A DNA stretch of 39,162 bases from an uncultured Alphaproteobacteria bacterium (GTDB lineage Bacteria; Pseudomonadota; Alphaproteobacteria; UBA7985; CAJQQZ01), in the NCBI GenBank assembly GCA_905480575.1, contig CAJQQZ010000127.1, positions 1-39,162 on the forward strand. Direction: 5' to 3'. The notes beneath the pieces were generated by a model. It made no database searches, had not been told where the DNA came from, and saw only the letters and a list, made by a program, of their open reading frames with translations. The translations under genes and the position numbers were made by a program. This document shows, in pieces, positions 1-39,162 of the stretch; within the stretch, counting starts at the first letter, position 1; each line of letters starts with the position of its first letter.

Positions 1-138
1 AAACAACACCCATCATAGGTCTCAATGACGGACAATGTCTTCTGGCCCCTGCAGAGGCCAGAAGACATACCCAAAAATCAAACAAACTGGCCTACTTTTG
101 CTCCGCCCCAATGGCAGACTTTTACTCCGCCGTTGACA
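1..138 (-). mobile_element. End of a probable IS21-family insertion sequence (partial)
   Basis: Read on the minus strand from base 138, the sequence opens with TGTCAACGGCGGAGTAAAAG. It carries two 19-bp direct repeats (113-131 and 89-107, 16 of 19 bases the same) that share GGCGGAGYAAAAGT. IS21-family elements are known to start with TG and to carry repeated transposase-binding sites inside their ends. The GT39 reading frame running into this point keeps its family sequence up to Gly-Phe-Tyr-Thr-Ala-Phe and then changes to unrelated residues, which places the junction at about 138/139. No istA or istB coding sequence is visible in the short stretch present. The family assignment rests on the end structure only. 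Confidence 0.5.
35..68. repeat. 13-bp perfect inverted repeat inside the left IS end
   Basis: Bases 35-47 (ATGTCTTCTGGCC) are the exact reverse complement of 56-68, with an 8-nt spacer that holds the PstI-like palindrome CTGCAG. No T-run follows on either strand, so it is not a classical intrinsic terminator. It lies inside the presumed IS, just internal to the two end repeats, and could form a hairpin in the leader of the IS transcript. Confidence 0.6.
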
Positions 139-959
139 AAAGCTGTATAAAACCCAGGAGGAGCGCCGTGGCCTTCTCGCGCCCTTTTAACTTTACTAAA
201 GAGATCCTCCCCAAGAGCTAGGCGGTAAAACTCCCCATTTGACTCAAATCCAATTGCAACAAACCAAGGCATGGTAAACAGAATGGCCAGTAAAATGGCT
301 ATAGGATTCATAAGTGGTTTCAGCCACGAAACCTGACGTCCCCAGAGGCTCAAACTCGAAGTCATTAAAAGGATGAGTAACGGGCCGATGGGCCCTTTGA
401 TAAGTATACATGCCCCTAAGCCGCTCCAGAAGAGGAAAGCATCCCATGGTTTGTTTTTAGTAAACCAACTTCGTGCCAAGGGCAGGATAGTCAAGAGTAT
501 GCAGGCCAGCAAAACCATGTCTGTTTTTGCCAACCTGACTTCGACATTCGACAGCAACAACAAAGGAAACAGAGCAACGGATGCGAAAACGAACCGTCGT
601 TCAAAGAAAACAGAGGCAATCCGCCATAACAACAAGCAGCAAATGATGAGGCCCATCAAAGAAGGAATTCGATAGACCCAGATTGGGGCTTCAGTGTTGT
701 ATCCACTTATCCACACCGAAACAGATTGCACCCAATGGATGCCCGCTGGTTTCTTATATCGCGGCTTGTCACTAAATCGAATATCGACATAGTTTTGACT
801 GGCCACCATTTGTTTGGTCGCTTGGGTGAATCGAGGTTCATCGCGGTCAATGGGTGGTAAGGTGAAGAAGCCTGGGAGTGAAACAATGACACAAAGTAAG
901 ACAATAGCAGCAGCGGCCTTAAATGAGCTGTAAGATGCTGGCACTGACATGGAGGTCAT
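78..959 (-). pseudogene. GT39 (ArnT/PMT-like) lipid-linked sugar transferase, 3' part lost to an IS
   Basis: This is a polytopic inner-membrane glycosyltransferase that would take a sugar from a polyprenyl phosphate donor and place it on a periplasmic acceptor. After the first membrane segment comes the acidic Asp-Arg-Asp-Glu-Pro-Arg-Phe motif of the family (about residues 38-44), and further hydrophobic helices follow. Full-length members have about 500 residues. Here the frame is open for 293, and only about the first 273 belong to the enzyme. The last 20 residues are encoded by the presumed IS21 end at 1-138. The missing C-terminal half should make the product inactive. The start at 959 is the first ATG; another lies three codons on. 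Confidence 0.8.
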
Positions 960-1378
960 TCAGTTTCGATACCTTTTTGACGCGATGAAACATTCAACTC
1001 AATATTGGTTTATCTATAGCAAACAATTTTCAAACCAAGTAAAAGTTCCATCGCAACTCATTCTGTTTTTTACGAAACACTCATTAAATCAGAGGTGCAG
1101 AACATCAATTCCTTCGAAGTTCTGTCTATATGGGCCTGGTGGACAGGTGTTCCTTCTGTTCAGGTTAGAAAATTAAAGTGAAGCATAACCTCCCCGATTT
1201 TTGAATGGTTACTAGTTCCAACAAAATTCAGTCGGATCCAGTTCGCGTCTTGACGTTTCAATGGAAAAACTTCTTTGGCATGTGACTATTTAGTGAAATA
1301 TGGTGTGTCGCCTACTTTCGGACTATTTTACCCTCTAATACGCCTGAAACAGAAACTTGTTAGGACTTATTTTTATTA
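960..1378. other. 419-bp intergenic region between divergent GT39 and mscS genes
   Basis: This AT-rich stretch must hold the promoters of both flanking genes. No coding sequence or RNA gene is recognisable. One weak dyad is visible: CAGAAC at 1098-1103 and GTTCTG at 1119-1124, with a TTCGAA palindrome in the spacer. I see no convincing -35/-10 pair. Confidence 0.4.
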
Positions 1379-3856
1379 ATGAAAACACTAGGCACACATT
1401 TTTTCGCTATTTTATTGTTGGTTTTGACAACAACCACTCTTAACGCGCAGGAAACATTAACGCGTACCGGGCTAGCGGTCTCGACGCAAAACGTGCCGGA
1501 GGTGTCGACCAAAAAGCCGGAAGAAATTGCTGTTCGTCCCACAAACTCAAACGAGCAGCTTTCGGCTATCGAAAAACGGCTCGATGCTGTTGAAGTGGAA
1601 CTGTTTGGCAGCCTTGTGCCGTTAAAACGAAGTAAGGAGCTGATCTCCTTTCTTCGAACAAACCGTGATGTTGCCATAGGCTTGCAAGAAGCGATGGCGA
1701 AAGAAGTAGAGTTTAATCAAGAACTTTTGGATTCTCTTGGTCCGGCACCGAAAGAAGGTGAACCAGCTGAAGCATTGGACATTAAGGAAAAACGGATTGA
1801 GTTGACTGCGAGATTGGTGGCCTCTCAAGGGCAGCAACAAAACAGCAGTTTACTTATTTCCCGAAGCGCAGCGCTGATCAACAAGATTTCATCTGAGCAA
1901 ACTGAAGCTTTAAAAGAAAGTCTGACCAAACAAGTTCAGTCGCCTTTGGATACCAGTACATTGTTTGTTACTTGGGGAGCGTCGACAAATCTTTGGTTCA
2001 AAATCACCCAATCCATGAAGAGGTGGGTTGGTGAGGAAATGACAACTCAGCGGTGGTGGTCTTTTGTAGTGCTAATGACACTTGTTCTGGGCATTGGATT
2101 TGCTTTTGTTCTTCCTTTTAGACGTAAATTGATCTCTCGGTTTGGACCTGGTCAGGATGCCAAACATCCCAGTGCTGACCAGAAGGTTGTGGCTGTGTTC
2201 GCTCAAGCTGTAGCGGTTGGCTTGATGCCTGCCTTAAGTGCCGCAGCTGTCCTGGTCCCTTTCAAGCTATTGGGGGTAAGTGAAAGCCCATTTGTAGAAT
2301 TTGTGTCTGCTGTTGTTTTAGGTGTTGCAACATTCCTGATTTTTAGAGGCGCAATCAAAGCTTGCCTCATGCCGGAATCGCCGCATTGGCGTTTGTGGCG
2401 TTGGACGGGGAGAGCGGTCAGACGGTTGGGCCGTTGGCTTCTAATAATTGCCGTCCTTGTCAGTCTTTACTTGGCCTGGTCATTGCTAGGGAAATCCTTC
2501 CTGATTCATGGTTATCTCCGCAATTTTGTGACCTTTGGTTTGGACAGCTTGATCGCGATTTCACTTTTCATCGTGATAAGGGTTGCGGTTCGTTCGGCCC
2601 GCAAGAATAGAGAATTGGATGATGATTCAGTTAATAGGCAGGGAATGGGTTATGACTGGGTATGGTCGCTGCTATTGTTTGCCGTACAAATCGCTTGTGT
2701 ATCCATCCCGATATTTTCACTTCTTGGATATGTCAATCTAGCGAACTATTTGACAACAAGATTGGTCACGAGCGGTCTGCTTATTGTGATTTTCTTGCTC
2801 GTTCGCGGACTGGTGTTTTTCTTGATTGAGCGCCGCAAGGCTTCGACATCTACCCTTTCGGGGTTCGATTGGCGCCATCAAGGCACACCAAAAGATGACA
2901 AGCCGGACTCTTGGTTGTTGCTTTGGGCGGAATTCATTCTTGCGTTCTTGGTTTTGGTTATTGGGCTGAACCTTTGGGGATTGAGCTCAAACTCTCTTGC
3001 TGCTTGGTCTGACCAGTTAGCTGTTGGTATCAAAATCGGCGATTTTACGTTCCGTATCTCTGACATTCTTATCGGGTTTGCCGCCTTCTTCGCCGTTTTT
3101 ATCTTAACAAGGATAATCGTCTGGTTTGTTTCTTCCAGGCTTCTGTCTCGGTCGAATTTTGATACCGGAGTTCGCCATGCTTTGCGCTCGGGCTTGTCCT
3201 ACACTGGGGTATTAGTGGCTTTGTTTGTCGCTGTTTCAGCTGTTGGCCTGGATCTGTCGAAGTTAGCGATTGTGGCTGGCGCTCTCTCGCTTGGGATTGG
3301 CTTTGGTTTGCAGGCTATTGTCAGCAACTTTGTGTCCGGCATAATCTTGCTCTTTGAGCGACCGATCAAAATTGGCGACTGGGTACAGGTTGGCTCTGTG
3401 GAAGGAACTGTTACCAAGATCAACGTTCGGTCTACGGAGATCGAGACCTTCCAACGGGCCACCGTCTTTGTCCCCAATTCGGCTTTCATTTCCGACAATG
3501 TGACGAACTGGACGGCAAACAATAAAATGGGTCGGCTCGATCTGCCCATATCGGTCGCCTATGGCAGTGACACTGCACAAATACATGACTTGTTGGTCGA
3601 AATTGCAAAGAAAAATCCAATGGTTCGTGCCTATCCGGAGCCAGCAGTGTACTTCCGAGCCTTTGGTGGCAGCAGTCTTGATTTTGAATTGAGGTGTTTC
3701 CTGAGAGACGTCAATTATATAACTATAGTGAAGTCTGAGCTCCTTTTTGATATCGATAAATGCTTCCGTGATCAGGGTATCGAAGTGCCATTCGCTACAA
3801 CGGATATCAACATCCGTTCGATGCCGTTTCCCGGACAACCCGCAGATGATCAGTAG
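1379..3856 (+). CDS. Large MscS-family mechanosensitive channel with periplasmic N-terminal domain
   Basis: This is an inner-membrane channel expected to open under membrane tension and release small solutes during osmotic downshock. A signal peptide (residues 1-23) precedes a charged, helical periplasmic domain of the DUF3772 type (about 45-190). A series of membrane helices (about 220-590) follows. The MscS core starts near residue 600, with a Gly/Ala-rich pore helix at about 620-650 (GALSLGIGFGLQ), then the beta domain (RPIKIGDWVQVG) and the alpha/beta C-terminus to about 810. At 825 aa it is one of the large, MscK/YbiO-like members. The ATG at 1379 lies 14 nt after AGGA. The TauE/SafE-family gene follows after 12 nt, so the two are probably co-transcribed. 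Confidence 0.9.
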   Translation: MKTLGTHFFAILLLVLTTTTLNAQETLTRTGLAVSTQNVPEVSTKKPEEIAVRPTNSNEQLSAIEKRLDAVEVELFGSLVPLKRSKELISFLRTNRDVAIGLQEAMAKEVEFNQELLDSLGPAPKEGEPAEALDIKEKRIELTARLVASQGQQQNSSLLISRSAALINKISSEQTEALKESLTKQVQSPLDTSTLFVTWGASTNLWFKITQSMKRWVGEEMTTQRWWSFVVLMTLVLGIGFAFVLPFRRKLISRFGPGQDAKHPSADQKVVAVFAQAVAVGLMPALSAAAVLVPFKLLGVSESPFVEFVSAVVLGVATFLIFRGAIKACLMPESPHWRLWRWTGRAVRRLGRWLLIIAVLVSLYLAWSLLGKSFLIHGYLRNFVTFGLDSLIAISLFIVIRVAVRSARKNRELDDDSVNRQGMGYDWVWSLLLFAVQIACVSIPIFSLLGYVNLANYLTTRLVTSGLLIVIFLLVRGLVFFLIERRKASTSTLSGFDWRHQGTPKDDKPDSWLLLWAEFILAFLVLVIGLNLWGLSSNSLAAWSDQLAVGIKIGDFTFRISDILIGFAAFFAVFILTRIIVWFVSSRLLSRSNFDTGVRHALRSGLSYTGVLVALFVAVSAVGLDLSKLAIVAGALSLGIGFGLQAIVSNFVSGIILLFERPIKIGDWVQVGSVEGTVTKINVRSTEIETFQRATVFVPNSAFISDNVTNWTANNKMGRLDLPISVAYGSDTAQIHDLLVEIAKKNPMVRAYPEPAVYFRAFGGSSLDFELRCFLRDVNYITIVKSELLFDIDKCFRDQGIEVPFATTDINIRSMPFPGQPADDQ

Positions 3857-3868
3857 ACGTATCAAGTT

Positions 3869-4627
3869 ATGATCACTGATCCGATCTTCTATCTTGTGGC
3901 AGTGCCTGCTGTGTTTATCACTGGACTGTCGAAAGGTGGGTTCGGCGGCGGCGTTGCTTTCGTGTCTGTACCAACCATGGCCTTGTTTGTAGAGCCGTTG
4001 ACGGCCGCCGCCATCATGTTGCCCATCCTGATAATCATGGACTTCATTTCGATGAAGGCGTTTTGGCGTAAATGGCTGTGGGATCAATTGAAGGTTTTGA
4101 TACCGGCAACGATGTTGGGGACGGTGATAGGAACTTTCACAGCCAGATACACTGACCCCGCTGTATTCAGGTTGTTCCTGGCGACAATTGCCATTGTTTT
4201 TGCGTTGCAAATGCTCTGGAAGCTGTTTGTTAACACCCAGTCTGAAGGAAAAATAGTAAGGCCATGGCAGGGATGGTTTTGGGGGACGCTGGGTGGATAT
4301 TCATCGTTCTTTGCTCATGCCGGTGGTCCGCCATTGAATGCCTACCTACTTCCTCAAAGGTTGGAAAAAGCCGCCTATCAAGGAACGTTGGTTTTTGTGT
4401 TCACGACGATAAACTGGTCGAAAGTCGTTCCCTATATCTGGTTGAATGAACTTCATTGGGAAACGATATCGACGGCAATGGTTCTCATTCCCTGGGCAAT
4501 CGTGAGTATATTTGTGGGTGTTTGGCTTCACAAGAGAGTGCCGGAAAGGCCTTTTTACATAATTTGTTGTTTTGGTATGCTTTTGACAGGGATGAAGTTG
4601 GCTTATGACGGCCTAATCGCTTTCTGA
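3869..4627 (+). CDS. TSUP-family (TauE/SafE) anion exporter
   Basis: This 252-aa, very hydrophobic protein of the sulfite exporter TauE/SafE family has an early Leu-Ser-Lys-Gly-Gly-Phe-Gly-Gly-Gly motif (about residues 20-28) and the family's two sets of helices. A second conserved segment is at about 147-157 (FFAHAGGPPLN). Family members move sulfite, sulfoacetate or other small organosulfur anions out of the cell. The gene starts 12 nt after the mscS stop. The sulfite dehydrogenase genes soeABC lie 1.5 kb downstream on the other strand, which makes sulfite a sensible substrate. That link is inferred from context and is not shown by the protein itself. Confidence 0.85.
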   Translation: MITDPIFYLVAVPAVFITGLSKGGFGGGVAFVSVPTMALFVEPLTAAAIMLPILIIMDFISMKAFWRKWLWDQLKVLIPATMLGTVIGTFTARYTDPAVFRLFLATIAIVFALQMLWKLFVNTQSEGKIVRPWQGWFWGTLGGYSSFFAHAGGPPLNAYLLPQRLEKAAYQGTLVFVFTTINWSKVVPYIWLNELHWETISTAMVLIPWAIVSIFVGVWLHKRVPERPFYIICCFGMLLTGMKLAYDGLIAF

Positions 4628-4687
4628 TTTGCCTCTTCAAGTCTAAATATTACTTGAAAGCTATGACAAAGACGCAACAAGGCTGTT

Positions 4688-4712
4688 AAAAAGCTCTGTT
4701 AGCCGGCTTTTA
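4688..4712 (+). terminator. Weak candidate terminator after the TauE/SafE gene
   Basis: AAAAGC at 4689-4694 can pair with GCTTTT at 4706-4711 across an 11-nt loop, 61 nt after the exporter stop. The stem is A/T-rich and the following T-run is short, so this is a weak candidate. Confidence 0.25.
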
Positions 4713-4803
4713 TTGTTGGTTGTAGGCTCCAGATTTATTATAGGTAGTCTCGATTCGATTTGCATTTTGTAATAATGCTGAAATCCTGAGGCGTAAAACA
4801 ATT

Positions 4804-5331
4804 TTGGCTACTTCAAATACAAAGCAGGCAGTTAACGAACATGACATGCTGGCTCTTCAAAAGAGCTTTTCTGTCATTCGTCAGCATGTCAAAACTCCAG
4901 AAGGCTCTGAAATCGAAACTATCGATATCTGTGCTTCTGTTGTTGGAGTAAACTTTGGGCTAGCGCTAGCGTCAAGAGGACAGGATAGTAAGAAGCTGGA
5001 TCCTTTTGAAACGGGTGCAGCGGTTTTTGTCCTTCATGGCGTTTCCAAGCACCTGGCAGCAACCTACCACTGTGATTACGGCGATCTCCTGGACCGATCT
5101 TGCCGTTCAATTGATATCGAACAACCTCCCTTGAAAGCAGCAGCCGTCCAGGCTCTGCAAGCCTTGAATAGCGAACGAGACACGCCTCAGGTCAAAAAGG
5201 TCGAAGGTATTGCCGCCGACGCCATTAAATTAGTTTTAAAAAACGAGCTGATACCGGGACGGTCTCATTTGTCCGGACTATGGCAACAACTGACCGCCAT
5301 GTTGCGCCATAGCAACCAACCCGCTCACTAA
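4804..5331 (+). CDS. Hypothetical protein, 175 aa
   Basis: I do not recognise this family. The protein is soluble and mostly helical, with no signal peptide or membrane segment. Its features include the hydrophobic stretch IDICASVVGVNFGLALAS (about 41-58), a Phe-Val-Leu-His-Gly segment near 75 and Cys residues at about 43, 90 and 100. The start shown is TTG, with GAGGCG about 11 nt ahead; the next in-frame start is an ATG at 4846, which would give 161 aa. The SDR gene begins 2 nt after its stop, so the two are almost certainly translated from one mRNA. No function can be offered. Confidence 0.7.
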   Translation: MATSNTKQAVNEHDMLALQKSFSVIRQHVKTPEGSEIETIDICASVVGVNFGLALASRGQDSKKLDPFETGAAVFVLHGVSKHLAATYHCDYGDLLDRSCRSIDIEQPPLKAAAVQALQALNSERDTPQVKKVEGIAADAIKLVLKNELIPGRSHLSGLWQQLTAMLRHSNQPAH

Positions 5332-5333
5332 TC

Positions 5334-6101
5334 ATGTCCAAGCCACTGGTCATTGTGACTGGCGCTGCTCGGGGAATTGGTCTTGCAACTGCTAAACACT
5401 TTCAGAGCAATGGCTGGCAAGTGGCCTTGTTGGATAATCAACATGAAATTCTGATAGAAGCCGAGAACCGGTTAGGAGCAGGTGCTAGGGCCTTTGCCTG
5501 TGATATTTCTGATCCCGATCAAGTTCGGGGAACCGTTGAGCAACTATATCAGGAATTGGGACAGATATCTGCTCTCGTTAACAATGCGGGAGTGGCTGAT
5601 TTCGGTCCATTGTTGGATACTTCATTCGAAGACTGGCGCACGATTATGTCAACCAACCTTGATGGCACCTTTCTTATGACGCAAGCCGTAGGCAGGATAA
5701 TGGCCAAACATGGTAGTGGCGCTATTGTTAACATCAGCTCGATCTCCGGCTTGAGAGCCAGCACCTTGAGAGTGGCCTATGGGACATCAAAAGCAGCTGT
5801 GGCTCATCTGTCGCTTCAGCAGGCGGCTGAGTTGGGCGAGTTTGGTATCCGGGTAAACACGGTCGCACCAGGACCAGTAGATACAGAAATGGCGAAGAAA
5901 GTTCACTCTGCTGAAATCAGAGCGGCTTATCACGACGCCATACCGTTGAACCGCTATGGCCTAGAGGAAGAGATTGCAAATGCAATCTACTTTCTTTGTT
6001 CAGACCAGGCCTCGTACATCACTGGTCAAACGATAGCCGTCGACGGCGGGTTCGATGCAACAGGCATCGGGTTACCCGCCTTGCGTGAGAATTCAAACTA
6101 A
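5334..6101 (+). CDS. SDR-family NAD(P)-dependent oxidoreductase
   Basis: This is a classical short-chain dehydrogenase/reductase of 255 aa that reduces or oxidises a carbonyl/alcohol group. It has the cofactor motif TGAARGIG (9-16), NNAG (83-86), a serine pair at 136/138 and the Tyr149-x3-Lys153 active site. The typical C-terminal ITGQTIAVDGG segment lies near residue 230. The substrate cannot be read from the sequence; FabG-like 3-oxoacyl reductases and many sugar or sterol dehydrogenases share this layout. An acidic residue ending beta-2 (LLDN, about 32-35) favours NAD(H). It is coupled to the upstream unknown gene, and its stop codon region overlaps the end of the convergent soeC-like gene by 4 nt. 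Confidence 0.9.
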   Translation: MSKPLVIVTGAARGIGLATAKHFQSNGWQVALLDNQHEILIEAENRLGAGARAFACDISDPDQVRGTVEQLYQELGQISALVNNAGVADFGPLLDTSFEDWRTIMSTNLDGTFLMTQAVGRIMAKHGSGAIVNISSISGLRASTLRVAYGTSKAAVAHLSLQQAAELGEFGIRVNTVAPGPVDTEMAKKVHSAEIRAAYHDAIPLNRYGLEEEIANAIYFLCSDQASYITGQTIAVDGGFDATGIGLPALRENSN

Positions 6102-7027
6102 GCCCGCTCAGCCCCGTAATAGAGTGTGACGGTATGCTTGGCTTCTGCGAAATAGAGCCAACGTACTGTCAACGTGCCAGCGATCACCGATGCAAAACCA
6201 ACGAGAGCTGCTAGAACTTGCAGTAGTTCGATCTGAACCAATCCAATGAGAATTGCAGTCAGGATCGGCAAAACAAAGCAGAGTACCACAGAAATACCGC
6301 GCAGCTTGTGAGCATGCTTGCGGGCAATCGTGTATCCCATTTCTTTCAACAGATAGTTCTCTTCTGAGTGTGGCGGGTCGATCAGTTTGACTTTACCCAT
6401 GTACCCGAGACCTGTCGCAGTACCGGCATCACTGATGGAACGTCCGTTGTCTACGTGGCGCCAGTAGATAGCCTTGATAACCCAAGCGATAACCAGAGCG
6501 ACGATGGCGTGCCATGGCATCCATCCGTAGGAATAGCCCATCAAGAAAGCAACGAAGAGGTAAGCGACACCGCCGGTGGCTAGAGCAAATGATAAGTAGA
6601 CTAACGGTGTATAGCCATTGTTCCAATGGCGGACCGTTTTGACAGATCCGTAAATCATCGCGGTGCAATAGACAGTGATTACACAGCAAATGGCCGTGAG
6701 TGTACCGGCTATCGAATTGAATGTTCCGTGAATGAGCCAGTCGTATGCCAACCAAGCCATGGGTGCAAAGGTGATGATTGCCATACAGCCTTCGCGCGAC
6801 AACCAGGAAGAACGCCATTGCGTTAGCGCACGCCATGCGCGTTCGGGATGTCCCAAGTGAAAAGTAGAAGACAAAAGTCCGACAACAATCATTGCAGCTG
6901 AAAGTCCCAGACTAGCAACGCCAAGAAGGCGGTCAGCCGGCAAGAAACCAAGACTAAGAAGGAACAACAAACCGTAGCCAGCGCCAGAGAGTGTTGTGAA
7001 GAAGATAATCGAATAAGCTGGATGCAT
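6098..7027 (-). CDS. soeC: Membrane anchor subunit of SoeABC sulfite dehydrogenase (DmsC/NrfD-like)
   Basis: This 309-aa integral membrane protein of the DmsC family has about eight hydrophobic helices. It would anchor the SoeAB dimer on the cytoplasmic face of the inner membrane and pass electrons from sulfite oxidation to quinone. A conserved HLGHPERAWRAL segment (about residues 58-69) and a WRSSWLSREG segment (about 72-81) are typical of the anchor family. It starts 5 nt after the soeB stop and closes the soeABC operon. Its 3' end overlaps the convergent SDR gene by 4 nt. The Soe assignment rests mainly on the partner SoeA. Confidence 0.85.
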   Translation of the reverse strand: MHPAYSIIFFTTLSGAGYGLLFLLSLGFLPADRLLGVASLGLSAAMIVVGLLSSTFHLGHPERAWRALTQWRSSWLSREGCMAIITFAPMAWLAYDWLIHGTFNSIAGTLTAICCVITVYCTAMIYGSVKTVRHWNNGYTPLVYLSFALATGGVAYLFVAFLMGYSYGWMPWHAIVALVIAWVIKAIYWRHVDNGRSISDAGTATGLGYMGKVKLIDPPHSEENYLLKEMGYTIARKHAHKLRGISVVLCFVLPILTAILIGLVQIELLQVLAALVGFASVIAGTLTVRWLYFAEAKHTVTLYYGAERA

Positions 7028-7032
7028 AGTTT

Positions 7033-7785
7033 TTACGCTCCCATTGAAAGAATGTCGTCGAGCCAGCCAAGGAAACCGCCTTGAGCGGCGACTTGGGTTG
7101 AAGCAGCGGTTTCAGAGCCAACACATGAAGGCTTGTCCTGTTGCTTTGCACGAGGCGGAAGGTACTTGTTGGTCGGTCTTGTGCCCATTTCAGGCATTAG
7201 ATCGTAACCGCCGCGTTCTCTGACCATCTCTGACACGTTTGAGTCAGGATCATTGAAGTCACCGAAGTGACGCGCAGAGGCTGGGCACGTGTTAACACAA
7301 GCTGGTTGGCGTTGCGCCTCTGGGATATTCTCGTTGTAGATACGGTCCACACAAAGCGTACATTTCTTCATGACTCCACCAGCAAGATCCATTTCACGAG
7401 CACCGTAAGGACAAGACCAAGCACAAAGACCACAGCCGATACATTTGCTCTCGTCGACGAGAACGATACCGTCGTCTTGACGCTTGTAGGATGCACCAGT
7501 TGGACAGGCTGTCACACAAGGTGCGTCATCGCAGTGCAAGCAGGATTTAGGGAAGTGGATCGTGCGGCTGTTCTTGCCTTCGCCAACTTCAAGCGCATGA
7601 ACACGGTTAAGCCAGGCACCATCTGTCTCCGCCCCGTAAGGGTTTACGTCAGATAGAGGGGCCGCATAACCGCCAGTGTTCCACTCTTTGCAGTTAACAA
7701 CGCAAGCTTGGCATCCAACACAGATGTCCAAGTCAATAACGAGGCCGAGACGTTTCGCGGAAGGGGTAAGAGGTAGTGACGTCAT
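7033..7785 (-). CDS. soeB: Four-cluster ferredoxin-type subunit of SoeABC sulfite dehydrogenase
   Basis: This electron-transfer subunit is expected to hold four [4Fe-4S] clusters and to link the molybdenum subunit SoeA to the membrane anchor SoeC. Four cysteine groups are visible: C-x2-C-x2-C-x3-C near residues 22-32, C-x2-C-x4-C-x3-C near 80-92, C-x2-C-x2-C-x3-C near 114-124 and a split group at about 140-167 (KKCTLCVDR and CVNTCP). The length of 250 aa fits DmsB/SoeB-type proteins. There is no signal peptide, consistent with cytoplasmic location. Its ATG overlaps the soeA stop codon by one base (TAATG), indicating translational coupling. Confidence 0.9.
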   Translation of the reverse strand: MTSLPLTPSAKRLGLVIDLDICVGCQACVVNCKEWNTGGYAAPLSDVNPYGAETDGAWLNRVHALEVGEGKNSRTIHFPKSCLHCDDAPCVTACPTGASYKRQDDGIVLVDESKCIGCGLCAWSCPYGAREMDLAGGVMKKCTLCVDRIYNENIPEAQRQPACVNTCPASARHFGDFNDPDSNVSEMVRERGGYDLMPEMGTRPTNKYLPPRAKQQDKPSCVGSETAASTQVAAQGGFLGWLDDILSMGA

Positions 7786-10697
7786 TAGCTTTTCCCTCCG
7801 AAGATTTTCGTCGCTTTTTGGAGTGTTTTGGCAAACTGTGATCCGTAACGAACAGAGCTTGGGCGCTCAGCCATACCTGGAGGTGTTGGCAAGCTTTCAA
7901 ACTGTGGCTCGGTTACTGCTTGATCGTTGGCTTCAGCTTTGCGCATGGATACGCGTAAATCATACCAAGCTGCTTGTCCTGTAACTGGATCAGCGACTGC
8001 ATAGCGATAACCTGAACCCTGATCCGGGAGAAGTTCTGAGATTAGATGGTTCATCAAGAAACCTTTTTTGGCTTCAGGTGCGTCTTTTTCCAAATTCCAA
8101 GAACCTGAACGCTTGCCGATCGCGTTCCAAGTCCAAACGGTTTGGTCGTTAACGCCTTCCATGACTTGGACTATGACTTTGATTTGGCTATGGCGGCTGG
8201 AAAGGTAGGCCCAGTCTCCGGTCACCAGATCATGCTTGTCAGCAAGTGACTGTGGAATATAGAGCGGGTTATGACCATGAATCTGTCTAAGCCAGGCGTT
8301 TTGTGAACCCCAAGAGTGGTACATCGCCATTGGGCGCTGTGTAATGGCGTGAAGCGGGAATTCTTCCTCGTCATTATCGATGTCTTCGAACGGTTCATAC
8401 CAGAAAGGCAGGGGATCGAAGTATTTCTCTACGCGTGCTCTGTGCTCATCAGGTGGTTGGTGGTCGCCATGTCCTTGAGCCGCCAAGCGGAACTTAGCCA
8501 TCGGCTCTGAGTAGAGTTGAATAACAACACGTTCAGCTTTCGGGATGAAGCCCATTTCAGTTGCATAATCGAGATAGGCCTGATTGGAGTGCTTAAAGTA
8601 ATGCATCTCATCGGGCATTTTGTCATGCCAGAAACAGCCATTGTCGATATAGGCTTGCAGCTGGTTCGGATTAGGTTCGCCTTTACCCTTTTTCGATCCG
8701 TCTTTACCGCGGAAGCCAGCAAGAGGGCCCTGACCAGGTGTGCGTTCGTGATTAACGAGGTAATCCGGGTAACCACCAGGGAATTTGGCGGAACCATCTT
8801 CGTTAGTCATGCCAGGCAGACCAAGTCGAGCGCCCAGATCCAAAACAACGGACTGGAACGCGCGAACATCACGATCAGGCTCTAGAACGGGCTGGCGAAT
8901 TGAGTCTGTTGGACCGTCCGCGTCAGAGATCGGACGATCAAGTAGTGAAATCGCATCCCAACGCTCCAGATAGGTCGTATCTGGCAAGATTATGTCTGCA
9001 TAAGCAACAGTTTCAGAAAAGTAAGCATCTGAATAGATGATGTTCGGTATCTTATACTCGCCAGTAGCTGGATCTTTATCCGTCAACATCTTCATTGTGT
9101 CTGTGGTGTTCATGGCAGAGTTCCAAGCCATGTTTGCCATGTACATAAAGAGCGTATCAATAGGGTAGGGATCACCCTTCCAAGCATTAGTGATGACCAT
9201 GTGCATCATACCGTGGGCGGAAAGAGGAGCTTCCCAAGAGAAAGCTTTATCGATCCGGTTTGGTTGACCGTTCTCATCAACAATCAGATCTTCTGGTCCC
9301 ATTGTGAAACCAAGCGGCGGTCCTGGCATTGGCTTGTTCGGACCAATTTGATCCGGACGACCAGCAGGCTTTGGCCCAGGTGGGATAGGGCGTGGGAATG
9401 GAGGCTTGTAGCGGAAACCGCCTGGTGTATCGATTGAACCCAGCAGAACCTGCAACATATGCAATGAGCGACAAGTATGGAAACCGTTAGAGTGGGCAGA
9501 GATGCCGCGCATGGCGTGCATCGCAACTGGGCGGCCAATCATCTTCTCGTGACGCTGGCCCGTCCAATCAGTCCAAGGCTGATCAATAACTACCTCTTCC
9601 TTGAAAGCAACGTCTGACATTTCTTTGGCGAGGCGGTAGATTGTGTCAGCCGGAACACCGCAACGTTCAGCGGCGTTCTCCGGGCTGTACACGTCATCAA
9701 GATAGCGCTCAGCCATTAGCTGGAAAACGGGTTTGGCAACTTGGCCGCGCTTTGGCTTGAATTCACCTTTGAGCGCTGCGTCCATCAAACCAGATTCAGC
9801 CGTGACGGCTTTATCTGTTTTGCGGTTCCAGACCATTGGATTGCCGTCCTTGTCACGAACAAACAAACCATCGTCGGCACCGCCTGGGTTCTGGATAACA
9901 AGCCAGCTGCAATTCGTATAACGCAGCAAATAGTTAACGTCGATCCAGCCGTTCTTCATTATGACGTTAATCATGGCATTGATGAACAGGCCGTCAGTAC
10001 CAGGGCGAATACCGATCCATTCGTCAGCGATTGCTGAGTAGCCAGTACGCACAGGGTTGACTGAAACGAATTTAGCGCCGTTTCCTTTGATCTTCGACAG
10101 ACCCATTTTTATTGGGTTTGAATCATGATCTTCAGCAACACCGAACATCATCATGTACTTGGCACGGGGCCAATCAGGCTCCCCAAACTCCCAGAATGAG
10201 CCGCCGATAGAATAGAGACCACCAGCCGCCATGTTGACCGAGCAAAATCCGCCATGAGCCGCGTAGTTTGGCGTACCAAACATGGATGCCCACCAACCGG
10301 TCAAACCTTGGCTTTGGTCACGCCCGGTAAAGAAAGCAAGTTTACGTGGGTCAGTGTTGCGGATGTTAGACAACAAACCAGTAACAGTTTCTAGCGCTTC
10401 TTCCCATTCGATTTCTTTGAACTCACCAGAGCCACGTTCACCAACGCGCTTCAATGGTTTTGAAAGACGAGCAGGGGAATAGTGCTGCATAATGCCAGCA
10501 GACCCCTTGGCACAAAGCACGCCCTTGTTTAGTGGATGGTCAGGATTACCTTCAATGTAGCGTATCTTGCCGTCTTTCAGGTGAACCTTAATGCCACAAC
10601 GGCAAGCGCACATGTAACAAGTGGTCGTTTTGACTTCATCGTTGAGCGGCGTGTTGTATTCGATTTCGGGTTCGCCAGGTCTAGTGTCCGGTGCCAT
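7785..10697 (-). CDS. soeA: Molybdopterin catalytic subunit of SoeABC sulfite dehydrogenase
   Basis: This large DMSO-reductase-family molybdoenzyme oxidises sulfite to sulfate in the cytoplasm. The N-terminal [4Fe-4S] motif is C-x2-C-x3-C (residues 27, 30, 34) with a fourth Cys at 62 (VLCAKG), followed by the molybdopterin domains. The segments ACRCGIKV, FTGRDQSQGLTGWW and GGFCSVNMAAGG are those I associate with SoeA proteins rather than periplasmic DmsA. No Tat signal precedes them, which also fits SoeA. I prefer ATG 10697 (970 aa) because AAAGG lies 7 nt ahead of it; an in-frame GTG at 10721 would overlap a palindrome and has no ribosome site. Molybdopterin-family membership is certain; polysulfide or thiosulfate substrates are less likely alternatives. 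Confidence 0.88.
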   Translation of the reverse strand: MAPDTRPGEPEIEYNTPLNDEVKTTTCYMCACRCGIKVHLKDGKIRYIEGNPDHPLNKGVLCAKGSAGIMQHYSPARLSKPLKRVGERGSGEFKEIEWEEALETVTGLLSNIRNTDPRKLAFFTGRDQSQGLTGWWASMFGTPNYAAHGGFCSVNMAAGGLYSIGGSFWEFGEPDWPRAKYMMMFGVAEDHDSNPIKMGLSKIKGNGAKFVSVNPVRTGYSAIADEWIGIRPGTDGLFINAMINVIMKNGWIDVNYLLRYTNCSWLVIQNPGGADDGLFVRDKDGNPMVWNRKTDKAVTAESGLMDAALKGEFKPKRGQVAKPVFQLMAERYLDDVYSPENAAERCGVPADTIYRLAKEMSDVAFKEEVVIDQPWTDWTGQRHEKMIGRPVAMHAMRGISAHSNGFHTCRSLHMLQVLLGSIDTPGGFRYKPPFPRPIPPGPKPAGRPDQIGPNKPMPGPPLGFTMGPEDLIVDENGQPNRIDKAFSWEAPLSAHGMMHMVITNAWKGDPYPIDTLFMYMANMAWNSAMNTTDTMKMLTDKDPATGEYKIPNIIYSDAYFSETVAYADIILPDTTYLERWDAISLLDRPISDADGPTDSIRQPVLEPDRDVRAFQSVVLDLGARLGLPGMTNEDGSAKFPGGYPDYLVNHERTPGQGPLAGFRGKDGSKKGKGEPNPNQLQAYIDNGCFWHDKMPDEMHYFKHSNQAYLDYATEMGFIPKAERVVIQLYSEPMAKFRLAAQGHGDHQPPDEHRARVEKYFDPLPFWYEPFEDIDNDEEEFPLHAITQRPMAMYHSWGSQNAWLRQIHGHNPLYIPQSLADKHDLVTGDWAYLSSRHSQIKVIVQVMEGVNDQTVWTWNAIGKRSGSWNLEKDAPEAKKGFLMNHLISELLPDQGSGYRYAVADPVTGQAAWYDLRVSMRKAEANDQAVTEPQFESLPTPPGMAERPSSVRYGSQFAKTLQKATKIFGGKS

Positions 10698-10718
10698 TTT
10701 TGTGCCTTTGTTCGTGAA

Positions 10719-10737
10719 CACTGCGTGTGTCGCAGTG
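10719..10737. promoter_or_regulatory. 7-bp perfect inverted repeat just upstream of soeA
   Basis: CACTGCG (10719-10725) and CGCAGTG (10731-10737) are separated by 5 nt. The dyad lies 22 nt ahead of the chosen soeA start. It could be an operator or a stem-loop in the soe mRNA leader; no T-run follows, so it is not a terminator. Confidence 0.45.
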
Positions 10738-11009
10738 CGTTTGGATCGTGCAATTCGCGAAAACGTTTACATCCCGTTGAAGCGTTAGAATGTCGTCGTA
10801 AAGCAAAGCAGTCTGCGCTCAAAATAGAAATGCACCAATCGAATAGATAGGTCCAGTCTGTACGGCCTTATGAAGCCAGAATGAAACGAGTGTTTAGGCC
10901 AATTTCGCACGTTGTGTATTAGGGGGTAATCTAGACCAAAAAGTTCCTGGCCTTATCAGAGAAGAGGTATAGGTAAGTAGTAAGACTTTAATTACTGGAC
11001 CCTTGCTTA
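10738..11009. other. Intergenic region between divergent soeABC and the SAF-domain oxidoreductase
   Basis: This stretch should hold promoters for both directions. Two adjoining palindromes, TTCGCGAA (10754-10761) and AAACGTTT (10761-10768), lie on the soe side and are possible protein-binding sites. No small gene, RNA or clear -35/-10 pair is seen. The downstream ATG at 11010 has no obvious ribosome-binding site. Confidence 0.35.
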
Positions 11010-12344
11010 ATGTCCCTCTATCAACAACTACAAATCCGTCGAGAACAGTCAGATCCAATCCGTGTTGGCGTGATTGGTGCAGGCAAGTTTGGTACAATGT
11101 TCTTGTCTCAGGCGAATAGATTGCCTGGCGTTCATGTCGTTGGAATCGCTGATTTAGCGCCTGACGTTGCACGGTCAAACCTGCTGTTGGCGGATTGGAA
11201 GCTAGAACAGTTTTCCGCTGTTTCCTTGGATTCAGCCCTTCAAAGCGAGACGACCTGTATTCTTGACGATTCAGCCCTGCTGATCTCATTCAGCCAATTG
11301 GACATCATCGTTGAATGCACCGGTAATCCTGTAATCGCTGTTGATCACATCCTCTCAGCCTTTGATCATGGGAAACATGTTATTTCCGCCACTGTCGAGG
11401 CGGATGCTGTTTGTGGTGCGGCGCTTTCAAAGGCAGCAGCCCAAGCCGGTGTCATTTACTCAATGGCTTACGGCGATCAACCCGCCATGGTTTGTGAGCT
11501 CGTTGATTGGGCCAGGGTTTGTGGTTTCAAAGTCGCTGCTGCGGGCAGGGGGCACAAGTGGCTGCCGGAGTATAGGTTTTCTACACCCGATACGATCTGG
11601 GACTATTGGGGGCTCACCAAAGAACAGGCCGAGCGAGGGCGCCTAAACCCAAAGATGTTCAATTCGTTCTTGGACGGCACAAAACCGGCCATTGAGTCAG
11701 CAGCGATTGCGAATGCTTGTGGCCTGGACGTGCCGGCTAGTGGACTGGCCTATCCAATCGGTTCGATTGATCAGATACCTACCTTGATGCGGCCTAGGTC
11801 TGAAGGTGGCGTTCTAGAGGGATCTGGGATGGTCGAGGTCATTTCATCCATGACGGAAGATGGCAGTGAACTTGAATACAACATTCGTAAAGGTGTCTGG
11901 GTCTGTGTCGAGGCAGACAGTGATTACCAGAGGAACTGTTTCGAGGAATACAAAGTGCAGACGGATGAGAGTGGGCGTTATATGTCACTCTACAAACGTT
12001 GGCATTTAATAGGCCTGGAATTAGGGATGTCGTTGGCATCAGTTGGCCTTCGCGGTGAAGCTACTGGAACAGCCTCTGAATTCAGAGCAGATGTCGTTGC
12101 TGTCGCCAAAAAGGATTTGCAACCTGGGGAAATATTAGATGGGGAGGGCGGTTTTACTGTCGCGGGTCAACTGCGCCCATCTGCTGTTTCCGTTGCTGGG
12201 AAAGCTCTGCCGTTGGGCTTAACTGGCAATGTTAAAGTGATCCGGGCCGTCAAAGCTGATCAAATATTGACGTACGGTGACGTTGAGTTAGATGAGAGTT
12301 TAACGGCTGTGAAATTACGCCGATCCTTGGAGACAGGGTTGTGA
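11010..12344 (+). CDS. NAD(P)-dependent oxidoreductase with C-terminal SAF domain
   Basis: This 444-aa protein combines a Rossmann domain (GAGKFG at residues 23-28) of the homoserine-dehydrogenase or dihydrodipicolinate-reductase-like type, a middle catalytic region and a C-terminal SAF domain (about 350-430, with LQPGEILDGEGGFTVAGQL). Such proteins are often called homoserine dehydrogenase-like, but they lack a true homoserine dehydrogenase layout and their substrates are mostly undefined; some act on sugar acids or sugar-derived compounds. Its stop overlaps the start of the serine hydrolase gene by 4 nt, so the two are translationally coupled. The reaction cannot be named from the sequence. 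Confidence 0.85.
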   Translation: MSLYQQLQIRREQSDPIRVGVIGAGKFGTMFLSQANRLPGVHVVGIADLAPDVARSNLLLADWKLEQFSAVSLDSALQSETTCILDDSALLISFSQLDIIVECTGNPVIAVDHILSAFDHGKHVISATVEADAVCGAALSKAAAQAGVIYSMAYGDQPAMVCELVDWARVCGFKVAAAGRGHKWLPEYRFSTPDTIWDYWGLTKEQAERGRLNPKMFNSFLDGTKPAIESAAIANACGLDVPASGLAYPIGSIDQIPTLMRPRSEGGVLEGSGMVEVISSMTEDGSELEYNIRKGVWVCVEADSDYQRNCFEEYKVQTDESGRYMSLYKRWHLIGLELGMSLASVGLRGEATGTASEFRADVVAVAKKDLQPGEILDGEGGFTVAGQLRPSAVSVAGKALPLGLTGNVKVIRAVKADQILTYGDVELDESLTAVKLRRSLETGL

Positions 12345-13399
12345 GAGTACTGAAATTTCTATTGATAGCTGTCGTTCTCGGGGCGTTTAACAGTACTCTT
12401 GGTCACACAGAAACTCTGACAGAAAAAATTGCTGTTGCATTCGAAGCCGGTGAGTTCCCTGGTCTGCATTCCGCCATCGTCATTAAAAACCGGAAGGTTT
12501 TGGCTGAGAACTATTTCTCTGGCAAGGATGAGAACTGGGGAAGAAAGATTGGGATCATCGATTTCACGGAGGATAGTCTTCATGACGTGCGGTCAATCTC
12601 TAAATCTATCGTTGGCCTGCTCTATGGCATTGCGCTGGATGAGGGGAAGGTACCTGGACTAGACGAAAGTTTGATGGAGACTTTTCCTGAGTATAAAAAA
12701 TACGCCAGTTCCAAGAGGAAGCGCATTAAAATTCGCGACGTGCTTTCCATGAAAATGGGGGTCAAATGGAATGAGGACATCCCCTACACGGATAAGAAGA
12801 ACAGTGAAGTTGCGATGGAATACGCAAAAGATCGCTACAAATTCGTGCTAAGTCGAAAGATGGTCGGCACGCCAGGTGAAAAGTGGACCTATAACGGCGG
12901 AGCGACTGCACTTTTGGCTCGGCTGATCGAGAAAGGGACGGGGCTGTCGGTCGATGAGTATGCGAAGGCGCAGCTCTTTGGTCCCTTAGGCATAAAGCAC
13001 TTCGAATGGAACAGAAGTTGGGATGATGTGCCCATCGCTGCATCTGGCCTGCGCATGACGATGAGAGATTTGGCAAGAATTGGTCAGATGATTGCTGATT
13101 GGGGCGTATATGAGGGGCGGCGTGTTATCTCCAAAGACAGATTACAGTTCTTGTTCGAACCTCAAGCCCACCCCGGACATTTTCGCTTTGCTAATCATTG
13201 GTGGGTTGCGCCCATTGGAAATCCACCCTCGACCATATTTGCGCTGGGGAACGGTGGCCAACGGTTGAGCGTTAATCCAGAAGCCGGTATCGTTACTGTT
13301 GTGTTCGCCGGAAATTACAATCACGCCGACTATTGGAGCACACCGCTGAAATTGATTAACGGGTACTTTGTACCGGCATTGCTCGAACAAACGGATTGA
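12341..13399 (+). CDS. Exported serine hydrolase of the beta-lactamase/esterase (class C) family
   Basis: A signal peptide (residues 1-22) sends this 352-aa enzyme to the periplasm. The nucleophile motif Ser85-Ile-Ser-Lys88 follows DVR, and Tyr184 in WTYNGGA is the likely general base, as in 6-aminohexanoate-dimer hydrolase and EstB-type esterases. The third motif is a Gly-Asn-Gly-Gly-Gln segment near residue 307 instead of KTG, as is common in esterases. It probably cleaves an ester or amide, and the substrate is unknown. The start is GTG, overlapping the stop of the upstream oxidoreductase gene by 4 nt. The two may act on the same compound, outside and inside the cell respectively. Confidence 0.85.
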   Translation: MRVLKFLLIAVVLGAFNSTLGHTETLTEKIAVAFEAGEFPGLHSAIVIKNRKVLAENYFSGKDENWGRKIGIIDFTEDSLHDVRSISKSIVGLLYGIALDEGKVPGLDESLMETFPEYKKYASSKRKRIKIRDVLSMKMGVKWNEDIPYTDKKNSEVAMEYAKDRYKFVLSRKMVGTPGEKWTYNGGATALLARLIEKGTGLSVDEYAKAQLFGPLGIKHFEWNRSWDDVPIAASGLRMTMRDLARIGQMIADWGVYEGRRVISKDRLQFLFEPQAHPGHFRFANHWWVAPIGNPPSTIFALGNGGQRLSVNPEAGIVTVVFAGNYNHADYWSTPLKLINGYFVPALLEQTD

Positions 13400-13411
13400 A
13401 GGAGACGAAAG

Positions 13412-13813
13412 ATGCCAAAACATACAGGGCAATGCCTTTGTGGAGCCATCAAGTTTGAAATCACCGGAGAAATGGCGGCACCACATGCCTGCCATTGCAG
13501 TCAATGTGTTCGGCAAACCGGGCATTTCAACGCTTCTACGCAAGTAAAAAGGTCGGAATTCAAGTTCTTAGAGGACCGAGGTTTGAAGTGGTACAAGTCG
13601 TCAGATTTTGCACAGCGTGGCTTTTGCAGCGAATGCGGCACGGCCATCTTCTGGGACGACGGTGGTGATATGGTCAATTTTTCCGTGGGGAGCCTTGATC
13701 AACCGACAGGGCTGAAAATAGTCAGCCATATCTTCGTGGATGAAAAACCGGATTACTATGATCTTGAGGACGATCTACCCAAGTACGCGAGCTATGATCA
13801 ACCGATTGATTGA
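13412..13813 (+). CDS. GFA-type (CENP-V/GFA) zinc-binding protein
   Basis: This small 133-aa protein of the glutathione-dependent formaldehyde-activating family has zinc ligands C8-x-C10, C27-x-C29-x2-C32 and C72-x2-C75, the usual two-site pattern. The family is named after an enzyme said to speed S-hydroxymethylglutathione formation, but most members have no proven activity. The ATG at 13412 has a strong ribosome site (GGAG 8 nt ahead) and lies 12 nt after the serine hydrolase stop, so it is probably the last gene of that operon. It converges on the next minus-strand gene with 16 nt between the stops. Confidence 0.85.
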   Translation: MPKHTGQCLCGAIKFEITGEMAAPHACHCSQCVRQTGHFNASTQVKRSEFKFLEDRGLKWYKSSDFAQRGFCSECGTAIFWDDGGDMVNFSVGSLDQPTGLKIVSHIFVDEKPDYYDLEDDLPKYASYDQPID

Positions 13814-13829
13814 GTTTGGGCATTCGGAA

Positions 13830-14324
13830 TTAAGTTGGTAACAACTGTTCTGAGTAAGTATATCGCGAGCAAGGTATTGGCAACGAAGCGATAAAAGGCA
13901 TCCCGTCAAAATTCACTTTGCGGATCAACTTTTGATACTGAACAGTAACAGTAAACTGATACAATCTACTGGTCATGGATGTGTGGATTTGACTAAGATG
14001 GGTTTCCCCAGACAGCGCTTCTAGATAGTGGCTAGCAACCGCTTTGTCATGATCACCACTGACTGTTGCCATTGCTTCGTCAGGATGTGTCTCGAAATCA
14101 TAGCGCAGACACTTGGCCGTAAGGCATTCGCGACCGAGATTAACAATGGAAGGTGGTGACGTTGGTGTTAACATCTGAGGTTCTGAGATCATCAAATATC
14201 GCAAAAAAGGGCAATCTCTTCTAATTTCGCCACCATTTTGTTTTAGGTAATCATCGAAATCTTGAATTTGGGCGGAAGTCTCTCTTAGGAGCAATGGTTT
14301 TGAAAAGGTGAGATCTCTAGTCAT
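13830..14324 (-). CDS. Cassette protein B, copy 1: ~164-aa protein, faintly PAS_5-like
   Basis: The family is not known to me, but this protein is a clear paralogue of the one at 16125-16613 (roughly 40% identical by eye). Shared landmarks are KPLLL near residue 9, D-Y-L-x-Q-x-G-G (about 25-32), RxDCPFL (about 35-41), PPS and a TAK at about 69-71, EALxGETHxS (about 103-112) and YxKLI (about 129-133). The order, with a charged helix, a hydrophobic strand and a late YxKLI strand, is reminiscent of the short PAS_5 proteins common in alphaproteobacteria; that is a weak inference. There is no signal peptide. Its ATG overlaps the stop of the small upstream gene by 4 nt (ATGA), so the pair is translationally coupled. 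Confidence 0.75.
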   Translation of the reverse strand: MTRDLTFSKPLLLRETSAQIQDFDDYLKQNGGEIRRDCPFLRYLMISEPQMLTPTSPPSIVNLGRECLTAKCLRYDFETHPDEAMATVSGDHDKAVASHYLEALSGETHLSQIHTSMTSRLYQFTVTVQYQKLIRKVNFDGMPFIASLPIPCSRYTYSEQLLPT

Positions 14325-14509
14325 TGAAGAGCCTTATGTGCTGCCCCATCCAGAACACGGTTGAATTCTACCCACATCATAATGTTGAGATATTCTCGTT
14401 CATCGGGGTTAAGGGTGCCCGGTGCTTTGTCGCTAAAGTACTTTTGGAAAGTGGTCGCTAAAACATCTTTAGAAAATTGCTCAAGTACCTCAATAGGATC
14501 TCGTTTCAT
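14321..14509 (-). CDS. Cassette protein A, copy 1: 62-aa small protein
   Basis: This short acidic, helical protein is homologous to the C-terminal two-thirds of the 82-aa product at 16619-16867. The shared core is LxxxFQKYF/LNRYF followed by DEREYxxIMxWVE (about residues 36-48). I do not know the family. In both copies it directly precedes the ~163-aa cassette protein B, here with a 4-nt overlap, so the two products probably act together. It lacks the N-terminal 20-30 residues present in copy 2. There is no signal peptide and no membrane segment. Confidence 0.7.
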   Translation of the reverse strand: MKRDPIEVLEQFSKDVLATTFQKYFSDKAPGTLNPDEREYLNIMMWVEFNRVLDGAAHKALQ

Positions 14510-14633
14510 TATTTTGCGCCCAATGAATTCTGTAGGTTCCTACTAATTTAGAAAACAATTTTATCCTTGTACAGCCGAAATTTCTTCAACGTTATGCTAA
14601 GCTACGGAATCTTAAGGCGTGAAAACCCACTTC

Positions 14634-15219
14634 TTATTTGTAACCGATGCCAATCAGTCTTGGTGGCATCTTCGCAACATAAATCTGCAAATCAGAAAAA
14701 CCCTTGTAAGCGTAGTACTCAAAAAAATGAGGGCTGAAACGGTAACAGTCGGGATCGCCGTGTGTTTTATAGCAGGCAGTGCCATGACCTTCACTGTATG
14801 ACCATTTTTTGATGACACAAGATTTGAAATTCACAAATCCTGGAACACCGATAATCATCGGCGCACCTTTTTTCAATACACGGCGCATTTGCTCAACGGA
14901 CAGCCAAAACATTGGATCGTGCTCCAGCATCGATACAGAGATGACACAATCGAAATACTCGTCTTCCCATGGCAATTCGTGAGCGCTGCAATACTTGATC
15001 TCGAAATGTTCGAAGACACCACAATGCGGTTCGTCAATATTGACGCCAACGCCCTCTATTTCATCTCTGTTCTCGCGAATATATGGCATGAGGTCGAGCG
15101 CTGTCGCCCACTGCTAGTATCCTGCCTTTGGGCGAAACCATGCGGAGAATTTTGTCGTAAATCTTCTGTTCGCTAAGCTTCTTTGGGACGTCTAGCCATT
15201 GAGCCTCAATTTGTGCCAT
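14634..15219 (-). pseudogene. Class I SAM-dependent methyltransferase, frameshifted
   Basis: Two reading frames together encode one methyltransferase. The first runs from ATG 15219 (AAGGA 8 nt ahead) and contains the glycine-loop strand GRILAVGD near residue 35. The second is open to 14634 and contains motif II/III (HELPWEDEYFDCVISVSMLEHD) and the rest of the Methyltransf_11 fold, ending with KMPPRLIGIGYK. They join at about 15098-15110, where one extra base (or two missing) shifts the frame. The second frame alone starts at an internal ATG (15089, 151 aa) and lacks the SAM-binding loop, so it should be inactive. A sequencing error is possible. The gene lies between the two cassette copies; its substrate is unknown. 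Confidence 0.7.
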
Positions 15220-15407
15220 TGTCGTATTCCTTGATTATTTCCGCTGTTTAGCCATCAGCGTAGGGGGGAAGTCAACTGCTTTGATTCTGTTTTTTTGGCA
15301 AAGGGCACAACCGTTGGTATTTGCAACAAGATCACAAATTCGTGAATCTGGCTCTCGCATCCGTTCTTCGGATTAAAATTACGTTTACTGCCTTTATCTT
15401 TCTTTAT

Positions 15408-15438
15408 AGCGGGGCAACGATCACTATAGTGCCTCGCT
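15408..15438. promoter_or_regulatory. Hairpin with inner palindrome upstream of the GNAT-like gene
   Basis: AGCGGGGCA (15408-15416) pairs with TGCCTCGCT (15430-15438) over nine positions with one G-T pair, and the 10-bp perfect palindrome CACTATAGTG lies at 15422-15431. The structure ends 23 nt before the GTG start at 15462. It could be an operator or a leader stem-loop; it has no T-run. Confidence 0.4.
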
Positions 15439-15461
15439 GATAATACTAAAGGGCGGGTATA

Positions 15462-16187
15462 GTGGATTTTGATCCAGGAATTTTAGCGGAAGCGATGGTG
15501 CTACTGAGGAGAGCCTTGGGTGATCATGGTTTACAAATCGAATTTATTTCTGACATCCATGAATACAAAAAGAGGGTTGAACAAGCTAGAGCAGAAGAAG
15601 TTGATCCTCAGTTCAGTCCTGATCTCTTTGATTTCCATTCTGGGATCTTTGTTGGCCTCTTGTTGCTCGATAGCAACAAAAAAATAGTTGGCGGGCAGTC
15701 GCTTCGCTTGGAATCCTTAGGTTCCTCCAATTTGAAGAAAATAATCTTTAATCAACAATCGAGGTTGTATGGAAGAGGACCTCAAGGTGGAGAATTAACC
15801 TCGAGCTTTAGTTCTGGGACCGAGGTGCTTTCTGGACAAATTGTCTACCATGGAGGCTTTTGGGTCGCAAAGAGTTATCAAAGAAGGTCGAAATCCGGCT
15901 TCAATACAGGAGCGGTGTTCATAAAATACGCACACTTAGTGAGTCTCGCGAAATGGAATCCTGATTATATATACGGCTACATGAAGCCTGAAATGGTCTA
16001 CAATGGACTGGCTGCCCAGTATTGGATCCCGCATGTCCTACCATGTCTGTTCCAGTGGGATAAAGTTCCAGATCAACATCATTGTTCAGAATGGGAGTTT
16101 CTTTGTTACATCACGCGTGTAAATCTAGTGGAGCAAGCCTCGTTCATAAACGATGGGCGTTTTTTGGACCATCAGAGCAGCAGTTAA
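15462..16187 (+). CDS. Unrecognised protein, 241 aa, possibly GNAT-like
   Basis: I cannot place this protein with confidence. The middle part (about residues 62-185) has the look of a GNAT acyltransferase fold: a strand VGLLLLDSNKKIVGGQSLRLE, a later HGGFWVAKSYQRRSKSGF stretch where acyl-CoA-binding loops usually sit, then LVSLAKWNPDYIYGYM and an Asn-Gly-Leu segment. There is no signal peptide or membrane helix. It starts with GTG after the strong site AAGGGCGGG. It is the only plus-strand gene in this stretch, standing between the two cassette copies. Its last 63 nt overlap the 3' end of the second cassette gene B on the other strand, which is long for a convergent overlap. Confidence 0.65.
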   Translation: MDFDPGILAEAMVLLRRALGDHGLQIEFISDIHEYKKRVEQARAEEVDPQFSPDLFDFHSGIFVGLLLLDSNKKIVGGQSLRLESLGSSNLKKIIFNQQSRLYGRGPQGGELTSSFSSGTEVLSGQIVYHGGFWVAKSYQRRSKSGFNTGAVFIKYAHLVSLAKWNPDYIYGYMKPEMVYNGLAAQYWIPHVLPCLFQWDKVPDQHHCSEWEFLCYITRVNLVEQASFINDGRFLDHQSSS

Positions 16188-16613
16188 TTGAACGCCGTGA
16201 ATAGTCACTAGCTTGATCAATTTTTCATAATGAATCGAACGTGTGATATTGTCTCTTGTTGTGAAACTGCCAAACACCTCACTGATGTGCGTTTCCCCAA
16301 CCAGCGCTTCTCCATAATCCTTAGCGACTAGACGGTCAAATTCTCCAGTGACAGTTTGAAGAACATTGTCAGGTCTTGAAGACCAATCATAGTTAATTGC
16401 TTTGGCTGTAAAACTATTTTTTCCAATGTTGATAGTTGATGGAGGCAGGTTTTGGTCGTGCATTGTATTCTCCGAAATAACAAGCTTAGCCAGAAATGGA
16501 CAGTCTGGTCTAATTCCCCCCCCTGTTTGTCGCAAGTAATCTTGGAAATCGGAAAGTAGCGGAGCTGCTTGTTTTAGAAGGAGCGGTCTTGTGAAAACTA
16601 GATCATCCAGCAT
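16125..16613 (-). CDS. Cassette protein B, copy 2: ~162-aa protein, faintly PAS_5-like
   Basis: This is the paralogue of the protein at 13830-14324 and has the same landmarks: RPLLLK near residue 9, DYLRQTGGGIRPDCPFL (about 25-41), ISE, PPSTINIG, TAK, EALVGETHIS (about 103-112) and HYEKLIKLV (about 129-137). Conservation over the full length, with similar size, shows that the family is under selection and is not a chance frame. It starts 5 nt after the stop of its small partner. Its 3' end overlaps the convergent 241-aa gene by 63 nt. The function is unknown; a PAS-like sensory fold is the best guess, with low certainty. Confidence 0.75.
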   Translation of the reverse strand: MLDDLVFTRPLLLKQAAPLLSDFQDYLRQTGGGIRPDCPFLAKLVISENTMHDQNLPPSTINIGKNSFTAKAINYDWSSRPDNVLQTVTGEFDRLVAKDYGEALVGETHISEVFGSFTTRDNITRSIHYEKLIKLVTIHGVQLTAALMVQKTPIVYERGLLH

Positions 16614-16618
16614 TGAAT

Positions 16619-16867
16619 TCAGCAGAGCCCATTCTTGATACTGGATTTGTATTCAACCCAGAGCATAATTTTGAAGTATTCTCGTTCATCATCGTTGAGC
16701 TCGTCGGCGCTTCGGCCACCAAAGTAGCGGTTAAGTCCATTGTGGACCAATTCTTCGATCAGCAGGACATCATGGCCTAAGGGGGCCTCACCTAAAGATC
16801 GTTCAACCGTAATGTTGAAATATTCTCTATCGAGGATTTCTGCGACAACGTCTCTTATTTCTTCCAT
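16619..16867 (-). CDS. Cassette protein A, copy 2: 82-aa small protein
   Basis: This partner of cassette protein B has the shared core DDEREYFKIMLWVEY (about residues 57-71) and an extra N-terminal part compared with copy 1. A similar short string, DREYFNITVE, occurs near residue 13, which hints at an internal repeat. I chose ATG 16867 because GGGAG lies 7 nt ahead of it; the open frame extends to 16966 but has no ribosome site there and would add 33 unlikely residues. The downstream gene follows after 5 nt. The family is unknown, and no signal peptide or membrane helix is seen. Confidence 0.7.
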   Translation of the reverse strand: MEEIRDVVAEILDREYFNITVERSLGEAPLGHDVLLIEELVHNGLNRYFGGRSADELNDDEREYFKIMLWVEYKSSIKNGLC

Positions 16868-16993
16868 GTGTCTCTCCCTTGAGAGCCAAGGTGATGGGAA
16901 ATCAGAGAGTTGTAAAGTTACAAGTCCAGAAAACCCCCTATTTTTGGTAGGTAGCGTGAGGCGCAAAATCAGCAGCCATTTGCAAAACGCCTA

Positions 16994-18247
16994 TCAGCGA
17001 TCTGCGGCGTAAGGCGTGATATCCATATTGGGGTTTCGATCAGAGACAAAATGATCAACCAAGCGGGCCGTATTCGCAGACTGCGTTAGGCCTAGGTGAG
17101 CATGCCCATAAGCGAAAATGATACGGCTATCTTTAGGGGAGGGACCGATAACCGGCAAAGAGTCAGGTGTAGATGGTCGATATCCCAGCCACAGTCGTTC
17201 TGGGTGTGGTGCAAGCCCCGGCAACATCCTTCGGGCCGTTGGGATGTGATTTTTGATCCAATCATAGTCGGCTTCAGCCTTCAACCCTGCAAGCTCGGCT
17301 CCGATAGTCATGCGAACACCTTCGTCTGTTGGTGCAAGCACAAATGACCGGTCTGAGAAAAAGACGGGTCGGCTCAACACCTCTATGCCTTTTTCGTGCG
17401 CTAAAACAGCGTGATAGCCACGTTCTGTGTCTAATTTGACATTGGCGCCAAACTTTTTAGCAACGGTACTAGAAAATGCACCCAGAGTGATGACAGTTTT
17501 CTTTGCCTGAATTGTGCCGGTAGTCGTCTTTAATTCTAGGTGACTAGATTTCTGATTAAGCAGGTTGGTGATGGGCGCTTTTTCAAATCGCCCGCCATGC
17601 TCTAAAAATGCCTGAAAATAAGCTTGGCCGACTTTCATCGGGTTATCTACTGACGCTGTATCATGGGCGGAGTAGGCATTTGTAAAGATGGGGGCTAAGT
17701 TTGGCTCTAGGTCGCGAATGTCATTGGCATTGTAAGTGTCGTAACTTAAGCCATATTCTGTCATCCATTCCCGCTCTTGGGCGGTCGCATCAAAGGACTT
17801 TTGAGATTCGAACGTCTTCAAGTAGCCGGTCATCCTAAAGCGGTCTCGACATCCAGCGATGTCAGCAAGTTGAAGGTGCTCATCGAGCGACCCTTGGCTA
17901 AGCGCGGTTATTGCTTTGCTTAATCTTTTGACTTCTTTGGGCCGGCTTGCTTTTGCGAAATCTAAAAGCCAAGGGGCCATTTTGGGCAGATGAAGGGGAG
18001 AAATCTTGAGTGCTGGCGTTGGCGTCAGCAACATTTTGGGTAAAGATTTCCATAATCCAGGGGTCCCAAGTGGCATGACTGAGCCAGAGGCAATGACGCC
18101 AGCGTTGCCCGACGAAGTGCCTACGCAGGGCTCATCCTTATCGATAAGACAGACTTTGTAGCCTGAAAGCGTGAGGCGCAACGCCGTGGCGGTGCCAACA
18201 ATTCCCGCGCCTAGGACGGCAACGTCGTAAGTGAATTTCTCAGCCAT
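16994..18247 (-). CDS. FAD-dependent D-amino-acid dehydrogenase (DadA-like)
   Basis: This 417-aa flavoenzyme of the DAO family, DadA type, oxidises D-amino acids to 2-oxo acids, passing electrons to the quinone pool. The FAD-binding motif GAGIVG lies at residues 13-18, with the usual acidic residue at the end of beta-2 (LIDKDE). A SSGNAG stretch (about 44-49) and a C-terminal LWLGYRPSTPDSLPVIGPS segment are typical of DadA. Cis-4-hydroxy-D-proline dehydrogenases look very similar, so the exact substrate is open. It overlaps the upstream transporter gene by 8 nt, and pxpA lies beyond, which suggests an amino-acid scavenging operon. I give no symbol because several paralogues usually exist. Confidence 0.87.
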   Translation of the reverse strand: MAEKFTYDVAVLGAGIVGTATALRLTLSGYKVCLIDKDEPCVGTSSGNAGVIASGSVMPLGTPGLWKSLPKMLLTPTPALKISPLHLPKMAPWLLDFAKASRPKEVKRLSKAITALSQGSLDEHLQLADIAGCRDRFRMTGYLKTFESQKSFDATAQEREWMTEYGLSYDTYNANDIRDLEPNLAPIFTNAYSAHDTASVDNPMKVGQAYFQAFLEHGGRFEKAPITNLLNQKSSHLELKTTTGTIQAKKTVITLGAFSSTVAKKFGANVKLDTERGYHAVLAHEKGIEVLSRPVFFSDRSFVLAPTDEGVRMTIGAELAGLKAEADYDWIKNHIPTARRMLPGLAPHPERLWLGYRPSTPDSLPVIGPSPKDSRIIFAYGHAHLGLTQSANTARLVDHFVSDRNPNMDITPYAADR

Positions 18248-19172
18248 TTCTCAACATTCTTCTGAAAATCCATTCGGTCAGCAAAGGCATAAGATAAATC
18301 GGAAACTGATGCACTGAAAGATATAAGAAAAAATCTTCACCAAACTGATCTCCAACAAGAGCATAGATAACCGCCATGTTTCGGTAACCAGAAAGGAGTG
18401 CTGCGGTTAGTGCAAACTGGCTGCCTTGCCAGATAAACAACCAGTAACCGAGGATGTGACTTGCTATAGCAACAGCGAAAGCAGCAGCGGTGTAAACAAG
18501 TACAGTGGTAGGATCAGTGAGGAAACGATCTGTGACGCCATCCATGACCGTCACGCCAAAAATGATGATGAATAGCACCGTTATGCCACCCATTGGGTCC
18601 CAGTATTTGGTGAGATTGGCACTTCCCAAGGCTTTGCGAATAAAAAACGCAATCAGAAAAGGCAAGACGATAAAAATCAAGAAACGAACGGCAAATTCAC
18701 CGAGCGGGAGTTGATAAGGCAAATCTAATAACAGGGCAAAAGAGTAAGCCAAACCTAGTGGCGTGAAAAAGACGCCGATAACCAGACTGGCGACTGCTAA
18801 GGGAGAGTCCAGCCGAAACAACTGTGTCAGGGCAACTGCCGTCACGATAGAAGGGGCTCCAGCAGCTAAAATCAGAGCTATTTCCAATGTTCCAGGTAAC
18901 TCAATCCACTGTAAAGCGAACCAGCAGAGCGTGGGAGTTGCAAACAAAAGCCAGACGTTAAGCGCGAGAGGTAAACTAGGCCTTCTTACATACTCACCCA
19001 GTGCAACCCAGTCCAAACGGATGAGCGACGCCGTCAATAAGCAAACCACGGACGGGAGGAGCAACGGGCGGGCCGCTGTTGCTAACGGTGGAAAAACCAA
19101 ACCTGCGAGAACCCCAAGAGCTAAAGCCAGCGAAGCGTGTCGGCTGATAAAACTAAGAAGGGAAGTGATCAC
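18240..19172 (-). CDS. BASS-family (bile acid:sodium symporter-like) transporter
   Basis: This 310-aa integral membrane protein has about nine or ten hydrophobic helices spread over its whole length. The Gly/Ala-rich stretch ILAAGAPSIVTAVALTQLF (about residues 100-118) and the SGYRNMAVIYALVGDQFG segment (about 265-282) correspond to the broken-helix regions of BASS transporters, which use sodium to move organic anions. It lies between pxpA (12 nt upstream) and the DadA-like gene (8-nt overlap), so its cargo is likely a small organic or amino acid such as 5-oxoproline or a 2-oxo acid. That cargo is inferred from position only. Confidence 0.8.
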   Translation of the reverse strand: MITSLLSFISRHASLALALGVLAGLVFPPLATAARPLLLPSVVCLLTASLIRLDWVALGEYVRRPSLPLALNVWLLFATPTLCWFALQWIELPGTLEIALILAAGAPSIVTAVALTQLFRLDSPLAVASLVIGVFFTPLGLAYSFALLLDLPYQLPLGEFAVRFLIFIVLPFLIAFFIRKALGSANLTKYWDPMGGITVLFIIIFGVTVMDGVTDRFLTDPTTVLVYTAAAFAVAIASHILGYWLFIWQGSQFALTAALLSGYRNMAVIYALVGDQFGEDFFLYLSVHQFPIYLMPLLTEWIFRRMLRNG

Positions 19173-19184
19173 CTAGCCAAAAAC

Positions 19185-19964
19185 TCAAGCGAACTTGCTG
19201 AGATCGGGGATGGCTTTTACCGCGACACCGGATGCTTCTAAGGCTTCACGAAGGGCCTGTGCGGTTGCGACGGCAGCTGGCCCGTCTCCATGCACACAAA
19301 TGGAATCGACTTCCGTTGGGATACGTTTACCGTTCACGGAGAAAATAGCCTGTTCTTCCACCATGCGCAACACATGTGGCACTGCTTCATCGGCACTGTG
19401 GATCATCGCGTTGGCTTCACGCCGAGATACAAGATTACCTTCATCAGTGTAGTTTCTATCTGCAAAAACTTCTTCGGCGACGCGGAAACCATTCTCTCTC
19501 GCTGACTTGGATAATTCAGATCCAGCAATAGCGAGGAAGATCACATCTGGAACACAGGCTTTTGTTGCTTTGACTATGCAATCAGCCATTGCTGGGTCAA
19601 TAGACGCCATGTTGCTCATCGCACCATGAGGCTTCATATGGGTGACTTCAAAATCCTGTGCCGCAGCCATGGCTTGCAATGCTCCGACTTGATAAGTTAC
19701 TAAGGCGGCCAAGTCTTTTGGTGCGATGTTCATAGGACGTCGACCGAAGCCTTGGAGGTCGGGAAAACCTGGGTGAAAACCGATTGATACATTGTTCTCT
19801 TTGGCTAGAGCCACTGTATCCATCATCACGGTAGGATCGCCCGCATGGAATCCACAGGCCACGTTAGCTGATGTAACAATCTTTAGGATTTCGCTATCGC
19901 TGCCAATTGTATAGGCACCAAATGACTCGCCTAAGTCGGCGTTAAGGTTGACTTCTTTACTCAT
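19185..19964 (-). CDS. pxpA: 5-oxoprolinase subunit A (LamB/YcsF family)
   Basis: This 259-aa protein is the A subunit of the ATP-dependent PxpABC 5-oxoprolinase, which opens 5-oxoproline (pyroglutamate) to glutamate in the cytoplasm. The family start LNADLGESFGAY (about residues 6-17) and the segments NVACGFHAGDP (about 34-44) and GFHPGFPDLQGFGRR (about 62-76) are diagnostic. It is transcribed away from pxpB and pxpC across a 75-nt gap, whereas in many bacteria the genes form one operon. The BASS transporter gene follows after 12 nt. The ATG at 19964 is the natural start, with GGG 14 nt ahead. Confidence 0.95.
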   Translation of the reverse strand: MSKEVNLNADLGESFGAYTIGSDSEILKIVTSANVACGFHAGDPTVMMDTVALAKENNVSIGFHPGFPDLQGFGRRPMNIAPKDLAALVTYQVGALQAMAAAQDFEVTHMKPHGAMSNMASIDPAMADCIVKATKACVPDVIFLAIAGSELSKSARENGFRVAEEVFADRNYTDEGNLVSRREANAMIHSADEAVPHVLRMVEEQAIFSVNGKRIPTEVDSICVHGDGPAAVATAQALREALEASGVAVKAIPDLSKFA

Positions 19965-19981
19965 TAGAATAACTGCCCTTG

Positions 19982-19993
19982 ATGAACGTTCAT
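19982..19993. promoter_or_regulatory. 12-bp perfect palindrome in the pxpA-pxpB divergent promoter region
   Basis: ATGAACGTTCAT reads the same on both strands. It lies within the 75-nt space between the pxpA and pxpB starts, 18 nt from pxpA and 47 nt from pxpB, where a single regulator could control both directions. No regulator gene is next to it. Calling it an operator is an inference. Confidence 0.45.
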
Positions 19994-20039
19994 TGCTGCT
20001 ATAGAGCTAGCCCAAATCAAATTATTACCTAACACGAAA

Positions 20040-20789
20040 ATGTCACAAGAACAGCCTTCATCGATAATCTTTCTGCCTTGCGGTGACACCGCCCTTTCTG
20101 TTGAGTTTGGCCGCGAGGTTGATCCTCTAATCAATGCCCAGGTCATGGCGTTTGACGAGGAAATTCAGAAGTTGAGGGTGAGTGGAGAACTGTCAGCGAT
20201 CGTTGAGACCATACCTTCCTTCCGCGCTATTTTGATCTCCTATGATCCATTCAAAATTCGCCAAAGCGAAGTCATCGAGATTTTGAAGTCTATACCGGTT
20301 CGTAAAGCCGAAGCGCGCAAGCCAACAAGAGTGTGGGAGCTTCCGACCTGCTACGACCTTGAGTTCGGACTTGATCTCGAGGAAGTCGGGCAAAGGTGTA
20401 ATAAATCGGTTGCTGAAGTAACTGACCTCCACTCAAAGGCTGACTTTCAAGTTTACATGTTGGGCTTCATGCCTGGGCTCGGTTATTTGGGTGGCCTGCC
20501 GGATGCGTTGGAGTTGCCGCGCAGATCAGAGCCTCGCGTCGCGGTACCTTTGGGTTCGGTGGCAATTGCTGGGAAGATGTCCGTAATATACCCTTGGGAA
20601 AGCCCGGGCGGTTGGCATGTGCTTGGACGAACACCTGTACCGCTTTTTGATCAAAATGCCGAACGCCCAGTGTTGCTGTCCGCTGGTGACGGTGTGGCCT
20701 TTAAATCTATCGACCGAAAAGAATATGACGATCTTGCCGCGAGAATTTCGGGCGGATCCTTCTCTAGCGAGGAGTTGTTGAAGTCATGA
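20040..20789 (+). CDS. pxpB: 5-oxoprolinase subunit B (KipI-like carboxyltransferase subunit)
   Basis: This B subunit of the PxpABC 5-oxoprolinase is 249 aa long. Its conserved core includes FLPCGDTALSVEFG (about residues 10-23), the FMLGFMPGLGYLGGLP-type segment (about 138-153), PRVAVPLGSVAIAG (about 165-178) and PGGWHVLGRTP (about 188-198). PxpB and PxpC together form the phosphotransfer part of the enzyme, while PxpA handles the lactam. Homologues in Bacillus are called KipI, a kinase inhibitor, but the gene context here favours the enzyme. Its stop overlaps the pxpC start by 4 nt. No clear ribosome site precedes the ATG. Confidence 0.93.
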   Translation: MSQEQPSSIIFLPCGDTALSVEFGREVDPLINAQVMAFDEEIQKLRVSGELSAIVETIPSFRAILISYDPFKIRQSEVIEILKSIPVRKAEARKPTRVWELPTCYDLEFGLDLEEVGQRCNKSVAEVTDLHSKADFQVYMLGFMPGLGYLGGLPDALELPRRSEPRVAVPLGSVAIAGKMSVIYPWESPGGWHVLGRTPVPLFDQNAERPVLLSAGDGVAFKSIDRKEYDDLAARISGGSFSSEELLKS

Positions 20790-21847
20790 GTGCAAAGGTT
20801 AGAATTCTCAACCCCGGCATTATGACCACTGTTCAGGATAAAGGACGATTTGGTTACCAGTCCCAGGGTATTACAGCTGCAGGTGCTATGGACCTTCAAG
20901 CCTTGAGGATAGCCAACAAGCTCGTTGGCAATGAAGCTTATCAAGGCGCGTTCGAGTTTTCATACTTCGCACCTGAATTTGTCGTAGATGATGGTCCTGT
21001 CAGGCTGGCTCTGGTGGGGGACATGAAGGCGAAGATCACGCCGGCTTCTGGTGAGGAGAGTTATGAGGTTGAGGGGCGCCAATCATTTACGATGCAGGTT
21101 GGCGATAGCTTTAAACCCGGACCTATAAACAGTCGTGTTTATGGGTACTTAGCCGTTCAGGGCGGTATCGAAGTGCCTGAATTTCTAGGCAGTCAATCCA
21201 CCTATGCGCGTTCAAAACTTGGTGGTTTCGAAGGGAGAGCCTTGGCGCAGGACGATGTCGTCTCCGTGGCTTCAATAGCAAACACAGAAAGCCAAGACCT
21301 AGCAGTTCCGTCGTTGCCTGAATGGAACCAATCAGACCCAATTCGCATTGTTTTGGGGCCTCAAGATGACTATTTTTCAGACGACCAACAGGCACTGTTT
21401 CTCAGTCAGACGTACAGTGTCAGCCGCCAAGTTGATCGCATGGGGATGCGTTTGGAAGGGGAAGCTCTGAAGCATATTACTGGCGCTGATATAGCCTCCG
21501 ACGGTATCGCTATTGGTTCGGTTCAGGTGCCAGCCAATGGTTTGCCTATCATTCTGCTTGCTGATCATCAGACCGCCGGTGGTTATTCGAAGATCGCGAC
21601 CGTGATAACTTCAGATCTTCCGAGATTGGCGCACATGAAAGCAGGAAACTCTTTTTCATTCCGATCAATTAGTGTTGACGATGCGGAAGAGATCTTGATG
21701 GTGGAAGAGAAAGCATTGATGTCTCTGTTTGATAAGATCGCACCAATGAAGCCAGATGCTACCCAAATAGCCGCAAAATTGTATAAATCGAACCTTGTCA
21801 GCGGAGTTCTTGACGCCAACAACCCAGTTCCTGAAGTAGAAGCCTAA
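20786..21847 (+). CDS. pxpC: 5-oxoprolinase subunit C (KipA-like, biotin-dependent carboxyltransferase family)
   Basis: This 353-aa C subunit of 5-oxoprolinase opens with a typical LNPGIMTTVQDKGRFGYQSQG segment (about residues 8-28), followed by GAMDLQALRIANKLVGN. Further family marks are GYLAVQGGIEVPEFLGSQST (about 118-137) and QTAGGYSKIATV (about 262-273). It is coupled to pxpB by a 4-nt overlap, and its stop codon shares one base with the start of the MFS gene (TAATG), so pxpB, pxpC and the transporter form a tightly packed operon. Confidence 0.93.
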   Translation: MSAKVRILNPGIMTTVQDKGRFGYQSQGITAAGAMDLQALRIANKLVGNEAYQGAFEFSYFAPEFVVDDGPVRLALVGDMKAKITPASGEESYEVEGRQSFTMQVGDSFKPGPINSRVYGYLAVQGGIEVPEFLGSQSTYARSKLGGFEGRALAQDDVVSVASIANTESQDLAVPSLPEWNQSDPIRIVLGPQDDYFSDDQQALFLSQTYSVSRQVDRMGMRLEGEALKHITGADIASDGIAIGSVQVPANGLPIILLADHQTAGGYSKIATVITSDLPRLAHMKAGNSFSFRSISVDDAEEILMVEEKALMSLFDKIAPMKPDATQIAAKLYKSNLVSGVLDANNPVPEVEA

Positions 21848-23103
21848 TGAAGGAAGGTGACTTTCCCCCGTGGAGAGGATTAGTCGCCTACATTCTTGGA
21901 ACGCTTTTTTTTGGCTACGGCTTTATTCTAAGGGTCTCTCCCTCTGTAATGGTGAACGAGCTGATGGCAGAGTTTGCCGTCGGCGCGACCGTCTTGGGGT
22001 TTTTGACTGCGCTCTACTTTTACACCTATGCTTCTCTACAATTGCCAGTTGGCGTCTTCCTTGATCGGCTTGGACCAAGGCGACTGATTGGATCGGCAAT
22101 TTTGCTCTGCGCTGCTGGCAGTGCTTTGTTTGCGATCGCACCTCAGTTGAATGTTGCCTACGTTGGGCGCTTGATGATTGGCGCGGGGGCAGCGTTCTCT
22201 TATGTAGGGGCGATGACAATTGCTGCACGTTGGTTTCCCTCCCATCGATTTGCTTTGTTGACTGGTATAATTCAAATGATGGGCATGGCTGGTGCGGTTT
22301 TCGGTCAGGCTCCTCTTGGCGCTGCAATCGCCGAATTTGGCTGGCGTAATTCGCTGATGGGGGTTTCAATAGCAGGTTTGATTCTATCGGCTCTTGTTTT
22401 TATGTTGGTGAAAGATCAGGGACCTTATTCAAGGCCCAAACAAGGCAGTGATCTTGGCATTCTAGCGGGCATGCGTAGTGTTATGCGAAACCGTCAGTCC
22501 TGGTATTTAGCGATAGTCGGGATGATACAGACCGGTCCAATGCTGGCCTTTGGCGGTCTTTGGGGTGTTCCATTCCTGATGACGGCTTACGGCCTATCGA
22601 AGGCGGAGGCCTCATTCTTTACTTCTATCATGTTTATTGGTTGGGGAGCATCGGCACCAATTGCCGGCTGGGTTTCGGATAGAATTAAGAGTAGAAAGAA
22701 ACCCTTAATGGTTGGCTGTATTCTTGCGATTTCTTCGATCCTCGTTGTTACTCAAATTCCCGGTCTTCCTCTTTGGCTCATTGCCATACTCTTCTTCCTC
22801 AACGGGATGGGGGGCTCGACAATGGTTTTGACATTTGCGGCAGCAAGAGAGGCCAACGCCGTGGATACTCAGAGCACGGCGATGGGTTTTGTTAATATGT
22901 GTGTTGTTGTCAGCGGTGCCTTTTACCCACCGTTGATGGGGTTGATACTAGATACGAATTGGACGGGAGAAACTGTGGCTTCCGCCAGAGTTTATGAATT
23001 TTCAGCCTACAGCCAAGCGGCCTATGTAATGATTGTGGGCTATATTGTAGGGCTTGTTGCTGCATTGTTAGTCAGAGAAAGCAACTGTCGTCAATATGGA
23101 TAA
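21847..23103 (+). CDS. MFS transporter, probably for 5-oxoproline or a related organic acid
   Basis: This 418-aa major facilitator protein has twelve predicted membrane helices. The loop 2-3 motif appears as GVFLDRLGPRRL (about residues 68-79) and the matching loop 8-9 motif as GWVSDRIKSRKKP (about 276-288). It overlaps pxpC by one base, so its cargo is likely the PxpABC substrate or a compound that yields it. MFS proteins of this organic-acid/hexose-phosphate group are too diverse for a firm cargo call from the sequence alone. Confidence 0.88.
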   Translation: MKEGDFPPWRGLVAYILGTLFFGYGFILRVSPSVMVNELMAEFAVGATVLGFLTALYFYTYASLQLPVGVFLDRLGPRRLIGSAILLCAAGSALFAIAPQLNVAYVGRLMIGAGAAFSYVGAMTIAARWFPSHRFALLTGIIQMMGMAGAVFGQAPLGAAIAEFGWRNSLMGVSIAGLILSALVFMLVKDQGPYSRPKQGSDLGILAGMRSVMRNRQSWYLAIVGMIQTGPMLAFGGLWGVPFLMTAYGLSKAEASFFTSIMFIGWGASAPIAGWVSDRIKSRKKPLMVGCILAISSILVVTQIPGLPLWLIAILFFLNGMGGSTMVLTFAAAREANAVDTQSTAMGFVNMCVVVSGAFYPPLMGLILDTNWTGETVASARVYEFSAYSQAAYVMIVGYIVGLVAALLVRESNCRQYG

Positions 23104-23182
23104 GACTGAGGTTGATATTCCGTTCGATTACCCCCATCATCTTATCTAGAAATTCTGATTCGCATCATGATAAGGAGCCAAG

Positions 23183-24244
23183 ATGGAACTGGTTAAACAG
23201 TGGTTCAGGCGGTACGCCTCAAATCCTCAAGTGGTTTTGCTTGTCCTTCTGCTTATCGTGGGTTTGCTTGCCATTATTCTCGTTGGAGAAATGGTTGCGC
23301 CATTCATCACAGCCTTAGTAATCGCCTATATCCTTGATTCACCTGTTGTGCGATTGAGGTCGTTTGGTATCACGCGTTTCTGGTCTGTCTGTCTCGTTTT
23401 CTTCAGCTTCTTGATACTGTTTTTAGCTGTGGTTTTGATGCTTTTGCCAATCTTGTCCCAGCAAGTGACGCAGATGTTTGTTGAGCTACCGAATTCCTTT
23501 GCAGTTATTCAAGGCTTGGCTACTCAGCTGCAAGAAGCCTATCCAACTGTTTTCACAGGTACTCAGGTTACCCAGATTATTGATTCCGTCCGTGCTCAAG
23601 TCATCGAATGGGGGCAACAGGTTCTGCGGTTCTCTCTTGGCGGTGGTATTTCTGGTTTGATTACCGTTGTGCTTTACTTGGTGTTGGTGCCTTTGATGGT
23701 GTTTTTCTTCCTGAAGGATAAAAGAAAAATACTTGATTGGTGCTCTCAGTTTCTACCGGAAAAACGTCATCTGGTTGAAACTATTTGGGGCGATGCCAAT
23801 GACCGGATCGGTCATTATATGCGTGGCAAAATCTATGAAATTATCATTGTTGGCATAGTAAGCTGGGTTGTGTTCATCATGATCGATATCAAGTTTGCCG
23901 TTTTGTTGGCTTTTATGACCGGTTTTTCTGTCCTTATTCCCTATATTGGCGCTGCTTTTGTTGGGTTTCCAGTCGCGCTCGTTGCCTTGTTGCAATGGGG
24001 GATCAGTACAGAGACCGCGATGGCTTGTTTTGCTTATGCGGTTATCCAGGCCTTAGATGGAAATCTCTTGGCACCTTTACTGTTCTCTGAAGTCATGAAG
24101 CTGCACCCAATTGCGATCATCTTGGCACTCTTGTTCTTTGGCGGCATTTGGGGCATCTGGGGGTTGTTCTTCGCAATTCCGCTAGCGTCGTTGGCGCACG
24201 CTATCATTAAAGCCTGGCCGAAGCACAAAGCCGACGAGAGCTGA
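23183..24244 (+). CDS. AI-2E family (PerM/YdbP-like) membrane transporter
   Basis: This 353-aa polytopic protein of the AI-2E exporter family has paired N-terminal helices, a soluble middle part rich in Gln (about residues 90-145) and C-terminal helices. Characteristic segments are VAPFITALVIAYILDSPV (about 38-55), VPLMVFFFLKDK (about 170-181) and FGGIWGIWGLFFAIPLAS (about 313-330). Family members export autoinducer-2 or act as Na+/H+ antiporters; most have no proven cargo. AGGAG lies 6 nt before the ATG. Only 11 nt separate its stop from the yhaO-like gene, so co-transcription is likely though a functional link is not obvious. Confidence 0.87.
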   Translation: MELVKQWFRRYASNPQVVLLVLLLIVGLLAIILVGEMVAPFITALVIAYILDSPVVRLRSFGITRFWSVCLVFFSFLILFLAVVLMLLPILSQQVTQMFVELPNSFAVIQGLATQLQEAYPTVFTGTQVTQIIDSVRAQVIEWGQQVLRFSLGGGISGLITVVLYLVLVPLMVFFFLKDKRKILDWCSQFLPEKRHLVETIWGDANDRIGHYMRGKIYEIIIVGIVSWVVFIMIDIKFAVLLAFMTGFSVLIPYIGAAFVGFPVALVALLQWGISTETAMACFAYAVIQALDGNLLAPLLFSEVMKLHPIAIILALLFFGGIWGIWGLFFAIPLASLAHAIIKAWPKHKADES

Positions 24245-24255
24245 GTTTCGACCCA

Positions 24256-25506
24256 GTGAACACAAACCCGCTTCGTACAAGTTTCAAGTTTGTCCATGCT
24301 GCCGACTTGCACCTCGATAGTCCACTGAAAAACTTGCGCCTAAAAGAGGCCCAAACAGCCGATGAGATCGCTCGGGCAACAAGGTCTGCGTTCGTTGGAT
24401 TGATTGATCTTTGCCTAGAGAGGCAAGTGGATTTCCTCTTACTCTCAGGTGATATCTATGACGGCGATTGGAGCTCAATGTCCGTCGGTATTTTTTTCGT
24501 TGAGCAGCTGGCCCGTTTGAAAAGCGCCGGAATTTCCGTTTACATTATCCAAGGTAATCATGACGCGGAAAGTAGGATCAGCAAGGATTTCAGGGGCTTG
24601 GTTGGTGATCGTGGCCATTTCTTTGATAGCGAAAAGGCGTCTTCTGTTTCTGTTCCTGGCTTAAACGTGACGATCCATGGGCAGTCGTTTGCTCAACCTG
24701 CTGTGACAGACAATCTGGCTAAACACTACCCAGCCCCGAAGTCAGGAGCCTACAACATCGGCATGCTGCATACAGCACTAGAGGGTGGCAACCGTCATGC
24801 ACCCTATGCGCCTTGCACAGTGAGTGAACTGGTTGCAAAAGGTTATGACTATTGGGCGTTGGGTCACGTGCATGATGCTGCTGTTTTACATACGGTACCT
24901 CACGTTGTCTTTTCCGGTGTTTTGCAAGGCAGATCGATTAGGGAACAGGGCCCCAAAGGGGCATACCTTTGCACTGTTGAAGATGGTGTGCTGGCAGAAC
25001 ACGAGTTTGTTGAACTGTCAACGGTACGGTGGGTACAGGTTGAGATTTCTGTCCAAACAGACTGGAGTCTGAACCAGACACTTGATGCGTTGAAGCAAGT
25101 AATCGAACATGAATTTCAAGCCGCACAGGGTACTCCCATCGCATTAAGAATAGAGTTCAGCCGGAACTTGGAAGTCGATCAAGAAGACTTAGAAGCACAA
25201 GTGCAACTGGTTCTTTCTGAAATTTCTCCGACAGGACTTTGGTTGGAAGCAATCAGGTTTGCCAAGCAAATTGAAAGAGCCTCTCTTCCTGATAGCTCTG
25301 CCATTCGAGAACTTATTGATGACATGACGCATGATGAAGAAGATTTCATCGCTCAAGCGCTTTCATCTATGCAGGACAAGTTACCAGCTCTCCTCAGAAC
25401 CAGCGAAGAATTGGCATATGTTGATGATCGTTCCTTGGAGGAGTGGAAGGCGGTCGGAATTGAATATCTTGAACGTCGGATGCATGACCCGGGCAATGTG
25501 AAATGA
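24256..25506 (+). CDS. yhaO: SbcD/Mre11-like DNA exonuclease (YhaO family)
   Basis: This 416-aa calcineurin-type metallophosphoesterase is related to SbcD/Mre11 and expected to act on DNA ends with its ATPase partner. The metal-binding motifs are all present: Asp17-x-His19, SGD at 64-66, GNHD at 100-103 and GHVH at about 203-206. The C-terminal part (about 260-416) is helical and likely docks on the ATPase. The start is GTG, 11 nt after the upstream stop; the frame has no closer ATG before the conserved HAADLHLDSP strand. It overlaps the next gene by 4 nt (ATGA), the usual arrangement for yhaO/yhaN and sbcD/sbcC. Confidence 0.9.
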   Translation: MNTNPLRTSFKFVHAADLHLDSPLKNLRLKEAQTADEIARATRSAFVGLIDLCLERQVDFLLLSGDIYDGDWSSMSVGIFFVEQLARLKSAGISVYIIQGNHDAESRISKDFRGLVGDRGHFFDSEKASSVSVPGLNVTIHGQSFAQPAVTDNLAKHYPAPKSGAYNIGMLHTALEGGNRHAPYAPCTVSELVAKGYDYWALGHVHDAAVLHTVPHVVFSGVLQGRSIREQGPKGAYLCTVEDGVLAEHEFVELSTVRWVQVEISVQTDWSLNQTLDALKQVIEHEFQAAQGTPIALRIEFSRNLEVDQEDLEAQVQLVLSEISPTGLWLEAIRFAKQIERASLPDSSAIRELIDDMTHDEEDFIAQALSSMQDKLPALLRTSEELAYVDDRSLEEWKAVGIEYLERRMHDPGNVK

Positions 25507-28500
25507 GATTACAATCTCTTGAGCTGCGGACCTTTGGTCATTTCACGAACAAAAGACTAGAGTTTTCTCCGGAGGCGAAACTTCATCTAATCCTGGGCAA
25601 TAATGAGGCTGGTAAAACAACGCTTCTAAAAGCTTACTACCGGTTTCTGTTTGGCTATCCTCGCCTAACAAGAGAAATTGATGAGGCCTTTCTGGCTGCT
25701 CCACAAGACCTTGTTGTCAACGGCGATCTTGTTTTCGACAATGGTGAGCAGCTGTCTCTATCTCGGGAATTAAGAACGCTTAGAGAAGTTGAGAGCGGTG
25801 ACAAACTGAGCGACGGGACCTTGCCCGAAAAGATTGGTTCCATCGAGCAAGATTTTTACCGACTGGTGTTTGCCATGGATCAAACAGCTCTCCGTATTGG
25901 AGGGGAGAATTTGTTGAGAGATACTAAAGGGGGGTTATTTGCTGCCTCTTCAGGCCTGGAAGGAGTTTCCGAACTCATTTCTTCGCTGGAGAAAGAAAGC
26001 AAAGAGATTTTTACACCCCGTGGACAGAAGCAAAAATTGAACGCTGCTTTGTCACGGATAAAAGCCCTAAACGATCAGCAAAAGTCGAATACACTGACAG
26101 TTGCAAAATGGCAGGCGCTAGAAGAAGGCCTCAGTGAACGTAAGGCTGCCGTTGAGCAGCTAGAAGACCAGAGGAAAACAGTTCTTTCTCGTCTAGCTCA
26201 GCTGGCACGCATCAGATCGAACTTAGCCCTGGTTGTTCGTTACAAGCAAACTCAAGCTCAATTGGGGGCGCTTTCTGATCTGCCTGCTTTTTCCGAAGAT
26301 AGAATTCAGAGAATAAGAAGCTCTTTGCTTTCCATCCAACAACAAACTTTCCAGCTCGACAATTTGAAACGGCGGAAGTCAGAGAAAGAAGCTGAGGTCA
26401 AAGGCCTCGATGTGACTTCAGCATTTCTAGAACTTGAGCGGGAGTTTGAGGTTTTTGAAAATGACTACCACCGAATTCTTGCCTTTAGAAACGATCTTCC
26501 CAAACGCCGGGCAGAAATTAGAGAAGCAAGAAACAACGTAACTGCGAGGATTGCTGAGGTTGGTTTACAAGGTGACGCAGCCGACGTGTTGGCTAAGCTC
26601 CCGAATGACGTGGATGTAAAGCTGTTGAGAGATCTCGCCATCCGAGATAGGCAGATACAAGACCAGCAAGCAGCCTTAGAAGACAAGGTCGTTGAAGAGG
26701 AAACTAAGCAAGCGCTGTTGGAAGAAAAGCTATCTAGTGATCCAAAGTCTTTAGATGAGCTAAAGCAGTTGGATGTTTTGTTTGCAAACGTTGGATTGCT
26801 GCATGATCAAACACGTCGCCTTAATCAGACGAAAAACGATCTTGAACAAAAGAAGGGATTGTTAGAGCAACGGTTAACGGCGCTTGGCCTTGGTTCCTTG
26901 CCTCTTTCAGATGTTCCGGCGTTAGAGATACCTGAGCGATCTCGTGTAGAGTATTTCCAGACTAGATTAGATAAAAGCAGCGCAAAGATAGCGGAACTGC
27001 AAACTATTTACGCGGAAGGGGCGAAGAAGCTCACGGCGTTGGAACAAGCCGAAGCAGACCTGCTAAACGGCAGGATTGCGGTCACGAGGGAAGATCTTGA
27101 GCAAACCAGGTCTGATCGCGACGAGATTGTCGTCCAAATAGCGAACGACGGTGTAATGCTTGTGCCCGCACTCAAAAATCAGCTGGCCCACCTTGATCGT
27201 CAGACAGATGATTTATTGCTTCAATCACTTAACCAAGGAAAACTAGATGCTTTGGCTAAACAGAGGGAAGAATTATCACAGGAACTGACGGCGACGAAGG
27301 AAGAGGGGCAAAGCGAACGGAAAATCTTGGACCAAGTTTCGGCAGAATGGCAGGGGTTATGTCAGAAACTTGGTCTGCAGGACAAATCTCCAGCTGATGT
27401 GCTCGAATGGCTGGAAGGGTTTAGAAACCTTCTTAGCCGCAAAATTGAGTGGAATGAGGCTCACTCGAAACTAGAGCATGAGTTTTTGAATCTCGACACA
27501 GATCTCGAACCCATCGCCAACGTCTTGTCGATTCCACAAAGCGCGGATCCAGGGTGGAGAGATAACCTCTGTCAGAAGGCCAACACTTACAAATCAGAGA
27601 TTGAGACTGCCCTTCAGCGTCGCACAGAATTACAAAGTCGTTTGGATGCTGTTGATGAGACGTTAACAGTGGATCGCCGAAAGGTTGAGGGCGTTCGCGC
27701 GAGCAGGGAGCAAGTATCGAAAGACTGGGCTGAGTTGCGGTCCAACCAACAGGGGTTGGATCAGTTTGAGAAACTGCAACACGCAGCCTTGTTTGTCGAC
27801 GGGGTAGACCGGTTAAGAGCTTCCATCGAGAAACTGCAAGACATTGAGCGTCGGGTGAACTCAATGGAAAGCGAAGTCGAGCAGTTCATTGTGCAGACAG
27901 CGCATTTAGCAGGGCTTTGTAGTTTAGACCCCTGTGCTCCGGGTAAAGAATTTGAGCAGGCAAAGGAACTGATACAACTACGTCGTTTAGCTGTCCGTAA
28001 ACACGATCTACAGCAAACGGCTCTGCGTGAGTTGTCGATAGTGGATCAGGAAATTGCTCAATTGGTGATGACGAGTGAGCAAGAACAGCATGGTATTGAT
28101 GTTAGCTTCGACGGTCTTACAAAACCGGAACCTGCTGAAATGGAAGGTTGGTTGGATGAAGCTGGCAAAAGAAATCAGCTTTTGTCGGATGTTAGAGACC
28201 TGGAAATACAGATTTTGAACAATGGACAAGGTCTCGCTCTGGATAGTGCAATTGCGGAAGCAACGGTTGAAGATGCGACAAGCCTCGAACTTGAGACCGA
28301 AGCGCTGACCTTGCAAAAAGATGAACTCGACGCTGAATGGAAAGCAGCTTTGGAGGCCCTAACGAGAGCTCAAGATGCGCGCAATGAAGAGGCCAAGTCC
28401 ACGAGAGATGTTGATACCAGGCAAGCGCTGGAGTTTGCCCTGGCCGAAGCGCGACGTGAAGTCCATCGCTATGTAGAAGTGGCGGCTGCCCATGCTTTGC

Positions 28501-28943
28501 TTAAGGAGTCTCTAAGACAGTTCTACCAAAAAAATCGCACGCCGATATTGCAAGAGGCACAGCAGGCTTTTTCAGTTTTGACCCAGAATCGATACCTTGG
28601 GTTAGAAATTGAAGAGGAGGAAACGGATCCTGTCTATTGCGTCACGGCCGACGGACGCAAAATTCCGTTGAATGGTCTAAGCGAAGGCACAGCAGATCAG
28701 TTGTATCTGGCACTAAGGTTTGCGAAGGTAAAAGACCACTGTAAAAAGTCAGAAGGATTGCCTTTCATAGGGGATGATTTACTCGTTAACTTTGACGATA
28801 AGCGTTCGACCGCGGCATTCGAAGCAATGGCAAATCTCGCTCCGAATTGCCAAATGATCTATCTAACCCACCATCCACATATGGTTGACTTGGCTTATGA
28901 GGCAGTTGGAAAAGAGCATGTTCAGGTACTTGATTTAGCCTGA
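25503..28943 (+). CDS. yhaN: SbcC/Rad50-like AAA ATPase with long coiled coil (YhaN family)
   Basis: This 1146-aa ABC-type ATPase is the partner of the YhaO-like nuclease in an Mre11/Rad50-type DNA repair complex. The Walker A motif GNNEAGKTT is at residues 32-40. A long coiled-coil arm rich in Glu, Gln and Lys covers about 180-1030. The ABC signature GLSEGTADQLYLALRFA (about 1060) and Walker B (LPFIGDDLLVNFDD, about 1087-1100) close the head domain. No zinc-hook CxxC is evident in the middle of the coil, which fits the YhaN group rather than SbcC. Its last 22 nt overlap the convergent chaC gene. Confidence 0.9.
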   Translation: MRLQSLELRTFGHFTNKRLEFSPEAKLHLILGNNEAGKTTLLKAYYRFLFGYPRLTREIDEAFLAAPQDLVVNGDLVFDNGEQLSLSRELRTLREVESGDKLSDGTLPEKIGSIEQDFYRLVFAMDQTALRIGGENLLRDTKGGLFAASSGLEGVSELISSLEKESKEIFTPRGQKQKLNAALSRIKALNDQQKSNTLTVAKWQALEEGLSERKAAVEQLEDQRKTVLSRLAQLARIRSNLALVVRYKQTQAQLGALSDLPAFSEDRIQRIRSSLLSIQQQTFQLDNLKRRKSEKEAEVKGLDVTSAFLELEREFEVFENDYHRILAFRNDLPKRRAEIREARNNVTARIAEVGLQGDAADVLAKLPNDVDVKLLRDLAIRDRQIQDQQAALEDKVVEEETKQALLEEKLSSDPKSLDELKQLDVLFANVGLLHDQTRRLNQTKNDLEQKKGLLEQRLTALGLGSLPLSDVPALEIPERSRVEYFQTRLDKSSAKIAELQTIYAEGAKKLTALEQAEADLLNGRIAVTREDLEQTRSDRDEIVVQIANDGVMLVPALKNQLAHLDRQTDDLLLQSLNQGKLDALAKQREELSQELTATKEEGQSERKILDQVSAEWQGLCQKLGLQDKSPADVLEWLEGFRNLLSRKIEWNEAHSKLEHEFLNLDTDLEPIANVLSIPQSADPGWRDNLCQKANTYKSEIETALQRRTELQSRLDAVDETLTVDRRKVEGVRASREQVSKDWAELRSNQQGLDQFEKLQHAALFVDGVDRLRASIEKLQDIERRVNSMESEVEQFIVQTAHLAGLCSLDPCAPGKEFEQAKELIQLRRLAVRKHDLQQTALRELSIVDQEIAQLVMTSEQEQHGIDVSFDGLTKPEPAEMEGWLDEAGKRNQLLSDVRDLEIQILNNGQGLALDSAIAEATVEDATSLELETEALTLQKDELDAEWKAALEALTRAQDARNEEAKSTRDVDTRQALEFALAEARREVHRYVEVAAAHALLKESLRQFYQKNRTPILQEAQQAFSVLTQNRYLGLEIEEEETDPVYCVTADGRKIPLNGLSEGTADQLYLALRFAKVKDHCKKSEGLPFIGDDLLVNFDDKRSTAAFEAMANLAPNCQMIYLTHHPHMVDLAYEAVGKEHVQVLDLA

Positions 28944-29596
28944 TGCTGCCTGACCTTGTCGGCCAACTCACTCATTGATGGATCGTGAATATCCAGGTCC
29001 GCGAGATGAGATACCGTATTGTAAAGGTATTCACTTGCTGTGCCTAGATGACCGTGACCCGTCGCAAGTAAATGCAAGCTTTCCTCTTCACTGACGGAAT
29101 CCAAGTAGCGCGGATGTTCCGGATTGCTGAGGAAAGCGACACCGTGGAACAATTCGCCCTCTGATGTTCTGAGCTCAACCCACCCCGGCGTATAGGATTT
29201 CATGGGCATCTCTCTGGACCAGAGAATAAAAAGCTCTTCTTCCAGATTGTCAGGATCGACTTGTAAAGCGATACCCTCACAGCTGCCACCACTTTTAAGA
29301 GCCAACATCAACCCTGGCGTTTCAGGCGTGCCACGACCGATAAAGGATTTGAGGCAGAAGGAGCGGTGATACCCCTGTAGACTACAGTAACGACGTTCTA
29401 CAAAGTTAAATGCAGGATTCCACAGCAGTGAGCCATAGCCAAAGATCCAAACAGGGCCTTTGGTGGGTTGATTGTCTAACATGAAGGAGACCGAGGAGCG
29501 CAGCTGGTCTTCCGTTTGACACTCGTCAGAGAGGCCAGCCTTCTTGATCATTTCGCTGACATAACCGGAACGGATTGAATCGCGCGTCAAACTCAT
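28922..29596 (-). CDS. chaC: Gamma-glutamylcyclotransferase, ChaC type
   Basis: This 224-aa cytoplasmic enzyme of the ChaC family splits glutathione into Cys-Gly and 5-oxoproline. The substrate-binding loop FGYGSLLW is at residues 52-59, followed by GYHRSFCLKS, a PGLMLAL strand and the Glu-bearing LWSREM segment (about 131-136) that carries the likely catalytic Glu. Its product, 5-oxoproline, is the substrate of PxpABC encoded about 7 kb away in this window. The gene lies 15 nt downstream of the alkA-like gene on the same strand, and its 3' end overlaps yhaN by 22 nt. Confidence 0.9.
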   Translation of the reverse strand: MSLTRDSIRSGYVSEMIKKAGLSDECQTEDQLRSSVSFMLDNQPTKGPVWIFGYGSLLWNPAFNFVERRYCSLQGYHRSFCLKSFIGRGTPETPGLMLALKSGGSCEGIALQVDPDNLEEELFILWSREMPMKSYTPGWVELRTSEGELFHGVAFLSNPEHPRYLDSVSEEESLHLLATGHGHLGTASEYLYNTVSHLADLDIHDPSMSELADKVRQHQAKSST

Positions 29597-29611
29597 TTGA
29601 ATAAAACTCTA

Positions 29612-30202
29612 TTAGTCCAATGAAGTGCTACCATAAAGGTGCCAAAGAAAAAGGCAACCGGCACTTCGGTGCGGACGCCATGGTTCTAAAAAAGTGATCA
29701 ACTCTTTTGCCGTTGGTTTCTCTTTGAGGTTCTTGAGGCGTTGGTAGCCTATTTGGATCGCAAGATCTGCGGAAGGGCAAATATCGCGCCGACCTTCCGC
29801 GAACATGAGATAGATTTCCGCACTCCAAGGACCGAACCCTTTCAGCGTCGTGATCATTTTTGTGGCCGCGTCGTCGTCTGACTGTTCAAGGAGATCAAAA
29901 TCGAGTTGCCCAGATACAATGGCGGCGGAAAGCCCTAGTGCATAGTCGACTTTGCGCCAACTTAGGCCGCAGGCTTGTATCTCCTCGCGCGTGAATGTGT
30001 TGAGCTGGTGAGCCGTTACTTCGGGTTCCAACAGCTCGACGAGCCGTTTCCACACAGACGCTGCTGCTTTGGTTGAGATCTGCTGGCCAACGATCGCCTG
30101 AAGCAAAGTCTCAAATCCTTTTGGTCGAAATCTGGGGGAGGGATCGCCAATGTCCGCGCGTTTGATTGCGAGTTCCGGATCAATGGAACAGAGTTCATTC
30201 AA
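29612..30202 (-). CDS. DNA-3-methyladenine glycosylase II (AlkA-type, HhH-GPD family)
   Basis: This base-excision repair glycosylase of 196 aa removes alkylated bases. The helix-hairpin-helix LKGFGPWSAEIYL (about residues 120-132) is followed by catalytic Asp146 in CPSADLAI, the HhH-GPD signature. FETLLQAIVGQQIS (about 30-43) is the usual N-terminal helix pair. It lacks the extra N-terminal domain of E. coli AlkA (282 aa) and matches the short form found in many alphaproteobacteria. The yhaO/yhaN pair nearby is also DNA repair, but it lies on the other strand. The chaC gene follows after 15 nt. Confidence 0.9.
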   Translation of the reverse strand: MNELCSIDPELAIKRADIGDPSPRFRPKGFETLLQAIVGQQISTKAAASVWKRLVELLEPEVTAHQLNTFTREEIQACGLSWRKVDYALGLSAAIVSGQLDFDLLEQSDDDAATKMITTLKGFGPWSAEIYLMFAEGRRDICPSADLAIQIGYQRLKNLKEKPTAKELITFLEPWRPHRSAGCLFLWHLYGSTSLD

Positions 30203-30349
30203 GGCTGAGGATATCGCCGTTTGATCTAAGCTGTGAATGGTTAGGGGCTTTCTTTGAATTACAGTTCAATCGTTAGCCTGCTTTTCACTTGTTTTCTATG
30301 AAATTGCTAGTAAGGCTAGCGGAAACATAAATCATCCCAAGAGGAAGCA

Positions 30350-31720
30350 ATGAACGTTCGCATTGATAACGTTGATTTAAAAGAACTCGATAAACAATAC
30401 GTTCTTCACCCAACCACCGCTTTGGCCGCACATTTGGACAAGGGGCCAACCATTGCACAATCGGCGGTGAACTGTAGCGTGAAAGACACCGATGGCGAAG
30501 AAAGATTGGATGCCGTTGGTGGCCTTTGGTGCGTGAATGCAGGCTATGGTCGTAAAGAACTAGCCGACGCGATGGCGGACCAGGCAAAAGAGCTCGGATA
30601 TTTCCATTCTTTCTCATCCATGTCCAATTCGCCCATGATTCGCTTATCAGAGAGATTGGTGAACTTAGTTGGTGGCAAGATGAGTAAGGTTTTTTACGGA
30701 ACCTCTGGCTCAGACTGCAATGATTCTTTGATTAAAATCGTCTGGAATTACAACTACTTGCGTGGAAAGCCACAAAAGCAGAAGGTCATCTCCAGAGATT
30801 ATGCCTACCATGGTGTTTCTATTGCCACTGCTAGTTTGACCGGTATCGGTGCTTTTCATCGTGGCTTCGGTTTGCCATTGCCTTTTGTGGTTCATACTTC
30901 CTGTCCGCACTATTATCGCTATGGTGAAGAAGGTGAGAGTGAAGAGGCCTTTTGTGATCGGATGATCAGAGATCTAGAAGAGCTTATCGAACGAGAAAGT
31001 GCTGATTCTATTGGTGCCATGATCGCGGAACCCATCATGGGCGCTGGTGGTGTTATTGTGCCACCCAAAGGCTATTTCGAAAAAGTTCAAAAAGTTCTTC
31101 AAGAGAACGACATCCTGCTGATCGCCGACGAAGTGATTTGTGGGTTTGGGCGTCTAGGGACTTGGTTCGGGCATCACTATTTCGGGTTCGAGCCGGATAT
31201 GATTGCATCTGCTAAGGGGATCACTTCTGGTTACTTCCCCATGTCCGCTGCTTTTATCAGTGAAGATATTTGGCAAACGCTCCTGAGTGGTTCGGAAGAA
31301 TTGGGTATCTTTGCCCATGGTTACACCTATTCGGGACATCCGGTGGGCGCAGCGACTGCTTTAGCCAATCTGGACATTCTTGAACGTGAAAGTTTGGTCG
31401 AGAATGCAGCAAAAGTCGGGGCCTACATGCATCAAGGCCTCCAGGAGCGCATATTAACCCATCCCCATGTCGGAGAGATCAGGGGACATGGCCTCATCGC
31501 GGCTGTTCAACTCGTTGAATCCAAAGAGCCTAAGAAGTTCTATGAAGCGGCTGACAAACCGGCTGCACCAGTTGCTGCTGCTGCTATGAACCACGGCTTG
31601 ATTATTCGACCATTGCCGACTGGTGATTCCCTGGCGATTTCACCACCACTCGTGATTACCGAGAAGGAAGTTGATTTCTTGTTGGATAGTTTACTCAAAG
31701 CACTCGACGACGTTTATTGA
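30350..31720 (+). CDS. Class III (omega) PLP aminotransferase
   Basis: This 456-aa pyridoxal-phosphate enzyme moves the terminal amino group of an amine or omega-amino acid to a keto acid such as pyruvate. It has LWCVNAGYGRKELADA (about residues 59-74), the phosphate-binding YGTSGSDCND (about 108-117), YAYHGVS (about 144-150), the Asp-Glu pair in LLIADEVICGFGR (about 256-268) and the Schiff-base Lys289 in SAKGITSGYFP. Possible substrates include taurine, beta-alanine, putrescine or GABA; taurine would suit the SoeABC/TauE genes in this window, but that is a guess. SD-like AGAGGAAG lies just ahead of the ATG. The gene ends in a 7-nt convergent overlap with the transglutaminase-like gene. Confidence 0.9.
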   Translation: MNVRIDNVDLKELDKQYVLHPTTALAAHLDKGPTIAQSAVNCSVKDTDGEERLDAVGGLWCVNAGYGRKELADAMADQAKELGYFHSFSSMSNSPMIRLSERLVNLVGGKMSKVFYGTSGSDCNDSLIKIVWNYNYLRGKPQKQKVISRDYAYHGVSIATASLTGIGAFHRGFGLPLPFVVHTSCPHYYRYGEEGESEEAFCDRMIRDLEELIERESADSIGAMIAEPIMGAGGVIVPPKGYFEKVQKVLQENDILLIADEVICGFGRLGTWFGHHYFGFEPDMIASAKGITSGYFPMSAAFISEDIWQTLLSGSEELGIFAHGYTYSGHPVGAATALANLDILERESLVENAAKVGAYMHQGLQERILTHPHVGEIRGHGLIAAVQLVESKEPKKFYEAADKPAAPVAAAAMNHGLIIRPLPTGDSLAISPPLVITEKEVDFLLDSLLKALDDVY

Positions 31721-34700
31721 TCTCTAAGATCTAGCGTCATTGGTAGGGCGTGATTTGGACGAACAGCCGGTGTCTCTGCAACCAGAGTCATCGGCGCGTC
31801 CTCGCTGTCGAACAAATCCTTCGCAACATCGTAAGAGAAGGACACGACGGTCTTTAGATCCCAAAGATCGATGAGGCTGAAATCAAAGACATTTGTGGGA
31901 GCAAAGGTTTCGGTGCTGTGATGTTGGAATCGGACACCCGCACACGTGAAGTTGCCACCAGGTCCGTTGAATTTGCTCAGCGGCAAGCGTTCGCCATTAC
32001 AAAGTATCGCGTATCGTTGCTCATCCAGTCCGATCGCTGTTATCGATAACCGATCAACGCCTTCGGGATAAAGCGGTTCAAAGGCGTGGTTCAGTTCCAA
32101 CGCAGCGCCATCATAATCTATGCGCCCCAACAAGGGGTATCTTTCGATCCATAGCTCACTAAACCATCCGGCATCAAGAATGATACCATGATCTTTGAGG
32201 TCATTGATCAAACAGGTGAAATCAGCCCAGATAACAGACGGCAGGCAATAACGGTCATGATAGAGACCGCCCCAGCGCTTAAATCTTCCAGTCAATGGTG
32301 CGTTGATACAGCGTGCTACCATAGCTCTCAATAAGAGGTCGAAGAGGATCGCTGTGCTGGTGTTGGAGACGCCATTCAGGCCTGTGAGTGTCACTTCTGC
32401 TTGTTGACGCTCCGGTGATGCAGCTGGCCATAACCTGGAAACATCTGCGATGAGCGCGGAGTTTTCTTCTGAATCGGGCCCCAAGATCCGACGGAGTTGT
32501 TTGTCCATCCGTCGAAGAAGTTGTCCCTCTTTGACCTGCTCAGTCCCTTCCAATGGTTCAAGGTTACCTAATGCAAGTTCGAGTTCATAAAGGCGGGGTT
32601 CGCCGAGGGTTTCGGGCAACGCCCCGTGGGCCAGCCCTGGATTGGTCAAGGGAACAGCACCGAACAAACGCGATAGACTCGGATAGTTCTGCCAATAAAG
32701 TAACAAACCGCGCAACAGATCAGGTCTATCGTAGAAAGGACTGTCTTCAGCATTGGCACCGCTTAGTGTCACTCTGCGGCCATTGAGAAATGACCGACGT
32801 AGCTTTGGAATGCGCGGCAAGCCATCGACAAATCCCCGGGTTTCCGCGATGGCGGAGAGGTCCTCAGAGAACTTACGCATTTCTTTCCAACTTGGTTGCG
32901 CACCGGTTTCGAAGAATACTTCCATGGTGGAGGCGGAAAGGGTTAGTTTCCTGAAGCCATCACTAGATAAAGGAAGGGCACCAGAAAGCCGAACAGGTTG
33001 GTCCGTTGCTGATGTAACAGTTGCCAACGCGCGTAGAAGTGCTTTGTAAGCCCGTGAGTTGAGACCCGACGGCAACGAAACCAAGAGGTAGCCGATTCCT
33101 GGTTCAACAGTGATGTTTAACCCATCTTCCGGAAAATCATCAGGAAGGGCCTGTGTAACCCGGAGTGCAGCGAGTTGATCGTCTGGCCGTAAATAGAGTT
33201 TGGTATGGGCGAGGTGTTCTGAAAGATCTTGCCAGCTCTCCGCATTCTTGCGTTTGTCACGCCATCTCAAAAGGAGTGAGAATGCAGACGGTATCTTTGC
33301 TTTCTCCTGTAAACGATCGATTAGGGACTGTTTGTCGTCGCGACTGTCTTCACCACTTGGGTCTAGCAAGGCCTCGGTGGACAATTCCTGAAGTACGTCG
33401 TCAAACCCAGCAACAACCGCATCTTCTTCCAAGCCAAGTTCTTTGGTCAAACGCAAGAAAAGGACTTCTGCATCTTGAATGGTTGGATGGCGGGTGTGAT
33501 CTTGATCCAGCCAAGGATCAGGCGCATCCCAAAGAGCTTCCTTTTTGCCTCGTTCATGCCAAACCAACGACCAAGTGCCGCTTTCTGCGCCATGGTTCTG
33601 GGATTGTTCACTTGGCTCAAAATGGAGGAAACCATGAGGAGCGACTTGCTCTTTTAGAGTTTGAACCAGTTTCAAAGACGGCAAAACAATGTCTGTTTCA
33701 TTGTCTTCGTCGGCAGATGCTGCTGCGTTCGGTGCATGGCTGAAACAGAGACTTGTCGCAGTGTAAAGTTTGTGACCTGCTGCAACAATGACATGGTCAA
33801 TGTCTTGTGCGGCCTTTGCAATCTCAGACCAGTTGTCTTTAGCATCTGTCGAAGATTTCTCTGGCGTCCAGGCGACGAGTTCAGCGTCCAATTTATGGTT
33901 AAACTTAACGCTCGCTCGTTCACTGCTGCCGGACAAAGGAGCAGCAAGATCGGGCGTGGGTGAGTTGGTTAGTGCCAAATAGTTATTGTCAATCACACTG
34001 CCATTTGTCGGGTCTAGCCCTATCCATCCAGCACCTGGGAAAAAAGCCTCGGTCCAAGCGTGTAACGTCGGTTTGCCGTTTCGACCTTTGCCTAGTTGCT
34101 TGGGAAGCCTGTAACCGACCGTAAGGCGTGCCCCGAGACCAAGATGGCGTAAGACTTCTGTCAGCAACCAAGCTTGGTCTCTCACCGTTCCCTTTTTCCG
34201 CTTGAGGGTCGAGGATGGGGATTGTACTTGCCCACCAGTCTCTTTGTCTAACTGAACGTCTTCTCGGATCTTGGATAGAATGAAGGCGATCGCTTCATTG
34301 GTTGCCATACTTTCCCTTGGAAGGGAGAGCATCCAGTCTCTAAAGGCGCCGTCCATCGGACCAGCTTTGCCGAAAGAGGTTAGTTGGCGTTGCAGCTCTC
34401 CTTCGTATCGAAAAGGAAAGGTCTCCGCTTCAGGGAGTAGATCGTCAAATGGATCAAGAGCATCTTCTATCTCAACCGCTAATCGCGTTGTGACCGAGAA
34501 TGTCTTTGTGGCTTCCGGGACAGTGACCAGCGCCAAGTAATTGCCAAAGGGATCCTGTTGCCACGATACCTTGGAAGAGGCTGGCTCAATAGATAGCTTA
34601 AATGATGCCACCTTGCTTCGACAATGCGGTGTTGGTCTTAATCTGATGGATTGAGGACCGAGGCGCACTGGCTTGTCGTAGGTGTAAGAGCTGTGGTGGT

Positions 34701-34722
34701 TGATAACCACCCGCTTGGTCAC
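31714..34722 (-). CDS. Transglutaminase-fold/DUF2126 protein with the catalytic Cys replaced by Val
   Basis: This 1002-aa protein has an N-terminal bacterial transglutaminase beta domain (about residues 1-100), a transglutaminase core (about 135-250) and the long DUF2126 region to the end. Related proteins carry Gly-Ser-Cys-Arg-Asp with the nucleophile Cys; here the segment is Gly178-Thr-Val180-Arg-Asp, encoded by GTG at 34185-34183. The other triad residues, His221 (LHAWTEAFF) and Asp237 (GLDPTNG), are kept. The frame is intact over its full length, so this looks like a non-catalytic version under selection and not decay. Such genes usually sit beside alpha-E and circularly permuted ATP-grasp genes; neither is present here. 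There is no signal peptide. Confidence 0.85.
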   Translation of the reverse strand: MTKRVVINHHSSYTYDKPVRLGPQSIRLRPTPHCRSKVASFKLSIEPASSKVSWQQDPFGNYLALVTVPEATKTFSVTTRLAVEIEDALDPFDDLLPEAETFPFRYEGELQRQLTSFGKAGPMDGAFRDWMLSLPRESMATNEAIAFILSKIREDVQLDKETGGQVQSPSSTLKRKKGTVRDQAWLLTEVLRHLGLGARLTVGYRLPKQLGKGRNGKPTLHAWTEAFFPGAGWIGLDPTNGSVIDNNYLALTNSPTPDLAAPLSGSSERASVKFNHKLDAELVAWTPEKSSTDAKDNWSEIAKAAQDIDHVIVAAGHKLYTATSLCFSHAPNAAASADEDNETDIVLPSLKLVQTLKEQVAPHGFLHFEPSEQSQNHGAESGTWSLVWHERGKKEALWDAPDPWLDQDHTRHPTIQDAEVLFLRLTKELGLEEDAVVAGFDDVLQELSTEALLDPSGEDSRDDKQSLIDRLQEKAKIPSAFSLLLRWRDKRKNAESWQDLSEHLAHTKLYLRPDDQLAALRVTQALPDDFPEDGLNITVEPGIGYLLVSLPSGLNSRAYKALLRALATVTSATDQPVRLSGALPLSSDGFRKLTLSASTMEVFFETGAQPSWKEMRKFSEDLSAIAETRGFVDGLPRIPKLRRSFLNGRRVTLSGANAEDSPFYDRPDLLRGLLLYWQNYPSLSRLFGAVPLTNPGLAHGALPETLGEPRLYELELALGNLEPLEGTEQVKEGQLLRRMDKQLRRILGPDSEENSALIADVSRLWPAASPERQQAEVTLTGLNGVSNTSTAILFDLLLRAMVARCINAPLTGRFKRWGGLYHDRYCLPSVIWADFTCLINDLKDHGIILDAGWFSELWIERYPLLGRIDYDGAALELNHAFEPLYPEGVDRLSITAIGLDEQRYAILCNGERLPLSKFNGPGGNFTCAGVRFQHHSTETFAPTNVFDFSLIDLWDLKTVVSFSYDVAKDLFDSEDAPMTLVAETPAVRPNHALPMTLDLRDQ

Positions 34723-34903
34723 TTTTTGCTGTCCCTCAACTTGTTCCCAGAGCTATTTCGTTTTTCGAGTCTTATGCTACAGACAGTGGCTTTATTCCAG
34801 AAGATTTAGTGGCACCAACCAGATTAGTTTGCTTACGTGCCTTCATCGCCATACAAGGCGAGGGTCGCGCTTCGGCTAAGCCCCTATTTCAGGATCCCAA
34901 ATC

Positions 34904-35788
34904 TTGCCACTCAAACATCTTTTTCTTGTCCTCCTGGTGTGCCTAACTTGGGCGTTCAATTTTCTGGCAGGCAAATATGGCGCCGATTATTTTGGGCCAT
35001 TCTTGGGAACCGCACTAAGATTTGGATTTGTTTTCCTCTTTCTGTTTCCTTTTGTCGTGAAGGTGAAACGCGAAGAGATCGTTCCTTTTATGACCGTTGG
35101 CTTTGTCATGGGGATACTGCATTTTGGATTGGTTTTCGCAGGGTTCTATTTGGCTGGTGACGTGTCCTCTCTTGCGATTCTAGCGCAATTGCACATACCT
35201 TTTGTTGTCTTGTTGGGCGTACTGTTTCTAGGCGAGAGGATAGGCATTTGGCAGTCTAGTGGGATAGCGATTGCATTCTTAGGGGTTGCGATCATCAGTT
35301 TTGATCCAAAAGTGATAGAGCACCCCTGGTCAGCTATCATTTTGGCAGTCGCGGCTCTCATGCTGTCTGTTAGTCATGTGCTAATGCGGCGGTTACCGAA
35401 TGCGAACCCATTTGCTTTGCAGGCCTGGATCGCTGGGATTGCTGTTCTCGGACATTCAACGCTTTCACTCATTTTCGAGGTAGGCCAGATGGCTACCTTT
35501 TCCGCTGCTGAGCTCATGGAATGGGGCTCGGTTCTCTATGCCGCCATCGGGGGAACAATCATTGGGCATGGCTTGGCGTTGTTTCTCATCCAACGCTATC
35601 CGGTTAGCACCGTAAACCCGTACTTCCTTCTGACACCTATTTTTGCAATCGCTATGGGTGTGTTTATTTGGGGCGATGAGCCTGGGACAGAGCTATGGAT
35701 TGGCGGCGCATTGACTTTGTTGGGGGTGGCTGTAATCACTTTCCGACAGAAGAAGAAAGCTCTGGTCACCGATCAGGCTCCGGGCTGA
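34904..35788 (+). CDS. EamA/DMT-family transporter
   Basis: This 294-aa protein of the drug/metabolite transporter superfamily has ten predicted membrane helices in two EamA repeats (about residues 5-135 and 145-285). LVCLTWAFNFLAGKYG near residue 12, the FLGERIGIWQSSGIAIAFLGVAII stretch (about 107-130) and its counterpart near the C-terminus (about 255-280) mark the repeats. The exported compound is unknown; amino acids and amines are typical. The start is TTG with AGGA 10 nt ahead, and no ATG lies before the first helix. It converges on the extensin-like gene with 7 nt between the stops. Confidence 0.87.
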   Translation: MPLKHLFLVLLVCLTWAFNFLAGKYGADYFGPFLGTALRFGFVFLFLFPFVVKVKREEIVPFMTVGFVMGILHFGLVFAGFYLAGDVSSLAILAQLHIPFVVLLGVLFLGERIGIWQSSGIAIAFLGVAIISFDPKVIEHPWSAIILAVAALMLSVSHVLMRRLPNANPFALQAWIAGIAVLGHSTLSLIFEVGQMATFSAAELMEWGSVLYAAIGGTIIGHGLALFLIQRYPVSTVNPYFLLTPIFAIAMGVFIWGDEPGTELWIGGALTLLGVAVITFRQKKKALVTDQAPG

Positions 35789-35795
35789 AACGGTT

Positions 35796-36815
35796 TTAGT
35801 TTGCCGCTGCTTCTCGGGTTGCCTCACATTTTTTCCATTTGCCTAGGTCGAAGTGCAAATGGTCATGGTGATCTTTGTTGCTATACGGCGTCAACACCAG
35901 CTTGAAAATATCACAGGCGTCATGTGTGATCGCTTTCAGGAATGATGAATGGTCTTGCCATTCCCCGTCCCAATCTTTGTCAATGGAAACAACCCTGCCA
36001 TCCTTCAACGTCACTCTGCCAATGTCGATTGCGTTGCCATAGCCATGTTCGCTGACTTTGCCTTTGGACCTGAAACGGCAGGAATAGCCGGAATATTGAT
36101 GCAGCGTTGAAACCGGGCTTTTTAGGATGGCGTTTGCTCTTCGTTGTACGGAGTTCTCAACCCAATTGGCAAACTTGATGGCTGTGTTGCAGTTCACAAT
36201 CACGGGCGATTTGATTTTGACCGCCCCAATTCTGGTGATGCGAACGCCTTGGTCGAGGTTACAGCCTTGCTCATTCCTAATCGGGTTAACGATTGAGTAG
36301 TTCACACGATAGCGGGCAAGTTCTCTTTGACAGTGGGCCGGGTCGATCAGGGCAGGTGGCTTAGTCAGAATTTTGGGTTTGGTGCTCAGAGACGCCACTT
36401 GCCGTGTTTGTTTCTTTTTAGGCTTCGACTGGCTGATTTTTGGTTTGGGTTTAGCGTCCGAGTTTCGATAAATCTCACTCGCCCTTGTGCCGGTCGAGGC
36501 CTTCTGAGTTTGTTTCAATACAGCGGTTTTGAAGGAACTTGGTTTTACGCGCGGCAGTAATACGATTTTTTCACCGAGTTTCAAAAATTTAGGAACCGCT
36601 ACGAACTTTTTCGTAACAACTCGACGGCCCGGTTTCGGTTTGGGTACAGATACTTGGCGACGTTCGGTCTTGTCCGTCGGTTCTTGCTGAATCACCTTTT
36701 TTTCAGAACCAGGTTTTGGAGTCGGTATAGGTGGTGTTTCGGCGCTTGCAGTCATCGGTAGAAGCAACCCAAGGCTGACAACAAAAGTGGCGGTTATCCG
36801 GGAGGAAAAGGACAT
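35796..36815 (-). CDS. Exported extensin-C family protein (peptidase M15-like fold)
   Basis: This 339-aa protein has a signal peptide (residues 1-25, ending ASA), a Lys/Pro-rich low-complexity linker (about 30-160) and a C-terminal Extensin_C domain (about 165-335). The domain has the SEHGYGNAIDIG motif (about 258-269) and DHHDHLHFDLG near residue 320, the metal-binding histidines and aspartates of the M15-type fold. Such proteins are common in alphaproteobacteria and are thought to act on the cell wall, although no activity is proven. The basic linker could bind the cell wall or the outer membrane. Four Cys in the domain may form disulfides. Confidence 0.87.
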   Translation of the reverse strand: MSFSSRITATFVVSLGLLLPMTASAETPPIPTPKPGSEKKVIQQEPTDKTERRQVSVPKPKPGRRVVTKKFVAVPKFLKLGEKIVLLPRVKPSSFKTAVLKQTQKASTGTRASEIYRNSDAKPKPKISQSKPKKKQTRQVASLSTKPKILTKPPALIDPAHCQRELARYRVNYSIVNPIRNEQGCNLDQGVRITRIGAVKIKSPVIVNCNTAIKFANWVENSVQRRANAILKSPVSTLHQYSGYSCRFRSKGKVSEHGYGNAIDIGRVTLKDGRVVSIDKDWDGEWQDHSSFLKAITHDACDIFKLVLTPYSNKDHHDHLHFDLGKWKKCEATREAAAN

Positions 36816-36853
36816 TGCAGAGTTCAGCCGGTTGTTCCTATTGTGACTCGAAG

Positions 36854-36870
36854 AACGATAGTTAATCGTT
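36854..36870. repeat. Short inverted repeat between the GT2 and extensin-like genes
   Basis: AACGAT (36854-36859) and ATCGTT (36865-36870) form a 6-bp stem with a 5-nt loop, shortly after the GT2 stop codon at 36879. No T-run follows on the GT2 strand, so terminator function is doubtful. Confidence 0.25.
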
Positions 36871-36878
36871 TGTTTCGC

Positions 36879-37520
36879 TTAGTCTTTATAGCGCCCAATC
36901 ATGGCAAGACGAAGATAGAAAATGGTCCAAATGATCTTTGTGCCAGCTTTTATGACCCCTTTTAGAGTCCCTGAAATTTTTGAGACTCCAATACGTTGGC
37001 GATAGGAGACTGGGACATCGAGAGTCTGTAGTTTGTAGGCGGCAGCCTTGGCTTGCATTTCAACAGTCCAACCGAAGTTCGGATCTTTCATTTCAAGGAC
37101 ATCCAGATACTGTCGCCGGATCGCCCTGAATGGACCGAGGTCTGTGTACCGATAGCCCCAAAACAACCTAATCAAAAGGCAAGCTAGGCCATTACCCCAA
37201 ACTTGAACAAAGGTGAGGGCGCCAGGTTCTGCGTTTCCGAGAACTCTAGAGCCAACCACGAGGGCGATGTTTTGATCAATTATTGGATCAAGGAGCAGCG
37301 GCATTTCTTCTGGATGGTCGCTATAGTCTGCGTCCAAGAATACAGTGATATCCTCCTTACCCGTGGCGGCTAATCCGGTCAAACAAGCCTGACCATATCC
37401 TCGTTTTGGTTCCTTCAGCGCAAGGGTCGCCAATTCCTGCGCAACCGAGAATGTGTCATCGTTGGATCCATTGTCTACCACGATCACCTGATCCACGAAT
37501 GTCGGCATGTCTGACAGCAC
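36879..37520 (-). CDS. GT2 family glycosyltransferase (polyprenol-phosphate sugar synthase-like), start uncertain
   Basis: This is a cytoplasmic-face glycosyltransferase with the GT-A fold, related to dolichyl/polyprenyl-phosphate mannose or glucose synthases. VDNGSNDDT, the DADYSDHPEE metal motif and a GPFRAIRRQYL segment near residue 130 are present. The first ATG (37520) and a GTG at 37532 both lie after the first beta strand. The same frame upstream encodes KIAVIIPALNEESSLPHVL (from about 37571), the standard GT2 N-terminus, but contains no ATG, GTG or TTG there. The real protein probably begins at about 37568-37574, at a rare codon or through coupling to the overlapping upstream gene. 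It would make the lipid-linked sugar for the adjacent membrane transferase. Confidence 0.8.
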   Translation of the reverse strand: MLSDMPTFVDQVIVVDNGSNDDTFSVAQELATLALKEPKRGYGQACLTGLAATGKEDITVFLDADYSDHPEEMPLLLDPIIDQNIALVVGSRVLGNAEPGALTFVQVWGNGLACLLIRLFWGYRYTDLGPFRAIRRQYLDVLEMKDPNFGWTVEMQAKAAAYKLQTLDVPVSYRQRIGVSKISGTLKGVIKAGTKIIWTIFYLRLAMIGRYKD

Positions 37521-37569
37521 GTGGGGTAAGGAACTTTCTTCATTCAGGGCGGGAATGATAACGGCGATT

Positions 37570-38973
37570 TTATGGTTTCTGTACAGTGGACAAGTCTTTT
37601 AAGTTTGGGTGGCGTTGTTCGATTACAAAAAGGATTAACACCGGAATGAACTGTAGCCAAACCAAGTAGGTGTCGTAAACAGCCTCTCGTCCCCAAAAAA
37701 CGAAATAGTAACGAAGATAATAGAGCGAAAGTGTCGCCGTTAATATCAGAAATGAGGGCCTCGGGCAGAACACGACAAAAACCAGCATCCAAGGATAATA
37801 CCAAGGGAAAACGGTTGGGCTTAGAAGGAAAAGCACTGTTGAGACCAACAACATCGATGAAAGCTGTGACGCCCGATCTGTTGTAGTGGTTAAGAAGCGA
37901 TACAGGATGAACAGTCCTAAGATCGAAACTATGACTATTCGCGCCAGCGTATGTGCTGACCGCCATGACTGAATAGGGTCTTCATTCCAGAACTTTGTCA
38001 TGGACCAGCTAAATTTATGAACGATAGTGTAAATTCCATCATTCATTTGCCACAGGTGAGAGTAGGTCTCTAAGCCGTTGCCAACCGTTTCAGCTTGGAA
38101 CAATAGTAGAGGGCTAACCAGCAATGCTGTCCCGACAGTAAAGGCAATGGTTAGTGAGAAGAACAGTGCCTTGCGGTTCCAAAACTCTTTGAGAAAGAAG
38201 GGAAGCAAGATGATAGGCCATAGCTTGATGCCGACTGCTGCCAAGAGTGGAAGGCAGGCTGGGATAGCGCGTCCGCTTAGTAACAAGTACAGGGCCAAAA
38301 ACAGGAATGACGTTAGAACTGCATCGACGTGTAGTCCGTTTGAAAACTGTAATATGACCATTGGATTCCACCAATAGATTAAGCCCCATAGTGTTAATTT
38401 GCCCATTCTCCGGATTGCTAGGATAAGAAAAACAAATCCGAGGCATTCGGTGAGAATGAGCAGCCCGCGCCAGGCTTCAAAACTCCACGGCGATACCCAA
38501 TAACTGAAAGCAAACCACAATTGCGCAACTGGCGGATAAACGGTTGTCAAATCTGGATAGTTGATCTGTTGAAGTGTGTTGGCTCCGGATTTTGCCAATG
38601 AGGCGACACTCTCAGGCAAATCCGTGAAGTTGGCTTCGTCTAAAAATGTTAACGGAGGATAGACGAAGGGATTGGATCCGTTCGCCAATAAAGCGCCATC
38701 CCAAAGGTAGCGAAAGGTATCATCTTCCAGAATGGGTTCTGAACCTACGAAAGCCAAACGGAATGCGAGCCCTAATAGAAAAAGGCCAAGAAGTGGTTTG
38801 ATTCTCGGTTTCGGTATTTTTGAGTGCCTGGTGAGGGCAAATATCGAAACGAAATAGAGAAGGCAGGAAACCGAAAAAAACACAAAGAACAGTGCTAGTG
38901 GTCTTCCGTTCCCCTGCCAGTTATGTGGGATATCATGGCTTATTTGGGCGATCAAAAAGAAAGCCACCAGCAT
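37570..38973 (-). CDS. Polytopic polyprenol-phosphate-sugar-dependent glycosyltransferase (GT-C-like)
   Basis: This 467-aa inner-membrane protein has about twelve hydrophobic helices. After the second helix pair it has an acidic loop, EPILEDDTFRYLWDG (about residues 74-88), where GT-C enzymes keep catalytic Asp/Glu, followed by NPFVYPPL and TVYPPVAQLWF, which resemble the membrane mannosyltransferases of the MptA/B and PimE kind. It would use a lipid-linked sugar, probably made by the GT2 enzyme encoded just downstream, whose coding frame overlaps its 3' end. The acceptor is unknown. Another GT-C gene (GT39) at the left edge is broken. The start at 38973 lies about 58 nt inside the right-hand IS junction, so its promoter may have been altered. 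Confidence 0.8.
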   Translation of the reverse strand: MLVAFFLIAQISHDIPHNWQGNGRPLALFFVFFSVSCLLYFVSIFALTRHSKIPKPRIKPLLGLFLLGLAFRLAFVGSEPILEDDTFRYLWDGALLANGSNPFVYPPLTFLDEANFTDLPESVASLAKSGANTLQQINYPDLTTVYPPVAQLWFAFSYWVSPWSFEAWRGLLILTECLGFVFLILAIRRMGKLTLWGLIYWWNPMVILQFSNGLHVDAVLTSFLFLALYLLLSGRAIPACLPLLAAVGIKLWPIILLPFFLKEFWNRKALFFSLTIAFTVGTALLVSPLLLFQAETVGNGLETYSHLWQMNDGIYTIVHKFSWSMTKFWNEDPIQSWRSAHTLARIVIVSILGLFILYRFLTTTTDRASQLSSMLLVSTVLFLLSPTVFPWYYPWMLVFVVFCPRPSFLILTATLSLYYLRYYFVFWGREAVYDTYLVWLQFIPVLILFVIEQRHPNLKDLSTVQKP

Positions 38974-39031
38974 GAGCGCCCCCGATAAGAAAAGAGGGCG
39001 TGGAGAAAACTCTCGATTTCGACTGTTAAAG

Positions 39032-39162
39032 TGTAGAAGTTCAGACCTGATCTGACAGTTTCCGGATTTTGATGCGGTGTCTGTCGGATCAAATTCAGTT
39101 TATGAACTTGGCCTTCCAGATTTCTTTGCCCTCTATCATTGTCTCAAATGGCGTTCTTCCGC
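39032..39162 (-). mobile_element. End of a probable IS481/IS3-like insertion sequence (partial)
   Basis: From 39032 the sequence opens with TGTAGAAGTTCAGACCTGAT, which has the form of an IS481-type terminal repeat starting TGT, with an inner TCAGA/TCTGA dyad at 39041-39055. A reading frame at 39095-39162 on the minus strand ends in a stop 64 nt inside the element and looks like the C-terminus of an integrase-type transposase. The element would have landed about 58 nt upstream of the membrane glycosyltransferase gene. The family call comes from memory of such ends and cannot be confirmed here. Confidence 0.45.
39095..39162 (-). CDS. C-terminal fragment of a probable integrase-type transposase (continues past the window)
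   Basis: About 21 residues are visible, ending in TPFETMIEGKEIWKAKFIN and a TGA at 39097-39095. A Gly-Arg-Thr-Pro-(Phe/Tyr)-x-(T/V) tail followed by a D/E-G segment is common at the end of DDE integrase-type transposases of the IS481 and IS3 groups. The rest of the gene lies outside the window. The piece is too short for certainty. Confidence 0.4.
   Translation of the reverse strand, partial: GRTPFETMIEGKEIWKAKFIN

Follow-up and report, generated by a model that had tools for sequence, protein, structure and literature searches.

A duplicated two-gene unit, with a predicted PAS-like second protein, in a low-GC segment of an uncultured alphaproteobacterium

Two genes, A and B, form one inherited unit that was duplicated en bloc on a contig of an uncultured alphaproteobacterium, and its second gene, B, is under purifying selection. 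The A-B unit is real and under selection. Its function is a matter of hypothesis: we tentatively prefer to see in it a module confined to one lineage and probably acquired, with B as a putative PAS-like sensor or adaptor of a single domain and A as the small partner of B. The window, meaning the whole stretch of DNA that was analysed, is a complete contig of 39,162 bases and belongs to an assembly of 4.03 Mb that is 99.8% complete.

The A-B unit and its duplication

The two copies, the segment that holds them and the genes lying between them are the following.

13830..16867: low-GC segment holding both copies, GC 0.434
16619..16867, minus strand: A1, first gene of copy 1, a small acidic protein of 82 aa (pI 4.5)
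16125..16613, minus strand: B1, second gene of copy 1, an orphan protein of 162 aa with a predicted PAS-like fold
15462..16187, plus strand: 241-aa GNAT-like protein, a divergent member of its family, probably a neighbour and not part of the A-B unit
14634..15219, minus strand: Methyltransf_11-type methyltransferase with a frame break near 15090-15110, probably a neighbour
14321..14509, minus strand: A2, first gene of copy 2, a small protein of 62 aa (pI 5.2)
13830..14324, minus strand: B2, second gene of copy 2, an orphan protein of 164 aa with a PAS-like fold predicted at low confidence

All four A and B reading frames lie on the minus strand exactly where a preliminary description of this DNA had placed them. 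The spacings of -4 and +5 nt that it gave were also found: the start of B2 overlaps the stop of A2 by 4 nt (ATGA), and B1 starts 5 nt past the stop of A1. Its remark that the small proteins are acidic suits A1 well and A2 less. The Shine-Dalgarno-like sequence AAGGGAGAG upstream of A1 was rated good and those of the B1 and B2 genes poor, a combination that fits translational coupling, and A-B is probably a translationally coupled pair. Promoter and terminator scans gave nothing above chance expectation, and no signalling partner gene was recognised beside the unit.

B1 and B2 are 43% identical along their length with hardly any gap, and their local alignment score was 350, versus a maximum of 49 in 1000 shuffles. 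For A1 and A2 the score was 86, against a shuffle maximum of 40, and came from the C-terminal stretch LN-DEREY--IM-WVE. A1 carries about 30 extra N-terminal residues, and its C-terminal half is the part to which A2 is homologous. Both members of the pair are thus conserved between the copies, as had been proposed.

The motif REYFxI occurs twice in A1, 48 residues apart and with similar DNA around both occurrences, and once in A2 (REYLNI). An internal repeat in A1 was considered on this basis, and was too weak to build on (shuffling p ~0.02).

At the DNA level, one copy aligns with the other without a break: the match begins ~40 codons before the end of A, crosses the A/B junction and extends to about codon 140 of B. 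It scored 186, versus 45 for shuffled sequences. Upstream of the two copies, the sequences do not match each other. Since homology extends through the junction while the upstream regions differ, A and B were copied together. Comparison of B1 with B2 by the Nei-Gojobori method gave dN 0.58 and dS 1.94, the latter near saturation, and a dN/dS of ~0.3, from which it follows that the B genes encode selected proteins. The earlier suggestion that co-duplication with preserved tight coupling marks A and B as one unit is therefore borne out by the en-bloc DNA homology, the coupling and the purifying selection on B.

The low-GC segment and the genes between the copies

Of all stretches of its length in the contig, the segment 13830-16867 has the lowest GC content (mean of the stretches 0.485, s.d. 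0.017). The A and B copies that it contains are the only ones in the host genome. No relatives of B were found in the 96 nearest genomes (one of them, 84% complete, belongs to the same genus), in 385 genomes of the class, in 398 genomes of the phylum (these samples overlap with the others), or, by tblastn, in plasmids and phages. Two scans of IMG/VR and two of GTDB species contigs, which used short peptide patterns suited to close relatives only, returned the window's own two copies and nothing else. With such patterns, and with a B HMM built from two sequences, distant relatives of B may be missed. Searches for A in plasmids gave chance matches only. The few matches to B at E 0.002-0.07 fell in unrelated ORFs, one of them TonB-receptor-like, and were rejected.

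Low GC content and restricted distribution together suggest acquisition from outside, and the segment was probably acquired horizontally. An empty site could not be identified in relatives, because the adjoining DAO gene has relatives in the order that are just 32-36% identical. No RNA family and no tRNA was found in the window. Its positions 6098-10721 (minus strand) hold a three-gene molybdopterin oxidoreductase operon, with large subunit, ferredoxin-type subunit and membrane anchor, which looks ordinary as far as a reading of the sequence can tell.

A methyltransferase had been described between the copies. The gene does match Methyltransf_11, but it is not intact: its reading frame is split over two ORFs in different frames, 15061-15219 and 14634-15089. 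The break, present in the one assembly, is either a real mutation, making the gene a pseudogene, or an assembly error.

The gene for the 241-aa protein is convergent with B1 and overlaps its 3' end by 63 nt. Scans of this protein against Pfam, NCBIfam, PHROGs and PADLOC gave nothing significant, a sequence search of solved structures gave no match, and no relatives were present in IMG/VR. It is 20-23% identical to hypothetical proteins of rhizobial plasmids. Of 385 alphaproteobacterial genomes sampled, 36 carry its GNAT-like family, to which it is homologous at this level of 20-23%. Against Acetyltransf_1, one member of the family reached E 0.001, just below the cut-off, the others matching more weakly or not at all. 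Motif A (R/Q-x-x-G-x-G/A), which forms the acyl-CoA loop, is absent from the window protein: where the rhizobial relatives mostly have FRGRGL, it has YQRRSKSGFNTG, with a 5-residue insertion. With its motif A loop altered and enlarged in this way, the 241-aa protein may lack the usual mode of acyl-CoA binding.

The ~1.5-kb flanks of GNAT-like relatives were inspected in 29 neighbourhoods from other genomes, and contained neither A nor B in any of them (0/29); the same was true of seven plasmid loci of such relatives. A functional link between the pairs and the two intervening genes is not upheld, given the broken methyltransferase frame and the occurrence of GNAT relatives without A or B in the 29 neighbourhoods and seven plasmid loci. 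Both genes look like bystanders.

Two observations concern the GNAT-like family elsewhere. At rhizobial plasmid loci L030 (2791-8694) and L031 (3113-7666), the gene stands between an ectB-type transaminase and an ATP-grasp or carboxylase-like gene, a setting that hints at a biosynthetic cluster. In one genus, three species encode a PAS_5-type protein of ~300 aa directly after the GNAT-like gene and in the same orientation.

L082 370-1266, minus strand: PAS_5-type protein by the GNAT-like gene, PAS_5 match slightly short of the curated cut-off (E 3.4e-4)
L078 393-1319, minus strand: PAS_5-type protein by the GNAT-like gene, a near relative of the L082 protein
L083 379-1299, minus strand: PAS_5-type protein by the GNAT-like gene, a near relative of the L082 protein

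This adjacency was given no weight, since it represents one event and PAS_5 genes can be abundant in the class (many alphaproteobacterial genomes have 10 to 37).

The state of the segment bears on a first alternative, namely that a mobile element left A and B behind as orphans specific to this lineage, with no joint function now, in a region that is decaying. The adjoining broken methyltransferase, the loss of motif A in the GNAT-like protein, the low GC content and the failure to find relatives elsewhere all agree with it. However, a dN/dS of ~0.3 between B1 and B2, and intact coupled frames in both copies, point to selection both on B and on the way the genes are arranged, so that we consider this alternative unlikely, while still giving it some credence.

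Predicted fold of B

Neither A nor B had a significant match in Pfam, NCBIfam, PHROGs or PADLOC, and B had none in a sequence search of solved structures. Weak hits to DUF1896, Peptidase_M27, Corona_3 and other families, listed for these proteins and for the 241-aa one, lay far below the cut-offs and were taken as chance.

AlphaFold models of B1 and B2 were made from a two-sequence alignment, and as both used the same two sequences they are not independent. The B1 model (mean pLDDT 70, pTM 0.67) consists of a helix (18-30), strands, two helices (81-87 and 91-106) and long strands (108-118, 123-138 and 141-158). Its VIA list is made up of PAS, Cache and related sensor domains, the best at Z 5.0, with rmsd 4.1 and 98 aligned. 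Foldseek returned PAS domains among the top rows, none at E <0.001 and with the ATPase DotB interspersed. The B2 model, made with its own sequence first, is of lower confidence (pLDDT 58) and has nearly the same order of strands and helices. Its list is headed by the PAS domains of FixL and PpsR (Z 5.2-5.3, rmsd 3.3, 91 aligned), and nearly all of the 50 rows are PAS, LOV or Cache domains. A Z of ~5 is weak by itself, lying in the range where a shared common arrangement can yield a match; it is the uniformity of the PAS/Cache lists for both models, and not Z, that leads to the PAS-like assignment. A PAS-like fold, in which helices flank an antiparallel sheet of five strands, is therefore moderately supported as a prediction for B.

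This prediction weighs against a second alternative, in which A-B would be a toxin-antitoxin-like or immunity-like pair, acidic antidote first and effector second, present as linked duplicates in an acquired segment. The order of the genes, with the small acidic one first, and their tight coupling are as expected for such a pair, and the low-GC segment, the restricted distribution and the duplication are also in its favour. Yet no toxin, antitoxin or defence model was matched in Pfam, NCBIfam, PHROGs or PADLOC, B has a pI of about 6 and so is not basic, and its predicted fold points to PAS. We hold this reading to be improbable.

Alternatively, B might be a diverged member of Pfam PAS_5 (PF07310, family cut-off 22 bits), out of reach of sequence methods. 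It is similar to PAS_5 proteins in size and order of elements, and by eye its C-terminal DY..A..GE......YEKLI recalls the PAS_5 stretch DY......YERLLLPL. By hmmscan, however, no PAS_5 match for B1 or B2 was obtained up to E 10, leaving both below the family cut-off, and the host genome has no PAS_5 match at E 0.001. An HMM was built from 29 aligned PAS_5 proteins of alphaproteobacterial genomes; B1 and B2 scored -2.2 and -0.6 bits, and among 2000 shuffles 1029 and 235, respectively, did at least as well. With hhalign the probability was 0.4%, and 1.2% after three PAS_5-type sequences had been added. The hhalign score of 17.0 was exceeded in only 2 of 60 column-shuffled controls, which speaks for a relationship, but the register differed from the one seen by eye. 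As HMM and hhalign scores were not clearly above those of shuffles, B was not filed as PAS_5. The preliminary description had named B being plain PAS_5 as evidence that would count against it; hmmscan, the HMM and hhalign did not find this at the sequence level, though the predicted fold is PAS-like. Membership of PAS_5 beyond the reach of such methods appears improbable to us.

That the whole block is one modification or signalling locus, in which B senses a product that both enzymes act on, is very unlikely: the clustering between the copies, the shared low GC content and, in three species of another genus, the PAS_5-type protein encoded after the GNAT-like gene argue for it, but the methyltransferase frame is broken, the GNAT gene lies on the opposite strand in antiparallel overlap with B1 and has relatives elsewhere without A and B, and the PAS_5 adjacency is confined to one genus, with 10 to 37 PAS_5 genes per genome in many alphaproteobacteria.

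A tentative model and its known counterparts

In the preferred reading, that of a PAS-like B with a small partner A, the unit would have been duplicated en bloc within a low-GC, probably horizontally acquired segment. B would consist of one PAS-like domain, with a helix at the N-terminus, helices in its middle part and three long strands toward the C-terminus. Most likely it would sense a small molecule or redox state, or dock onto a regulatory protein; docking of this kind would be analogous to that of MopJ, a single-domain PAS_5 protein that binds a kinase. A, made just before B, would probably be the partner of B, acting as a chaperone, an antagonist or an output peptide. We infer that A and B may bind physically, and that B may serve as sensor or adaptor. 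Candidate residues of B for holding a ligand or cofactor are Cys38 and His109, both conserved.

The preliminary description knew of no system with this composition, and indeed no described system was matched. A more far-reaching claim seems doubtful at present: that A-B is a two-protein module of a kind not described before, whose small acidic A is made together with a stand-alone PAS-fold sensor outside the recognisable PAS sequence families, and controls it or is released by it. If B does have a PAS fold that profiles miss, annotation underestimates the diversity of stand-alone PAS regulators in alphaproteobacteria, and B with its coupled small A would provide a testable sensor-partner pair. 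If it does not, A-B is a clean orphan gene pair that one lineage duplicated and has retained under selection.

Three known systems invite comparison. In type II toxin-antitoxin pairs, a small acidic gene comes first and a larger coupled gene second. A-B has the same small acidic first gene and tightly coupled larger second one, but differs in having no family match, in B not being basic and in its other predicted fold. PAS and LOV domains, among them those of FixL and PpsR, resemble B in predicted fold order and provide its best structural matches; unlike them, B is reached at Z ~5 and ~10% identity, and has no kinase, HTH or other output domain. For MopJ, we know of no small acidic partner gene. 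B differs from it in showing no significant PAS_5 sequence match, in being duplicated together with its partner A and in being lineage-restricted. MopJ of Caulobacter crescentus, which has 165 residues, consists of a single PAS_5 domain and binds the kinase DivJ (PMC4432633). B is like it in size, in its predicted single domain and in its alphaproteobacterial origin.
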